DNA of 64,000 nucleotides from Lysobacter firmicutimachus (lineage in GTDB: Bacteria; Pseudomonadota; Gammaproteobacteria; Xanthomonadales; Xanthomonadaceae): assembly GCF_037027445.1 (NCBI RefSeq), contig NZ_JBANDL010000002.1, positions 4,312,001 through 4,376,000 of the forward strand. Direction: 5' to 3'. Made by a program: the position numbers and the translations under genes. Shown here one piece after another: positions 1 to 64,000 of the stretch (positions are counted from its first letter, which is position 1; every line of letters begins with the position of its first letter). Below the pieces are notes generated by a model that worked only from the letters and a program-made list of their open reading frames with translations, ran no database searches and had not been told where the DNA came from.

Positions 1-2198
<2,198 letters not shown>

Positions 2199-2208
2199 GC
2201 CTGGCGGG

Positions 2209-2253
2209 CTCACCCCAACCCCTCTCCCACAGTGGGAGAGGGCCGGGGGTGAG
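2209..2253. repeat. Palindromic CTCACCCC...GGGGTGAG element between convergent genes
   Basis: A long imperfect hairpin lies just after the glpK stop. The arm CTCACCCCAACCCCTCTCCCAC pairs, across a 3-base loop, with a GGGAGAGGGCCGGGGGTGAG arm. Elements of this type are common between convergent genes in Xanthomonadaceae. It could act as a bidirectional transcription block for glpK and the RND pump gene, but there is no T tract. Confidence 0.6.
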
Positions 2254-2345
2254 GGCGCGCGACAGCGCGAAATCCGCAACGCCATCCGCGGCAACACGCT
2301 CCCCGCCTTTTGTCGCAAGCGGGGAAAACACCACTACCGCCGCGC

Positions 2346-5300
2346 TCAAGCCTCCGCCGGCACCTTGACCTTGAACCAGGCCGCGTACAGCGCCGGCAGG
2401 AACAGCAGGGTCAACAGCGTCGCGACCAGCAGGCCGCCCATGATCGCCACCGCCATCGGCCCGAAGAAGGCGCTGCGCGACAGCGGAATCATCGCCAAGA
2501 TCGCCGCCAGCGCGGTCAGCACGATCGGCCGGAAGCGGCGCACGGTCGCGTCTACTATCGCCTTCCACGGTTCGTGGCCCTCGCTGCGGTCCTGTTCGAT
2601 CTGATCGACCAGGATCACCGAGTTGCGCATGATCATGCCGGCCAGGGCGATCGTGCCGAGCATGGCGACGAAGCCGAACGGCACCCGGAACACCAGCAGG
2701 AACAAGGTCACGCCGATCAGGCCCAGCGGCGCGGTCAGCAGTACCATGAAGCTGCGCGAGAAGCTGCGCAGCTGCAGCATCAGCAGGGTGAACACCGCGA
2801 ACAGGAACAGCGGCATGCCGGCGTTGATCGACTTCTGCCCGCGCGCGGAGTCCTCGACGCTGCCGCCGATGTCGATCGAGTAGCCGTACGGCAGCTGCGC
2901 GCGCAACCCGTCCAGGGTCGGCGAGATCTGCGCCATTGCGCTGGACGGCTGGGTACCGTCGTAGATGTCGGCGCGCACGGTCATGGTCGGCAGGCGATCG
3001 CGGTGCCAGATGATGCCTTCCTCGAAACCGTAATCCAGGGTCGCGACCTGGGTCAGCGGCACGCTGCGGCCGTTGCTCGTCGGCACCATCAGGCTGCCGA
3101 GCATGTCCAGCTGCAAGCGCTCCTGTTCGGGACCGCGCAGCAGCATCTCGATCAGTTCGTTGCTCTCGCGGTAGGTGCTGATGTGCGAGCCCGACAGCGA
3201 ACTGGACAGGAACTGCGACAGCTGCGCCGAGCTGATGCCGAGCGCACGCGCGCGCTCCTGGTCGACCTGCAGGCGCACGACCTTGTTCGGCTCGTCCCAA
3301 TCCAGGTTGACGTTGGCCACGTGCGGGTTGGCGCGGATCTTCTCGCGCACCTGGTAGGCGATCTTGCGCACCTGGTCGATGTGCTCGCCGGAAACGCGGA
3401 ACTGCACCGGGTAGCCGACCGGCGGGCCGTTCTCCAGCCGGGTCACGCGCAACTGCAGCTCGGGGAAGCGCGGCGCCACGTCCTCGATGACCCACTTGCG
3501 CAGGGTTTCGCGCGCTTCCAGATCCTTGGGCATCAGCACGAACTGGGCGAAGTTGGCCGCCGGCAGCTGCTGGTCCAGCGGCAGGTAGAAGCGCGGCGAA
3601 CCGGTGCCGACATAAGCCACGTAGTTGGACAGATCCTTGCGCTGCTTGAGCATGGCTTCCAGGCGCTGGGCCTGGACGGCGGTCTGGCGCAGCGAGCTGC
3701 CTTCGGCCAGCTCCATGTCGACCATCAGCTCGGGGCGCACCGAGTCGGGGAAGAACTGCTGCGGCACGAAGCGGAACATGAAGATCGAGCCGATGAAGGC
3801 GGCGATGGTGATCGCGATGACCAGCCAGCGCCGGCGCACGCACCAAGTCACCCAGCGGCGGAAGCTCACGTAGAACTTGGACTCGTAGGGGTCGTGGACG
3901 TGGCCGTCGATCGGCGGCTTGGGCGCCAGCACGCTGGCGAACATCGGCAGGCGCCGCGCCAGCGCGCTGCGCGCGTCGCGCCAGCGCGCGGCCGGCGAAC
4001 CCGGCTTGGGCGGCGCCGCGGCGTGGCCGTAGTCCGGCAGCAGCTTGTCGCCGAGGAAGGGGATGAAGGCCACCGCGGCGATCCACGACACCAACAGGGC
4101 GATGGTCACCACCTGGAACAGCGAACGGGTGTACTCGCCGGTGCTCGAGGCCGCGGTCGCGATCGGCAGGAAGCCGGCGGCGGTGATCAGGGTGCCGGTC
4201 AGCATCGGGAAGGCGGTGCTGTCCCAGGCGAAAGCGGCCGCGCGCAGGCGATCGAAGCCCTGCTCCATTTTGATCGCCATCATTTCCACGGCGATGATCG
4301 CGTCGTCGACCAGCAGGCCCAGCGCCAGCACCAGCGCGCCGAGCGAGATCTTGTGCAGGCCGACGCCGAAGAAGTCCATCACCGCGAAGGTCATCGCCAG
4401 CACCAGCGGGATCGACAGCGCGACCACCAGGCCGGTGCGCAGGCCGAGCGAGAAGAAGCTGACCAGCAGCACGATCGCGACCGCCTCGGCGAGCACGCGC
4501 ACGAATTCGCCGACCGATTCCTCGACCGCGGCCGGCTGGTCGGCGACCTTGCGCAGTTGCATGCCCGCCGGCAAGGTCTTCTGCAGGCGCGCGAACTCGC
4601 CTTCCAGGGTCTTGCCGAGCTTGAGGATGTCGCCGCCCTGCTTCATCGACACGCCGATGCCGATCGCGTCCTCGCCCATGAAGCGCATGCGCGGCTGCGG
4701 CGGATCGGAGAAGCCGCGCCGCACCTCGGCCACGTCGCCGAGGCGGAAGGTGCGGTCGCCGACCCGGATCGGGAAGTCTCGGATCTGCTCGACCGAGGTG
4801 AACTGGCCGCCGACGCGGATCGGCACGCGGCTGGTCGGAGTCTCGAAGAAACCCGCCGAGACCAGCGCGTTCTGCTGGTTCAGCGCGTCCTGCACCGCCT
4901 GCGCCGGGACGCCGAGGGTGGACAGTTTCACGTTCGACAGCTCGACCCAGATCTTTTCGTCCTGGACCCCGAACAGCTCGATCTTGCCCACGTCGGTCTG
5001 GCTCTGCAGCGCCAGCTGCACGCGCTCGGCATAGTCCTTGAGCACGGCGTAGTCGAAGCCGGGCCCGGTCAGGGCGTAGATGTTGCCGAAGGTGTCGCCG
5101 AACTCGTCGTTGAAGAACGGGCCGATCGCGTCGCTTGGCAAAGTCGGGCGAATGTCGCCGATCTTCTTGCGCACCTGGTACCACAGCGGCGGGATGTCCT
5201 TGGAGCGCATCGCGTCGCCGGCGACGAACATCACCTGCGATTCGCCGGCGCGCGAGTACGAGCGGATGTACTCGTACTGGCCGGTTTCCATCAGCTTCTT

Positions 5301-5510
5301 CTCGATCCGCTCGGTGACCTGGCGCGAGACTTCCTCGGCGGTGGCGCCGGGCCACAGCGTGCGCACCACCATGACCTTGAAGGTGAAGGCCGGATCTTCG
5401 CTGCGCCCCAGGCGCAGGTAGGACATGGCGCCGGCGATCGCCAGCACCAGCATCGCGTAGATGATCAGGCTGCGATGGCGCAGCGCCCACTCGGAGAGGT
5501 TGAAACGCAT
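2346..5510 (-). CDS. RND efflux permease (AcrB/HAE1-like inner-membrane pump)
   Basis: Proton-driven pump of a tripartite RND system that would export toxic compounds through an adaptor and an outer-membrane channel. At 1054 residues it has the usual permease length. The sequence shows the duplicated RND plan: an N-terminal membrane helix (about residues 14-31), a large periplasmic loop, a helix bundle containing GLLVDDAIIAVEMM (about residues 400-415, the conserved charged Asp pair), then a second half with the same plan. The adaptor gene lies 129 bp upstream on the same strand, and a TetR regulator diverges from that. No outer-membrane partner is encoded in this operon; the nearby TolC (8402-9826) is a plausible one by inference. 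The substrate cannot be read from sequence. Confidence 0.93.
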   Translation of the reverse strand: MRFNLSEWALRHRSLIIYAMLVLAIAGAMSYLRLGRSEDPAFTFKVMVVRTLWPGATAEEVSRQVTERIEKKLMETGQYEYIRSYSRAGESQVMFVAGDAMRSKDIPPLWYQVRKKIGDIRPTLPSDAIGPFFNDEFGDTFGNIYALTGPGFDYAVLKDYAERVQLALQSQTDVGKIELFGVQDEKIWVELSNVKLSTLGVPAQAVQDALNQQNALVSAGFFETPTSRVPIRVGGQFTSVEQIRDFPIRVGDRTFRLGDVAEVRRGFSDPPQPRMRFMGEDAIGIGVSMKQGGDILKLGKTLEGEFARLQKTLPAGMQLRKVADQPAAVEESVGEFVRVLAEAVAIVLLVSFFSLGLRTGLVVALSIPLVLAMTFAVMDFFGVGLHKISLGALVLALGLLVDDAIIAVEMMAIKMEQGFDRLRAAAFAWDSTAFPMLTGTLITAAGFLPIATAASSTGEYTRSLFQVVTIALLVSWIAAVAFIPFLGDKLLPDYGHAAAPPKPGSPAARWRDARSALARRLPMFASVLAPKPPIDGHVHDPYESKFYVSFRRWVTWCVRRRWLVIAITIAAFIGSIFMFRFVPQQFFPDSVRPELMVDMELAEGSSLRQTAVQAQRLEAMLKQRKDLSNYVAYVGTGSPRFYLPLDQQLPAANFAQFVLMPKDLEARETLRKWVIEDVAPRFPELQLRVTRLENGPPVGYPVQFRVSGEHIDQVRKIAYQVREKIRANPHVANVNLDWDEPNKVVRLQVDQERARALGISSAQLSQFLSSSLSGSHISTYRESNELIEMLLRGPEQERLQLDMLGSLMVPTSNGRSVPLTQVATLDYGFEEGIIWHRDRLPTMTVRADIYDGTQPSSAMAQISPTLDGLRAQLPYGYSIDIGGSVEDSARGQKSINAGMPLFLFAVFTLLMLQLRSFSRSFMVLLTAPLGLIGVTLFLLVFRVPFGFVAMLGTIALAGMIMRNSVILVDQIEQDRSEGHEPWKAIVDATVRRFRPIVLTALAAILAMIPLSRSAFFGPMAVAIMGGLLVATLLTLLFLPALYAAWFKVKVPAEA

Positions 5511-5639
5511 ACGCTGGGCTCGCTTCGTTCAACGGCCGCCGCGCGGGACGCGGCGGCGGGATCTGGAGGGCGCCGGCGGACCGGCGCGCGAGAAAGTCGC
5601 GCGGTCGCGATCGCGGCGCCTGGAGGCGCCGCGACGCGC

Positions 5640-6758
5640 TCAGCGCGCGACCGGGTGGTTGTCGCGGTCGACCGGCTGCACTTTCTGGCCGTCGCGCAGC
5701 AGATGGCCGCCGGCGGCGACCACCCAGTCCTGCGCGCCCAGGCCCGACAGCACCGGCACGCTCTGCGCGCCGTAAGGGCCGGTGTGGATGGGCTTGAGCT
5801 TGACCGTGCCGCTGCGCGGGTCGGCGACGAACACCGCGCTGCCGCCGGCGGCGGTGCGTTGCAGCGCCGAGAGCGGCACGCTGAGGCCGGCCGAAACGGC
5901 GCTGGGCAGATAGATGCGCGCGCTCTGGCCGAGTTCGAGCGTGCCGGCGGGCGCATCGACGCTGACCCGCGCCGCATAAGTGCGCGAGGCCGGGTCGGCC
6001 GCCGGCGCGACTTCGCGCACCCGCGCCGGCCAACGCTTGCCGGGTTGCGACCACAATTCGACCAGGACGTCCTGGCCGGGCTTGAAGGTGGCGATCGCGC
6101 CTTCCGGCACCGCGAAGGCGACTTCGCGCACGCCGTCGGCGGCGAGCGCGAACACCTGCTGGCCGGCGGCCACGACCTGGCCGGCCTCGGCGCTGCGCGA
6201 GGCGATCACGCCGGCGCTGGGCGCGCGCAGATGGGTGTAGGCGGACTGGTTGCGGGCGACGTCGAGATTGGCGCGGGCGGCGTTGACCTGGCCCTGCGCG
6301 GCCTTCGCCGCCGCGTCCTGGGCGTCCATCGCCGAGCGACTGACCAGTTGGTCCTTGGCCAGCTGCGCGTAGCGCACCTGATCGGCGCGGGCGCGGCCGT
6401 AATCGGCTTCGGCCGCGGCCAATTGGGCCTGGGCGGCGCGCGCCTGGGCCTCGAGATCGCCGGCATCGAGCACCGCCAGCACCTGGCCGGCGGCGACGTG
6501 GGCGCCGACATCGACCTTGCGCTCGATCAGCTTGCCGCCGACCCGGAACGACAGCGGGCTTTCCTCGCGGGCGCGCACTTCGCCGGCGAAGGCCGAGACG
6601 CCGTTCGCGGCGGCGCCCGGACGGGTCACCAACACCGGACGCGCGGTTTCGGCCTGCGGCGCGGCCTTGCTGCAGGCCGTCAGGGACAGCGTCGCGGCCA
6701 GGGCCGCGCCGAGCAGCGCCGGGGCGGCGGGCTTGGCGGAAAAAATCCGGTGACGCAT
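5640..6758 (-). CDS. RND efflux periplasmic adaptor (HlyD/AcrA-like lipoprotein)
   Basis: Membrane fusion protein linking the RND permease to an outer-membrane channel. The N-terminus is a lipoprotein signal ending in LSLTAC, so the mature protein should be lipid-anchored. A lipoyl-like segment (residues about 55-85), an Ala/Gln-rich alpha-hairpin (about 90-160) and beta-barrel segments follow in the usual order. Start choice: ATG at 6758 has GAGG 9 bases upstream and puts the signal peptide directly at the N-terminus; an ATG five codons earlier (6773) is the alternative. It is first in the operon with the permease and shares a short divergent promoter region with the TetR gene. Confidence 0.9.
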   Translation of the reverse strand: MRHRIFSAKPAAPALLGAALAATLSLTACSKAAPQAETARPVLVTRPGAAANGVSAFAGEVRAREESPLSFRVGGKLIERKVDVGAHVAAGQVLAVLDAGDLEAQARAAQAQLAAAEADYGRARADQVRYAQLAKDQLVSRSAMDAQDAAAKAAQGQVNAARANLDVARNQSAYTHLRAPSAGVIASRSAEAGQVVAAGQQVFALAADGVREVAFAVPEGAIATFKPGQDVLVELWSQPGKRWPARVREVAPAADPASRTYAARVSVDAPAGTLELGQSARIYLPSAVSAGLSVPLSALQRTAAGGSAVFVADPRSGTVKLKPIHTGPYGAQSVPVLSGLGAQDWVVAAGGHLLRDGQKVQPVDRDNHPVAR

Positions 6759-6784
6759 TGCGGTGAGCCTCATCGGGAATTAAT

Positions 6785-6798
6785 GTACTAGTCAGTAC
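6785..6798. promoter_or_regulatory. Probable TetR operator: GTACT-AGTC-AGTAC
   Basis: A perfect 5-bp inverted repeat with a 4-bp spacer sits in an AT-rich patch, in the short gap between the divergent adaptor and TetR genes. A TATAAAT box follows at 6801-6807. Size and position fit an autoregulatory TetR-family operator that would control both directions. Binding by the adjacent regulator is inferred from location only. Confidence 0.6.
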
Positions 6799-6835
6799 TG
6801 TATAAATAACAAACCCGATAGTCCAGTATTCAAGC

Positions 6836-7495
6836 ATGATGTCGCCCCGCCCCTCCAGTCCCACCCCCGAGCCGGCCAAGCCGGCCGGCCCCGGCCGCCC
6901 GAAGGACCTGAGCAAGCGCAACGCGATCCTGGAAGCGGCCAAGCGGTTGTTCCTCGGCCAGGGCTTCGACGGCGTGAGCATGGACCAGATCGCCGCCGAA
7001 GCCGGGGTCTCGAAGCTGACCGTCTACAGCCATTTCGGCGACAAAGACAGCCTGTTCGCAGCCGCGGTGCAGGCCTACTGCCAGCAGCACCTGCCCTCGC
7101 CGATGTTCGCTCCGGAGCCGGCCGCCCCCCTGCGCGAGCGCCTGCTGGCGATCGCGACCGCCTTCTACGAGATGATCAGCTCGCCCGAGGCCATCCAGAT
7201 CCACCGCCTGCTGTGCTCGCCCCAGGTGGCCCAGTCGCCGCTGTCGAGAATGTTCTGGGAGGCCGGCCCGCAGCGCCTGCACGATGAGTTCGGCGCCCTG
7301 CTGCAGCGCCGGGTCGAGGCCGGCGAGCTGGACATCGACGAGGTGACGCGGGCCGCGCCGCAGTTCTTCTGCCTGGCCAAGGGCGAGCCGCATGCGCTGC
7401 TGATGTTCGGTTGCGGCGCGCCGGCCCCGGACGAGGTGCGGGCCCATCTGGAGGCCACCGTCGACCTGTTCCTGCGCGCCTATGGCCGGCGCTAG
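6836..7495 (+). CDS. TetR-family transcriptional regulator of the RND efflux operon
   Basis: A 219-residue DNA-binding repressor. The N-terminal helix-turn-helix reads DGVSMDQIAAEAGVSKLTVY followed by SHFGDKDSLF (about residues 43-73), the classic TetR signature. The C-terminal half is a helical ligand-binding domain. It is transcribed divergently from the adaptor and pump genes, so it is the likely local repressor, relieved by a pump substrate. Two adjacent ATG codons (6836, 6839) are possible starts; there is no strong ribosome site, which suits a weakly expressed repressor. Confidence 0.9.
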   Translation: MMSPRPSSPTPEPAKPAGPGRPKDLSKRNAILEAAKRLFLGQGFDGVSMDQIAAEAGVSKLTVYSHFGDKDSLFAAAVQAYCQQHLPSPMFAPEPAAPLRERLLAIATAFYEMISSPEAIQIHRLLCSPQVAQSPLSRMFWEAGPQRLHDEFGALLQRRVEAGELDIDEVTRAAPQFFCLAKGEPHALLMFGCGAPAPDEVRAHLEATVDLFLRAYGRR

Positions 7496-7644
7496 CGGCT
7501 CGCGCCGCAGGCCATACGGTGCCGTGAGTTCTGGTGACTTTCGGCACTAAGCCCCGGCAGGGGCGTGGTTAATTCTTTTTCCGCCGGGGTGCGCGCGGTC
7601 CCGGTAGAATTCGCGATTCCCCGCGCTACATGAAGACCGCTCCC

Positions 7645-8313
7645 ATGACTACGCTCGATTACGCCAAGGCTCGTGAACTGATGGTCGAACAACAGGTTCG
7701 GCCGTGGGACGTGCTCGACCCGCGCGTGCTCGATGTGCTGGCCGGTTTGCCGCGTGAGGCGTTCGTCGCCGAAGCGCACCGCAACCTGGCCTACACCGAC
7801 ATCGCCCTGCCGCTGGCGCACGGCGAATTCATGCTCAAGCCGGTGCTCGAAGGCCGCGCCCTGCAGGCGCTGGAACTCGACCCGACCGACGATGTGCTGG
7901 AAATCGGCACCGGCAGCGGCTTCCTCAGCGCCTGCCTGGGCCGCCTGGCGCGCGAGGTGGTCAGCCTGGAAATCCACGCCGACCTCGCCGCGACCGCGCG
8001 CGAGCGCCTGGCCGCGCAGTCGATCCTCAACGTGCAGGTGGTCGACGCGGACGTGTTCTCCTACCGCACCGACCGTCGCTTCAACGCCATCTGCGTGACC
8101 GGCGCGGTCGCCGAATTGCCGGCGCAGTGGCTGCAATGGCTGCAGCCGGGCGGCCGCCTGTTCGTGGTCCGCGGCCGCTCGCCGGCCATGGAAGCGATCC
8201 GCGTCACCGCCGGCGAGCGCAACGAAGTCAACGCTTCGCGCATCCAATCGTTGTTCGAAACCGATTTGCCCTACCTCGTCGGCGCCGCGCCCGCGCCCGC
8301 CTTCGAGTTCTGA
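7645..8313 (+). CDS. pcm: Protein-L-isoaspartate O-methyltransferase family protein
   Basis: SAM-dependent methyltransferase of the PCMT family, which repairs isoaspartyl residues in damaged proteins. The SAM-binding glycine motif VLEIGTGSGFLSA lies near residue 85, followed by the acidic strand-2 end (LEIH). The ATG at 7645 gives the N-terminus MTTLDYAKARELMVEQQVRP, which matches what I remember of xanthomonad homologues; an ATG at 7630 would add only five residues. At 222 residues it is a normal length. It sits directly upstream of tolC, an order I recall from this family of bacteria; a role in outer-membrane export is not shown by sequence. Confidence 0.88.
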   Translation: MTTLDYAKARELMVEQQVRPWDVLDPRVLDVLAGLPREAFVAEAHRNLAYTDIALPLAHGEFMLKPVLEGRALQALELDPTDDVLEIGTGSGFLSACLGRLAREVVSLEIHADLAATARERLAAQSILNVQVVDADVFSYRTDRRFNAICVTGAVAELPAQWLQWLQPGGRLFVVRGRSPAMEAIRVTAGERNEVNASRIQSLFETDLPYLVGAAPAPAFEF

Positions 8314-8401
8314 CCGTCCTGTCAGTTCCACGTCAGTCCCCCGTAAGAACCCGCGTGCCAGCATGCGGGTTCCCAAAAACAAGCAAGCTCAAGGAAGCCG
8401 C

Positions 8402-9826
8402 ATGGGAAGCCGCACGATCCGCCGTCCGCTCGTTCTCGCCCTGGCCCTGAGCCTGTTGCCGACCCTGGCGTCGGCCGAGGACCTGTTGCAGACCTACGAA
8501 CTGGCGCGCCAGGGCGACCCGCAGCTGTCGGCCGCGCAAGCCAATCGCCTGGCGACCAAGGAAGACCGCATCCAGGCCCGCGCCGCGCTGCTGCCGTCGC
8601 TGTCCGGCAGCGTGAGCTTGAACCGCAGCCGCAGCACCAGCCAGGGCGGCAGCGGCAGCGACGACGGCAGCGACCTGCCGGCCGGCGCGATGTTCAAGTC
8701 CGAAAGCACCAATCGCCGGTCCGGCCTGACCGCGAGCCAGATGCTGTACAACCGCGCCAGCATCAAGACTTACCAGGGCCAGAACGTGCTCAGCGAGGCC
8801 AGCGACTTCACTCTGGAGTCGGCCAACCAGGAGCTGATCACCCGCACCTCGGCGGCCTACTTCGACGTGCTGGTCAAGCTCGAGAACCTGGCCGCCGCCG
8901 AAGCCGCCGAAACCGCGCTGCAAAAGCAGTTCGACTACGCGTCCAAGCGCCTGGAAGTCGGGCTGGCGCCGATCACCGACGTGCACGAAGCGCGCGCGCA
9001 GTACGACAGCGCGCGAGCCGGCACCATCACCGCGCGCAATCAGGTCGAAGACGCCTATCAGGCGCTGAGCCAGATCACCGGCCAGCCGGTGCGCACGCTC
9101 AAGGCGCTGCCGGCCGACTTCAAGCCGGCGCTGCCGGAATCGCGCGACGTCGAGAGCTGGGTCGACAACGCGGTGCAGAACAACCCCGCGCTGCATGCGC
9201 AGGAACTGCAGGTGCGCGCCTCCGAGATCGGCGTGGAAACCGCGCGCGCCGGCCACTGGCCAACCCTGAGCCTCACCGGCGGTTACAGCGACAGCGCCAC
9301 CTGGGGCGACCGCACCTTCATGGGCGCCACCCGCGATGCGCCGGGTAACTCCAGCTACGGGCCGAGCATCGGCGTCGAGCTGTCGATCCCGATCTTCGCC
9401 GGCGGCCGCATCCAGTCCGGCGTGCGCCAGGCGCTGGCGCGCCGCGATGCGGCCCAGGACGAACTGGAACGGCAGAAGCGCCAGTTGGTGCGCACCACCC
9501 GCAACGCCTACCAGACCCTGGTCGCCGGCATCAGCGAAGTCGAAGCGCGGCGCCTGGCCCTGGTTTCGGCGCAGGCCGCGTACGACGCTTCGCAGGTCGG
9601 CCTGGAAGTCGGCACCCGCACCGTGCTGGACGTGCTCAACAACCAGCGCACCCTGCTGCAGGCGCAGCAGGCCTACGCCACCGCCAAGTACAACTACCTG
9701 CAGAACCGCCTGCTGCTGGAACAGGCCGCCGGTTCGCTCGACGTGGGCGACGTGCAGGAAATCAACCGTCTGCTGACCGCCGACGCCGCGACCAACCTCG
9801 CGCCGCCGCCGAGCGGGATGCAGTAA
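8402..9826 (+). CDS. tolC: TolC-family outer-membrane efflux channel
   Basis: Trimeric outer-membrane channel protein serving efflux pumps and type I secretion. A signal peptide (MGSRTIRRPLVLALALSLLP, cut after ASA) is followed by DLLQTYELARQGDPQL, the usual N-terminus of mature TolC. Two repeated helical halves follow, each with long coiled-coil segments; GTRTVLDVLNNQRTLLQAQQ (about residues 401-420) is the second-half hallmark. At 474 residues it has family length. The start at 8402 is chosen because AAGGAAG lies 4-5 bases upstream and the signal peptide begins there; an upstream ATG (8363) would add 13 residues. A strong terminator follows. Confidence 0.95.
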   Translation: MGSRTIRRPLVLALALSLLPTLASAEDLLQTYELARQGDPQLSAAQANRLATKEDRIQARAALLPSLSGSVSLNRSRSTSQGGSGSDDGSDLPAGAMFKSESTNRRSGLTASQMLYNRASIKTYQGQNVLSEASDFTLESANQELITRTSAAYFDVLVKLENLAAAEAAETALQKQFDYASKRLEVGLAPITDVHEARAQYDSARAGTITARNQVEDAYQALSQITGQPVRTLKALPADFKPALPESRDVESWVDNAVQNNPALHAQELQVRASEIGVETARAGHWPTLSLTGGYSDSATWGDRTFMGATRDAPGNSSYGPSIGVELSIPIFAGGRIQSGVRQALARRDAAQDELERQKRQLVRTTRNAYQTLVAGISEVEARRLALVSAQAAYDASQVGLEVGTRTVLDVLNNQRTLLQAQQAYATAKYNYLQNRLLLEQAAGSLDVGDVQEINRLLTADAATNLAPPPSGMQ

Positions 9827-9851
9827 GCCCCGCGCCCGCAGCGCGATACCG

Positions 9852-9881
9852 AAAAACCGCCGGCATTGCCGGCGGTTTTTT
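9852..9881 (+). terminator. Rho-independent terminator of tolC
   Basis: The stem ACCGCCGGC pairs with GCCGGCGGT across an ATT loop and is followed by TTTTTT. A-T pairs extend the stem. It begins 26 bases after the tolC stop codon. Confidence 0.92.
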
Positions 9882-9901
9882 CATGCCCGGACCTCGCCTA
9901 T

Positions 9902-10055
9902 GTAGGAGCGGCGTAAGCCGCGACTGCCGCAGCGAGGTTCTGCGCGTCGCGTCCGAAACCCGCACACACAGCGCCTTGTACGCAGACTGCACGGCGGCTT
10001 CGGCCACTGCGCTCTCGATCACCGCTGCGGCTGTCGCGGCTTACGCCGCTCCTGC
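9902..10055. repeat. Paired inverted GTAGGAGCGGC repeats (REP/BIME-like)
   Basis: The 33-bp arms at 9902-9934 and 10023-10055 are inverted copies differing at two positions; each is itself a small hairpin (GCGGCGTAAGCCGC). The GTAG terminus is typical of Stenotrophomonas/Xanthomonas REP elements. The 88 bp between the arms has no gene. A second pair with the same arms lies at 58771-58960. It sits between tolC and the 3' end of waaA. Confidence 0.8.
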
Positions 10056-10065
10056 AAGAGCGCGA

Positions 10066-11358
10066 TCACGCCGGCGGCAGCGCCGGGCGCAGCAGGGCCA
10101 TGGTGCGGGCCAACGCGCCGCGGCCGAGTTCGACCAGGTCGCGGCCGGCATCGATCATCTGCGCGCGTTCGCGCGGGTCGGCCAGCAGACGCTCCACCGC
10201 CGCTTCGACCGCGTCGGCGTCGGCGCCGATGCGCAGCGCGCCGGCCGCTTCCAGGCGCTGGGCGATCTCGACGAAGTTGTGCAGGTGCGGACCGGTCACG
10301 ATCGGCGTGCCGGTGGCCGCCGGCTCGAGCAGGTTGTGGCCGCCGATCGCCTGCAGGCTACCGCCGACGAAGGCGACGTCGGCGCAGGCGTAGAAGCTCA
10401 TCAGCTCGCCGAGGGTGTCGATCACGAACACGTCGTCGCCCGGCTGCGGCCAGCGCGCGCGCGAGCGCGTCGACACCTGCCAGCCCGCGCCGCGCGCCTG
10501 TTCGGCCACCACCCGGAAGCGTTCGGGGTGGCGCGGCGCCCACAGCAGCAGCAGATCGGGAAAGCGCTCGCGCAGGCGCCGGTGCATGGCGATGGTCGCC
10601 GCCTCCTCGTCCTCGTGGGTGCTGGCGGCGATCCACACCGGCCGCTCGCCGGTGTGGCGGTGGCATTCGGCGGCGAACTCGTCCAGCGCATCGGGCACGT
10701 TGACGTCGAACTTGAGGTTGCCGGTCTCGGTGACCTGTTCCGGCCGCGCGCCGAGCTGGACGAAGCGCTCGCCGTCGGCGCGCGACTGCGCCGCGACCGT
10801 GCGCACGGTGCGCAGCGCGCGTCCGACCAGCGGCGCCAGCACGCGGTAGCCGCGCAGCGAGCGCTCGGACAGGCGCGCATTGAGGATGTAGGCGGGAATG
10901 CCGCGGTCGCGGCAGCCGAACAGCAGGTTCGGCCACAACTCGGTTTCCATGATCAGCGCTGCGCAGGGCTGATGGTGGCGCAGGAAGCGCGCGACCGCGC
11001 CGGGCAGGTCGTAAGGCAGATAGACGTGCTCGACCGAATCGCCCCAGGCCGATCGCGCCCGGTCCGAGCCGGTCGGGGTGATGGTGGTGACCAGCAGGCG
11101 CAAGTCGGGGCGGCCGCGGCGCAAGGCATTCACCAGCGGGATCGCCGCATTGACCTCGCCGACCGAGACCGCGTGCAGCCACAGGGTGCGGGTCTGGGCC
11201 GGGCCGCGGTAGACCGCGTAACGCTCCAGCCAGCGCTGGAAGTAGGCGGGCTGGCGAAAGCCGCGCCAGATCAGGTGGTAGACCGTGACCGGCGCCAACA
11301 GGTACAGCGCGACCGAATACAGGCCACGCAACAGGCGCTCGATCAAATCCTTCCGCAT
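10066..11358 (-). CDS. waaA: 3-deoxy-D-manno-octulosonic acid (Kdo) transferase
   Basis: GT30-family enzyme on the cytoplasmic face of the inner membrane that attaches Kdo to lipid IVA, joining lipid A to the LPS core. The ATG at 11358 gives a 430-residue protein beginning MRKDLIERLLRGLYSVALYL with an N-terminal membrane anchor. Family hallmarks include WLHAVSVGEVNAAIPL (about residues 56-71), METELWPNLLF and the C-terminal GGHNLLEP. The frame runs further upstream without recognisable sequence. It diverges from the lipid A acyltransferase gene across a 200-bp gap, and the two act in the same pathway. Confidence 0.95.
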   Translation of the reverse strand: MRKDLIERLLRGLYSVALYLLAPVTVYHLIWRGFRQPAYFQRWLERYAVYRGPAQTRTLWLHAVSVGEVNAAIPLVNALRRGRPDLRLLVTTITPTGSDRARSAWGDSVEHVYLPYDLPGAVARFLRHHQPCAALIMETELWPNLLFGCRDRGIPAYILNARLSERSLRGYRVLAPLVGRALRTVRTVAAQSRADGERFVQLGARPEQVTETGNLKFDVNVPDALDEFAAECHRHTGERPVWIAASTHEDEEAATIAMHRRLRERFPDLLLLWAPRHPERFRVVAEQARGAGWQVSTRSRARWPQPGDDVFVIDTLGELMSFYACADVAFVGGSLQAIGGHNLLEPAATGTPIVTGPHLHNFVEIAQRLEAAGALRIGADADAVEAAVERLLADPRERAQMIDAGRDLVELGRGALARTMALLRPALPPA

Positions 11359-11558
11359 CCGCCAAGGATAAAGGCTGGCGAGGTGATTCGGTCGTGCAGG
11401 CCGCTGCGGACGCCGATTTCGCGCACCGTCCCGCCCGCATCGCCGGCCCGCCAGGACGGACGCGCTCGCGGAGCGATGCGCGCGCCGGCGGGCACCCGCC
11501 GCGCAACGCGAGCCCTCGGCGCACCGGCATTCACGCCCGCACCGCATAAACTATCGCC

Positions 11559-12485
11559 ATGGCCGATACCGCCCTGCCCCTGCGTCCGTCCCTGCTTTCG
11601 CCGCGCCTGTGGCCGATGTGGCTGGCCCTGGCCGGCATGTGCCTGGGCGCGCGCCTGCCGTGGGGCCTGCAACGCCTGCTCGGCGGCTGGATCGGTGCGT
11701 TCGCCCTGCGCGTGGCGGGCACCCGCCGACGCGCGGCGCAGATCAATCTGGCGCTGTGCTTCCCGGAAAAGAGCGAGGCCGAACGCGCCGCGCTGCTGCG
11801 CGAAAGCTTCCGCGACCTCGGCATCGGCTTCTTCGAATTCGCCCGCGCCTGGTGGGGCTCGGTCGCGCCGATGCGGCGCACGGTGCGGATCGAGGGCCTG
11901 GAGCGGCTCGACGAAGTCCGCGCCGCCGGGCGCGGCGTGCTGATGGTATCGGGCCATTTCATGACCCTGGAAATGTGCGGCCGGCTGATGTGCGAACACT
12001 TGCCGCTGGCCGGCATGTACCGCCGCCATCGCAACCCGGTCATGGAGTGGGCGGTCAAGCGCGGCCGCCTGCGCTACGCCAGCGCGATGTTCACCAACGA
12101 GGAAATCCGCCCGGCGATGCGCCACCTCAAGCAGGGCGGCTTCCTGTGGTACGCGCCCGACCAGGACATGCGCGGCAAGGACACGGTGTTCGCGCCGTTC
12201 TTCGGCGTGCAGGCCGCCACCATCACCGCCACCCACCAGTTCGCCCGCCTCAGCGGCTGCGCGGTGGTGCCGTTCTTCCACCGCCGCGAAGGCGCCGACT
12301 ACGTGCTGCGCCTCGGCGCGCCGCTGGCGGAGTTTCCTTCCGCCGACGCCACCGCCGACAGCGCCCGGGTCAACGCCCAGATCGAAGCCATGGTGCGGCA
12401 GGCGCCTAGCCAATACTTGTGGATCCACCGCCGCTTCAAGCGCCGGCCGGCAGGCGAGATCTCTCCCTACAAGAAACAGAAGTAA
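11559..12485 (+). CDS. Lipid A biosynthesis acyltransferase (LpxL/HtrB family)
   Basis: Inner-membrane acyltransferase that adds a secondary acyl chain to Kdo2-lipid IVA, using acyl-ACP. The catalytic HX4E motif is SGHFMTLE (His133, Glu138). Other conserved features are the early membrane helix, YRRHRNPVMEW and WYAPDQDMRGKD. The 308-residue length matches LpxL, LpxP and LpxM, and I cannot tell which chain it adds. It is divergent from waaA, whose product makes its substrate. Just after the stop there is a 7-bp stem hairpin (12486-12506) without a T tract. Confidence 0.92.
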   Translation: MADTALPLRPSLLSPRLWPMWLALAGMCLGARLPWGLQRLLGGWIGAFALRVAGTRRRAAQINLALCFPEKSEAERAALLRESFRDLGIGFFEFARAWWGSVAPMRRTVRIEGLERLDEVRAAGRGVLMVSGHFMTLEMCGRLMCEHLPLAGMYRRHRNPVMEWAVKRGRLRYASAMFTNEEIRPAMRHLKQGGFLWYAPDQDMRGKDTVFAPFFGVQAATITATHQFARLSGCAVVPFFHRREGADYVLRLGAPLAEFPSADATADSARVNAQIEAMVRQAPSQYLWIHRRFKRRPAGEISPYKKQK

Positions 12486-12558
12486 CCGGTTCGGGGCCGG
12501 AACCGGCGAAAGCCGCGCGTGCCGCCGCTGTTCGCTGTCTGCTATCGCCGACTCGCCG

Positions 12559-13908
12559 CTACTCGCTCCTGGGCTGAGCCAACAGGCTTCCCGCATACAA
12601 CGCCGCCAACAACAGCGTCAGCCCGCCCCAGAAGGTCGAATAGAACGCCAGGTGGGTGTTGAGCGGGAACACCGTCACCAGCAAGGCCAGCATAGCCGGA
12701 CGCGACGCCTCGCGCGCCCGCGCGTCGGCGAAGGCCCAGGCGCGCCAGGCCAGGGCGGCGCCGGCCAGCCACATCAGCAGGCCGAAGGCGCCGGTTTCGC
12801 TGAGCACTTCCAGCAGCAGCTGATGGGCGTGCAGGGCCGGGCCTTCGCCCCAGGAGGTCAGGCGACCGGGCTGCGGGTCGCAGGCCGGGAAGGCTTCGCG
12901 GAAACCGCGCGCGCCGACGCCGTTGACCGGATGCTCGCCGACCATGCACCACGCAGCGCGCCAGATCCGCGTGCGCCCGGACAAGGCGTTGTCGACGCCT
13001 TCGACGTCGGCGCTGACCACGTGCGCGGTGCGCGCCAGGCGCTCGTGCACCTGCGGCGAGACCCGGTCGAGCACGCCGATCGTCAGCACGCCGATCGCGA
13101 ACACGCCGAGCAGGCGCTTCCAGCCGAGCAGGCGCCAGCCCGACAGCAGCAGCACCAGGCCGTAGGTGATCCACGAAGCGCGCGAGCCGGCCAGGACCAC
13201 GACCACCCCGACCGCAGCCGCGGCCAGCAGCCAGCCGGCGCTGCCGAAGCGACGCCCGGCGGCGTAGAGCACGAACGGCGAGAAGCTGGCGATGACCTGG
13301 CCGAGCTTGAGGTTGCACGGACCGAGCACGCCGCTGAGACGGTCCGCGGCGGCGGTCTCGGCGGCGCTGCACATGCCGTGCCCGCTGATCGCCTGCTTGA
13401 GCGCGTCGATGCCGAAGAACAGCGGGCTGGTGCCGGCCACCCACTGGATCAGCGCGTCGACGGTCCAGACCGACAGGATGATCGCCAAGCCGCCGAAGGT
13501 GGTGCGGCGCCCCCGCGGCGAGGCCACGGCCGCGGCGACCAGCCACAGGAACGGCAGATAGCGCAGATCGACCGCGGCTTCGCGCAGGGCGCGGCCGGGA
13601 TCGACCGCATCGATCGCCGAGACCAGCTCGGGCAGCCAATACGCGGCGAACAGTACGCTGGTCAGGGCCCAGGCCGGGTCGCTGAGCAGCCGCGCGCCGG
13701 TGTTGAACCGCGCCAGCGCCAGCTTGACCAGCGCGGTCAGCGCGCCGAGGGTCAGCACGCCCTCGGCATAGCCGGGCGCGAACAGCAGCGCGACATAAGT
13801 CAGGATCCAGGCCGGCGCCCAGCGCCAGCCGACGATCGCATGGCGCGGCGCGGGCGCGCCGGGTTCAGCCGCGGTCGGCGCCATCGACGAGTTCGGCATA
13901 GACGGCAA
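12559..13908 (-). CDS. O-antigen ligase / Wzy-C family membrane protein
   Basis: Polytopic inner-membrane protein of the O-antigen ligase/polymerase family, about 449 residues with roughly a dozen hydrophobic segments. The signature region is the large periplasmic loop with SGRTRIWRAAW, HPVNGVGARGF and HAHQLLLEVLSETGAFGLL (about residues 300-380). It would join O-polysaccharide to lipid A-core or polymerise glycan; the exact acceptor is unknown. Start choice: TTG at 13908 has a perfect AGGAGG with a 6-base spacer; ATG codons at 13899 and 13884 lack one. It overlaps the end of the glycosyltransferase gene by 44 bp, pointing to translational coupling. Confidence 0.85.
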   Translation of the reverse strand: MPSMPNSSMAPTAAEPGAPAPRHAIVGWRWAPAWILTYVALLFAPGYAEGVLTLGALTALVKLALARFNTGARLLSDPAWALTSVLFAAYWLPELVSAIDAVDPGRALREAAVDLRYLPFLWLVAAAVASPRGRRTTFGGLAIILSVWTVDALIQWVAGTSPLFFGIDALKQAISGHGMCSAAETAAADRLSGVLGPCNLKLGQVIASFSPFVLYAAGRRFGSAGWLLAAAAVGVVVVLAGSRASWITYGLVLLLSGWRLLGWKRLLGVFAIGVLTIGVLDRVSPQVHERLARTAHVVSADVEGVDNALSGRTRIWRAAWCMVGEHPVNGVGARGFREAFPACDPQPGRLTSWGEGPALHAHQLLLEVLSETGAFGLLMWLAGAALAWRAWAFADARAREASRPAMLALLVTVFPLNTHLAFYSTFWGGLTLLLAALYAGSLLAQPRSE

Positions 13909-15007
13909 GCGTGGCCTCCTGCATCGCCCGCAAGGAAAACGCCATCGTATCCACAGCCGGCGGCGGCTGCGTTAGCAATTCGCAAGCGGACCGATGCAGG
14001 GCGTCGGCATCGAACGGCGCGACCGCGCCGCCGGCTTGCGAACGCGCCAGCAATTCGCCGACGCCGCCGTGGTTCCAGCCCAGCACCGCGCGGCCACAGG
14101 ACCAGGCCTCGATCACAGTGCGGCCGAAGGCCTCGGGCTTGCGCGACAGTTGCAGCACCAGATCGCTGGCCGCATAGGCGCGCGCGATCGCGTCGGTCGG
14201 GGCGGTGAACGCCACCGCCTCGGCGATGCCCAGCGCCTGCGCCTGCTGCTCGAGTTCGGCGATGTAGGCCTCGCGGCCGGACTCGCGCGCGCCCGGCAGC
14301 CACAGCCGCGCGTCGCGGCCGTCGCCGCGCAGCGCGGCCAGCAAAGCCAGCGCGTCGGCGTGGCCTTTCAGGCGCGTGCCGCGGCCGGGCAGCAACAGCA
14401 AGGGGCCGTCGCCGCCGAGCGCCGGATGGATCGCCGCGGCCCAGGCGCGTGCGTCCGGGTCGGGCCAGGGCGCGCGCGGAAACGCGGCCGGGTCGATGCC
14501 GCGCGGGATCGTCCGCAACCGCGCCGGGTCGGTGTCGGGATAGTGCTGCAGCACATATTCGCGCACGGTGCCGGACACGCAGATCACCCGCTCGCCGCGG
14601 GTCATCACCGCACTGTAGCGCGAAGGCGAATTGAGCCCGTGCACGGTGGTGACGAAACGCGGCCGCGCGTCTTCGGCCAGGCCGCGCCAGGCCAGCAGGC
14701 CGACCCAGGCCGGCAGGCGCGAGCGCGCGTGCACCAGGTCGACGTTCTGCGCGGCCCACAACCGGCGCAGCGCGAAGGCATGGCGCAAGGTCGCCGGCGA
14801 CTTGCGCCCGATCGCCAGCTCGACGTGTTCGCCGCCGAGCGCCAGCAGCTTCGGCACCAGCCGGCCGCCGGCGGAAACCACGATCGCGCGATGGCCGGCG
14901 CGCACCAGCGCGTCGGCGATTTCCAGGGTGGAACGTTCGACGCCGCCGGATTCCAGCGCCGGCAGCAGTTGCATCACCGTCAGCCGGCGCGGCTCCGGCG
15001 ATGTCAT
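13865..15007 (-). CDS. Glycosyltransferase family 4 protein, likely LPS or surface glycan
   Basis: A 380-residue GT-B fold glycosyltransferase. The N-terminal PALESGGVERSTLEIADAL is the acceptor-side glycine loop common to GT4 enzymes. The C-terminal EAFGRTVIEAWSCGRAVLG contains the EX7E nucleotide-sugar motif. No signal peptide is visible, so it should act in the cytoplasm. It is 10 bp downstream of a small zinc-finger gene and overlaps the ligase gene downstream, forming a three-gene unit. The sugar and acceptor cannot be named from sequence. Confidence 0.88.
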   Translation of the reverse strand: MTSPEPRRLTVMQLLPALESGGVERSTLEIADALVRAGHRAIVVSAGGRLVPKLLALGGEHVELAIGRKSPATLRHAFALRRLWAAQNVDLVHARSRLPAWVGLLAWRGLAEDARPRFVTTVHGLNSPSRYSAVMTRGERVICVSGTVREYVLQHYPDTDPARLRTIPRGIDPAAFPRAPWPDPDARAWAAAIHPALGGDGPLLLLPGRGTRLKGHADALALLAALRGDGRDARLWLPGARESGREAYIAELEQQAQALGIAEAVAFTAPTDAIARAYAASDLVLQLSRKPEAFGRTVIEAWSCGRAVLGWNHGGVGELLARSQAGGAVAPFDADALHRSACELLTQPPPAVDTMAFSLRAMQEATLAVYAELVDGADRG

Positions 15008-15017
15008 GCGCGGACGA

Positions 15018-15221
15018 TCAGTCGTCGACCAGGGTGAAATGCGCGCCGCAGTACGGGCACTGGCATTCGCGCTCGGCCTCGATCGGCAGGTACACGCGCG
15101 GATGCGAGTTCCACAGCGCCATCGACGGCAGCGGGCAGCTCAGCGGCAGGTCCGCCCGGGTGACGGTGTAACGCTGGTCGGCGTTGGCCTGGGTGGGATG
15201 GGCGTTGGCTGCGGTGGTCAT
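15018..15221 (-). CDS. Small zinc-finger protein (zf-CHCC type)
   Basis: A 67-residue protein ending in CQCPYCGAHFTLVDD. With the upstream Cys29 (LSCPLP) and His40 (WNSHPRVYLP) this gives the Cys-His-Cys-Cys pattern of the zf-CHCC family, which includes mitochondrial complex I subunit NDUFS6. In bacteria the role is unclear. The start at 15221 is the first ATG that covers the domain. It is the first gene of the unit with the glycosyltransferase and ligase. Confidence 0.8.
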   Translation of the reverse strand: MTTAANAHPTQANADQRYTVTRADLPLSCPLPSMALWNSHPRVYLPIEAERECQCPYCGAHFTLVDD

Positions 15222-15303
15222 GGGAAACGACGGGTGGCGACGCGGGGTGGGCAGTTTACCAGCGTGCGGCCCCGCGCCGCTGCACGCGGCCGGCCCGGAC
15301 CGC

Positions 15304-16014
15304 TCAGGCCAGCGGCGGCAGGTCGAACCAGAGCAGTTCGGCCGCCGTTTCGCCGCGCCCGGCCAGAGCCAGCGCGCCGGATTCGCCGTGCAGGCCGAGG
15401 GCGTCGCCGGCCTCGAGCCGGCGCCCGTTGGCCTCGACCTGGCCGCGCACCACCTGCAGCCAATAGCTGCGGCCGGGGGCGAGCGGGCAGTCGGCACGGC
15501 CGTCGCGGCCCAGACGCAGCGAGTACAGGCGCAGGTCCTGGCGCACCGGCAGGCCGCCGTCGGCGCCGTCGCGCGAAGCCAGCAGACTCCATTCGCCCTC
15601 GCCGGCCGCGGCCGGCGTCGCGCGGACGCAGGCCGGGCGCGCATTGAGCCGGTCGGGCTGGATCCAGAACTGCAGAAAGTGCAGCGGCTGTTCGGCCGAA
15701 GCATTACGCGCGCCGTGGGCCAGGCCGTGGCCGGCGCCGATCCACTGCCATTGCCCGGCCTGCACCGCGCCGCCGCCGTCCAGTTCCGGGTGGGCCAGCG
15801 CGCCGCTCAGCACGAGGCTGAGAATGTCCATGTTGGCGTAGCGGTGCGGTTCGAAGCCCGCGTCGGGACCGACGCGGGCTTCGTGCACCACTCGCAACGC
15901 ACCGAAGCCCATCCAGGCCGGGTCGTAGTAACCGCCGAAGGAAAACGCGTGGCGGCTCTCGCACTGGTCCGCCTGCAGCAGACCGCGGGCGGCGGATGGA
16001 CGTTCGATGATCAT
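15304..16014 (-). CDS. Pirin family protein with altered metal-ligand positions
   Basis: A bicupin pirin-family protein of 236 residues. The N-terminal cupin shows PAWMGFGALRVVHEARV and FEPHRYANMDILSLVLSGAL, aligned with the usual HPHRxxE segment. Known pirins such as YhhW bind a metal with two His in HPH and with His/Glu later. Here the first reads E-P-H, and the later HSE-like segment reads HGAR. Two of the four expected ligands therefore appear changed, and quercetinase-like activity should not be assumed. It starts 13 bp after the yceI-like gene and is probably co-transcribed with it. Confidence 0.85.
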   Translation of the reverse strand: MIIERPSAARGLLQADQCESRHAFSFGGYYDPAWMGFGALRVVHEARVGPDAGFEPHRYANMDILSLVLSGALAHPELDGGGAVQAGQWQWIGAGHGLAHGARNASAEQPLHFLQFWIQPDRLNARPACVRATPAAAGEGEWSLLASRDGADGGLPVRQDLRLYSLRLGRDGRADCPLAPGRSYWLQVVRGQVEANGRRLEAGDALGLHGESGALALAGRGETAAELLWFDLPPLA

Positions 16015-16027
16015 GCCGCGCAGTTTA

Positions 16028-16606
16028 TTACTGCTTCGGCACCAGCGCTTCGGTGGTGATGCGGATGCTGACTTCGTCGCTGACGTTCGGCGCGTACTTG
16101 CCGAGGCCGAAGTCGCTGCGCTTGAGGGTGGTGGTGGCGTCGAAGCCGGCCGCGGCGCGCTTGGCCATCGGCTGCTCGCCGATCTTGTTGATGGTCACGT
16201 CCAGCACCGCCGGCTTGGTCACGCCGTGCACGGTCAGCTCGCCGGTGACCTTGAGCTTCTTCTCGCCCGCGGCCTCGACCTTGGTGCTCTTGAAGGTGAT
16301 GGTCGGGTACTTCTCGGCATCGAAGAAGTCGGCGCTCTTGAGGTGCTCGTCGAAGTCCGGCACGTGCGAGTTCAGGCCGTCCAGCGGGATGGTCACCTGC
16401 ACCGAGGACGCGGCCGGCTTGGCCGGATCGTAGGTGATGCTGCCGTCGACCTTGCCGAAATGGGCGACCGGGTGGGAGAAGCCGAAATGGCTCCAGCCGG
16501 CGACGACGTCGGTGTGGTTGGGGTCGATCTTGTAGGTCAGCGGGGCGGCGACGGCGGCGCCGGCGAAAGCGAAGCCAAGGACGGCGGCGAGCAGGATGCG
16601 CTTCAT
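16028..16606 (-). CDS. YceI-family periplasmic lipid-binding protein
   Basis: A 192-residue secreted lipocalin-like barrel. It has a signal peptide (MKRILLAAVLGFAFAGAAVA) followed by YKIDPNHTDVVAGWSHFGFS. Typical family segments are DGSITYDP, ADFFDAEKYPTITFKST and KRSDFGLGKY. The family binds isoprenoid-like lipids in the periplasm, and the precise ligand here is unknown. GAGGAG lies 8 bases before the ATG. It is followed closely by the pirin gene and preceded by the nitroreductase gene on the same strand. Confidence 0.92.
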   Translation of the reverse strand: MKRILLAAVLGFAFAGAAVAAPLTYKIDPNHTDVVAGWSHFGFSHPVAHFGKVDGSITYDPAKPAASSVQVTIPLDGLNSHVPDFDEHLKSADFFDAEKYPTITFKSTKVEAAGEKKLKVTGELTVHGVTKPAVLDVTINKIGEQPMAKRAAAGFDATTTLKRSDFGLGKYAPNVSDEVSIRITTEALVPKQ

Positions 16607-16679
16607 GGGTGGTCTCCTCGAAACGGCGGACAGGAAGGAACGGCGGGGGAACGGCGGGAAAAACAGCGGCGGAACGGCC

Positions 16680-17267
16680 TCAGTCGATGCGCGCGGCTTC
16701 GTCGAAGGGCAGGCGCGGCGAACGCGGGAACAGCTTCTCGGGTTGGCCGACGCCGAGGTTGATCAGGAAGTTGGACTTGATCTGGGTGCCGGCGAAGAAG
16801 GCCTCGTCGACCTTGGCATTGTCGAAGCCCGACATCGGGCCGGTGTCCAGGCCCAGCGCGCGCGCGGCCAGGATCAGGTAGGCGCCCTGCAGGCTGCCGT
16901 TGCGGAACGCGGTGGTGCGGATCGACTCGTCGTTGCCGGCGAACCAGCTGCGCGCGTCGGCATGCGGGAACAGGTAGGGCAGCTTTTCGTAGAACTCCAG
17001 GTCGTGGCCGACGATGACCGTGACCGGCGCGGCCAGGGTCTTGGCCAGGTTGCCCTCGGACAGGGCCGGGCGCAGCTTCTCCTTGGCCTGCGCCGACTTG
17101 ACGAACACGAACCGCGCCGGCGACCCGTTGGCGCTGGTCGGCGCCCACTTCACCAGGTCGTAGAGCTGGCGCAGGGTCTCGTCGCTGACCTCGCCGCCGA
17201 GCTCGTTATGGGTACGGGCGGTGCGGAACAGCTGATCGAGCGCGTCGTCGGTCAAGATCCGGGACAT
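16680..17267 (-). CDS. Nitroreductase family protein (malonic semialdehyde reductase RutE-like)
   Basis: A flavin (FMN) dependent oxidoreductase of 195 residues. [17 protein letters not shown] (about residues 40-56) is the FMN-binding nitroreductase segment, and the sequence follows the RutE/HadB subgroup, including [15 protein letters not shown]. RutE reduces malonic semialdehyde in pyrimidine breakdown, but no other rut gene is present here, so the substrate is uncertain. The start at 17267 has GGAG 8 bases upstream; the longer frame up to 17450 lacks family sequence and would overlap the divergent gene. Confidence 0.85.
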
Positions 17268-17373
17268 CGTTTTCTCCGTGAGGCTGCCAGGCTCGGCATG
17301 TGATCGGGAGGGGAAGTGTAGAGTCTCGATCCGACCGCAGAACCGACACCTTCGGAACGGATTAACTGCAACC

Positions 17374-18357
17374 GTGCAACAAAACGGCTTTCCTGCGAAA
17401 ACTAGCTCCACTGCTGCAACTTGGGTCCTGACCGACGGCCGCGCCGGCAATCAGCGCCAGGCCAACGCCCTGGCCCTGGCCCTGGGCCGCGCCGCAGCCG
17501 ACTGGACCCTGAGCCCGCGCGCGCCCTGGCGCTGGCTGGCGCCGCGGCGCCTGCCCGGCGCGCAACAGGCCTTCGGCCCGGCCTTCGCCCAGGCGCTGGC
17601 GGCCCCGCCGCGCCTGGCGATCGGCTGCGGCCGCCAAGCCGCGCTGGCGACCCGGCTGCTGCGCAGCGCTCACTGCGCCGCGGTGCAGATTCTCGATCCG
17701 CGACTGGACCCGCAGTTCTGGGATCTGGTGGTCGCGCCCGAACACGACGGTCTGCGCGGGGCCAACGTGGTGACCCTGCTGGGCAGCCTGAACCCGGTCG
17801 ACGACCTGTGGCTGGCCGGCGCGCGCAAGACCTTCCCCGCCTTCGGCGCCCTGCCCGGGCCGCGCACCGCGCTGCTGCTCGGCGGCTCCAGCGCCCACGC
17901 CGATTTCGACCAGGACGCCTTCGACGACCTCGCCGGGCAGTTGCAGGCGGTGCTCGAACGCGAGGGCGGCAGTCTGCTGGCGACCACCTCGCGGCGCACC
18001 CCGGCGCCGGTTCGCGCACGCCTGCGCGAACGCCTGGCGCGGCTGCCGCGGGTGTCCTGGTACGAACCCGGCGAAGGCGCCAACCCTTATCCGGGCCTGC
18101 TCGGCTGGGCCGACCGCATCGTCTGCACCGCCGACTCGGTCAACATGCTGTCGGAAGCCGCGGCCACGCATGCGCCGGTATTCGCTTACGGCGTCGACCG
18201 CATCGACGGCCGGCCGCGGCGTTTCGTCGACAGCCTGCTCGGCCTGGGCCGGGTGCGGCCGTTCGACGCCTCGCTGCGCAGCTGGCCGGTGACGCCGCTG
18301 CGCGAGACCGCGCGGGTCGCGGCCGAAGTGCGGCGCCGGCTGCAACTGCCGGACTGA
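17374..18357 (+). CDS. ELM1-like family protein (mitochondrial fission ELM1 homologue)
   Basis: A protein of about 327 residues resembling the ELM1 family (named after plant mitochondrial fission protein ELM1; bacterial members have a glycosyltransferase-B-like fold). Hallmarks are [14 protein letters not shown] at the N-terminus, LLLGGSSAH in the middle and [19 protein letters not shown] near the C-terminus. The latter resembles the nucleotide-sugar site of GT-B enzymes, so a glycosyltransferase role is plausible but unproven. The start is uncertain: GTG at 17374 is chosen as the last start before the domain; an ATG at 17278 would add 32 unlikely residues. Confidence 0.8.
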
Positions 18358-18409
18358 GCGCGGCGCGCGGCGACGCGCTCTCGGCCGCGCCGGCCTGGCG
18401 CCGGCGCCG

Positions 18410-21256
18410 CTACGGCGCTGCGGCGCGCAGCCCCTGCTCGCGCATGGCCGCATCGATCGCCGCGCGCGCGGCGCGGATCGCCTCGGTCTGCGCGACCCGG
18501 CGCGGGCGCCGGTCGAGGGTGCATTCCAGTCCCGCCGCGAGCAGCACCGCATGCGCCGCCGCCAGGGCCTGCGCCTGCGCGGGCGGCAGCCCGTCGGCGC
18601 GGCACGCGGCCGCGATCAGCCCGGGCGTGTCGCGCGGCCGCAGCAAGGCCGGCGCGCGCGCGCTATCGCCCAGCACCCGGTACTGGAGCAGGAACTCCAG
18701 ATCGACCAGGCCGCCCTCGCCCTGCTTGAGGTCGAAATGCGCGGCGTCGCTGCGGTCGAGCTCGGCGCGCATGCGCGCGCGCATCGCCGCGACCTCCTCG
18801 CGCAGCTTGGCCGGATCGCGCGGGCGCGCCAGTGCTTGCGCGCGCACCGCCTCGAAGCGCTCGCCCAGGCCGGCGTCGCCGGCGACGAAGCGCGCCCGCA
18901 CCAGGGCCTGATGCTCCCAGGTCCAGGCGCGTTCGAACTGATACTCGGAAAAGCTCGCCAGCGACGACACCAGCAGGCCCTTGGCGCCGTCCGGGCGCAG
19001 CCGCACGTCGACGTCGAACAGGCGACCGGCCGCGGTCACCGCACCGAGCAGGGCGACGATCTTCTGCGCCAGCCGCGCGAACCAGCGCGGCGCGTCCAGC
19101 GCGCGCGCGCCGTCCGACCAGGCGCCGCCTTCGACCGGCGGCGCGTCGTACAGGAACACCAGGTCCAGGTCGGAACCGAAGCCGAGTTCCTCGCCGCCCA
19201 GGCTGCCGTAGCCGAGCACGGCGAAGCGGCCGCCGGCAATGCGCCCGTGCGCCGCGGCTATTTCGCTCTCCGCCAGGGCGAGGATGCGCATCACCACGCC
19301 GTCGGCCAGCCACGCCAGCTGGCGCGCGCTGTCCTCGGCCGACTGGCGGCCGTCGCGCAGGGCCATGGCGATGCGGAAGCTCAGCGATTGCCGCACTTCG
19401 TTGAGCGCCTGCAAGGTCGCCTCGGCGTCGTCGCCGCCGTCGACTTCGGCGCAGGCCGCCAGCAACTCCTCGCGCCCCGGCAGGGGCCCGACCACCCGCG
19501 CATCGAGCAGTTCGTCGAGCAACAACGGATGCGAGGCCAGGCGTTCGGCCAGCAAGGCGCTGCGCGAGACCACTTCGACCAGCCGGGTCAGCGCCGCCGG
19601 TTGTTCGTCGAGCAGCGCCAGATAAGCGCTGCGGCGCAGGACGTTGTGCAGCAGCGCGAGCAAGCGCTTCAACGCGAGCATCGGTTGGCTGGAACCCGCC
19701 GCGCCGTGCAGCAGCGCCGGCAGCACCCGGTCCAGGCGCACCCGCGCCGCGTCCGACAGGCCGCGCACGCCGGGGCTGCGGGCGAAATCGCGCAGCGCCG
19801 CATCGGCGTCGGCGGCGGGTTCGAAACCTGCCTCGTCGAGCACCGCCGCCTCGCCGGCCTCCGGCAGCGCACGCCAGTACGCGGTCAACGCATCGGGCGC
19901 GGCGCGGCGACGGCGCGGCGCGAGTAGCGCGTCGAATTCGGCGGTGACGCGTTCGCGGTGATGGGCGAGCTCGGCCAGCAACGCCTCCCAGTCCGGATAG
20001 TCCAGACCGGCGGCGATGCGCGCGCGGTCTTCGCCGGTCGCGGGCAAGGCGTGGGTCTGCGCGTCGCGCAGCATCTGCAGGCGATTCTCCAGGCGGCGCA
20101 GGAAGCGGTAGGCCTCGGCCAGGTCGGCGCCGGCCGCCTCGCCGATCTGGCGTTGCCCGACCAGCTCGCGCAGCGCCGGCTGCAGACGGCGCCCGCGCAG
20201 TTCCGGTTCGCGGCCGCCGCGGATCAATTGCAGCGCCTGGACCAGGAATTCGATCTCGCGGATGCCGCCCGGCCCGCGCTTGATGTCGTCGGCCAGTTCC
20301 TTGCGCGCCACTTCGGCGCTGATCGCCGCCTTCATCGCGCGCAGGCCGTCGAGCGCGCCGAAGTCCAGGTAGCGCCGGTACACGAACGGGCGCAGCGCGG
20401 CCAGGAAGCGCTCGCCCGCCTCGATGTCGCCGGCCACCGGCCGCGCCTTCTGCCAGGCGTAGCGTTCCCAGTCGCGGCCTTCGCGCTGGAAGTACTGCTC
20501 CATGGCGGTGAACGACCAAGCCACCCGGCCGGCATTGCCGTAGGGGCGCAGGCGCAGGTCGACGCGATGACAGAAGCCGTCGCCGGTGATCTCGTCGAGC
20601 AGCCGCGCCAGTTGCTGACCCAGGCGGGCGAAATAGGCCTCGGCGTCGAGCGCGCGCGCCGGGTCGCGACCGTCGAACTCGGTGCTGCCGTCGTGCTCGT
20701 AGGCGTAGACCAGATCGACGTCGGAACTGAAATTGAGTTCGCCGCCGCCGAGCTTGCCGAGGCCGAACACCACCAAACGCACCGCTTCGCCGTCGCGGGT
20801 GCGGACCGTGCCGCGCTGGCGGGCGAACTCGTCCTCCAGTGCGCGCAGGGCGGCGTCCAGGCAGCGCTCGGCCAGGGCCGTGCTGCCGGCCAGGGTGTCC
20901 TCGACCCGGTCCAGGCCCAGCGCGTCGCGCCAGATCAGCCGGGTCGATCCGGCGGCGCGATAGCGGCGCAGGCGCATGCCCCAGTCGCTGCGGTGGTCGG
21001 GCGGCAGATCCGGCGGCGGCGGCTCGGCCGCGCCGTCGTCGGCGGCCAACGCCAGCAACAAGGCCGGCTGCCGCACCAGGGTGTCGATGGCGAAGTCGCT
21101 GACGACGGCGACCCGCGCCACCCGCGCGGCCAGCTGCGGATTCTCGAGCGCGGCGCGCGCCTCGGCGGATGCGGCGCGCAAGCGCGCCAGCGCGCGTTCG
21201 GCCAGCGGGTCGGCGGCGGCGAGGGACATGGAAACGGACAGCGGAGAAGCGGTCAT
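18410..21256 (-). CDS. glnE: Bifunctional glutamine synthetase adenylyltransferase/deadenylase
   Basis: Cytoplasmic enzyme that adenylylates and deadenylylates glutamine synthetase in response to nitrogen state through PII. At 948 residues it matches E. coli GlnE (946). Two nucleotidyltransferase domains are visible: [18 protein letters not shown] (about residue 165, the deadenylylating half) and [18 protein letters not shown] (about residue 685, the adenylylating half), each with the catalytic SDxDL. Other conserved parts are [14 protein letters not shown] and [15 protein letters not shown]. The ATG at 21256 gives family length; the long upstream extension of the frame lacks family sequence. 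Confidence 0.96.
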
Positions 21257-21928
21257 GCGCCGATGATCGCATGCCGCTGCAGCGGCTCCGGCAGTGGCCG
21301 CCATGCGCGTTGCGAGGCGGCCCGCGGCCGCAACGCGCGTGCGCTGCCGCAGACGGCCCGGCCGCGTCCTTGGCGCGAACGCCGTCGCAGGTACGACGGC
21401 GCCGCTGGGCGATGCGCATGCGTCCCGCGCCGCCGTCGTGCCTGCGCAACCGTCGACTCGCCGTGCGCACAGCGCGCCGGCAACGCCGCGCCGGCCGCGA
21501 CGACAAAAAGGCCGCGCAAATAAAAAGCCCGCTTCCGGTAGAACCGGTTGCGGGCTTGCTCCCTCCCCCACGTCGGGATGCGGGGCGATCGTGAAGGAAC
21601 CGTTATCGGCTTTGCACGCTGCACTGCAAAACAGAACTTGCCAGTTCATTTGAAACGCGCCGCCGGCGTTGCTGCCGTCCGATTCGAAAGCCAGCAACGG
21701 CGGGACTGTTATCGATGCCACCCGACCCGGCGGCAACACCGATCGGGTACCGCGGCGGCGCGCGCGCAGGAAAACTGAACAGGGCGACTGCGCGGCGACT
21801 GCGCCGACGCTGCGGTTGCAATGTGTCGTCGGTCGCAACTCTGTCCTGCCTCATGCGTGTCCAGCGTTCATCAGGTGTCGCACCTGCTGTAATCCGCGGA
21901 GCGATTCGCGTTACACGGAGGAGACGCC
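21257..21928. other. 672-bp non-coding region between divergent glnE and the immunity gene
   Basis: I see no convincing gene here. It contains a minus-strand terminator-like hairpin (21520-21557), an inverted repeat GTTGCTG/CAGCAAC around 21668-21699, and a CAGGTG-TCG-CACCTG palindrome (21872-21886) followed by TGTAAT (21888-21893), a possible -10 box for the gene at 21929. Reading frames in the region look like compositional noise. The orphan terminator suggests a short minus-strand transcript or a glnE leader. Confidence 0.5.
21520..21557 (-). terminator. Terminator-like hairpin on the minus strand, with no gene upstream
   Basis: On the minus strand AAGCCCGC pairs with GCGGGCTT, with an inner CCGG/CCGG pairing, and is followed by TTTTTATTT. 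It lies about 265 bp upstream of the glnE start and has no recognisable minus-strand gene before it, so it either ends a small RNA or attenuates a glnE leader transcript. Confidence 0.6.
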
Positions 21929-22546
21929 ATGCCCCGCTCCCGCTTCCCCCGCATCGCGCGCGCGGCCCACGTCCTGGCCTTGGGCTTGGCCATCGCCGCC
22001 TGCGCGCATGCCCCGACATCGACGTCCATCAAGGAGGACCCCATGAGCACCGCCGCCAGCGGCACAACCCAAGTCACCGGCGAAGACATCAGCCGCCGCA
22101 TGCTCAAGCTGATCGGCAGCCTGACGTCCAATGCCGACCTCAACGCCGACCACGTCCGCCGCCACACCGGCCTGGATGTCCAGCTCGCCGCCAACGGCGA
22201 CGGCTCCTTCGGCACCGGCGCGCAGCTGAACCCGGACTGGTCGTACAACCTCTACGTCACCCGCCCGGCCGGCGAACAGAAGAACAAGCTGATCTTCGAC
22301 TTCGCCCGCACTGGCAGCCAGGACGCGCCGATGACTCCGGTCTGCGGCCTGGATTTCGACCACTACGCGCGCGAGCTCAAGACCATGGGCTTCCAGGGCG
22401 ATGCCAGCTACGCCGAGCACGGCCGCCTGGACCACTGGAATTTCAGCCGCACCGGTCTGTCGCTGCAGATCTTCGTCGAGGGCGAGTCCAGCGAATCGCC
22501 GGCCAAGATCGGCCACCACTGCGTCAAGACGCTCACCATCGAATAA
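21929..22546 (+). CDS. Putative T4SS immunity lipoprotein (X-Tfi-like), partner of the downstream effector
   Basis: A 205-residue predicted lipoprotein. The N-terminus is a signal peptide with lipobox AIAAC (Cys25), which would anchor it in the periplasm. The rest has no family I recognise; it contains several Cys (for example VCGLDF and HHCVKT). It ends 15 bp before a gene encoding an XVIPCD-type effector. In Xanthomonas and Lysobacter, effectors of the killing type IV system are usually paired with an upstream periplasmic lipoprotein immunity protein, so that role is inferred from context. GGAGGAG precedes the ATG. An internal ATG at 22043 has a perfect AAGGAGG 5 bases upstream and would give a cytoplasmic form without the signal. 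Confidence 0.7.
   Translation: MPRSRFPRIARAAHVLALGLAIAACAHAPTSTSIKEDPMSTAASGTTQVTGEDISRRMLKLIGSLTSNADLNADHVRRHTGLDVQLAANGDGSFGTGAQLNPDWSYNLYVTRPAGEQKNKLIFDFARTGSQDAPMTPVCGLDFDHYARELKTMGFQGDASYAEHGRLDHWNFSRTGLSLQIFVEGESSESPAKIGHHCVKTLTIE
22031..22045 (+). promoter_or_regulatory. Strong internal ribosome-binding site and second start codon
   Basis: AAGGAGG at 22031-22037 precedes an in-frame ATG at 22043 by 5 bases. Use of this site would yield a 167-residue protein lacking the lipoprotein signal. The upstream start at 21929 also has a good site, so both forms could be made. Confidence 0.6.
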
Positions 22547-22561
22547 GGCAAGGAGGCCGTC

Positions 22562-24016
22562 ATGCCCGCCAAGATCAGTCCCGAGCTGCAGAAGCTGCTC
22601 GACGAATTCGCCAAACAGCCCGGCGTCAGCGCCGACGCCGCGGCCAATCTCAAAACCACCATCGAAGGCTCGCCCGCGCTGTCCAAGCAGCTCGACGACG
22701 CCATCGCCGGCGGCCACCTGAAGTCGTTCAAGCCGCTGACCGACCCCAACGCGGGCGGCGCCTACAACGGCAAGGAACAGGCCATGCTGTTGCCGATCAA
22801 GGGCCTGGAGAAAGCGCCCGCCGGCACCTACGACGCCGGCAACATGACCTTCGTGCTCGGCCACGAGGTCCAGCACGGCTTCTACCGCACCGATCGCGAC
22901 AAGGCGATCCAGACCTTCGCCACCGAAGCCACCGCACTGTCCAAGACCGTCGCCGACAAGCACGACTACACCGCCTCGGTCGGCAAGGTGATCCAGGCCG
23001 ATCGCGACAACGAGGCCAAGGCCCACATCGCCGGTTGGAACGCGTTGGTCGGCAACGTGCGCGAAACCAATCCCAAGGCCACCCTCGCCGACGTGTACGC
23101 CAAGTCGCCCGGCCGCGCCGGCGATTTCATCGACCGCACCGGCACCGCGCCGAACTTCAACTACGCGTTGAAGGCCGGGCTGACCGTCGAGGCGGACCTG
23201 TCGATGAAGATGAGCGACGACAACGTCAAGTCGATGGGCAAGTACTACTTCGACATGCCGGCGGCGCAGGCGCGCCTGGGTCACAACGGCAATTCGGACT
23301 ACGCCAACTACTACGGCGCGTCCTACATGAGCTTCATCAGCCAGCTCGAGCATGCGCACGGCAAGACCGCCAAGGGCGGCAAGCCGGAAGTGCATCTCAA
23401 CATGACCCAGCTCAAGCTCAACGAAAGCCTGATGGAGCAGAACGGCATCGACCTGGGCGCCAATTCGGCCGGTCGCCAGCCTTACTACGACACCAGCGGC
23501 AATCCGCCCAAGCTGGGTCATTTCGACCACACCAAGACCACCCACACCCACGTCAACATCCGCAACGCGCCGCTGGACGCGCTCAACGAGCTGCAGGGCG
23601 ACCCGCATGCGCACGAGCACGGCAAGCTCGACCCGCGCCACGCCGAACACCCGGATCACCGCTTGTTCCGCGGCATCCTCGACAAGGTGCAGGGCGAGTA
23701 CGCGCGCCACGGCGGCAGCCTGCCGGAACGCGACGCCGAACGCCTGGCCGCCGGCCTGGCGCTGGAGAGCAAGCGCAACCACCTGTCCAGCCCGGATCAC
23801 CTGGTGCTCAGCGTCGACCCCACCACCAAGGAAATCGGCAAGACCGCGTTCCTGGTCCAGGGCGACCCGACCAACCCCTCGCACCTGCGGGTGGGCGTGT
23901 CGTTGCAGCAGACGCCGCCGACCGAAGACGCGTTCCGCCAGCTCGATGCGCTGAACCAGCAGCAATCGCAGACCCCGCAGGCGCAGCAGCAACACCAGCA
24001 CCGGGCCATGCCGTAG
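22562..24016 (+). CDS. Putative type IV secretion effector: HExxH metallopeptidase-like, XVIPCD C-terminus
   Basis: A 484-residue protein without a signal peptide. The N-terminal half contains LGHEVQHGFYRTDRD, an HExxH zinc-protease motif (His101, Glu102, His105). The C-terminal 130 residues (from about 355) resemble the XVIPCD recruitment domain of Xanthomonadaceae T4SS effectors: an EHPDHRLFRGILDKV segment, DAERLAAGLALESKR, SPDHLVLSVD, AFLVQGDP and a Gln-rich tail. Such proteins are injected into rival bacteria via the VirD4 coupling protein. AAGGAGG sits 5 bases before the ATG, and the upstream lipoprotein gene is the likely immunity partner. No T4SS structural gene is in the window. The target (peptidoglycan or protein) is unknown. 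Confidence 0.75.
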   Translation: MPAKISPELQKLLDEFAKQPGVSADAAANLKTTIEGSPALSKQLDDAIAGGHLKSFKPLTDPNAGGAYNGKEQAMLLPIKGLEKAPAGTYDAGNMTFVLGHEVQHGFYRTDRDKAIQTFATEATALSKTVADKHDYTASVGKVIQADRDNEAKAHIAGWNALVGNVRETNPKATLADVYAKSPGRAGDFIDRTGTAPNFNYALKAGLTVEADLSMKMSDDNVKSMGKYYFDMPAAQARLGHNGNSDYANYYGASYMSFISQLEHAHGKTAKGGKPEVHLNMTQLKLNESLMEQNGIDLGANSAGRQPYYDTSGNPPKLGHFDHTKTTHTHVNIRNAPLDALNELQGDPHAHEHGKLDPRHAEHPDHRLFRGILDKVQGEYARHGGSLPERDAERLAAGLALESKRNHLSSPDHLVLSVDPTTKEIGKTAFLVQGDPTNPSHLRVGVSLQQTPPTEDAFRQLDALNQQQSQTPQAQQQHQHRAMP

Positions 24017-24250
24017 CGGACCGGCGCTGCGGGAACGAGGACGCAGGAACGAGGAACGAGCAACAACCGGGTCGGCCCGGATTCGCTTCCCGCTCCCGCG
24101 TCCTCGGCGCCCGAAGCCGGCGCCGCCAATGCGCGACCACGGCCGCCGCCGGCTGCGACCGGTCCGTCACTTCGCCGCTTCGCCCATTGCGGTCGCGCCG
24201 CCGGCGCGACGATCCTTTACCCTGCTCGCCCCGCCAAGCAGGGAGCGTCC

Positions 24251-27200
24251 ATGGGCAATCGGGTCTTTCTGTATCTGTGCACGGAAACCGAGGCCGCACA
24301 AGGCGGCGGCCGGCCGTTCGCCGAGGCCAAGAACCATTTCCCGCCGCTGTGGCAGCTGTTGCTCGCCGACGGCCGCGAGGGGCCGGCCAACGTCGCGCAG
24401 CGGCTGCCGTTCCTGGACACCGACACCGGCAATCTGATCGGCGACGCGGCTGCCGCCCGCGATCGCTTCTCCCTGCTGGAACGCTACGTCGTCGGCCATC
24501 CTCAACTGGACCGCATCCCCGGACTGGCGCTGCAGTTCGAAGCGTTCCGCCGCTACCTGGACGAAGAAGCGGCCCTGGTCCGGGCCGGCGCCGCCGATCC
24601 CGACGCGCCGCTGTGGTTCTCGGCCGATCTGGACGAACTGTCCTGGCTCGACGGCGACATCGACGGCTTCGTCGAGCGCATGGCCGCGCAGTGCGGCGCG
24701 TTCTGGCGCGAACTGCAGGACGCGATCGCGGCCGACCGCGCCGGGCGCGTGGCCGAACTGCTGGAAGTCCAGGGCCCGGCGTGGCATGCGGGCGAGTGGA
24801 GTTCGTGGCTGTGGCAGTTCGGCTTCGGCGGCCTCGACCATCCCTACTTCGACCAGCCCGAACGGCCACGCAGGATCGCGTTCGAAGCTTTCGAACACGA
24901 CCACTACGCCGACCAGGCCGCGCTGGGCCACGACCGCATCCTGTTCGAGGCCGACGGTCTGCGCGGCCTGCGCCGGCGCGGCGAACACGACGAGCACGAC
25001 CGGCTGCAACCCGGCGAAGTGCTCATTCCCGCGCAATGGCAGGACATCCTCGACGCCGGCCATGAACAGCGCGAACTGTACTGGGTCGCGCGCCAGGACC
25101 GTTACGGCCTGCTGGAGCGCCATGCCGACGGCCGCGTGCGACTGCTGCTGGAACCGGTGCTGAGCGAAGTCGACGAGTTCCAGGCGCTCGCCCCCTGCGC
25201 CCTGGCCGCGGTGCGGATCGGCGAACGCGCCGGCCTGCTGCAGGACGACGGCGGCTGGCGGCTGGCGCCGGAGGCGGCGTCGCCGCCGGCGCAGGCGATC
25301 GGCCGCTTCAGCCACGGCCGGGCATGCGCTCGCAGCGGCGAGCGCGTCGGCTATCTGGATACCGCCGGACACTGGTGCGTGCCGCCGGTCTACGACGCCG
25401 GCGGCGACTTCACCGGCGAGGGCTATGTGGAGGTGCGCCGCAAGGGCCGGTTCGGCCTGATCGACCGCGACGGCGCGACGGCGCTGGAACCGCAGTACGA
25501 CGCGTTGGAATGGAACGGCGACGCGCGCGCCTATCTGGCCCGGCGCGGCCGCCAATGCGGCTGGCTGCATGCCGACGGCCGCGCCTGGGTCGCGACGGAA
25601 TGGGACGAGATCGAGGCCATGCCCGCGGGCACGGCGATCCGGGTGCGGCGCAAGGGCCGCTACGGCCTGCTCGACTGGTCGGGACGCGAGTGCGTCGCGG
25701 CGGCCTATCGCGCGCTCGACCTCGACCACGAAACCTACGACGCCGACGCGCCGGTGCAGCGCGAGGCGCTGCGCTACGTGGTGCGCACCGGCGGTCGCGA
25801 CGGCGGCCTGGGCATGATCGACGCCGACGGCCGCGAACTGATACCGCCGGTGTACGACGAGTTGTCGGCCTTCGCGGCCTGGATCGAAACCGGGCCGGGC
25901 GAAACGGCGGACGCGAGCGGCGAAGCCTGGCGCACGCCCCCGCACCTGATCGCGCTGCGGCGCGAAGTCGACGGCCGCGGACGACGCGGCGCCTGGGACT
26001 TGCGCTTGGGCCGCGAAGTCGTGCCCTGCGCGCACGATCGCGTGTTCGCGGCCGCCTTGTACCGCGACGGCGCCGACATCGTGGTCGGCTATCTCGTCGC
26101 CGACGAGCTGCCGGGCGCGGAGCACGAAGACGAGGGCTACAGCCGCCAGCGCATGCAAGTGCTGCGTGCCGACGGCAGCGCGCTGCACTCCGGCTACGCC
26201 TGGATCGGCGTCGCGCGGCCGCTGGACTGGAGCGAGCTGTCGGAGATCGCACAGCGTCTGTATCGCGCCTGGTCCGCGGACGACGCCGTCGAGGCGGTGC
26301 GCAGCGACGACGACGGTTTCGAATGGCTGCGCCGCGACGGCAGCCGTCGCGGCCATGTCGAGTGGCTGGCCGAGCGCTATGCGGCCGGCGACCGCGACGC
26401 CGCGTTGCGCTTGGCGCGTGAACTGCGCGACGGCTACGGCGTGGCCGCCGATCCGGTCGCGGCCCGGCGATGGATGGCGCGCGCGGCCGGCATCGCCGCC
26501 GACCCACCGGCACGCCGCCCCGGCCTGCTCGCGCGCTTGTTCGGCGCCGCCGACGCGCGCTGGTCGCCGGACGCAGCCGCCGCCGACGGCAGCGCCGATG
26601 CCATGGACGAATTGGCGGCGATGCTGATCGACGGCGTCGGCGGCGCGCCGGCGCCGGCGTTGGCCCGAGACTGGCTCGAGCACCTGCTCGACCGGGTCGC
26701 CCCGAATCACGCGCGCGCGCAGATCCGTCTCGGTCATTTGCTGCAGAACGGCATCGGCGGCGACGCCGACCCCGAACGCGCCTTGCGCCTGTTCGAGCGC
26801 GCCGCGGCTCAGGCCGAGCCGGATGCGCTGTACAACCTCGGTCACGCGCACGAGTTCGGCCTCGGCACCGCGATCGACCACGAGCGCGCGCTGGACCACT
26901 ATCGGCGCGCCGCCGAGATCGGCGACGGCGACGGCGCGCATCGCGCCGGGCTGGTCGCATTGCGCCTGGGCGCGCACGCCGGCGCCGACCGCGCCGCGGC
27001 CTGCGCCGAAGCCGCGCGCTGGCTGCGCCGTGCCGCCGAACACGACAGCTATGCCGGCGCGCACATCGCCGGCAGCGATCTTGCGGCGCTGCTGGTGCGC
27101 GGCGACGGCGTGGAGCGCGACGTCGACGAAGCCGAACGCCTGTGGCTGGCCGCCGCCGAGGGCGGGCATCGCGGCAGCATCGAACATTTGCTGGCGCTGT

Positions 27201-27265
27201 ACGGCGACCAGGACAGCGAGCGCCACGACCCCGAGCGCGCCGCCTATTGGCGCCAGCGCCGCTGA
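24251..27265 (+). CDS. Large WG-repeat and Sel1-repeat protein of unknown function
   Basis: A 1004-residue cytoplasmic-looking protein with no signal peptide. The N-terminal 330 residues are acidic, rich in Trp and Phe, and not recognised. Residues about 350-560 contain several WG-type beta repeats, for example RKGRFGLIDRDGATALEPQYD, RKGRYGLLDWSGRECVAAAY and GLGMIDADGRELIPPVYDE. The C-terminal part (about 800-990) has Sel1-like helical repeats such as ALYNLGHAHEFGLGTAIDHERAL. Both repeat types are protein-interaction scaffolds. GGGAG lies about 7 bases before the ATG. It follows the effector gene after a 234-bp gap holding tandem GGAACGAGGA units; whether they work together is unknown. Confidence 0.7.
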   Translation: MGNRVFLYLCTETEAAQGGGRPFAEAKNHFPPLWQLLLADGREGPANVAQRLPFLDTDTGNLIGDAAAARDRFSLLERYVVGHPQLDRIPGLALQFEAFRRYLDEEAALVRAGAADPDAPLWFSADLDELSWLDGDIDGFVERMAAQCGAFWRELQDAIAADRAGRVAELLEVQGPAWHAGEWSSWLWQFGFGGLDHPYFDQPERPRRIAFEAFEHDHYADQAALGHDRILFEADGLRGLRRRGEHDEHDRLQPGEVLIPAQWQDILDAGHEQRELYWVARQDRYGLLERHADGRVRLLLEPVLSEVDEFQALAPCALAAVRIGERAGLLQDDGGWRLAPEAASPPAQAIGRFSHGRACARSGERVGYLDTAGHWCVPPVYDAGGDFTGEGYVEVRRKGRFGLIDRDGATALEPQYDALEWNGDARAYLARRGRQCGWLHADGRAWVATEWDEIEAMPAGTAIRVRRKGRYGLLDWSGRECVAAAYRALDLDHETYDADAPVQREALRYVVRTGGRDGGLGMIDADGRELIPPVYDELSAFAAWIETGPGETADASGEAWRTPPHLIALRREVDGRGRRGAWDLRLGREVVPCAHDRVFAAALYRDGADIVVGYLVADELPGAEHEDEGYSRQRMQVLRADGSALHSGYAWIGVARPLDWSELSEIAQRLYRAWSADDAVEAVRSDDDGFEWLRRDGSRRGHVEWLAERYAAGDRDAALRLARELRDGYGVAADPVAARRWMARAAGIAADPPARRPGLLARLFGAADARWSPDAAAADGSADAMDELAAMLIDGVGGAPAPALARDWLEHLLDRVAPNHARAQIRLGHLLQNGIGGDADPERALRLFERAAAQAEPDALYNLGHAHEFGLGTAIDHERALDHYRRAAEIGDGDGAHRAGLVALRLGAHAGADRAAACAEAARWLRRAAEHDSYAGAHIAGSDLAALLVRGDGVERDVDEAERLWLAAAEGGHRGSIEHLLALYGDQDSERHDPERAAYWRQRR

Positions 27266-27280
27266 CCGCGGCGCAGACGT

Positions 27281-29260
27281 TCAGCGTCCGCCGCGGCGGC
27301 GGTACTCGGCCAGGTCGATGCGCAGGATCCGGCGCAGTTCCAATATCGCCTGCGGCGTCTCCTGCACGCTGTGGCCGGAAACGATCGCCTTCTCCGATTG
27401 GGCGCCGTCCAGGTGCGCGCTGGCGTAAGGCACCACGCCGTCGCTGGACTGCGCCAGCGGCACCGTCGGATCGCGCCAACCCACGACGGTGTGGAACGGC
27501 AGTCCGGGTTCCAGGCTCAGGCCGGCGGTGCTGCGCATGAACAAGGAATGCGGACTGAGATCGTCCGGCCCGGTCGGCGGACGGCCCTTGCGGAAACCGA
27601 TCTTCTGCAACTGGTCCTGGTCGACTTGGCTGCGCTGGATCAGTTCGGCGGTGTCGCGCAGCACGTCGAACGGCAACCGGATCAGCTTGCGCACCATGCG
27701 CAGCGGCCAGCCGTCGGTGACCACCGCGCCGCGATGCGGCGACGCCAGGAACACGGCGCGGCCGAACTGCGGCATCGGCCGGAACACGGTCAACTCACGC
27801 ACCAGCGGGTCCTCGCGCAGGCGCTGCGCGGTGGCGGCGTCGAAGTTGCTCAGGCTGGCTTCGCGCACCTGGTCGCCGCTGTCGCTGAGCAGCAGGCGCG
27901 AGATGACCCCGCCCATGCTGTGCCCGACCAGCACCGCATCGCGGCTGGCGACGTCGTCGCCCTGCGGATCGTAGTGGGCGAAGGTGCGCTGCAAGGCCGA
28001 CTCGATCGCCGCGCGGTTGCCGAGGATGCTCAGATTGGTCGGATAGAACACCTGCCACAACTGGTAGTGGCGGCGCAGGGTTTCGTCGCCCAGCACTTCG
28101 TTGGCCAGGTTGACCCAGGCCTCCGGGCTGCTGGCCAGTCCGTGCACCAGCACGATCACGCGCTTGTCCGGATCGTAGGGCTGGTTGAGATAGACCCGCG
28201 GCGAGAACGCGCGCGCCTGCTTCGGCCGCAGCAGGCTGGACAGGCTCAACCGCGCCAGTTCCGAACGCGCCAGCCAGATGCCGTAGGCGGCCGAGTAGTT
28301 GGCCGCCAGCGGCACGCTGCGCCCGGCTATGGTCTCGCTCTCGATCCGGAACGGGTTGTACACGTCCATGCGCGCGCTGCGGTCGGCGAGCACCGCATCG
28401 AGCGAGTCGCCGTCGAAACGCAAGGTCGCGGTGACCGGCAGGTAGCGCGTATCCCGATAAGGCAGGCTCGCGGCCGCAGGCCCCTGCCCCGCAGCCGCCG
28501 AGCGGCGCGGGAACACCGCGACCAGCGAAGTGCCGAAGCCGTCGCGGCGATAGACCGCACGCAGGTTGTCGAAGCCCAGCGTATCAGAAGCCAGCAACGC
28601 CTCCGGTTGCTGCTCGATCTCGGAGGATTCGTAACCGTGCAGGGCGACGCTCAGCTCCAACCCGCCGACCTGTACCGGGCTGGCGCCGACCCGGCCGCGG
28701 CTGGCTTCGAACGCGGCCTGGGCGACCACGTCGACGGCGCGGTTGTAGAAACGCAGCACCCGCTCCTGGCGCGCCTCGAACACGCGCTGCTCCGGCGTGC
28801 GCGGGGTCAGGAACAGATAGGCGTAGGCGTAGCGCGCCGCCTCGATCGCGGCGCGGGTGCGCGGATCGGCGGCCACGTCGGGCACCGCGGCCGCCGTCGG
28901 CGCGGCCGGCTTGCGCGCCAGCCCGGCGCTCTCCGCCGCCTGCGTCACCGACGCCGGCAGGGCGTTCATGCGCAACAACTGCAATTCCGCCGAGGCCGCC
29001 AGCCAATCCTCGACCGCAGCCAGCGTGCGCAGTTGGCCGATGCACGGCTCCGGCTCGCGCGCGCAGGTCTCCGCGTCCAGCCCGGCCGATCCCAGCACGC
29101 TCGCCGCCGATGCGCTCAGGCGGCCGCCGCTGAGCGCATCGATATTGCGCTCCACCGCGACGTCGCCGAAGGCGCGCTCCTTGACCTTGACCACGGCGCA
29201 ACCGCTGCCGAGCAGGACGGCGAGGCCGAGCGCGAGCCAGGCGGCGGGGGATCGGGACAT
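27281..29260 (-). CDS. Alpha/beta-hydrolase lipoprotein (lipase/PGAP1-like)
   Basis: A 659-residue predicted lipoprotein (signal ending LLGSGCAVV) with a C-terminal alpha/beta-hydrolase domain. The oxyanion segment VLVHGLASSPEAW is near residue 370 and the nucleophile elbow GHSMGG near residue 445. A C-terminal segment SDGVVPYASAHL and a late SGHSVQ give candidate Asp and His positions for the triad. The N-terminal 330 residues are helical and then beta-rich and not recognised. The likely reaction is ester hydrolysis of lipids in the envelope; the substrate is unknown. The start at 29260 is chosen because it begins the signal peptide. It converges with the WG-repeat gene with only 15 bp between them. 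Confidence 0.8.
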   Translation of the reverse strand: MSRSPAAWLALGLAVLLGSGCAVVKVKERAFGDVAVERNIDALSGGRLSASAASVLGSAGLDAETCAREPEPCIGQLRTLAAVEDWLAASAELQLLRMNALPASVTQAAESAGLARKPAAPTAAAVPDVAADPRTRAAIEAARYAYAYLFLTPRTPEQRVFEARQERVLRFYNRAVDVVAQAAFEASRGRVGASPVQVGGLELSVALHGYESSEIEQQPEALLASDTLGFDNLRAVYRRDGFGTSLVAVFPRRSAAAGQGPAAASLPYRDTRYLPVTATLRFDGDSLDAVLADRSARMDVYNPFRIESETIAGRSVPLAANYSAAYGIWLARSELARLSLSSLLRPKQARAFSPRVYLNQPYDPDKRVIVLVHGLASSPEAWVNLANEVLGDETLRRHYQLWQVFYPTNLSILGNRAAIESALQRTFAHYDPQGDDVASRDAVLVGHSMGGVISRLLLSDSGDQVREASLSNFDAATAQRLREDPLVRELTVFRPMPQFGRAVFLASPHRGAVVTDGWPLRMVRKLIRLPFDVLRDTAELIQRSQVDQDQLQKIGFRKGRPPTGPDDLSPHSLFMRSTAGLSLEPGLPFHTVVGWRDPTVPLAQSSDGVVPYASAHLDGAQSEKAIVSGHSVQETPQAILELRRILRIDLAEYRRRGGR

Positions 29261-29614
29261 GGCGGATTCCGGACGGGGGCGAAGGCCATTGTCCGGGGCC
29301 CGCGGGGCGCGAGTAAATCTCCCGATCGCGAACGGCCCGGGCATCCATCGCCGCGGCTGCGCTCCGGCGACGCCCACCGCCGCCCCTCCGGCGCACAGTC
29401 CGGTCCGCGCCACCGGTCGGCGTCGGGCACGGAACGAGACCGCCCAGGTCCGTGGGGCAGCCACGCCGAGGCCTAGCGCGAGCTTCGTTCCGTGCGCGCA
29501 CGCGCGCAGGCCCGCCGCGCTGGGAGCGAACGGCGGGCGTCTTCACAGCCGGCGCGCAGCGGCGTTCAACCGTATCGAGCCGGCCATCCTTTCTCCGCAC
29601 CCGAGGCGCTCCTC
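29261..29614. other. Divergent promoter region with a spaced inverted repeat
   Basis: No gene is seen. An 11-bp perfect inverted repeat, GCACGGAACGA (29427-29437) and TCGTTCCGTGC (29485-29495), is separated by 47 bp. It could be a looped regulatory site between the hydrolase and the three-gene cassette. No clear -35/-10 pair is visible. Confidence 0.35.
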
Positions 29615-29977
29615 ATGCATCCGTCCGGAAATCCCGCAGAGTCCGGCCAGCCCGAGCTGCACGTCCAACACATCGCCTGCACCAACAACGCGTGGTTCTC
29701 CCTGCGTTTCGTCGTCCAGCGCGTGGAAGGCGATCGGGTGATCGGTCAGGCGCACAGGACCAGCGCATTTCCGGCCGGCCAGACCCGCAACGTGGATCTG
29801 GCCACCCTGCGTTTCCACGGAAAAGCGCTGGACATAGGCGACCGCGTGCGCCTGCGCGTCGGCGCGATCGGCGGCGGCCGGCGCGACGGCCCTTCGGTGG
29901 CTTACGCGCCCAACGGCCACACCGCCGCATTCAGTGTGCGCGGCACCACCCAGCGCTTCTCGATCAACCGCCTCTGA
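29615..29977 (+). CDS. Small beta-rich protein, first gene of the MACPF-like cassette
   Basis: A 120-residue protein with alternating beta-strand patterns and no signal peptide. Characteristic parts are HIACTNNAWFSLRFVVQ near the start, an AGQTRNVDLATLRFHGKALD segment, a glycine turn (GAIGGGRRDG) and a C-terminal GTTQRFSINRL. I do not recognise a named family; the pattern suggests a compact beta-sandwich. It is 11 bp upstream of the next gene and therefore co-transcribed. The ATG at 29615 is chosen because the upstream 41 codons of the frame are arginine-rich and non-native. It could be the soluble or binding component of a two- or three-part toxin; this is inference from position. Confidence 0.6.
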   Translation: MHPSGNPAESGQPELHVQHIACTNNAWFSLRFVVQRVEGDRVIGQAHRTSAFPAGQTRNVDLATLRFHGKALDIGDRVRLRVGAIGGGRRDGPSVAYAPNGHTAAFSVRGTTQRFSINRL

Positions 29978-29988
29978 GGCGCCCGGCC

Positions 29989-30729
29989 ATGGCCGCGTCC
30001 CACGCTCTCGACGGCCGATCCGCCGATTGGCTGCGCGATCACGAGCAACTGTTCGTCCGCTTCGGCCTCAACACCGAGGACGCCGACGCCCGCCGCCGCA
30101 ATCGCGGCGCGCAGGTCCATATGCTCGCCGACGCGCGCTTGCCGCAGATCGCGCCGGACCGTGTGTTTCCGAACGTGGTCGCGGTCACCCGCGGCGCGGC
30201 GCTGTCGATCCAGATCCGTTCGCGTTCGCCGCTCGGCTTCGGCTTCCGCGTCGCCACCGACGCCGGACCGGTGGTGGACCGGTTGTACGCGGTCGACCGG
30301 CCCGACGCGCAGGGCTTGCGCAGCGTCACCGTCAGCCGGTTCCAACGCGACCAACGCCTGATCGTCGTCGATCCGATGAGCGCATGGCTGAGCGATTCGC
30401 GCGATCGCGATGCGCTACAGCAACTGTGGCGCTGCGAAATCTCGACCTGGGCGGTGCGCCAGTTTCTCGACCCGATCAGCGGGCGGGTCTACACCGCCAA
30501 CCGTCCACGCTTCGCGGCGACGGCGGAGGCCGGGCCGTTCGAGACCCGCGGCGGCCAAGCGCTGGACGCGGCGGACGGCGCGCGGGTCCGGGTCAACCCC
30601 GGCGTGGTGCGCGGCGAGGGCGAAGCCGGGCAGCGCTTCGGACGCATCCAGGTGCAGGCCGAAGACGATCCCGAGCGCCAGCGCATCGGCTCGCTGCACG
30701 TGCATTTCTTCGTCCTCGGCCTCGACTGA
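29989..30729 (+). CDS. Unknown protein, middle gene of the MACPF-like cassette
   Basis: A 246-residue protein of unknown family with no signal peptide or membrane helix. It is mixed alpha/beta with strands such as SIQIRSRSPLGFGFRVATD and a C-terminal GSLHVHFFVLGLD. It starts 11 bp after the small beta-rich protein and ends 57 bp before the MACPF-like gene, so the three look like one operon. The conserved context, not a motif, is the only clue to function. Confidence 0.6.
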   Translation: MAASHALDGRSADWLRDHEQLFVRFGLNTEDADARRRNRGAQVHMLADARLPQIAPDRVFPNVVAVTRGAALSIQIRSRSPLGFGFRVATDAGPVVDRLYAVDRPDAQGLRSVTVSRFQRDQRLIVVDPMSAWLSDSRDRDALQQLWRCEISTWAVRQFLDPISGRVYTANRPRFAATAEAGPFETRGGQALDAADGARVRVNPGVVRGEGEAGQRFGRIQVQAEDDPERQRIGSLHVHFFVLGLD

Positions 30730-30786
30730 CCGTCGTTCGTCCCGCGCGCCGCCGCGCTTCGCACATCGCGCACCCGAGAGGTCCGC

Positions 30787-32211
30787 ATGCTCGTCACCAT
30801 CGCATTCGCCGGCGAACCCGACCGCGACATCGTCCTGCGTCTGGCGCCGGAGACCAGCCTGCTGCGGGTCCGCGAGCAACTCGCGGCCAAGGCCGGGATG
30901 CAGCCGGGCGAGCGCTTCCGCCTCGGCAGGGCCGGCCTGCATCCAACGCTCGAGGCCGAGACCACGGTCGCGCAAGCGATCGACAAGGACCAGACACTCA
31001 CGGTCCGGCCGGCGCAGACCAAACGCGCGGAATCCGCGGCCAAGACGCAGGCGCAAGCGCGTCCCGCCTTGCGCCCGACCGCACCGGAGGCACGCCCGGC
31101 CGAGGCGCGTTGGGGGCTGAGGAACGAGACCGACGCACCGGATCTGCTGCCGCAGTTGCAGGGCCGGCTGGCCGGGGTCAACGCGCGCACTCCGGACGAG
31201 TTCGCCGCGTTGCCGCTGGAGACGGTGCAGGCGCTGCTCGCCACGCGCCGGCTCGACCGCGGCCTGCGCTTCAGCGCCGACCTGGGCGACAGCGTGTTCG
31301 GCGCGCGTTCGCCGCGCTCGCCGGCGGTCTATCGGCACCCGCAGCGGCCGCCGCATTCGGGCGGCGTCTCGTTCACGTCGCGCGGGCGCCTCAGCGCCAC
31401 CGCCAGCCGGGTGCTGCACGAGTTGCATACCCGCAGCATCCACAACGCCAACGCCGGCGGCGGCGTCAACGGCTTCGGCCTGGGCGCGGATTTCCGCCGC
31501 GACCTCGAGCGCCTGCAGCGCAGCGAAGTCACCGCGATCCATCTGGTCGAGGAGACGATCGTCCCCAAGGTGGCGGTGACGCTGGACCCGGACCAGGATC
31601 TGGACGTCGCGCCCGAACTGGTCGAAGCGGTGGACGCCGCGCTGGCGGTGCGCGGCGGCCGGCGCAGCCAGTACCAGGCGCTGCACGAGCGCGTGTTCGC
31701 CGGGTTCGGCTATTTCTTCCCCTGCGAGACCCTGCTCGGCGGGGTGCGCATGCGCACGCTCAGCACGACCAGCGAGGATCTGCGCGAGCAGCAGCAGTTT
31801 CTGGCGGGCTTCGGCTTCGGCGCCGCCGCCAAGGACGTGCCGACCAGCCACGGTCCGGCCAGCGGCGACATCGGCTACGCGCGGTCCGAAAGCCGCCTGT
31901 CCAGGCACCGGCATATCCGCCAGCTTCGCCAACAGGACGTGCGCACGGTCGGCGGCCATCCGGCGCTGGGCCTGGCCGACGATCTGCTCCTGCAGTGGAT
32001 GGCCGGCCTGGATGCGGTGGAACTGTGGGCGGCCATCGGCCATCGCCGCCTGGTGCCGATCCTGCGCTTCCTGCCGCGCCGGCAGCGCGACCGGTGCGTC
32101 GGCGTGATCGAGCCGTTCGCCCGTTCCGACCTCACCGCGCGCTTCACCGTGCTGGACATGGCCGCCTACGTGGCGCCGTTCAACCGCGCGCTGCTCGACG
32201 AGCTGATGTAG
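30787..32211 (+). CDS. Putative MACPF-like pore-forming protein with ubiquitin-like N-terminus
   Basis: A 474-residue protein without a classical signal peptide. Residues 1-78 look like a beta-grasp/ubiquitin-like domain (LLRVREQLAAKAGMQPGERF, then an E-x-T turn and a final TLTVRP strand). The central region has a helix-strand order ending in FAGFGYFFPCETLLGGVRM (about residues 300-320). This resembles the MACPF signature, where a Y/W-G-T-H-F/Y-like box is followed by a GG strand. The layout resembles fungal MACPF-like proteins as I remember them. If correct it would oligomerise and pierce membranes. The key Thr-His of classical MACPF is replaced by Phe-Phe, so the call is tentative. GAGAG precedes the ATG. 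Confidence 0.5.
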   Translation: MLVTIAFAGEPDRDIVLRLAPETSLLRVREQLAAKAGMQPGERFRLGRAGLHPTLEAETTVAQAIDKDQTLTVRPAQTKRAESAAKTQAQARPALRPTAPEARPAEARWGLRNETDAPDLLPQLQGRLAGVNARTPDEFAALPLETVQALLATRRLDRGLRFSADLGDSVFGARSPRSPAVYRHPQRPPHSGGVSFTSRGRLSATASRVLHELHTRSIHNANAGGGVNGFGLGADFRRDLERLQRSEVTAIHLVEETIVPKVAVTLDPDQDLDVAPELVEAVDAALAVRGGRRSQYQALHERVFAGFGYFFPCETLLGGVRMRTLSTTSEDLREQQQFLAGFGFGAAAKDVPTSHGPASGDIGYARSESRLSRHRHIRQLRQQDVRTVGGHPALGLADDLLLQWMAGLDAVELWAAIGHRRLVPILRFLPRRQRDRCVGVIEPFARSDLTARFTVLDMAAYVAPFNRALLDELM

Positions 32212-32253
32212 CCGCCGCAACGCGTCGGGGCGGGCCGCGCCCGACGGCGCCGC

Positions 32254-32285
32254 AAAAAAAAGAACCCCGCCTCGCGGCGGGGTTC
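32254..32285 (-). terminator. Rho-independent terminator of groEL
   Basis: On the minus strand the stem GAACCCCGCC pairs with GGCGGGGTTC across a 4-base loop, followed by TTTTTTTT. It starts 28 bases after the groEL stop and also sits in the gap after the plus-strand MACPF-like gene. Confidence 0.93.
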
Positions 32286-32312
32286 CCGGTGTCGCTGCAC
32301 GTGGGGCGTGGA

Positions 32313-34084
<1,772 letters not shown>

Positions 34085-34090
34085 GCTCGC

Positions 34091-34378
34091 TCAGCCGACG
34101 ATCGCGAGAACGTCGTCTTCCTTGAGGATCTTGTATTCGACGCCGTCCTGCTTATAGGTGCTGCCGGCGTACTGGCCGTAGATGACCTTGTCGCCGACCT
34201 TGAGCTTCGGCGCGCGCAGGCTGCCGTTGTCCAGGGCCTTGCCTTCGCCGATCGCGACGACTTCACCCTTGGTCGACTTTTCCTTGGCGGCGTCGGGGAT
34301 GATGATGCCGCCGGCCGAGATTTCGTCGGCTTCGATCGGCTTGACCACAACGCGGTCGTAAAGCGGCTTGAGATTCAT
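34091..34378 (-). CDS. groS: 10 kDa co-chaperonin GroES
   Basis: Heptameric lid for GroEL, 95 residues. It begins [19 protein letters not shown], has the mobile loop around [15 protein letters not shown] (residues about 21-35) and ends [14 protein letters not shown] is just upstream of the ATG. It is the first gene of the groESL operon, preceded by a CIRCE-like operator. Confidence 0.98.
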
Positions 34379-34425
34379 GGCAACCCTCTGTAAGTGCTTG
34401 AATGGGTGGGAAAAGAACCGGAATT

Positions 34426-34452
34426 TTAGCAGTCGCCACCGGAGAGTGCCAA
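34426..34452. promoter_or_regulatory. CIRCE-like HrcA operator upstream of groES
   Basis: TTAGCAGTC-N9-GAGTGCCAA matches the CIRCE consensus TTAGCACTC-N9-GAGTGCTAA with one change in each arm. It lies 48 bp upstream of the groES start, where the HrcA heat-shock repressor would act. hrcA itself is not in the window. Confidence 0.88.
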
Positions 34453-34650
34453 CGCCGGGGACGAAAGCGCCCGGACGCGCCGGGACTGGTCGCTAGATGA
34501 GGTGCGACGGACGGGTTTCAAGGGGCCGGACGAAAAAAGTCGCAACGCCGTCGCGGTCGGCTGGCCCGGCCCGCGGCCACGAGGCGCCTCCGGCCGCGCC
34601 GCGCCGTCTCGGTGCGGGGGAGGACGGACCGGCCGGCCTCGCCGCACGGC

Positions 34651-35496
34651 TCAGCCCGCGCCGTCGGGCGCCATCGCCTCCAGATAGGCCGTCGGACTGA
34701 CCCCGAAGTGGCGCCGGAACATGGCGCCGAAGGCGCTGACGCTGGCGTAGCCCGAATCCAGGGCCACCGCAGTGACCGCGGCGCCGGCCGCCAGCCGCTC
34801 GACCGCGCTCAGCAGCCCGGCGCGCTGGCGCCATTGGCGCAGGCCGTAGCCGGTTTCGAGGGCGAAATGGCGGCGCAGGCTGCGCTCGGACAGATGCGCC
34901 CAGGCCGCCCAGTCGGCCGCGCCGCGCGGGTCGGCCGGGTTCTCGATCAGGGCCTGGGCGATCTTGAGCAGGCGCGGGTCCGTCGGCATCGGCAGTCCGG
35001 GGCGACCGGCGCCCGCGGCCGCGGCGGCGATTTCGTCCAGCGCCACCGCGATCAGGCGGGTCCGCGCCGGCGACGGGGCCGCGCCGTCGCCGAGCCGGGC
35101 GACGATCTCGCGCAGCAGCGCGGGCACGCGCAGGCCGCAAGGCTGCGTGGGCAGGGCCGCACAGGCGTCGGCGGCCACATACAGGCTCCAGCCGGCGAAG
35201 CGCGGACCGTGAGAGCGCAGCGAATGCTCGGCCTGCGGCGGAATCCACACCGCATCCGACGGCGGCACCAGCCAGCGGCCGCGCTCGCTGCCGACGGTCA
35301 GCAAACCGCGCCGCGCGCCGAGCAACTGGCCGCGGGCGTGGCGGTGCGGTGCGGTCGCGCGCGGGCCGGGCGTGTCGCGGACCACGGCGATCACCGCCGG
35401 GCCGTCGCCGGCGTCGGCCTGCGCGGCGCTCAGCCAGGCGGCGGCGGACGCGGAAGAATCGCGTCCGGCGAGGCCGCGCGAATGAGGATCGGACAA
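34651..35496 (-). CDS. AraC-family transcriptional regulator
   Basis: A 281-residue regulator with an N-terminal cupin-like sensor (HRHARGQLLGARRG, PPSDAVWIPPQAEHSLRSHG) and a C-terminal AraC helix-turn-helix pair. The second helix-turn-helix is VALDSGYASVSAFGAMFRRH followed by FGVSPTAYL. There is no usable ATG near the domain start; TTG at 35496 has GGAGG with a 6-base spacer and is chosen. The frame continues upstream through unlikely sequence. It diverges from a small unknown gene (35610). The sensor resembles cupin-type AraC proteins that sense small organic inducers, but the ligand is unknown. Confidence 0.88.
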   Translation of the reverse strand: MSDPHSRGLAGRDSSASAAAWLSAAQADAGDGPAVIAVVRDTPGPRATAPHRHARGQLLGARRGLLTVGSERGRWLVPPSDAVWIPPQAEHSLRSHGPRFAGWSLYVAADACAALPTQPCGLRVPALLREIVARLGDGAAPSPARTRLIAVALDEIAAAAAGAGRPGLPMPTDPRLLKIAQALIENPADPRGAADWAAWAHLSERSLRRHFALETGYGLRQWRQRAGLLSAVERLAAGAAVTAVALDSGYASVSAFGAMFRRHFGVSPTAYLEAMAPDGAG

Positions 35497-35609
35497 GGTC
35501 GGCCTCCGGTTTGGCCGCAACGCGATGGAGATCGGCCGCGGCAACGTAGCAGAGCCGGGGCGCGGCGCCCAAGCTGGCGCTCCCGCCCCCAAAACCGAGG
35601 AGCCCCGCC

Positions 35610-35864
35610 ATGCGTCCCCACGACATTCTTCCCGACGGCGCCGACACCACCGTGCTCGGCGGCGCCACCGTGCGCAAAGGCTCGGTCGCGGCGTTCCTGG
35701 CCAATGCCCGCACCCTCGCCGACCCGCAGGCCGACGCGGCGGCGCGCGCGCAGGCCCAACGGCACATCCGCGAGGTATTGCCGGCGCTGCGTGCGATCGG
35801 CTTGTTCGAGACGATGCAGATCCGCGACCCGCGCCTGCGCGCCTGGGTCGAGGCGCAGGCATGA
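35610..35864 (+). CDS. Small hypothetical protein divergent from the AraC regulator
   Basis: An 84-residue protein with no recognised family, predicted helical (AAFLANARTLADPQADAAAR, EVLPALRAIGLFETMQIRDP). GAGGAG about 6 bases before the ATG supports translation. Its position opposite the AraC gene suggests it may be that regulator's target, but this is only context. Confidence 0.6.
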   Translation: MRPHDILPDGADTTVLGGATVRKGSVAAFLANARTLADPQADAAARAQAQRHIREVLPALRAIGLFETMQIRDPRLRAWVEAQA

Positions 35865-35940
35865 GCGCGGCCGGCGCCGGCTCGCGCTAACGTAGTGCGG
35901 ATACCGCCGTCGCGCGCCCAGCCCATCGCCAGGACCCCTC

Positions 35941-36312
35941 ATGACCGCCACCTCCCCCGCCCGCATCGCCGCCTCGCTGGCCGAACTGTGGTCGCCGCGC
36001 GTCGTCGCCGAAGTCGACGACGCTTACGTCAAGGTCGCGCGCGTGCACGGCACCCTGGCCTGGCACAGCCACGAGCATGAAGACGAGCTGTTCTTCGTGC
36101 TCAAGGGCCGCTTGGTGATCGAACTGGAGGACCGCCGGGTCGAACTCGGCGAGGGCGAGATGTTCGTCGTGCCCAAGGGCGTGCGCCACAACCCGATCGC
36201 CGAGGAGGAATGCCACCTGCTGCTGATCGAGCGCAAGACCACCCTGCACACCGGCGACGTGGTCACCGACAAGACCCGTTCGCTGTCCGAGCAACTGCGC
36301 CCGCTCGATTGA
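35941..36312 (+). CDS. Single-domain cupin protein
   Basis: A 123-residue cupin. Motif 1 is AWHSHEHEDELFFVLKGRL (His-x-His with Glu), and motif 2 is GEMFVVPKGVRHNP. Metal ligands for both cupin motifs are present, so metal binding is plausible. The fold is used by many small enzymes and sensors, and the substrate here is not readable. It is followed by a hairpin at 36351-36380. Confidence 0.87.
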   Translation: MTATSPARIAASLAELWSPRVVAEVDDAYVKVARVHGTLAWHSHEHEDELFFVLKGRLVIELEDRRVELGEGEMFVVPKGVRHNPIAEEECHLLLIERKTTLHTGDVVTDKTRSLSEQLRPLD

Positions 36313-36350
36313 GCGACCCGCCTGTGCGGGCCGGCGCCGCGCGCAAAAGA

Positions 36351-36383
36351 AAAGAGCGCGTCCCGTGGAACGCGCTCTTTGGT
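36351..36383. terminator. Hairpin terminator after the cupin gene
   Basis: AAAGAGCGCGT pairs with ACGCGCTCTTT, an 11-bp perfect stem around CCCGTGGA. The T run is short on the plus side and better on the minus side, so it may work in either direction. Confidence 0.65.
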
Positions 36384-36696
36384 ACGGAGACGGCCTGTCC
36401 TCTGCATGGCGCTATCCGGCGCCCTTCCCCCGAACCGACCTCGTGTCTTGCCGAAGTCCCTATCGGCGTAGTGCCGATCTTGCGAAGTCCGTGTAACGGT
36501 TGCCAGCCGGCGAGGTCGCGAATGCCGCTACTATCGGTAGCACCAACGGGCAACAAGCGCCATAAGCCGTTGTTTTTGCATGAAAGACGTGGCAAGCCAG
36601 AGACCGCTAGTGCACCAGCTATGGCGTCTATCGGTCACCAGGTGAAGATCGGTAGCACAATGCACTCAGCGACCACCCGATACCGGAGATGAGCCG
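36384..36696 (+). promoter_or_regulatory. AT-richer upstream region of the XRE gene with repeated ATCGGTAGCAC boxes
   Basis: No gene is seen. The motif ATCGGTAGCAC occurs at 36533-36543 and 36648-36658, with related forms TATCGGCGTAGTGC (near 36462) and TATCGGTCACC (36629). An 11-bp palindrome TCACCAGGTGA lies at 36635-36645. The base composition is lower in GC than the neighbours. These boxes may be operators for the adjacent XRE regulator. Confidence 0.4.
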
Positions 36697-37107
36697 ATGA
36701 CCCCGCAGCAGCGCATCCGTCTCGCCCGCCGCCACGCCGGCCTGTCGCAGGCCGCGCTCGCCGCCGCCGTCGGCGTGCAGCGCAGCGCGGTCGGTCATTG
36801 GGAATCGGCGCAGGGCAAGTTTCCGAGCATGGCCCACCTGCGCGAGCTGGCGCTGGTGACCGGGGTGCAGTTCGAGTGGCTGGCCACCGGCCGCGGCAAG
36901 ATGAATCTCTCCGCCGACACCGCGATGGACTCGGTCGCCGCCGCCGAGGCCCTGCTGATCGACGACCCGTTGGAGCTGCGCCTGATCCTGGCCTTCCGCG
37001 AAGCGCCCACCCGCAGCCGGGCGCCGCTGGTCGAAGTCGCCGAGCAGTTGGCCGAATTGCGCACCGGCCGCGCGCGCTCGGCGGTGTCCAAGCGCGCAAC
37101 CGGATGA
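36697..37107 (+). CDS. XRE-family helix-turn-helix regulator
   Basis: A 136-residue protein with an N-terminal XRE DNA-binding domain: IRLARRHAGLSQAALAAAVG, then QRSAVGHWESAQGKFPSM (residues about 7-45). The C-terminal part is helical without a known sensor. This short form resembles lone Cro/CI-like regulators. The repeated boxes upstream suggest autoregulation. No other phage gene is near. Confidence 0.87.
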   Translation: MTPQQRIRLARRHAGLSQAALAAAVGVQRSAVGHWESAQGKFPSMAHLRELALVTGVQFEWLATGRGKMNLSADTAMDSVAAAEALLIDDPLELRLILAFREAPTRSRAPLVEVAEQLAELRTGRARSAVSKRATG

Positions 37108-37279
37108 GCCGGCGCAGGCGCGCGCGAAACGTGACCGCCTCCGCGCCCGCAAAGCGTGACGCAGCGCAGCAGGCGCTGTCACAAACCCCGACTAGACTCG
37201 ACCGGATGCGCCTGGGGGAGGCGCTTTCCGACTGCGCCCACCGTCATGCGTGCGCGTCGCCATCACAAGGAGCCGTTCG

Positions 37280-39079
37280 ATGTCGAAGTCCGTTCGTGGC
37301 CGTTCCGTTGTTTCGTCCTGGCGCCGCCGCGCGCCGCTGGCGCTGGCGCTCGCCGCACTGATCCCGTCCGTGGCCCCGGCCGCGGTGTTCATCAACGAAT
37401 TCCATTACGACGACGCCACTTCGTCCGGCGACGTCGGCGAGCGCATCGAGGTCGTGGCCACGGCCGGCGAGACGCTCAGCAACTACCGCATCTACCTGTA
37501 CAACGGCAGCTCGCCGTCGGCGGCGACCACCTACGACAACGACCTGGTGCCGGCCGGCAGCGTGGTCAGCTGCGGCGGCAGCGTGCGCATCGCCACCCTC
37601 AGCTACCCCACCAACGGCATCCAGAACGGCCCCAACGACGGCTTCGCCCTGGTCGACGGCAGCGGCAACGTGGTCCAGTTCCTCAGCTACGAGGGCTCGA
37701 TCACCGCCAGCAACGGCCCGGCCGCCGGCAAGACCAGCAGCAACCTGCCGGTGTCCGAATCGGGCTCGACCGCGGCCGGCACCTCGCTGCAACTGTCCGG
37801 CAGCGGCAGCGCGTATTCGCAGTTCGCCTGGCAGAACTCGGCCACCCAGACCTTCGGCGCCTGCAACAACGGCCAGAGCTTCACCGGCTCGAACCCGAAC
37901 ACGCCGCCGAGCGTGACCTCGACCACGCCCGCCAACGGCGCCAGCAACTTCCCCGCCGCCGGCGACCTGATCGCCAACTTCAGCGAAGCGGTCAGCCTGG
38001 CCGCGGGCGCGCTGACCCTGCAGTGCGCCAGCTCGGGCACGGTCGCGCTGACCTATCCGTCCAGCGGCACCGCGATCGCCGCCTCGACCGGCACCGCCCT
38101 GTACGCCGGCGAGGCCTGCACCTTCACCGTGGTGGCCAGCAAGGTGACCGACGCCGGCGGCGCCAGTCCGGCCGCCAATACCGTGGTCAACTTCAACGTC
38201 GCCAGCGGCGGCGGCACCGGCGGCTACTACGCCCACGTCAACACCAGCAGCCCCAGCCAGCTGCGCTGCTCGCTGCACGAGACCATCAAGGGCCATACCG
38301 TCTACCCGTACAGCGGCGGCACCACCAACACCTGGAGCATCCTCGAGATCGCCGACGAAGATCCGAACAACGCCGGCCGCATCCTCGACGCCTACCGCAA
38401 CCGCAGCTTCGTCAAGGTCACCGATCGCGCCGGCAGCGGCAGCGGCCTGAAGTACAACCGCGAACACACCTGGCCGAACTCGCTGGGCTTCGGCTCGACC
38501 ACCGGCAATCTCGGCCTGCCGAACGCGCCGTACACCGACACCCACATGCTGTACCTGACCGATTCGGCCTATAACGCCGACCGCGGCAACAAGCCCTATG
38601 CCAACTGCTCGCTGTCCGGCGGCTGCGGCGAGCGCGTCACCGAGGCCAACAACGGCAGCGGCGGCGGCAGCGGCGTGTACCCGGGCAACTCGAACTGGTT
38701 CAAGACCCCGGACGGCAACGCCGGCTCGTTCGAAGTCTGGGGCCAGCGCAAGGGCGACATGGCACGCGCGATCCTGTACATGGCGATCCGCTACGAAGGC
38801 GACACCGATCCGAACAGCGGCCAGGCCGAGCCGGACCTGGAGCTGACCGACGACCGCAGCAAGATCGTCATCACCTCGTCCTCGCCGGCCTACATGGGCC
38901 TGCTGACCACCCTGCTGCAGTGGCACCAGGCCGATCCGCCGACCGCGGCCGAGAAGGCGCGCAACGAAGTGATCTACAGCTTCCAGGGCAACCGCAACCC
39001 CTTCATCGACCATCCGGAGTGGGCGACGGCGTCGTTGTTCACCTCGACCAAGCCGGCGAGCTGCCAGCTGATTCCGTAA
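37280..39079 (+). CDS. Secreted endonuclease I with lamin-tail and Ig-like domains
   Basis: An extracellular nuclease of about 599 residues. A signal peptide ends near APA (residue about 34). A lamin-tail domain (INEFHYDDATSSGDVGERIE, residues about 37-180) follows, then a bacterial Ig-like segment (PPSVTSTTPANGASNFPAAG, about 210-310). The C-terminal endonuclease I (EndA/NucM) domain contains the catalytic-region motif YNREHTWPNSLGF (about 392-405). It would degrade DNA and RNA outside the cell. The start at 37280 has AAGGAG 7 bases upstream; an ATG at 37250 lacks one. A strong terminator follows. A nutritional or biofilm-degrading role is typical for such enzymes. Confidence 0.88.
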   Translation: MSKSVRGRSVVSSWRRRAPLALALAALIPSVAPAAVFINEFHYDDATSSGDVGERIEVVATAGETLSNYRIYLYNGSSPSAATTYDNDLVPAGSVVSCGGSVRIATLSYPTNGIQNGPNDGFALVDGSGNVVQFLSYEGSITASNGPAAGKTSSNLPVSESGSTAAGTSLQLSGSGSAYSQFAWQNSATQTFGACNNGQSFTGSNPNTPPSVTSTTPANGASNFPAAGDLIANFSEAVSLAAGALTLQCASSGTVALTYPSSGTAIAASTGTALYAGEACTFTVVASKVTDAGGASPAANTVVNFNVASGGGTGGYYAHVNTSSPSQLRCSLHETIKGHTVYPYSGGTTNTWSILEIADEDPNNAGRILDAYRNRSFVKVTDRAGSGSGLKYNREHTWPNSLGFGSTTGNLGLPNAPYTDTHMLYLTDSAYNADRGNKPYANCSLSGGCGERVTEANNGSGGGSGVYPGNSNWFKTPDGNAGSFEVWGQRKGDMARAILYMAIRYEGDTDPNSGQAEPDLELTDDRSKIVITSSSPAYMGLLTTLLQWHQADPPTAAEKARNEVIYSFQGNRNPFIDHPEWATASLFTSTKPASCQLIP

Positions 39080-39122
39080 TCGGGTCGAAGCGGCCGAAGC
39101 AAGCATCACAGGAAGGCACGCC

Positions 39123-39156
39123 ACGGACGCCCGCTCGCTGCGGGCGTCCGTTTTCT
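39123..39156 (+). terminator. Rho-independent terminator of the endonuclease gene
   Basis: ACGGACGCCCGC pairs with GCGGGCGTCCGT across TCGCT, followed by TTTCTC. It begins 43 bases after the stop. Confidence 0.9.
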
Positions 39157-39263
39157 CGCATGGTCCCGTTGTCCTGTTTCATCGCGCCATCGCGTTGTTC
39201 CAGGCAATCGGCGCCGGCCGTTGCGCCGCCCGGCCGCAACCGGCGCCGAGAACAGGGGGAAGC

Positions 39264-40154
39264 ATGAGAAGGACCTCGATCGCGCGGCTGCGCCTGCCGG
39301 CCGTGCTCGCGCTGTGCCTGGCCGCAGCCGCTTGCGCCAACTTCTCCGCGGTGGGGAAGTACTCCGACCAGACCAAGAAGCTCGCGGCCGCGTTCGCGCC
39401 GATGATGGCCGGCTCGGTGCAGAGCTGCGTCGACAACTACACCCGCAAGAAACTGATCGCCTCGCCCAGCTTCGATCCGGCGCAGGTCGAAGTCCAGGCC
39501 AAGGAGCGCTGCGCCAGCATCGCCGAGGCCAACGGCACCATCGCCGCGCTCAACGATTTGTTGAGCCAGTACGCCGATACCCTGGCCGCGCTCAGCGACA
39601 AGAAGCTGCCGTCCTACAGCGAGGACTTCGGCACGCTTAAGGGCAGCCTGGCCAAGCTGACCCGCGACGACGGCAGCACGCCGATGCTGGAAAAGGCCCA
39701 GCTCGATTCGGTGATCGCGCTCGGCGATTTCCTGGCCCGGGTCGCCACCCAGCGCCAGCAGCGCAAGCACATCCGCGAGTTGCTCGACCATCAGGACGCG
39801 GTGTTCGTGGTGGTCGATACGCTCAAGGCCTATGCCGATCTCAACTACCGCGGCTACCTGCGCGACGAACTGCGCAGCATGGGCCCGTTGCGGCTGTCGA
39901 TCGAACGCGCGGCCAAGACCGAACCGCTGGCGGCCAACGCGGCCAAGGCCGCGCTGCTGACCGAAACCCGCCAGGTCGAGGCGCGCCAGGCCTCGATCGA
40001 CCAGTTCCTCAAGGCCGCCAACCGGCTCAAGACCAGCCATGCCGAACTGCGGCGCAAGCTGGACAAACTCGACGACGCCGAACTGGCCAAGCAACTCAAC
40101 GATTACGCCAAGGAAGTCGCCGCGCTGCGCAAGCAGCTGCGCGACGCGTTCTGA
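39264..40154 (+). CDS. Predicted lipoprotein of unknown function
   Basis: A 296-residue lipoprotein (signal ending AAAACANFS) that is otherwise almost entirely helical, with coiled-coil-like stretches such as ASIDQFLKAANRLKTSHAEL and DAELAKQLNDYAKEVAALRK near the C-terminus. No family is recognised. The ATG at 39264 has GGGGGAAG just upstream. It is followed after 17 bp by a small protein with which it is probably co-expressed. A helical surface or envelope anchor is conceivable. Confidence 0.7.
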   Translation: MRRTSIARLRLPAVLALCLAAAACANFSAVGKYSDQTKKLAAAFAPMMAGSVQSCVDNYTRKKLIASPSFDPAQVEVQAKERCASIAEANGTIAALNDLLSQYADTLAALSDKKLPSYSEDFGTLKGSLAKLTRDDGSTPMLEKAQLDSVIALGDFLARVATQRQQRKHIRELLDHQDAVFVVVDTLKAYADLNYRGYLRDELRSMGPLRLSIERAAKTEPLAANAAKAALLTETRQVEARQASIDQFLKAANRLKTSHAELRRKLDKLDDAELAKQLNDYAKEVAALRKQLRDAF

Positions 40155-40171
40155 GCGACCCGGAGACCGCC

Positions 40172-40582
40172 ATGCCCACCGAAAGCGCGAACATCCAGGC
40201 CCAGGAGGCCTACGCGATCGCCGACTCCTTCGCCCAGGTGTCGGCGCGCATTCTCGAACTGCGCGTCACCCGCGATCTCGAACCGGAGCAGGCGCGCGCC
40301 CTGGAACGCTCCGAGGACTACCTGGACGCGTTCGTGGTGCTGTTCCGCAACCACGGCATCCAGTTGCTCGGCAAGGGCGCCGCACAGGCCAAGGCCGAGC
40401 TGACCGAGGCGGTCGATTCGGCGCGCGACGCGCTGGACGACATCGCCCAGATCAAGCGCGGGCTGCGCATCGCCGCGGCCGTGGTGACGCTGGCGATCGC
40501 GCTGCAGGCCGGCGAGGCCAAGGCCGTGGTCAAGGCGATCAAGGGCGTGACCGACGCCGCCAAGGAACCGGCCACGGCCTGA
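40172..40582 (+). CDS. Small protein with one membrane segment, partner of the upstream lipoprotein
   Basis: A 136-residue helical protein with a single hydrophobic segment near residues 98-115 (LRIAAAVVTLAIALQAG). No known family. GGAG precedes the ATG by about 8 bases. Coupled to the lipoprotein gene 17 bp upstream, it ends 7 bp before the stop of a gene on the other strand. Confidence 0.65.
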   Translation: MPTESANIQAQEAYAIADSFAQVSARILELRVTRDLEPEQARALERSEDYLDAFVVLFRNHGIQLLGKGAAQAKAELTEAVDSARDALDDIAQIKRGLRIAAAVVTLAIALQAGEAKAVVKAIKGVTDAAKEPATA

Positions 40583-40589
40583 GCGCGGC

Positions 40590-41609
40590 TCAGGCGGCGG
40601 CGTCGAACAGCACCACCGGCTTGCCGAAGCCGCGCGCGCCGGCCATCGCCGCGATCGCTTCGGCGCCGCGTTCGAAGCCGTAGCGCTCGCCGACCACCGG
40701 CTGGATGCGCGCGCGTTCGACTTCGGCCAGGAAGGCTTCGAAGTCGCGCCGGCTGCCGACGCTGACGCCGTGGATGTTGAGCTGGCGGGCCATGATCGGG
40801 CCGATCAGCTCGCCGTCCACGCGCGTGCCCTGCAGGAAACCGATCACCGCGATGTGAGCGTTGTCGGCGGCGGCGTGCAGCAGGCCGGCGAACGAAGCGC
40901 CGCCGACCACGTCGACGATGCCGTCGACGCCGCGGCCGGCGGTGGCCTCGCGCACCGCCGCAGCCAGGTCGGGGCGGGTGCGGTAATCGATCACCTCGCG
41001 CGCGCCGAGCGCGCGCAGGCGCTCGGCCTTGGCCGCGTCGCCGGTGGTGGCGATCACGTCCAGGCCGCGCGCCGCGGCCAACTGCAAGGCCATCAGCGAC
41101 ACGCTGCCGCTGCCCTGCACCAGCACGCTGGCGCCGGGCGCGAGTTCGAGCTTGCGCAAGGCGCTCCACGCGGTCAGTCCCGACACCGGCAGGGTCGAGG
41201 CCGCCGCATCGTCGAGGAAATCCGGCGCGCGCACCACCGCCGCGGCCGGCAACACGACCCACTGCGCCAACCAGCCGTCGAGCGGGCCGCCGAGCTTGCT
41301 GAGGTGGTTTTCCGATTTGAACGGCCCCGCGATCCAGCGCGTGGTGTAGTGGCCGAGCACGCGCTCGCCCACGGCGAAGTCGTGCACGCCGGCGCCGACG
41401 GCGTCGATCCGGCCGACGCCGTCGGACAGCGGCACGAACGGACGCGGCAACTCCGGCTGGTAGCGACCGCTGGCCAGGGCGTAGTCGCGGTAGTTGACCG
41501 AGGCCGCGGCGACGCGGATGCGCACCTCGCCGGGGCCGGGCCGGGGCTCGGGCAGCGCGACCCGGCGCAGGCTGGCGAGATCGTGGCCTTGCAGTTGGAA
41601 AGCGTCCAT
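40590..41609 (-). CDS. Zinc-type alcohol dehydrogenase / quinone oxidoreductase-like enzyme
   Basis: A 339-residue MDR-family NAD(P)H oxidoreductase. The N-terminal GroES-like domain includes AAASVNYRDYALASGRY, and the Rossmann motif is VLVQGSGSVSLMALQLAAA (about residues 166-184). The zinc-ligand Cys/His cluster of classical alcohol dehydrogenases is not evident, so it fits the zinc-free quinone reductase branch better. The start at 41609 has GGAG 7 bases upstream. It diverges from a LysR gene, the usual arrangement for a regulated detoxifying reductase. Confidence 0.87.
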   Translation of the reverse strand: MDAFQLQGHDLASLRRVALPEPRPGPGEVRIRVAAASVNYRDYALASGRYQPELPRPFVPLSDGVGRIDAVGAGVHDFAVGERVLGHYTTRWIAGPFKSENHLSKLGGPLDGWLAQWVVLPAAAVVRAPDFLDDAAASTLPVSGLTAWSALRKLELAPGASVLVQGSGSVSLMALQLAAARGLDVIATTGDAAKAERLRALGAREVIDYRTRPDLAAAVREATAGRGVDGIVDVVGGASFAGLLHAAADNAHIAVIGFLQGTRVDGELIGPIMARQLNIHGVSVGSRRDFEAFLAEVERARIQPVVGERYGFERGAEAIAAMAGARGFGKPVVLFDAAA

Positions 41610-41658
41610 CGGGTACTCCAGGGGGAGCGGCGCGGCGGCGCCGGGGATGGACAGGCTA

Positions 41659-41718
41659 TTGTTGCGGCATGCGCCGATATAGGATCGTCGCAACAACTCA
41701 TCTTTGAGAATTGCTCAA
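41659..41718. promoter_or_regulatory. Likely LysR binding region between divergent genes
   Basis: Two inverted repeats lie in the 111-bp gap: TTGTTGCG...CGCAACAA (41659-41666 and 41689-41696) and TTGAG-AATTG-CTCAA (41704-41718), the second close to the LysR start. The second has the spaced palindrome shape of a LysR-type box. Confidence 0.5.
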
Positions 41719-41720
41719 CA

Positions 41721-42647
41721 ATGGTCGGCGGCCTGTATTCCGAACTCGAGGCGTTCGAGGCCATCCTCCGCCACGGCAGCTTCTCCGCCGCGGCGCGCCA
41801 GTTGCAGCTGACGCCGGGCGCCGTGACCCGGCGTCTGGCCGCGCTCGAAGCCCGGCTCGGGGTCAAGCTGCTCAATCGTTCGACCCGCCGGCTGAGCCTG
41901 ACCGAGTCGGGCCGCCACTACTACGCGCAGGTCGCGCCGGCGCTGGCGCAGATCCTCGCCGCCGGCGAGCGCGTGCACGACCTGTCGGCGCAGGCGCGCG
42001 GCCAATTGCGGGTGTCGTTGCCGATGAACTTCGGCCGCCTGTACGTGACCCCGCACGTCGGCGAGTTCCTGCGCCGCTGGCCGCAGATCGAACTCGACCT
42101 GCAGTTCGACGACCGCTTCGTCGATCTGATCGGCGAAGGCTTCGACGCCGCGATCCGGATCGGCGCGCTCGACGATTCGCGCCTGGTCGCGCGGCGCATC
42201 GCCCAGACCCGGCGCATCCTGGTGGCCGCCCCGTCCTACCTGCAGCGGCGCGGCGCGCCGGCCGCGCCGGGCGCGCTGATCGAGCACGACTGCCTGCACT
42301 ACACCCTGTTCCGCGATACGCCGGCCTGGGAGTTCCAGCGCGCGGGCGAACCGCTGCGGGTGCCGGTGCGCGGCCGGCTCAAGGCCAACTACGGCGTGCC
42401 CCTGGTCGAGGCCGCGCTGCGCGGCGAAGGCATCCTGCAGACCGCGACTTTCGCGGTGGCCGACGAACTCGCCGACGGCCGCTTGGTCGAGGTGCTGCCG
42501 GACTGGAGCCTGCGGCCGATCGGCATCTACGCGGTGTACCCGAGCCGCGAGTACCGGCCGCGCAAGGTCGAGGCCTTCATCGATTTCGTCGAACAGACCA
42601 TCGGCCAGCCGGCGCGCTGGGACCGGGTCATCGCCGGCGACCGCTGA
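41721..42647 (+). CDS. LysR-family transcriptional regulator
   Basis: A 308-residue LTTR. The N-terminal winged helix-turn-helix reads FEAILRHGSFSAAARQLQLT then TRRLAALEARLGVKLLNRST (residues about 10-55). The C-terminal substrate-binding domain follows (DAAIRIGALDDSRLVARRI). The subgroup with LSLTESGRHYYAQ often controls a neighbouring oxidoreductase gene. It is divergent from the quinone-reductase-like gene, its probable target. Confidence 0.92.
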   Translation: MVGGLYSELEAFEAILRHGSFSAAARQLQLTPGAVTRRLAALEARLGVKLLNRSTRRLSLTESGRHYYAQVAPALAQILAAGERVHDLSAQARGQLRVSLPMNFGRLYVTPHVGEFLRRWPQIELDLQFDDRFVDLIGEGFDAAIRIGALDDSRLVARRIAQTRRILVAAPSYLQRRGAPAAPGALIEHDCLHYTLFRDTPAWEFQRAGEPLRVPVRGRLKANYGVPLVEAALRGEGILQTATFAVADELADGRLVEVLPDWSLRPIGIYAVYPSREYRPRKVEAFIDFVEQTIGQPARWDRVIAGDR

Positions 42648-42795
42648 GCGGCGGCGCGCGGCGCGGAACCAAGCGCGCGCGGCAACGCTCCAAGCGCCGT
42701 CCCGCCACCGCGCCGGCGGCCCGGCCCTCATGCGCTTTTCGCGCCGGCGGGCCAAAGCTGGCGACCCGGCTCATCCCTCCTTCGCTGCGCCCACG

Positions 42796-45489
42796 ATGCC
42801 CGTTTCCGACGAATCCGCCGCCGCTCCGCCCGCGCCCGCCTGGCGCCGCGCCCTGTCGATGCTGGCGAGCCTGGCGATCCTGGCCCTGGCCCTGCATGCC
42901 CTGGCCGGCGAGTTCAGTGCCCAGGGCTATCGTGCGATCCGCCACGCCGTGGCCCGGATCGACGACGCGCGCGTGGCCGCCGCGCTGCTGCTGGGCCTGG
43001 CCAGTTACGCCTGCCTGGTCGGCTTCGACGCGATCGGCCTGCGCCGCAGCGCCGGCCGGGTCAAACCGTTGCGCCTGGTGGTCACCGCGTTTCTCGCCAA
43101 CGCGGTCGGCCACACCCTGGGCTTCGCCGCGCTGACCGGCGGCGCCGTGCGCCTGCGCGGCTACGGTGCGGCCGGCTTGTCGCTGGCCGACATCGGCCAG
43201 GTGGTGTTGATGAGCACCCTGGGTTTCGTGTTCGGCGCCTGGCTGTTGCTGGCCGGCGCGCTGTCGCTCGAGCCGGCGCCGGCCGCCGCGTTGCTGCCGC
43301 TGAGCGAAGCGGCGATCCGCGCGCTCGGCGCGGCGCTGGCGCTGGGCTTTCTCGCCCTGCTGGCGCTGGCTGGGCGCCACGGCCGCAAGCTGAGCCTGCG
43401 CGGCCATGCGCTGTGGCTGCCCGATCGCAATACCGTGCTGCGGGTGTCGGCGCTGAGCGTGGTCGAACTGATGCTCGCCGGCGGCGCCCTGTACGTGTTG
43501 CTGGCGCCGGCGCTGCCGCAGGCCGGGGGCGGTTGGTTCGGCTTCCTCGGCTTCGTCGGCCTGTATCTGGTCGCGGTGGTCGCCGGCCTGGTGTCGAGCG
43601 TGCCGGCCGGGATCGGCGTATTCGAATGGAGCCTGCTCAAGTTGCTGCCCGGCGTCGCCCCGGCCAGTCTGCTCGCCGCGGCGCTGGTCTACCGCATCAC
43701 TTACTACGCCCTGCCGCTGGCGCTGGCGACCCTGCTCGGCGCGGTCGGCGCCTTGCGCGGACCGGTCGCGCGCCGCGCCGGCGCGGCGCGCAGCCTGTGG
43801 CTGGCGATCCGGCCCTGGCTGCCGCATCTGATCGCGCTGGCCGCGTTCGTGCTCGGCGCCGCGCTGATCCTCGACGGCACCCTGCCCAAGCCGCGCCATC
43901 GCCTCAGCGGCGCGCCGCTGCCGCTGGTGGAAACCTCGCAGCTGCTCGCCAGCCTCGGCGGCGTGGGCCTGCTGTTGATCGGCCAAGGCCTGCAGCGACG
44001 CAGCCATGCCGCCTGGGCGCTGGCCCTGGCGGTCTGCGTGCTGATGCCGCTGCCGTCGTGGCTGCGCGGCGGCCACCTGGCGCTGGCGCTGGCGCCGCCG
44101 CTGGTCGCGCTGGCGCTGTGGGCGGCGCGGCGCGAGTTCTACCGCGAGGGCGCGCTGCTCGACGAGGCCTGGTCGTGGCCGTGGTTGCGCAATCTCGGCC
44201 TGGTCCTGGTCGCCGCGTTCTGGCTGCTGTTCTTCGCCTACAGCCACGTCGAGTACCGCAACGAGCTGTGGTGGGAGTTCCTGATCTCCGGCAATGCCCC
44301 GCGCGCGTTGCGGGCGATGCTGCTGGTCAGCGTGGCGGTGATCGCGTTCGGCCTGGCGCGCCTGCTGCACGCGACCCGCGCGCCGCTGCCGGCGGCCGAC
44401 GAAGCGCAGCTGGCGGCGATCCGGCCGATCCTCGCCGGGGCCGACGACAGTCAGGCGCATCTGGCCCTGCTCGGCGACAAGGCCTTGCTGCTCGACGAAG
44501 CGCAACGCGGCTTCGCCATGATGCAGCGCTACGGCGGTTCGCTGGTGGCGATGGGCGACCCGGTCGGTCCGCCCGACGTCGCACGCGCGCTGATCTGGCG
44601 TTTTCGCGAAGAAGCCGACCGGCTCGGCGTGCGGCCGGTGTTCTATCAGGTCGGCGAACAGCACTGGCAGACCTATCTCGACCTCGGCCTGAGCCTGGTC
44701 AAGCTCGGCGAAGAGGCGCTGGTGCCGCTGCGCGACTTCGGCCTGCAGGGCGCGCAGCGCGCCGAACTGCGCCAGGCCTGGAACCGCGGCAAGCGCGCCG
44801 GGCTGTCGCTGCGCATCGTCCCGGCCGAGCAGGTCGAGCCGTGGCTGCCGGTCTTGCAACGCATCTCCGACGACTGGCTGGAGCACAAGGCCGGCGAAGA
44901 GAAAGGCTTCTCGCTCGGCCATTTCGACCCGGCCTATCTGCGCCGGCTGCCGTTGGCGGTGGTGGAATGCGAAGGCCGCGCGGTGGCCTTCGCCAATCTG
45001 TGGACCGCGACCAACGGCCGCGAGCTGTCGGTGGACCTGATGCGCCACGCCGCCGACGCGCCCAAGGGCTGCATGGATTTCCTGTTCGCCGAACTGATGC
45101 TGTGGGGCCGGGAACAAGGCTTCGAGCGCTTCTGCCTCGGCATGGCGCCGCTGTCGGGCTTGCCGCAACATCGCCTGGCCGGACGCTGGAACCGCTTCGC
45201 CAACCTGGTCGCCCGCCACGGCGAGCGCTTCTACGGCTTCACCGGCCTGCGCCGGTTCAAGGCCAAGTTCGACCCGATCTGGCGCACCCGCTATCTCGCC
45301 GCGCCGGGCGGCATGCATCTGCCGGCGGCCTTGCTCGACGTGACCCGATTGATCTCGCTCGATCCGCGCCGCGACGACGAACGCCGGCCTGCGCGACTGC
45401 CGCTGGGCGCGCCGCCTCAGGGCGCGGCGGACGCGGCCGGCGCGGCGATGCCCGCCGCCGACAACACCCGCGCGGCGACGCCGTCGTAA
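42796..45489 (+). CDS. mprF: Bifunctional lysylphosphatidylglycerol synthase/flippase MprF
   Basis: An 897-residue inner-membrane protein. The N-terminal half has about a dozen transmembrane helices (flippase). The C-terminal DUF2156 catalytic domain (about residues 535-880) transfers an amino acid from aminoacyl-tRNA to phosphatidylglycerol; characteristic parts are RRLPLAVVECEGRAVAFANL, VDLMRHAADAPKGCMDFLFA and GFTGLRRFKAKFDPIWRTRY. The modification lowers surface negative charge and raises resistance to cationic peptides. Whether Lys or Ala is used cannot be told. The start is uncertain (42796 or ATG 42730), and neither has a good ribosome site. Its last 73 bp overlap the 3' end of the opposing acvB-like gene. 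Confidence 0.9.
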   Translation: MPVSDESAAAPPAPAWRRALSMLASLAILALALHALAGEFSAQGYRAIRHAVARIDDARVAAALLLGLASYACLVGFDAIGLRRSAGRVKPLRLVVTAFLANAVGHTLGFAALTGGAVRLRGYGAAGLSLADIGQVVLMSTLGFVFGAWLLLAGALSLEPAPAAALLPLSEAAIRALGAALALGFLALLALAGRHGRKLSLRGHALWLPDRNTVLRVSALSVVELMLAGGALYVLLAPALPQAGGGWFGFLGFVGLYLVAVVAGLVSSVPAGIGVFEWSLLKLLPGVAPASLLAAALVYRITYYALPLALATLLGAVGALRGPVARRAGAARSLWLAIRPWLPHLIALAAFVLGAALILDGTLPKPRHRLSGAPLPLVETSQLLASLGGVGLLLIGQGLQRRSHAAWALALAVCVLMPLPSWLRGGHLALALAPPLVALALWAARREFYREGALLDEAWSWPWLRNLGLVLVAAFWLLFFAYSHVEYRNELWWEFLISGNAPRALRAMLLVSVAVIAFGLARLLHATRAPLPAADEAQLAAIRPILAGADDSQAHLALLGDKALLLDEAQRGFAMMQRYGGSLVAMGDPVGPPDVARALIWRFREEADRLGVRPVFYQVGEQHWQTYLDLGLSLVKLGEEALVPLRDFGLQGAQRAELRQAWNRGKRAGLSLRIVPAEQVEPWLPVLQRISDDWLEHKAGEEKGFSLGHFDPAYLRRLPLAVVECEGRAVAFANLWTATNGRELSVDLMRHAADAPKGCMDFLFAELMLWGREQGFERFCLGMAPLSGLPQHRLAGRWNRFANLVARHGERFYGFTGLRRFKAKFDPIWRTRYLAAPGGMHLPAALLDVTRLISLDPRRDDERRPARLPLGAPPQGAADAAGAAMPAADNTRAATPS

Positions 45490-46826
45490 TCGCCGCCGAG
45501 GTGGTGGTCGCCCGGCAGCGCGGCGCGCTGCGCCGCTTGCGCCGGCAAGCGCGGACACAGCGCGTCGCCGTCGTCGCGACCGTACAGGCACAAGGTGCGC
45601 GCCGCCGGCATGCGCGCGACTTCCGGCGCGATCGGCAGACCGCGGTCGCTGCCGCCGATCCAATTGCTGAGGTGGAATTCGTACTCGGCCTTCTGCCCGG
45701 GCGAGATCAGCGCCGTGCCGCGCACGGCGGCGCGCACGTCCGGCGCGAGGCGGTTATAGGCCGCCGGCAGCACGTCGGCGCCTTGCGAGAAACCGATCAG
45801 CAGCACGCGCGGCCGACGCCACTGCGCGCGGTAGTAGCGCACGATGCGCTCGAGGTCGGCGGCGAAGCTCTGCGGCGTGCGCGGGGTCCAGAAATAGCGC
45901 AGCGAATCGACTCCGACCGTGGGCACGCCGGCGCGGCCCAGCCTCGCGGCGACGCTGCGGTCGAAATCGGCCCAGCCGCCGTCGCCGGAAACGAAGATCG
46001 CGAAGCTGTCGGCGTTGCCGCCGGCCGCGGCCGCGGCTTCGACCAGCGGCAGGCCGTGCAGGTCGGGCGGCGGCGGCGGCAGGCTGACATGGCGCTGTGC
46101 GCCCAGCGCGATCAACGCCGCGCGCAGCCCCGGGGTGGCGTCGCCGCGCGCGCTGCGGGCGAAACGCCGCGCCTGCGGCACCGCAGCGACGAAACGCTCG
46201 ACTTCGTCGGCCGTACAGGCCCGCGCCTGCGCCGGGTCGGCCGCGACCAGCCACGGCAGGCTCAGCGGCGCCGCTTGCAGGCGTGCGTACGCGCCTTCGG
46301 CGCGCAGCCGCAGCGCGCCGCCCGCGCACAGCGCGCGCGCCGGCGCGATGCTGGGGCAGAAACCTTCGGACACGGCGCCCGCGAACAAACCGGCATGGCC
46401 CTGGGCGGCGATCGCATACGCCCACGCCGCCCCTTCGCCGTCACCGAGCAACAGCGGCAGGCGGTAAGTCGGCAAGCGGTAATAGGCCTGCAGGAAACGC
46501 GAGAAGTTTTCCACGTCGCCGGCGGAGAACGCGCAGTCGCCGCCGTCGCGGCGCAAGGCCGCCTGCAGCGCGCGCAGATCGATCTGCGCGACCAGGGCAC
46601 CGTCGCCGGCCAACGCCTCCAGGCGCGCCCGCCGCGCGCGCGCATCGCCGTCGCCGGCGAACCACAGCACCACCCGCCGCACTTCGCCGGCCGGCAACCG
46701 CACTGTCGCGCGCTGGAAGCGGCCGTGCGAAACCGTGGCCGCCGCAGGCGCGGCCACGGCCGCGCCCGCGACGAACGCACACAGCAGGCACAGCAGGAAG
46801 GACGCGAAGCGGATCGGTGCGGGCAT
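45417..46826 (-). CDS. AcvB/VirJ-like periplasmic protein
   Basis: A 469-residue protein with a signal peptide (to about residue 25) and the VirJ-type alpha/beta-hydrolase domain. The first half is a degenerate hydrolase-like copy (LLLGDGEGAAWAYAIAAQG). The second has FVSGDGGWADFDRSVAARLG, the nucleophile elbow IGFSQGADV (about residue 343) and a late HHLGGDYD. In Agrobacterium, AcvB hydrolyses lysyl-phosphatidylglycerol and is encoded with the LPG synthase. Here it converges on mprF with overlapping 3' ends, so a synthase/hydrolase pair for LPG homeostasis is a reasonable reading. Confidence 0.83.
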   Translation of the reverse strand: MPAPIRFASFLLCLLCAFVAGAAVAAPAAATVSHGRFQRATVRLPAGEVRRVVLWFAGDGDARARRARLEALAGDGALVAQIDLRALQAALRRDGGDCAFSAGDVENFSRFLQAYYRLPTYRLPLLLGDGEGAAWAYAIAAQGHAGLFAGAVSEGFCPSIAPARALCAGGALRLRAEGAYARLQAAPLSLPWLVAADPAQARACTADEVERFVAAVPQARRFARSARGDATPGLRAALIALGAQRHVSLPPPPPDLHGLPLVEAAAAAGGNADSFAIFVSGDGGWADFDRSVAARLGRAGVPTVGVDSLRYFWTPRTPQSFAADLERIVRYYRAQWRRPRVLLIGFSQGADVLPAAYNRLAPDVRAAVRGTALISPGQKAEYEFHLSNWIGGSDRGLPIAPEVARMPAARTLCLYGRDDGDALCPRLPAQAAQRAALPGDHHLGGDYDGVAARVLSAAGIAAPAASAAP

Positions 46827-46996
46827 GGCCGGGTCTCCTCGATCCCGTCTTATACCGGGCCCGGCGTACCGGCCAGCGCGAAGATCCGGCAGCGGCCGCC
46901 GCGCACGGCAATACGCCCCCGCAACGGCGCAGGATCGGCAAAGCCGCCCGGTGCGGCCGCCGCCGGCGGCCCGGCCCGGGGCCTTACACTTGGCCG

Positions 46997-47329
46997 ATGC
47001 CGACCCCCACTCCGCCCGTGCTGGTGCTCAGCACCTGCCCCGACCAGGCCAGCGCCGACGCCATCGCCCAGACCCTGGTCGAGGAACGCTTGGCCGCTTG
47101 CGTCACCCGCCTGCCCGGCGCGCGCTCGACCTACCGCTGGCAGGGCGAGATCGAGCAGGCCGACGAAGTGCAGTTGCTGATCAAGACCCGGGTCGCGGTC
47201 TATCCGGCCCTGATCGAACGCCTGATCGAACTGCATCCGTATGAACTGCCGGAGGTTCTCGTGGTCGAACCGCGCGACCACTACCGCCCTTACGGCTTAT
47301 GGGTGAACGAGCAGACCCCCGACCGATGA
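46997..47329 (+). CDS. cutA: Divalent cation tolerance protein CutA
   Basis: A 110-residue trimeric CutA1 protein of ferredoxin-like fold. Family markers are LVEERLAACVTRLPGARSTY, RWQGEIEQADEVQLLIKTR and HPYELPEVLVVEP. It was named for copper sensitivity in E. coli, but its biochemical job is unsettled. The gene ends at a TGA overlapping the ATG of dsbD (ATGA), a cutA-dsbD arrangement found widely in proteobacteria. Confidence 0.95.
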   Translation: MPTPTPPVLVLSTCPDQASADAIAQTLVEERLAACVTRLPGARSTYRWQGEIEQADEVQLLIKTRVAVYPALIERLIELHPYELPEVLVVEPRDHYRPYGLWVNEQTPDR

Positions 47330-49836
47330 CCGACCATCCGTTCCGCCGCCGGCGCCTGCACGCCGCCGCGGCTTTCGCGTTCGCCGCCTTCGCCGCCCTG
47401 GGCAGCGCTCCCGCCCTGGCGGTGAACGAGCAGGACCTGCTGCCGGTCGACGAAGCCTTCGTGCTCGGTGCCCAGGCCGCCTCCGCCGACCGCATCGCGA
47501 TCGACTGGAAGATCGCCAAGGGCTACTACCTCTACAAGCACCGGATCTCGGTCAAGGCCGACGCCGGCTTCGCCGCGCAGCCGCTGCAACTGCCCAAGGG
47601 CAAGGCCTACAAGGACGAGTTCTTCGGCGACGTCGAGACCTATCGCGAGCGGGTGGTCGCGTCCCTGCCCGGGCAGGCCCAGGCCGGCAGCGTCAAGCTG
47701 ACGATCAAGTACCAGGGCTGCGCCGATGCCGGCATCTGCTATCCGCCGCAGACCCGCACCGTCGCCGTGGCGCTGCCGGCCGCCGCCGCCGCCGCGGTCG
47801 ATCCGGCGCCCGCGGCCGCGCCGCTGGCCGGCTTCGGCGTGCGCGGCGGCGCCGCGTCCAACCCCTTGCTCGGCGCGCCCGCGCTGGGCGCGCCGAGCAA
47901 CGCCGCCGGCGCCACCGATGCCCTGCCGCTGCCTCCGGAACAGGCCTTCGGCGTCGAAGCCATCGCCCAGGACGGCGACAGCCTGCTGCTGCGCTTCACC
48001 CCGGCGCGCGGCTATTACCTGTACCGCGACAAGACCTCGCTCAAGACCGACCGCGCCGACATCGCCGCCGGCAAGCCGCAATGGCCGCGCGGCGTCGCCC
48101 ATCGCGACGAACACTTCGGCCAGGTCACGGTGTTCTTCGACCAGATCGACGTGCCCTTGCCGCTGCTGCGCAAGACCGTCGATGCGGCCAGGCTGGCCCT
48201 CACCGTCGGCTTCCAGGGCTGCCAGACCGACGGCATCTGCTACCCGCCGATGACCCGCAAGATCGCGCTCGATCTGCCCCGCGGCAGCATCGCCGGGGCC
48301 GCCGCCGGCACCGCAGCCACGGCCGCGGCGACGCGGCCGGCGGACGCGAAAACCGCCGCGCCGGACCCGGCATCGGCCGCCGCCGCCACTGTTGCCGGCG
48401 GCGCTGCGGCGCCTGCGGCCGTGCCGGCCGCCCACGATGCGGCTGCGCCGGCACCGCCGGCAGCCGGCGCGGGCACCGCCAACGCCGGCGCAGCACGCGC
48501 CGCAACCGCGCCGCCGAGCGCCGACGCCGCCGCGCCGCAGGCCGAAGACAGCCTGCTCGCCGCCTCGCTCAAGGGCCCCAACCGCTACTGGGCGTTGCTG
48601 ACCTTCTTCGGCTTCGGCCTGCTGCTCGCCTTCACTCCCTGCGTGCTGCCGATGGTGCCGATCCTGTCCGGCCTGATCGTCGGCCAGGGCCCGGGCCTGG
48701 GCGCGCGCCGCGCCTTCGCCCTGTCGCTGGTCTATGTGCTCGCCAACGCGGTGGTGTTCACCATCGCCGGAGTGATCGCCGGCCTGGTCGGCGGCAACCT
48801 GCAGATCGCCTTCCAGACGCCGTGGGTGATCGTGCTGTTCGCCCTGCTGTTCCTGGCCCTGGCCCTGTCCAGCTTCGGCCTGTACGAACTGCAGCTGCCG
48901 GCGGCGCTGCGCAACCGTCTGGGCGAGATCAGCAACCGCCAGCGCGGCGGTTCCTGGCTGGGCGTGGCGGTGATGGGCGCGCTGTCGGCGCTGATCGTCG
49001 GCCCCTGCGTCGCCCCGCCGCTGGCCGCGGCGGTGCTGTACATCGGCCAGACCCGCGATCCGCTGTTCGGCGGCGCGGCGCTGTTCGCGCTGGCGATGGG
49101 CATGGGCGCGCCCTTGATCGCATTCGGCGTCGCCGCCGGCCGCGGCCTGCCGACCAGCGGGCCGTGGATGGTCGCGGTGCAGCGCGCGTTCGGCCTGGTG
49201 TTCGTGGGCATGGCGGTGTGGATGCTGTCGCGCATCCTGCCCGGCGCGCTGACCCTGGGCCTGTGGGGCGCGCTGCTGCTCGGCGCGGCGGTGCTGATCG
49301 CGCTGTCGGGCGGCGGCCGCAGCCAGACCAACGGCCTGCGCGCCTTGGCCTGGCTGGCCGCGCTGCTGCTCGGCTTGGCCGGCGCGGCGCAGGTGCTCGG
49401 CGCCCTGGCCGGCGGCAACGACCCGCTGCGCCCGCTGGCCGGCCTGCGCGGCGGTGCCGCGCATCCGGCCGAGCTGCCGTTCCGCAAGATCAAGTCCAGC
49501 GCCGATCTCGACCGCGAGATCGCCGCCGCCCAGGCCGCCGGCAAGCCGCTGATGCTCGACTTCTACGCCGACTGGTGCGTGGCCTGCAAAGAGATGGAGA
49601 AGTACACCTTCCCCGAACCGCAGGTGCATCGGGCCCTGGACGGCTTCGTCCTGCTCAAGGCCGACGTGACCGCCAACGACGAGCTCGATCAGGCGCTGAT
49701 GCAGCGCCTGGGCATCATCGGCCCGCCGGCGACGCTGTACTTCGTCGCCGGCGCGGAACGCCGCGAGCTGCGCCTGTTCGGCTTCGAGAAGGCACCGGCC
49801 TTCGCCGAACGCGCCACGCGCGCGTCTGGGCCCTGA
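47326..49836 (+). CDS. dsbD: Thiol:disulfide interchange protein DsbD with doubled N-terminal domain
   Basis: An 836-residue inner-membrane protein that passes electrons from cytoplasmic thioredoxin to periplasmic disulfide reductases. After a signal peptide there are two tandem DsbD-alpha domains: GYYLYKHRISVKAD...GCADAGICYPP (residues about 65-135) and GYYLYRDKTSLKTD...GCQTDGICYPP (about 228-305); E. coli has one. An Ala/Pro linker leads to the CcdA-like membrane core (CVLPMVPILSG, GPCVAPPLA) and a C-terminal thioredoxin domain with WCVAC (about residue 750). ATGA overlap with cutA implies coupling, and the start at 47326 is set by it. The thioredoxin-like gene follows after 10 bp. Confidence 0.95.
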   Translation: MTDHPFRRRRLHAAAAFAFAAFAALGSAPALAVNEQDLLPVDEAFVLGAQAASADRIAIDWKIAKGYYLYKHRISVKADAGFAAQPLQLPKGKAYKDEFFGDVETYRERVVASLPGQAQAGSVKLTIKYQGCADAGICYPPQTRTVAVALPAAAAAAVDPAPAAAPLAGFGVRGGAASNPLLGAPALGAPSNAAGATDALPLPPEQAFGVEAIAQDGDSLLLRFTPARGYYLYRDKTSLKTDRADIAAGKPQWPRGVAHRDEHFGQVTVFFDQIDVPLPLLRKTVDAARLALTVGFQGCQTDGICYPPMTRKIALDLPRGSIAGAAAGTAATAAATRPADAKTAAPDPASAAAATVAGGAAAPAAVPAAHDAAAPAPPAAGAGTANAGAARAATAPPSADAAAPQAEDSLLAASLKGPNRYWALLTFFGFGLLLAFTPCVLPMVPILSGLIVGQGPGLGARRAFALSLVYVLANAVVFTIAGVIAGLVGGNLQIAFQTPWVIVLFALLFLALALSSFGLYELQLPAALRNRLGEISNRQRGGSWLGVAVMGALSALIVGPCVAPPLAAAVLYIGQTRDPLFGGAALFALAMGMGAPLIAFGVAAGRGLPTSGPWMVAVQRAFGLVFVGMAVWMLSRILPGALTLGLWGALLLGAAVLIALSGGGRSQTNGLRALAWLAALLLGLAGAAQVLGALAGGNDPLRPLAGLRGGAAHPAELPFRKIKSSADLDREIAAAQAAGKPLMLDFYADWCVACKEMEKYTFPEPQVHRALDGFVLLKADVTANDELDQALMQRLGIIGPPATLYFVAGAERRELRLFGFEKAPAFAERATRASGP

Positions 49837-49846
49837 GGCCGCGCCG

Positions 49847-50446
49847 ATGGCGATCCCGTCCAGCCTCAAGATCGTCGCCGTGGCCGTGCTCGCCGGCGGC
49901 ATCGGCCTGCTCGCCGGCCAGTGGGTCGGCGGCGGCGGCCTGCTGACCCGCACCGAACTCGGCCAGCGCGCGCTGCAGGCCTGGTACGCGAAGGACGCGC
50001 CCAAGCCGCCGGCCGGCCTGGCCGTGGCCCAGCGCGGCGCCGCGGTGCCGAGCCTGACCCTGCCCGGCCTCGACGGCCGCCCGCTGTCGCTGCCGCAGGC
50101 GTATGCCGGCCGGCCCTTGCTGGTCAATCTATGGGCCAGCTGGTGCGGGCCCTGCATCAAGGAAATGCCGGAACTGGACCGCTACGCGCGCAGCCAGGAC
50201 GGCAGCGGCGTGCAAGTGATCGGCATCGCCCTGGACGACCGCGATTCGGTCGCCGCCTTCCTGCAGCGGGTGCCGGTCGGCTATCCGATCCTGCTCGACG
50301 CCCCGGGGCCGCGCGACGCCGGGGTGCGATGGGGCAACCCCAAAGGCGTGCTGCCGTACACGGTATTGATCGGCGCAGACGGCACACTGCTCAAGCAACG
50401 CATCGGCCCGTTCGCCGACGGCGAGATCGAAGGCTGGGTCGACTAG
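49847..50446 (+). CDS. TlpA-like periplasmic thiol-disulfide protein
   Basis: A 199-residue membrane-anchored thioredoxin-fold protein. It has one N-terminal helix (residues about 9-27), then a TlpA/ResA domain with WASWCGPCIKEMPEL (about residues 97-112), the redox CGPC. The later cis-proline segment is GVLPYTVLI. It is likely kept reduced by DsbD encoded 10 bp upstream, and would serve cytochrome c maturation or disulfide isomerisation; which is not decidable here. Confidence 0.9.
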   Translation: MAIPSSLKIVAVAVLAGGIGLLAGQWVGGGGLLTRTELGQRALQAWYAKDAPKPPAGLAVAQRGAAVPSLTLPGLDGRPLSLPQAYAGRPLLVNLWASWCGPCIKEMPELDRYARSQDGSGVQVIGIALDDRDSVAAFLQRVPVGYPILLDAPGPRDAGVRWGNPKGVLPYTVLIGADGTLLKQRIGPFADGEIEGWVD

Positions 50447-50715
50447 GGCGGCTGGCCGCCAACGGCGGCGAACGTCGCCGAAACGATACGTGACCCCGCT
50501 CGCAGTGCGCGATTGCAGCGGCCGCCACGATCGCAGCGGAAAACGGTCGCGTCCCGCCGTTCCGGTACTTGCCAAGCGCCCGGATACGGTCTAGAGCAGG
50601 CACTCAAACAACTGCTTAAAACGCCACAACTTCGTCGATTTGGCGGGCAACTTCTGGACAGCTGCGCACTGGTGACGCACACTGCCGCCCTTCGAAGGCT
50701 ACCCGCCCCGGTCCG

Positions 50716-51156
50716 ATGGCCCAGCTCCTGGTGTTGCACGGCCCCAACCTGAACCTGCTCGGCACGCGCGAGCCCGAGGTCTACGGCCGCACCACCCTGG
50801 CCGAGATCGACGCCGACCTGCGCCAGCGCGCCGAAGCGGCCGGGCACCGCCTGGACAGCCTGCAGTCCAATGCCGAGCACGCCCTGGTCGAGCGCATCCA
50901 GGCCGCTCGCGGCGACGGCACCGCGCTGATCCTGATCAATCCGGCCGCCTTCACCCACACCAGCGTGGCGATCCGCGACGCCCTGGCCGCGGTGGCGATC
51001 CCGTTCATCGAGGTCCACCTGTCCAACCCGCACGCCCGCGAGCCGTTCCGCCGCCACAGCTACGTCAGCGATCTCGCCGTCGGCGTGATCTGCGGTTTCG
51101 GCGCCGACAGTTACCGCTACGCGCTCGAAGCTGCCATCAAGCGGCTGGCATCCTGA
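50716..51156 (+). CDS. aroQ: 3-dehydroquinate dehydratase, type II
   Basis: A 146-residue dodecameric shikimate-pathway enzyme. The active-site tyrosine lies in the flexible loop ([11 protein letters not shown], residues about 15-25). Substrate-binding signatures are [34 protein letters not shown] and [15 protein letters not shown]. It is the first gene of an aroQ-accB-accC cluster common in gammaproteobacteria. The 269-bp gap upstream holds no gene and no clear promoter. Confidence 0.97.
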
Positions 51157-51214
51157 ATCCAACCGGGCCGCGCCCGTGCGGCCCGCCCGACGAATCCCAC
51201 TTGAGGCCCGCTCC

Positions 51215-51700
51215 ATGGACCTGCGCAAAATCAAGAAACTGATCGACCTGCTCGAGGAATCCAACCTCGCCGAGATCGAGATCAAGGAAGGCGAAGAATC
51301 GGTCCGCCTGGCCCGCGCCCCGAAGGGCGGCTACCCGGCCGCCGCGCCGGTGCAGGCCGTCTACGCCCCGCCCCCGGAGCGCCCGGCCGCGCCGATGCCG
51401 ATGCACTCGCCGACCGAAGCGGCCACCGGCGGCAGCGCCAAGGCGGTCGGCAGCGACCTGCCCGACGGCCACGTCGTGCGCGCGCCGATGGTCGGCACCT
51501 TCTACACCTCGCCGGCTCCGGACAAGCCCGCCTTCGTCAGCGTCGGCCAGACGGTCAAGGCCGGCGACACCCTGGCGATCATCGAAGCGATGAAGATGTT
51601 CAACCCGATCGAAGCCGACGTCTCCGGCACCGTGCTCAAGATCCTGGCCGAAAGCGGCCAGCCGATCGAGTTCGATCAGCCTCTGTTCGTAATCGGCTGA
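51215..51700 (+). CDS. accB: Biotin carboxyl carrier protein of acetyl-CoA carboxylase
   Basis: A 161-residue carrier. The N-terminal helical region ([20 protein letters not shown]) is followed by a Pro/Ala-rich linker and the biotinyl domain with EAMKM (Lys is biotinylated, about residue 127). It feeds the AccC reaction in fatty acid synthesis. Directly after, a perfect hairpin covers its stop codon, and the repeat-framed gene follows before accC. Confidence 0.97.
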
Positions 51701-51709
51701 GCCGATTAC
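51689..51709. repeat. Perfect 9-bp stem hairpin centred on the accB stop codon
   Basis: GTAATCGGC-TGA-GCCGATTAC is a perfect inverted repeat whose loop is the accB stop codon. It is followed within 4 bp by the left inverted-repeat arm. There is no T tract, so it is more likely an mRNA structure or insertion scar than a terminator. Confidence 0.8.
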
Positions 51710-51712
51710 GAC

Positions 51713-51742
51713 GGGATTGGGGATTCGTGATTCGGGATTCGG
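51713..51742. repeat. Left arm of the inverted repeat framing the four-helix-bundle gene
   Basis: Sequence of the type GGGATTGGGGATTCGTGATT followed by CGGGATTCGG. Its inverted partner is at 52129-52156. The GTG start of the enclosed gene lies inside this arm. Confidence 0.8.
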
Positions 51743-52167
51743 ACAAGCAGCGGCCGCACGAGCGCCTGGAGGTATGGCGCGATGCGATGGCGTTGGTCGA
51801 AGGGGTCTATCGCCACTCCGACGCGCTTCCCGATTCCGAGCGGTTCGGTCTGACTGCGCAACTGCGACGCACCGCCGTCAGCGTGCCTTCGAACATCGCC
51901 GAAGGCGCCGCGCGTCGATCGACCCAGGAGTACTTGCGTTTCCTGTCGATCGCCCGCGGCTCGCTGGCCGAGTTGGACACGCAGCTGCAAATCGCCGAAC
52001 GCCTGGATTTCGTCGCGCCCGATCCGCTGCTCGCTCAGTTGCTCGACCGTACCTTCGCCCGTCTGAACGCCCTGATCAGAACGCTCGACTCCGGCCCACG
52101 CACGATCCGCGAGCCCTCCGCGGCTTACGAATCCCAAATTCCCAATCCCGAATCCCATGCTAGATAA
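51727..52167 (+). CDS. Four-helix bundle protein (23S rRNA IVP-like) inserted between accB and accC
   Basis: A 146-residue four-helix bundle protein of the family first found in 23S rRNA intervening sequences. Typical segments are [40 protein letters not shown] then [20 protein letters not shown]. The function of this family is unknown. Both ends of the protein are encoded in the flanking inverted repeats: the GTG at 51727 is in the left arm, and the tail SQIPNPES comes from the right arm. It overlaps the accC start by 11 bp. The repeat-derived ends and its position within an otherwise conserved operon suggest insertion. Confidence 0.8.
52129..52156. repeat. Right arm of the inverted repeat, ending at the accC start codon
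   Basis: GAATCCCAAATTCCCAATCC followed by CGAATCCC, an inverted version of the arm at 51713-51742, ends exactly where the accC ATG begins (52157). The ribosome-binding region of accC is therefore made of repeat sequence; no AGGAG is visible. Confidence 0.75.
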
Positions 52168-53524
52168 AGTCGTCATCGCCAACCGCGGCGAAATCGCGCT
52201 GCGCATCCTGCGCGCGTGCCACGCCCTCGGCATCCGCACGGTCGCGGTGCATTCCACCGTCGACCGCAACCTCAAGCACGTCGCCATGGCCGACGAATCG
52301 GTCTGCATCGGGCCGGCGCCGTCGTCGGAGAGCTACCTCAACATGGCCTCGATCATCGCCGCGGCCGAGGTCACCGACGCCCAGGCGATCCATCCCGGCT
52401 ACGGCTTCCTCAGCGAGAACGCCGACTTCGCCGAGCGCGTCGAACAGTCCGGCTTCGTCTTCATCGGCCCGCGCGCCGAGACCATCCGCCTGATGGGCGA
52501 CAAGGTCGAGGCGATCCGGGCGATGAAGGAGGCCGGCGTGCCCTGCGTGCCCGGCAGCGGCGGCCCGCTCGGCGACGACAACGCCGCCAACATCAAGATC
52601 GCGCGCGAGATCGGCTACCCGATCATCGTCAAGGCCGCCGGCGGCGGCGGCGGCCGCGGCATGCGCGTGGTCCACACCGAAGCCCATCTCAACGCCGCGA
52701 TCCAGACCACCAAGTCCGAAGCCAAGGCCGCGTTCGGCAACGACATGGTGTACATGGAGAAGTTCCTGGAGAACCCGCGCCACGTCGAGATCCAGGTGCT
52801 CGCCGACGGCCAGGGCAACGCCATCCACCTCGGCGAACGCGACTGCTCGATGCAGCGCCGCCATCAGAAGGTGGTCGAGGAAGCGCCGGCGCCGGGCATC
52901 AGCGCCGAGCAGCGGGCCGAGATCGGCCGGGTCTGCGTCGAGGCCTGCATCCGCATCGGCTACCGCGGCGCCGGCACGTTCGAGTTCCTGTACGAGAACG
53001 GCCGCTTCTACTTCATCGAAATGAACACCCGCATCCAGGTCGAGCATCCGGTCACCGAACTGGTCACCGGCATCGACCTGGTGCGCGAGCAGCTGATGAT
53101 CGCCGCCGGCCGCAAGCTGTCGATCAAGCAGGAAGACGTGGTGCTGGAAGGCCATGCCATCGAATGCCGGATCAACGCCGAAGACCCGGAAACCTTCATG
53201 CCCTGCCCCGGCCTGATCCAGCATTTCCACGCCCCGGGCGGCCCGGGCGTGCGCGTGGACAGCCACATCTACGAGGGCTACCGGGTGCCGCCGAACTACG
53301 ACTCGATGATCGGCAAGCTGATCGTGCACGGCCCCGACCGCGAGACCGCGATCGCGCGCATGCGCGTGGCGCTCAGCGAGATGGTCGTCGACGGCATCAA
53401 GACCAACATCCCGCTGCAGCAGCGCATCCTGTCCGATGCCGGCTTCCAGCAGGGCGGCATGAACATCCACTACCTGGAAAAGCGGCTCAAGGAACAGAAG
53501 GAAAAGACGATCTCGATCGTCTGA
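52157..53524 (+). CDS. accC: Biotin carboxylase subunit of acetyl-CoA carboxylase
   Basis: A 455-residue ATP-grasp carboxylase that carboxylates the biotin on AccB. Marks are the N-terminal [35 protein letters not shown], the glycine-rich ATP loop [12 protein letters not shown] (about residues 159-170) and the [13 protein letters not shown] active site (about residues 289-301). The family-length product and start are clear. A terminator follows at 53553. Confidence 0.98.
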
Positions 53525-53552
53525 GCCGCGGTCGCCACGGCGCCGGAAAGGC

Positions 53553-53589
53553 ACGGCCCGCGTCGCAGGACGCGGGCCGTTTGCGTTTT
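53553..53589 (+). terminator. Terminator of the acc cluster
   Basis: ACGGCCCGCGTC pairs with GACGCGGGCCGT across a GCAG loop, followed by TTGCGTTTTC. Confidence 0.85.
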
Positions 53590-53639
53590 CGCAGGCCGGG
53601 CGCGGCCGCGTCAGCGACCGTGCGCGTCCCGACGCCGAT

Positions 53640-54101
53640 TCATCGCGGCACCGGCTCGACCCACGCCGCCATGCCTTCGATGTCGGCCTCGGTGAGATCG
53701 GTCGACGGCAGCACCCGCTTCGGCGCCTGCTTGTCGCCGCCCTTGCCGCCGGCCGGCACCTGGGTGCCCGGAATCGGCCGCACGCCGCCGCTCGAAGACG
53801 AGCTGACCACCATGACGTACTCGCTGGAGCCGTCCGGCCAGACCACCTTGAAGGTGCTGCCCGGCGGCAGCGACGAGAACGGCGCGCCGCTCTGGGCGCG
53901 GTACACCGCCGCGATCTGCGCCGCGCTGAGCGAACGCAACTCGCTCTTGGAGTCGACCGACGTCACCGCGACCCGCGACAGGTCGCGGTAGTCGTCGGCG
54001 AACACGTCGATCATCACGCCGGCGGCGCCGACCGAGTACGCGCTGAGCAGCAGCGCCCAGAAACCGATCTTGGCCGTAGTTACGAAGTGCTTGCGATTCA
54101 T
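53640..54101 (-). CDS. Unknown secreted or membrane-anchored protein
   Basis: A 153-residue protein with an N-terminal hydrophobic segment (KIGFWALLLSAYSVGAAGVM) that could be a signal or anchor. The middle has a beta-strand pair around SLPPGSTFKVVWPDGSSEYV, and a Ser/Gly/Pro linker follows. No family is recognised. Its ATG overlaps the stop of the next gene upstream (ATGA), so the two are translated together. Confidence 0.65.
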   Translation of the reverse strand: MNRKHFVTTAKIGFWALLLSAYSVGAAGVMIDVFADDYRDLSRVAVTSVDSKSELRSLSAAQIAAVYRAQSGAPFSSLPPGSTFKVVWPDGSSEYVMVVSSSSSGGVRPIPGTQVPAGGKGGDKQAPKRVLPSTDLTEADIEGMAAWVEPVPR

Positions 54102-55102
54102 TGCGCTGTCCTCTTTTCGCCGACCAGCGACTCGACCATTTCATCCACCACTTCCGCCCCCTGACGCGGGATCGCCGCGTCGTATACGAAGCCCGCGAAA
54201 TCCTGGGTCGGATCCTGCGAGCAGATGCCGCCATTGGCGCAATACGAAGTCATCAACGAGCCGTTCGAACTGCAATCCTGGCCGAGCTGGCACGCCGCCA
54301 GCTGCCAGGCCAGTTCCGCGAATTGGGTGCCGGCCAGGCGCGAAGACCCGCTGCGCCGGCCCGACGACACGATGCCCATGCCGGGCGCCAGCGCCGAATA
54401 GGCCTCCGGGTCCTTCGAACGCAGCACCCGGTCGACCAGATTGGCCCGGTATTCCTCGGTCTTCTCCAGCGGCTTGCCGCTGGCCAGCAGCGAGGCCTCG
54501 GCGGGCAGGCTGCCGGCCTGGGCCGCTTCGACCCGCTTGAGGAACACCAGCTGATAATTGAGCCCGTCTTCCGGCGCGAAGCGCGCGCAACGGTCGCTGA
54601 CCCGCTGCCGCGCACCGGCCATCGCCGCCGAGGTGCGCAGCTTCATGGCTTCGATCGCGCGGGTATCGGCGGCGTAGTCGACCGGCGCGCTGGAGTAGTT
54701 CGCGCAATAGTCGTAGACCCGGCTCAGCAGCCAGATCGCCTCCGGCTCGCCGGCCTCGGCGCGCGAACGGATCGATTGGGCATAGGCGAACAGGTCCGGC
54801 GCCTGCTCGAACTGGACCCGCAGCGGCGACGGCGACGCCGCGCCGACCGGCGCGGCCCGCGGCGCGATCGCGGCCACGGCATCGTCGCGCGCCACGTCGC
54901 CGCGCGCGACCCGCGCCTTGGTCGGCAGGATCAGGTTCGGCGCGGCCGCCGCCGGCGCCTCCACCGGACGGCGCGCATACACCAGGGCCAAGGCCAAAGC
55001 CGTCGCCCCCAACGCCGCCAGCACCGTCCAGCGGCTCACGCGCGACCCCGCGAACGCCGCGGGCGGGCGCTGCTTGTAGTCGGACGTGCAGGCATCGGAC
55101 AT
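54098..55102 (-). CDS. Unknown membrane-anchored protein
   Basis: A 334-residue protein with a single N-terminal membrane helix (TVLAALGATALALALVYARR, about residues 24-43) and a helical, Cys-containing periplasmic region (RVYDYCANY, SDRCARFA, ACQLGQDCSS, SYCANGGICSQ), so disulfides are likely. No known family. The ATG at 55102 begins the form with the membrane helix near the N-terminus; the frame extends upstream in unlikely sequence. Linked by 4-bp overlap to the 153-residue protein downstream. A regulatory or envelope role cannot be assigned. Confidence 0.65.
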   Translation of the reverse strand: MSDACTSDYKQRPPAAFAGSRVSRWTVLAALGATALALALVYARRPVEAPAAAAPNLILPTKARVARGDVARDDAVAAIAPRAAPVGAASPSPLRVQFEQAPDLFAYAQSIRSRAEAGEPEAIWLLSRVYDYCANYSSAPVDYAADTRAIEAMKLRTSAAMAGARQRVSDRCARFAPEDGLNYQLVFLKRVEAAQAGSLPAEASLLASGKPLEKTEEYRANLVDRVLRSKDPEAYSALAPGMGIVSSGRRSGSSRLAGTQFAELAWQLAACQLGQDCSSNGSLMTSYCANGGICSQDPTQDFAGFVYDAAIPRQGAEVVDEMVESLVGEKRTAQ

Positions 55103-55316
55103 CAAGACCGTTACTCGGTGGGAAAGTAGCGACGCTGCGACCGGGCCGCAGCGCGGCGCCCCGGCGCCGGTGGGCGGGGCCGCACGGCGCATGGTGTGCT
55201 TCGCTGAGATGCCGATAGTAAGTCAAGCCGCGCGCCGATGCCTGCGCGCGGATGAACCGTGAACGGCGCCTCAGTTTGCCGGGCCGGCCGGCCTCCGGCC
55301 GGACACCCGTTCAGGC

Positions 55317-56339
55317 TCAGTCGGCGCCGGCGGCCGGACCGTCGGCGGCGCAAGTCACCTCGTAACCGACCGCGGCCGGTTCGTAGCCCGGCTTGCCGTC
55401 CTCGGCCGCCTGGTACTCGCCGGCGGTGATCAGGGCCAGCGCATGCCCGGCCTCGTTGCGATAGGCGAAGCGGCAGTAGCCCATGCCCGTGCCGGCGCAA
55501 TCCTCGACTTCGGGGTAAGCCCGGATCATGCCGCCGAGGAAGTTTTCCAACCCGTCCTCGCGCTCGGGCGGATCGCCGCGCCAGCCCTGGGCGAACAGGA
55601 GTTCGCGCGCCTTCGGCAGCTCCAGCCGCTCGATCCGCGGCACCTCCGCCTCGCCCCCGCAGTAACGGTCCAGCGCCGGCAGCGCCGCCAGCTCCAGCGC
55701 CTGCCCGCGGGCCAGCACCCGCGCACGCGCGGTGCGCCCGTCGCCGACGCGCAGTTCCGCGGCCGCGCCCTCCATCGCCGGGTTCTTGCCCTGGCCCGGA
55801 TTCCACAGCCCTTGCAGGCCGCTGTCGGCTTCGCTGGCGTCCGCCTTGGGATCGAACAATTGCGCCACCGGCCGGCCGTCGCGGAAGAACAGCACCCGAC
55901 CGCCGGGGAACGTACAGCCGATGCCGGCCAACATCACCGCCGGATGCGAGATGCCGACCACCCGGTAGCCGTTCCAGTCTTCTTCGGCGAACACGGCCCA
56001 ACCGGCGTCGCGGGCAAGACCGCCTTCCTTCGAAATCGACTCGGGGCCGCAGCGGGTCGGGTCGTCTTCGCTGGGCAACGCCGCCTCGCCGGGACTGGGC
56101 AGCGCGCTCAAGGCTTCCAGGCGCAGCCCGGGGAGCTCGCCGCGCACGTCGATCGCCGGGCCGGACACCGGCGTTTGCGCCGGCTCGGCCGGCGCCGCGC
56201 TGGGAGCAGTCGCCGGCGCGGCGGCCACTGCGGCAGGGGCCGCCTCGCGGGTGCAGGCGGCGGCCAAGGCCAGCCCGCCGAGCAGGGCCCAGGTACGCAG
56301 GCGCGCGGCGGCCGGGACGGTCGGGAGATGCGGGTCCAT
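55317..56339 (-). CDS. Unknown lipoprotein
   Basis: A 340-residue lipoprotein (signal ending LALAAAC, then Ala/Pro-rich linker to about residue 60). The globular part has several Cys and acidic patches (RCGPESISKEG, GIGCTFPGGRVLFF, DRYCGGEAEVPRIE). No family is recognised. AGGAG is 9 bases before the ATG at 56339, which is preferred to the ATG ten codons earlier. It diverges from prmA. Confidence 0.68.
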   Translation of the reverse strand: MDPHLPTVPAAARLRTWALLGGLALAAACTREAAPAAVAAAPATAPSAAPAEPAQTPVSGPAIDVRGELPGLRLEALSALPSPGEAALPSEDDPTRCGPESISKEGGLARDAGWAVFAEEDWNGYRVVGISHPAVMLAGIGCTFPGGRVLFFRDGRPVAQLFDPKADASEADSGLQGLWNPGQGKNPAMEGAAAELRVGDGRTARARVLARGQALELAALPALDRYCGGEAEVPRIERLELPKARELLFAQGWRGDPPEREDGLENFLGGMIRAYPEVEDCAGTGMGYCRFAYRNEAGHALALITAGEYQAAEDGKPGYEPAAVGYEVTCAADGPAAGAD

Positions 56340-56430
56340 GGCGTATCGCTCCTGTCGGTTGCGCGGCACGCTATCTGATCGCGCCGAAACGGGTCAATAA
56401 TGGCCGCCGTTTCCGTCCCGCGCCGTGCCG

Positions 56431-57351
56431 ATGCCCTTCCTCGAAATCACCCTGCGCTGCAGCGAAGCCGAACAGCCGCGCTACGAAGCCGCGCTGGACG
56501 ACGTCGGCGCGCTCGCCGTGACCATGCTCGACGCCGATGCCGACACCGGCAACGAACACGCCATCCTCGAGCCGGGGGTCGGCGAAACGCCGCTGTGGCA
56601 GTCGATCGTGCTCAGCGCGCTGTTCCCGCACGATGCCGACGCGCTGGTGCTGCTGGCGGCGCTGGAGTCGTTCGATCCCGACCTGGAATGGACTCAGGTG
56701 CAGTTCCGCCGAGTCGAGGACCAGGATTGGGAACGCGCCTGGATGGACCAGTACGAACCGCTGCAATTCGGCCGCCGCACCTGGATCGTGCCGTGGAATC
56801 AGGAGCTGCCGGAGGGCGCCGACGCCGCCGATGCCGCGGTGGTGCGCCTAGACCCGGGCCTGGCGTTCGGCTCCGGCACTCACCCGACCACCTCGCTGTG
56901 CCTGCAGTGGCTGGACCGGCTCGCCGACGACGGCGAACTCGGCGGCCGCCGCGTGCTCGACTTCGGCTGCGGTTCCGGCATCCTCGCCCTGGCCGCGCTC
57001 AAGCTCGGCGCGGCGCACGCGGTCGGCGTCGACAACGATCCGCAGGCGATCCTCGCCACCCGCGACAACGCCGAACGCAACCAGGTCGATCAGCGCATCG
57101 AGGTCCATCTGCCGCAGGACGAACCGGCGCAGCGGTATCCGGTGGTGGTCGCCAACATCCTCGCCTCGGCCCTGGTCGCGCTCGCCGACACGCTGGCCGC
57201 GCGGGTCGAACCCGGTGGCCGCATCGCCTTGTCCGGCATCCTCGCCGGCCAGGAAGACGAGGTGCTGGCCCGCTACGCGCAGGACTTCGAACAGTTGCGC
57301 GCCGACCGGCTCGAAGACTGGATGCGGGTCACAGGCGTGCGCCGGCGCTGA
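56431..57351 (+). CDS. prmA: Ribosomal protein L11 methyltransferase
   Basis: A 306-residue SAM-dependent enzyme that trimethylates ribosomal protein L11. Family signatures are [19 protein letters not shown] (about residues 138-156), the SAM motif [24 protein letters not shown] and the [11 protein letters not shown] segment. ATG at 56431 gives the canonical [10 protein letters not shown] start; a GTG at 56425 would add two residues. It is followed by a DUF3426 gene and fis, paralleling the prmA-dusB-fis neighbourhood of E. coli. Confidence 0.96.
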
Positions 57352-57377
57352 GGCCTCGGGCGTGATTGAATAAACCG

Positions 57378-58364
57378 ATGTTCGTCGCCTGCCCTCACTG
57401 CGGTTACCTCGTCGCGCTGATCGTCGGTCAAGACGGTCCGGCCCGTTCTTGTCCGCGTTGCGGCCGGGCGCTGCCCTCGGCGACGGATGCGGAGCCCGCG
57501 TCTGCGGCGTCGGACCTTGCCGCCGCGACAACGCAGGAGGCGAGCGCCGGCGTCGACGCCGGGACGACGCAAGCGGCCGGCGATGCCGCGCAACGCGTCG
57601 CGGCCCCGGCGCCGGACAACGCGCAGGAGGGCGACGGCGACGAAGCGCGACCCGATCCGGGCGAAGCAACCCGCCCCGTGCAGGACGAGCCGGCGGAAAA
57701 CGGCTCGACGACGACGCCCGAAGCGCCCGACGCGCTCGACACGCCGCTGCCGCCGCTGATCCAGGCCGCGCCCGAACCGGCGCCGCGGCGCACGCCGCCG
57801 CGGCGGCAAGGCAAATCCGAAACCGCGGTCGCCCATGTCCGCGCCCAGCCCAGCTTCGTGCGCAGCCGCGCACGCGCCGAAGCCGCCGCCGCGCCGTCGC
57901 GGCGCCCCTGGCTCGGTCCGCTTGCGGTACTGGTGCTGGCGTTGGCGCTGGCCCTGCAATTGCTGCTCGCGCAACGCGCCGAGCTCGCCGCCGACGCACG
58001 CTGGCGGCCGCTGGTCGCCGGCCTGTGCAGCGCATTGTCCTGCTCGATTCCGCCGTGGCGCGAACCGGCCGCCTTGACCATGCTCAACCGCAACGTGCTG
58101 CCGGTCGACGGTCGCGCCGGCGTGCTGCGCGTCACCGCCAGTTTCCGCAACGACGCGCGTTGGCCGCAGCCTTGGCCGATCCTGGTGCTGAGCCTGGACG
58201 ACGTCGATGGCCGCCGGGTCGGGCAGCGCGCGTTCTCTCCACAGGATTACCGCAAAGGCCAGCCGTCCGGCGGACTGATCGCACCGGGACAAAGCGCGGC
58301 GGTCCAGTTCGACGTGCTCGAACCGGCGCCGCACGTGGTCGCGTTCACCTTCGACTTCCGCTGA
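57378..58364 (+). CDS. Zinc-ribbon DUF3426 membrane protein
   Basis: A 328-residue protein. The N-terminal zinc ribbon has two CxxC pairs (CPHCGYLV, SCPRCGRALP, residues about 5-32). A long disordered Ala/Pro/Glu-rich region follows to about residue 175, then one membrane helix (PLAVLVLALALALQLLLAQR). The C-terminal DUF3426 domain is beta-rich (TASFRNDARWPQPWPILVLS). This MJ0042-type ribbon plus DUF3426 plan is widespread in proteobacteria with unknown role. ATG at 57378 starts exactly at the ribbon; TTG at 57366 is an alternative. Between prmA and fis, probably one transcript. Confidence 0.85.
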   Translation: MFVACPHCGYLVALIVGQDGPARSCPRCGRALPSATDAEPASAASDLAAATTQEASAGVDAGTTQAAGDAAQRVAAPAPDNAQEGDGDEARPDPGEATRPVQDEPAENGSTTTPEAPDALDTPLPPLIQAAPEPAPRRTPPRRQGKSETAVAHVRAQPSFVRSRARAEAAAAPSRRPWLGPLAVLVLALALALQLLLAQRAELAADARWRPLVAGLCSALSCSIPPWREPAALTMLNRNVLPVDGRAGVLRVTASFRNDARWPQPWPILVLSLDDVDGRRVGQRAFSPQDYRKGQPSGGLIAPGQSAAVQFDVLEPAPHVVAFTFDFR

Positions 58365-58483
58365 TTGCCGCCGTCGCGTTGTCTGCCGCGACTCCCGCGC
58401 GCTAGACTCCCCCTCCCGTCGGCGGGAGCGCAGCGAGCGCGCCGTACTGATCCCGGCGGACAGACACCTGCACGGGGACGCAT

Positions 58484-58756
58484 TTGAACGCTCTCAACGA
58501 CCGCAACGAAGCCGCCCGCTCCGGACCCCGCGTTCCGTTGCGCGATCATGTCGCGACTTCGATCCGTCGTTACCTGGGCGACCTGAACGGCAGCGGCACC
58601 GAGAATCTGTACGAGATCGCCCTGCGCGAACTCGAGATCCCGCTGTTCGCCGAGGTGCTGCAGCACTGCGACGGCAACCAGAGCCGCGCCGCCGCGATGC
58701 TCGGCATCCACCGCGCCACCCTGCGCAAGAAGCTGCGCGAGTACGGCCTCGAGTAA
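58484..58756 (+). CDS. fis: DNA-binding protein Fis
   Basis: A 90-residue nucleoid protein that bends DNA and activates rRNA promoters. The C-terminal helix-turn-helix [20 protein letters not shown] is unmistakable, and [18 protein letters not shown] dimer helices precede it. The start appears to be TTG at 58484 with GGGGA about 7 bases upstream; no ATG covers the N-terminus. A rare start may help keep the level low. Downstream lies a repeat-rich spacer. Confidence 0.92.
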
Positions 58757-58770
58757 CGCCTCGCGCCCCT

Positions 58771-58960
58771 GCGGGAGCGGCGTAAGCCGCGACAACCGCA
58801 GCGGCCGAATACCACATATTCCACCCGAGACCGCCGACAAACGGCCGTTTTTGTGCGTCCTATTCTGCGCTCGCGGTCGGGCGCCGGTTTCGCACGTCCG
58901 GTCTTCGGCCGCAACGCTTGCGCACACCGCTGCGGTTGTCGCGGCTGACGCCGCTCCTAC
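58771..58960. repeat. Second inverted pair of GGAGCGGCGTAAGCCGC repeats
   Basis: The 33-bp arms at 58771-58803 and 58928-58960 are inverted, near-identical copies of the arms at 9902-10055. The 124 bp between them is unrelated to the interior of the first pair and contains no gene, so the arms, not the interior, are what is conserved. Confidence 0.8.
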
Positions 58961-58970
58961 AGAAGGCGGC

Positions 58971-59137
58971 CCGGCCATCCTTGGCCGGGTGTGTAGACGG
59001 ACCAGCGCGCAGTGCGCGCGTACGGCGCTTCTATCGGCAGCAGGCTGCCATCCATGGCGGCGCATGCGCGGGCGTCGGAACGCCCGGTCCGGCCATCCTT
59101 GGCCGGGCGTGTGACCGAACCAGCGCGCAATGCGCGC
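58971..59137. repeat. Direct 49-bp repeats with CGGCCATCCTTGGCCG hairpins
   Basis: Copies at 58971-59019 and 59089-59137 differ at about five positions. Each starts with CGGCCATCCTTGGCCG, an inverted repeat, and ends AGCGCGCA-TGCGCGC. A partial third unit (CTGCCATCCATGGCGG, about 59045-59060) lies between them. The block fills the gap between fis and the 3' end of the cdsA-like gene, so it may act as a termination or barrier region. Confidence 0.75.
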
Positions 59138-59149
59138 TGAGCGGTTCGG

Positions 59150-60100
59150 TCACACCCACCAGTATCGGATCAAGTGAAAGAACACCGGCGCCGCGAAGCA
59201 CACTGAATCGAGCCGGTCGAGTACGCCGCCGTGGCCCTCGATCATGTGGCCCCAGTCCTTGATCCCGCGGTCGCGCTTGATCGCCGACATCACCAGGCCG
59301 CCGTAGAAGCCCATCAGGTTGATGACCAGGGCCAGGGCCGCCGCCTGCCAGGGCGAGAACGGCGTGATCCACCACAACGCCGCGCCCAGCGCGGTCGCCG
59401 AGGCCACGCCGCCGACGAAACCCTCGACCGTTTTCGACGGCGACAACCGCGGCGCGATCAGGCGCTTGCCGCACAGCTTGCCCCACACGTACTGCAGCAC
59501 GTCCGAGGACTGCACCACGATCACCAAGAACGCGATCAGCAGCAGGTTGCGCCCCTCGTAGCCGGGAATGCGCAGATTGATCAGCGCCGGCACGTGGGAA
59601 ATGCTGAACACGCAGATCATCAAGCCCCACTGCACTTTCGCCGTACGTTCCAGGTAGCGCGTGGTGTCTTCGCCGACCGTGGCCAGGATCGGCAACAGCA
59701 AGAACGCGTACACCGGAATCAGCAAGGTGTAGAGGCCGTACCAGTCGGTGTAGACCAGCCAGTACTGCAGCGGCAGGGCGAGGTAGAACGCCGCCAGCAG
59801 CGCGTAGTAATCGCTGCGCCGGGTCGGGGTCAGGGTGATGAATTCGCGCAAGGCGAACAACGACACCAAGGCGAACAGCACGATCATGCCGACCCGGCCG
59901 ATCGCGAAGGCGACCCCGACCACCAGCGCCATCACCCACCAGGCGCGGATCCGCGCGACCAGGTTGGCGATCACCGCGCTGGGCCGGTCGCGGGTGCGCC
60001 AGCGCAGGAACTCGGCGATCGCGGTGGCGAGCAGCAGCACCGCCGCGACGCCGCCGAACAACAGCACCGAATGCGGCTGCGCGCGCAGGAACTCGATCAT
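59150..60100 (-). CDS. Phosphatidate cytidylyltransferase family protein (CdsA/YnbB-like)
   Basis: A 316-residue inner-membrane enzyme with about eight helices, expected to make CDP-diacylglycerol from CTP and phosphatidate. The CdsA signature is SPSKTVEGFVGG, then RDRGIKDWGHMIEGHGGVLD followed by RLDS (about residues 211-290), with the essential Lys/Asp residues present. It is the last gene of the overlapping operon and overlaps the acyltransferase by 4 bp. The neighbourhood resembles E. coli ynbB rather than the essential cdsA locus, so it is probably a dedicated paralogue. Confidence 0.88.
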   Translation of the reverse strand: MIEFLRAQPHSVLLFGGVAAVLLLATAIAEFLRWRTRDRPSAVIANLVARIRAWWVMALVVGVAFAIGRVGMIVLFALVSLFALREFITLTPTRRSDYYALLAAFYLALPLQYWLVYTDWYGLYTLLIPVYAFLLLPILATVGEDTTRYLERTAKVQWGLMICVFSISHVPALINLRIPGYEGRNLLLIAFLVIVVQSSDVLQYVWGKLCGKRLIAPRLSPSKTVEGFVGGVASATALGAALWWITPFSPWQAAALALVINLMGFYGGLVMSAIKRDRGIKDWGHMIEGHGGVLDRLDSVCFAAPVFFHLIRYWWV

Positions 60101-60729
60101 GCCGCACCTCCCTGGCCGTTCTCCGACAGCGCCAGCAAGGCGCCGCGCGCGCGCTCCAGGAATGCGTCCTTGCCCTCGTCGGCCTGCAACCGCAGGGTGT
60201 CGCCGAAGGTCGCCGTGCACAGCAAGGGCAGCGGCAACAGTTTGCCCTTGGGCATGACCCGGGCCAGATTGTCGATCCACACCGGCACGAACTCCAACTC
60301 CGGGCGGCAACGCGCCAGGTGGTACAGGCCGCTCTTGAACGGCAGCAGCGGTTCGTCGCTCTGGTTGCGCGTGCCCTCCGGAAACAGGATCAACGAACTG
60401 CCGCCGTCGACCGCTTCGCACAGGGTCTCGATGGCGTCGCGCGTGCGCTGCGCCGGATCGCGCTCGATCAGCACGCCGTTGAAGACTTCGCGGATCAGGT
60501 AGCGGCGCAGCCCGTCGCGCTGCCAGTACTCGGCGCCGGCCACCGGGCGCACGTCGCGACGCAACGCCGGCGGCAGCGCCGACCAGATCATGACGAAATC
60601 GCCGTGGCTGACGTGGTTGCCGTAATACACCCGGTGATCGGCCGAGGGCGCGCAGCGCCACAGCGCGCGCGCGCCGGTCAAGGCGCGGATCGCGCCGCTG
60701 AAGCCGGCGGCGAGCAATTGCGAAATCAT
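60097..60729 (-). CDS. 1-acyl-glycerol-3-phosphate acyltransferase family protein
   Basis: A 210-residue PlsC-type acyltransferase. Motif I is YGNHVSHGDFVMIW (His-x4-Asp, residues about 36-49) and motif III is LILFPEGTRNQSDE. It would acylate a lysophosphatidate-like acceptor, giving the substrate for the CdsA-like enzyme. ATGA overlaps link it to genes on both sides. It is shorter than most PlsC (about 240) and lacks an obvious long N-terminal helix. Confidence 0.88.
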   Translation of the reverse strand: MISQLLAAGFSGAIRALTGARALWRCAPSADHRVYYGNHVSHGDFVMIWSALPPALRRDVRPVAGAEYWQRDGLRRYLIREVFNGVLIERDPAQRTRDAIETLCEAVDGGSSLILFPEGTRNQSDEPLLPFKSGLYHLARCRPELEFVPVWIDNLARVMPKGKLLPLPLLCTATFGDTLRLQADEGKDAFLERARGALLALSENGQGGAA

Positions 60730-61379
60730 CGCGACTCCAGTTCGCGCACGATCGCGCGCAGTCGTACCGCCACCGTCCAAGCCGCGCCCAACACCACCGC
60801 CGCCAGCGCGGCGGCGAGCAGCCAGGCCACCGCCGTGGCCTGCCCCAAGGCCAGGCCGACCGCAGCCAGAGCCGCGGCCACGCTCATCGCGATCATCCGC
60901 GGCCGCCGCGCCATCGGGCCTTCGCGATGTTCGCGCAGGCCGCAGGCCAGGCCGAGCACGCGCACATAGGCGGTGCCGACCGACAACAGCGACGCGGCCC
61001 AGCCCAGGTCCGGCCCCCAGGCCAGCCACGGCGCCAGGCCGTAGCCGACGCCGAGGAACACCAGAGCGTCGGCGAGCCGGTCGGGCGCATCGCTGTAGAC
61101 CTCGCCGGCCTTGCCGACCAGGCCGCCGCGTCGCGCCAGCAGGCCGTCGAGCCGATTGCACAGCAGCCGTCCCTGCAGGCACAGCGCGGCGAACGCCAGC
61201 AGCGAGGCGCCGTAATGCGGCGGGTCGCGCAGGGCGAACAGGAACGACAGGCCGGCCAGCGCGGCCAGCCCGATCGCAAACAGGGAAATCCCGTTCGGCG
61301 TCGCGCCGCTGACGCGCAGACGCGCCAGCAAGACCAAGCGCCAGCCGTGGCGACGCCGCATCGGTGTGGGTTCGCTCAT
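60726..61379 (-). CDS. CDP-alcohol phosphatidyltransferase (YnbA-like)
   Basis: A 217-residue membrane enzyme. The catalytic region NRLDGLLARRGGLVGKAGEV then YSDAPDRLAD (about residues 74-103) is a variant of the CDP-alcohol motif DxxDGxxAR...GxxxDxxxD. The first Asp is Asn and the spacing to the last two Asp is one longer, as I recall for YnbA (N-x-x-D-G ... PDR-x-x-D). It would join a CDP-lipid to an alcohol; the alcohol is unknown. It starts 16 bp after the preceding gene and overlaps the acyltransferase by 4 bp. Confidence 0.85.
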   Translation of the reverse strand: MSEPTPMRRRHGWRLVLLARLRVSGATPNGISLFAIGLAALAGLSFLFALRDPPHYGASLLAFAALCLQGRLLCNRLDGLLARRGGLVGKAGEVYSDAPDRLADALVFLGVGYGLAPWLAWGPDLGWAASLLSVGTAYVRVLGLACGLREHREGPMARRPRMIAMSVAAALAAVGLALGQATAVAWLLAAALAAVVLGAAWTVAVRLRAIVRELESR

Positions 61380-61395
61380 CGCTCGTGCCCCGTGT

Positions 61396-62832
61396 TCAAC
61401 TGCCGCAGCCGCCGCAACCGCCGCCGCCCCCGCAGCTGCCGCCGCCGCTGCAACTGCTGGTGCCGCTGCCGGAATCGCTGGAACTCGACGGCGTCGGCGT
61501 GCGCACCCAGTGGTAGTCGACCAGCGCGGTGCCGACCAGGGCCGAGCTGCCGGCCAGGGCCACGCGCGCGCCGTAGTCGCCGTAATCGCCGCGCTCGCGC
61601 ACCCGGCGCGCCGCGTCGTGCAGCGCCCAATCGCCGCTGCGGCTGCGGCGTTGCAGGCTGCTCAGGCGCACCGCGGTCAGCAGTGCGGCCAGCAGGGTCA
61701 ACACCACCAGAAACCCGACCGGCCGGTCGCGCGCGAGGCCGATGCCGATCTTGCTTAGTCCGAAGCCGATCAGCACGAGCATCGGCAAGGCCGCGACCGC
61801 GCGCGCCTGCCAGTCCTGCGCCGACGTCAGCCACCAACCCTGCGCGCGCATCGGTTCGGCCAGACCGCGGTAGTGCGCTTCCAAGGCGCGATGCGCATCG
61901 TCGAGACGCTGCTTTCGCTGCACCAGCGCAGCAGCGGCCTGCAGCCGTGGCGGCAGCGCCGCGTCGGGGCGGTGCCGGCGCAGCCAGGCCCGCGAGGCAT
62001 CGCTCCGGCTCGCCGCGCCGGAAAGATCGAGCTTGAATGCTTCGCTGCTCAGCAATTCGACGATGGCGACGTCGGCCGCGCGCTGGGGGCCAGCGGCCAG
62101 GAAGCCCAGCGCCACCGGATCGTCGACCGTGCGCTCGCTGCGCCGGTTCGGCCCTCGCAACGCGCGCTGCGCAGCGCCGCCGGTGACGAAGGTCCAGCCC
62201 AGCAAGGCGGCGTACAGCGCCAGGAACGCACCGCCGCGCCACTGCAGGGCATCGATCGTGCCGTGCGCGGCCGCGCCGAGCGCCAGCGCGGCCGCCGACA
62301 GCGCGCTCCAGATCCAGAAGGCTCGCCCGAGGCCACGCGGCTCCGACGGCCACGGCAAACCCGATGGCGGCTGCGCCGCCGCGGCCGGCGCGGACACCGG
62401 CTCCGGTTCGGCCTCGCCCCAGAACCGCACCGGCGGCTCGCCGAAGAAAAAGCCGTAGCTGGTGCAGGTGTCGCGGTACTGGCGGCGATGACGCTCGTCC
62501 TCGTCGGCACCGCCGCGCGAGGGCGCGTGATGCAGCGGCCGCTGCAGCACCTGCGGGCAGAACCGCTCCCAGTAGTCGCGAGTGTCGGTGACGTGGACAT
62601 GCCAGACCCGGTCGACGAACCGGCTGGGCGTCACCGCATGCCCGGCCTCGATCGCCAGGAAGCAGAAGCGCCGGTACTCCTCCAACGCCGCCAGGGCGGT
62701 CTCGCGGTCGCAGCCGCACTCGTGCGCGACCCGCGATACGAAGGCCTCGTCCGCATCGCCGCCGAAGCGGTAGTCCCGCAAGCGCTGCCACAAGGCCCGC
62801 TGCCCGGCGGTCCACGCGTGGGCTCCGCTCAT
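61396..62832 (-). CDS. TIGR04222-like membrane protein with GRDP-like N-terminus and Gly-Cys tail
   Basis: A 478-residue protein. The N-terminal cytoplasmic region has PSRFVDRVWHVHVTDTRDYW then ERFCPQVLQRPLHHAPS (about residues 60-96), the helical pattern of GRDP-like (glycine-rich domain) proteins. A hydrophobic segment near residue 180 and two helices near 350-400 follow (TIGR04222-type layout). The last 20 residues are Ser, Gly and Cys (CSGGGSCGGGGGCGG). The family has no known function. Overlaps the next small membrane gene by 4 bp. Confidence 0.72.
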   Translation of the reverse strand: MSGAHAWTAGQRALWQRLRDYRFGGDADEAFVSRVAHECGCDRETALAALEEYRRFCFLAIEAGHAVTPSRFVDRVWHVHVTDTRDYWERFCPQVLQRPLHHAPSRGGADEDERHRRQYRDTCTSYGFFFGEPPVRFWGEAEPEPVSAPAAAAQPPSGLPWPSEPRGLGRAFWIWSALSAAALALGAAAHGTIDALQWRGGAFLALYAALLGWTFVTGGAAQRALRGPNRRSERTVDDPVALGFLAAGPQRAADVAIVELLSSEAFKLDLSGAASRSDASRAWLRRHRPDAALPPRLQAAAALVQRKQRLDDAHRALEAHYRGLAEPMRAQGWWLTSAQDWQARAVAALPMLVLIGFGLSKIGIGLARDRPVGFLVVLTLLAALLTAVRLSSLQRRSRSGDWALHDAARRVRERGDYGDYGARVALAGSSALVGTALVDYHWVRTPTPSSSSDSGSGTSSCSGGGSCGGGGGCGGCGS

Positions 62833-63296
62833 GCACTCGCTCCGGCGATGCGTCCCAACCAGGTCCCGTCCAACACGAAAGCTCCCGCCAACAGCGCCCA
62901 CTGCAACAACAGCGCGGCCGCCTGCCGGCGCAGCAAACCCAACGCGCCGCGCCAGCGCGCGGCCCAGTCGCGGCCGGCACGCGCGGCCGGCAACAGGCCC
63001 AAGCCGATCAGGCCGGCGTCCAACCGCCGCGCCGCAGCCGCCTCGTCTTCCCCGTCCGGTGCGGTCTCGGCCAGCGCCTGCAGCAGCCGCGCATCGAAAT
63101 CGACCCGTAGTGCGTAATAAGCCTGCATCAGCGCGGCGACCACGCTGCCGAGCAACACGGCCGTCCGCAACGGCGCCGTCGACCACCACAGCCCGGCCAG
63201 CGCCGCCGCGAGCAACCACAATGAGATCGCGCGCAGCCAGCGCCCCTGCGCCAGCATAGCGGCCATCGCCCGCCATTCGAACGGGCCGGCGTTCAA
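62829..63296 (-). CDS. Small multi-spanning membrane protein of the ynb-like operon
   Basis: A 155-residue protein with three or four hydrophobic segments (LWLLAAALAGLWWS, LLGSVVAALMQAYYAL, QAAALLLQWALLAGAFVL) and an acidic loop (ALAETAPDGEDEAAAA). No family is recognised. Start choice: TTG at 63296 overlaps the stop of the upstream phosphatase gene (TTGA) and has GGAGG 9 bases upstream, so coupling is likely; ATG at 63266 would remove ten residues. It overlaps the following gene by 4 bp. Confidence 0.7.
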   Translation of the reverse strand: MNAGPFEWRAMAAMLAQGRWLRAISLWLLAAALAGLWWSTAPLRTAVLLGSVVAALMQAYYALRVDFDARLLQALAETAPDGEDEAAAARRLDAGLIGLGLLPAARAGRDWAARWRGALGLLRRQAAALLLQWALLAGAFVLDGTWLGRIAGASA

Positions 63297-64000
63297 GCGG
63301 CTTCGCCTCCGACCGCCGCGGCCGGCATGGCCGTGTCGCCGTCCAGGAAGGCCTGCAGGGCACGTCGATGGGCCGGGCCGAGCACGATCGCCGGACGCGC
63401 CCGGCGCAAGGTTTCGATCGCCGCATCCAGCGAATGCGCGCGGCCGCTGCGCAGCAGCCACGCCGCCACCGCCGCGGCGCTGCGCGAGTAGCCCAGCGCG
63501 CAACAGACCAGGACTTCGCCGCGCGCGCGCAGGCGCTCGATGTCCTGCGCCGCCTCGGCGAGCTGCACCGGCGTCGGCGCGACCAGATCCAACATCGGCC
63601 GCACCGCATCGCCCTCGCGCCACACCGGCAAGGACAGTTCGGCGCTGCAGTCGACGATGCCGGCGAAGGCGCCGCGCTCGCCCGCGCCCGGCACCCGGCC
63701 GAGCCAGACGCCATCGGCGACCGCCACCGGCTGCGGCGCGCGCCACGTCCACCAGCGCGAATTGAGCCACGCCGCCAGCAGGTACGGCGCGAACAGCCAG
63801 CGCGCGGCCATGCTCAGACGGCCGTCGGCGCGCTTCTGGAAGCCGTTCGCGCCGAGCAGGGCGTAATTGATCGCGACCAGCGCCAGCGACAATGCCGGCC
63901 ACAGCAGCCACCACGCGGCGCCGCGCAGCCACCAGGCCGCCGCCGCGCACGCCGCCGCGCCGAGCGCGTACAGCGCCGCCAGCTTCCAGCGCTGCGCGTC
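63293..64000 (-). CDS. Membrane-linked dual-specificity phosphatase (YnbD-like), 5' end missing
   Basis: The frame is open to the window edge, so only the C-terminal part (about 235 residues) is seen. Two hydrophobic segments precede GFQKRADGRLSMAARWLFAP and LLAAWLNSRWWTW, a pattern I recall from YnbD-like proteins, where a PAP2-type region comes first. The C-terminal half is a cysteine phosphatase domain with VCCALGYSRSAAAVAAWLL, the CX5R P-loop. A lipid phosphatase role is plausible for the operon: it could remove phosphate from a phosphatidylalcohol-phosphate made by the YnbA-like enzyme. The ATG at 63892 is internal to the domain. Confidence 0.8.
   Translation of the reverse strand, partial: DAQRWKLAALYALGAAACAAAAWWLRGAAWWLLWPALSLALVAINYALLGANGFQKRADGRLSMAARWLFAPYLLAAWLNSRWWTWRAPQPVAVADGVWLGRVPGAGERGAFAGIVDCSAELSLPVWREGDAVRPMLDLVAPTPVQLAEAAQDIERLRARGEVLVCCALGYSRSAAAVAAWLLRSGRAHSLDAAIETLRRARPAIVLGPAHRRALQAFLDGDTAMPAAAVGGEAA

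Follow-up and report, generated by a model that had tools for sequence, protein, structure and literature searches.

A three-gene Lysobacter locus with a fungal-type MACPF protein as a candidate split pore-former

Does a compact three-gene locus of Lysobacter firmicutimachus encode a pore-forming toxin, and which of its two smaller products serves the largest one? The locus lies in a window of 64,000 nucleotides, the whole stretch of DNA analysed, on contig 2 of 3 in a genome of 5.32 Mb. The earlier note had described three plus-strand genes at 29615-32211, separated by 11 and 57 bp, and the open reading frames are confirmed. The first, g1 (29615-29977, 120 aa), encodes a predicted beta-sandwich protein that may act as a membrane-recognition adaptor; g2 (29989-30729) is an ORF of 246 aa with 24 homologues, whose product is the co-encoded partner of the MACPF protein and falls into no known family; and g3 (30787-32211, 474 aa) encodes a ubiquitin-like and MACPF protein, the putative pore subunit. 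Against three relatives the trio displays only modest codon-position asymmetry, which counts against the reality of the genes, and in one of the nine codon-position comparisons (g2 of locus L012) slightly more difference is seen at position 2 than at position 1.

The setting of the trio is largely conserved. Upstream stands an alpha/beta-hydrolase gene and downstream groEL-groES, both on the minus strand. Among 16 loci compared, groEL is found downstream of the cassette in all 16 (4.7 kb off in L035) and the hydrolase upstream of it in 13 (3.4 kb off in L010); the hydrolase was not found in L013, L014 and L035. No promoter-like consensus occurs in 29250-32400, and a hairpin that resembles a terminator, placed after the trio and before groEL (32260-32287, minus strand), is oriented to end groEL transcription, two such sites having been found against 1.1 expected by chance.

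Further upstream, at 21929-24013 (plus strand), the window encodes a protein of 484 aa that carries an X-Tfes XVIPCD domain at its C-terminus (PF20410, E 2.9e-23) as well as an HEVQH motif and is likely a type IV secretion effector; the 205-aa gene preceding it has no Pfam match and is possibly its immunity gene. In 11 of the 16 loci, matches at 40-100% identity are found upstream of the trio, in L077 as a short piece only. At 24251-27262 (plus strand) there follows a protein of 1004 aa that contains WG and Sel1 repeats.

The MACPF protein g3

Taken alone, the three window proteins yielded nothing usable from Pfam, NCBIfam, PADLOC or PHROGs, the one PHROGs match of g1 being weak (unknown family, E 0.04), and g3 on its own likewise matched no PDB sequence. 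Its placement comes from its family. PF22693, the ‘Fungal MACPF-like domain’, is matched at E <= 1 by 14 of the 15 family members (best 4.2e-10), the window's g3 being the exception, and PF01823 is matched by five of the 15 (best 6e-6). A search with PF22693 of the organism's own genome gave 0 matches, and hence this model misses the window's g3. When searched against the PDB, the profile of the g3 family (alignment A1) finds pleurotolysin B at E 1.8e-4. A two-row profile of two remote relatives, described below, finds the same protein at E 8.8e-20, and the joint profile A9, combining these with the g3 family, at E 1.3e-20. The remote pair and the Lysobacteraceae g3 family also align directly in hhalign (probability 96.9, E 1.5e-10), over a span that starts ahead of the signature and runs almost to the C-terminus.

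The MACPF domain occupies approximately residues 132-457 of g3 (31180-32157, plus strand). The earlier note had placed a MACPF signature in its central part, and FGYFFPCETLLGG, at residues 307-319 (31705-31743, plus strand), does fit the published pattern Y/F-G-X2-F/Y-X6-G-G (as given in PMC9505663), which is present exactly in all 15 rows of alignment A1. Of 314 reading frames in the window (stop to stop, at least 100 aa), g3 alone carries it, and it arose in 8 of 20,000 shuffled versions of g3. Pleurotolysin B is the nearest solved structure and fills the top Foldseek and VIA rows for the g3 model, which, with a mean pLDDT of 49, is by itself too poor for showing a bent sheet with helical clusters. 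Judged by family profile, domain matches and signature together, g3 is a member of the MACPF superfamily of the fungal, pleurotolysin-B-like kind, as the earlier note had proposed.

Both ends of g3 depart from pleurotolysin B. Residues 1-78 (30787-31020, plus strand) are predicted to form a ubiquitin-like domain; fold comparison of this N-terminal stretch of about 78 residues finds the beta-grasp ubiquitin fold, in support of the ubiquitin-like N-terminus claimed previously. No diglycine for conjugation closes the domain; instead, a Pro/Ala-rich linker comes next (residues 79-108, 31021-31110, plus strand; pLDDT 25-34), the length of which varies among relatives in alignment A1. At the other end, the HMM alignment to pleurotolysin B stops at residue 296 of its 474, leaving a tail of about 180 residues there and of about 35 in g3. 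This leaves no room in g3 for a C-terminal membrane-recognition domain, and the domain that follows the MACPF core in the pleurotolysin B component is absent.

The companion g2 and the remote pairs

Searches of related genomes place g2 and g3 together. Across a family-level sample of 149 genomes, a full g3 is found in six, the window included, and the order g1-g2-g3 is kept in six of six; at the genus level (20 genomes searched, window included) the same order recurs in all 12 that carry a full g3. The trio thus recurs outside the window, so that the refuting condition named in the earlier note, a trio absent from all other genomes, does not apply. Every one of these 12 genomes possesses g2, whose presence coincides with that of full g3. 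Pfam, NCBIfam and PADLOC offer no match for g2, and in the PDB it has none of significance, profile matches to Rab1 having been set aside (E 0.19 or more). The best reading of g2 is that of an obligate partner of g3, and we infer that it may serve as its docking subunit.

Two remote MACPF proteins extend this association. One is encoded in genome G070 (locus L037), of the same genus as Luteimonas endophytica (G097), and matches PF22693 at 1.1e-14; the other, annotated as MAC/perforin, is encoded on a Janthinobacterium lividum plasmid (locus L071) and matches at 9.5e-9. Both are missing the exact signature pattern, and both genes have a distant g2 directly upstream. The J. lividum g2 was spotted by position first and by BLASTP and hhalign after: it matches that of G070 at E 2e-21 and the window's g2 at E 7e-5 (both single-pair E-values), and the g2 family aligns with the remote g2 pair at hhalign probability 91.3 (E 9.4e-7). 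A ubiquitin-like N-terminus in the remote g2 proteins is no more than hinted at (E 0.53 or more).

Profiles of g3 over 369 genomes of the class and of g2 over 398 genomes of the phylum found the window only, so the pair is either rare or too diverged for such searches. Likewise, the G070 g2 matched nothing in the plasmid collection, despite the distant g2 that lies beside the Janthinobacterium MACPF gene, and the Janthinobacterium proteins and a Streptomyces g1 relative, used as queries there, returned only themselves. PF22693 over the 398 phylum genomes gave a single match, below the curated cut-off, in G262 (300 bases read), the control genomes remaining silent. We dropped as weak a g3 match in G057 (E 8.5e-4, residues 21-118 only) and a g1 match in G133 (8.1e-4) that tblastn at 1e-3 did not recover.

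On the J. lividum plasmid, of 357 kb, the diverged g2-MACPF pair occupies 4286-6732 of L071, a region that also has an integrase, an IS3 transposase and a HipA-type toxin gene accompanied by a regulator. In L037, a 187-aa protein that is possibly exported (12467-13027, minus strand; no Pfam match) lies directly upstream of the distant g2-g3 pair of G070.

The small protein g1, with and without the pore gene

The structure model of g1 (pLDDT 83) finds domain 4 of the cholesterol-dependent cytolysins (CDCs) as its best Foldseek match; a second aligner ties this domain with other beta sandwiches. A beta sandwich akin to cytolysin domain 4 is thus what the model predicts for the protein, which plausibly binds membranes. 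Its sequence departs from the CDC features listed in PMC7527733: the undecapeptide is absent, and the TL cholesterol-binding pair, present in 17 of the 22 rows of alignment A7, reads TQ in the window's g1 (residues 112-113). Aegerolysin kinship finds no support by profile, since PF06355 has no match at E <= 5 in g1 and 19 relatives and no aegerolysin chain is among the PDB matches of the g1 profiles. A PF06355 search of the 20 genus genomes was also empty, the controls of that search being likewise silent, and the 50 matches listed in the g1 structure comparison include no aegerolysin, which does not exclude them. Profile matches of g1 to tubulin chaperone C were rejected as insignificant (E 0.19 or more).

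The earlier note had cast this 120-aa beta protein as the binding partner of g3. A beta sandwich is indeed predicted, but it is no aegerolysin by profile, and the invariable companion of g3 is g2, while g1 is often kept without the pore gene. Among the 20 genus genomes, g1 is found in 18, of which 12 also carry g2-g3 and six (G062, G015, G547, G548, G553 and G552) lack the full pair; G546 and G549 yielded no g1, g2 or g3.

We lean towards reading the trio as a split pore-former, in which g3 would be a pore subunit without a membrane-recognition head, g2 its obligate partner and g1 an optional membrane adaptor. Three other readings, which overlap in part, compete with it. One holds that g1 is functionally unrelated and that the g2-g3 pair forms the whole working system, in which g2 would bind the membrane. 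The pairs of L037 and L071, where g1 was not found, speak for this, as does the strict coincidence of g2 with full g3. In the 16 trio loci measured, however, Luteimonas included, the g1 match precedes that of g2 by just 13-25 bases, stop codon included, and g1 accompanies g2-g3 in 12 of 12 genus genomes; we hold this account to be rather doubtful.

An alternative that we judge unlikely would make g1 an immunity (protection) or chaperone protein for a g2-g3 toxin pair, and a lone g1 an orphan immunity gene. This draws on the six genomes with g1 lacking the full pair. In each of them g1 stays in the same place, flanked by the alpha/beta hydrolase and by groEL, and three of them have a second copy. 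The immunity reading also draws on G552, where a whole g1 is followed, in tblastn, by g2 codons 1-24 and then directly by g3 codons 372-467, an arrangement as after one internal deletion, of which it may be the scar. Against immunity stand the Foldseek placement of g1 nearest a membrane-binding domain and the absence of a detected g1 from the remote g2-g3 loci, which ought to contain an immunity gene if one were needed. Aegerolysins lacking an adjacent MACPF partner also exist, according to PMC9505663. Furthermore, a g1 relative of Streptomyces sp. NBC_01334 (L072, 5893-6294, plus strand) looks secreted, with an apparent signal peptide that would suit a secreted binder; the genes annotated up to 6 kb from it, an incomplete set, include none for a MACPF protein.

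In G547, an ORF of 436 aa that has a hydrophobic stretch close to the N-terminus (L075, 8383-9693, minus strand) lies between g1 and groEL, where g2-g3 would be expected.

A putative mechanism and its meaning

How would a split pore-former of this kind work? Every step, from the first hold on a membrane to the insertion of a barrel, is inferred from what the MACPF family does. Once released, g1, alone or together with g2, would grip a target lipid or receptor; g2 would dock and then load g3; and g3 would oligomerise into a ring, whereupon its two transmembrane-hairpin regions would unfold to form a beta barrel. In g3, the part made up of the ubiquitin-like domain and linker would either dock to g2 or keep the protein from assembling too early. 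With the aid of g1 and g2, the system built on g3 would likely perforate other cells' membranes, and the likeliest guess is that its target is eukaryotic: a fungus, nematode or protist.

The proteins carry few clues to their export. No strongly hydrophobic N-terminal segment or signal peptide is seen in g1, g2 or g3, the best 12-residue Kyte-Doolittle means within the first 40 residues being 0.80, 0.26 and 1.22, respectively, and Pfam finds no type IV secretion XVIPCD domain in any of them. All three are strongly basic (pI 11.4, 9.9 and 9.8), which may favour the binding of acidic membranes. That the trio acts within its producer, in regulated self-lysis or anti-phage suicide, would accord with the missing signal peptides and with basic proteins that could be cytosolic, but we regard it as distinctly improbable given the lack of any PADLOC match, a groEL-side neighbourhood constant in 16 of 16 loci, unlike a variable defence island, and the report that some fungal MACPFs in secretomes likewise have no recognised signals (PMC9505663).

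By analogy, the division of labour of the trio most likely resembles that of aegerolysin and pleurotolysin B, with different small proteins. The two systems share the MACPF core and signature and the co-encoding of a small beta sandwich with a MACPF protein; they differ in the ubiquitin-like N-terminus and missing C-terminal domain of g3, in g1, which profiles do not place among the aegerolysins, and in the presence of a third, uncharacterised protein, g2, as constant partner. MACPF and CDC pore domains have a common fold (PMC7527733) and the g1 model recalls domain 4, yet here that domain would stand on a separate gene, without the undecapeptide and, in the window's copy, without the TL pair, and g3 matches MACPF profiles, not those of CDCs. 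The two-component CDC-like toxins of Bacteroidota, as presented in PMC7527733 and PMC11169675, are also co-encoded, multi-component bacterial pore-formers; there the short component is related to the long one but reduced in length, whereas g1 and g2 have no pore-domain match.

Mpf2Ba1, Plu-MACPF and Bth-MACPF share with g3 a bacterial MACPF domain but bear C-terminal beta-prism or other domains, of which g3 has none, and the relevant passages of PMC10344926 and PMC2954219 describe no ubiquitin-like part in them. AfIP-1A/1B of Alcaligenes again pairs a small beta-rich protein with a larger partner; there, following PMC5465095, the small protein is an aegerolysin and the partner showed no relation to MACPF, the reverse of the trio.

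It is tempting to go further and picture a MACPF/CDC-type toxin split over three genes, comprising a ubiquitin-tagged headless MACPF, a new partner that is obligate for its loading, and a membrane gripper like cytolysin domain 4 that stands on its own; lineages that lose the pore would keep this gripper to decoy or ward off the pores of neighbours; we offer this tentatively, as a rather unlikely extension.

Among the matches listed from the open-licence literature, no report of a Lysobacter MACPF was found. As far as the cited accounts describe them, bacterial MACPFs carry C-terminal domains of their own, and the pleurotolysin B of fungi makes use of a borrowed aegerolysin. Should the trio work as proposed, it would represent another way of targeting a MACPF pore. 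In that event, g2 would constitute a new partner family common to Lysobacteraceae and Janthinobacterium, and the genomes with g1 only would form a natural set for asking whether a binding subunit becomes a shield. The locus would also add a candidate weapon to Lysobacter, a genus studied for biocontrol.
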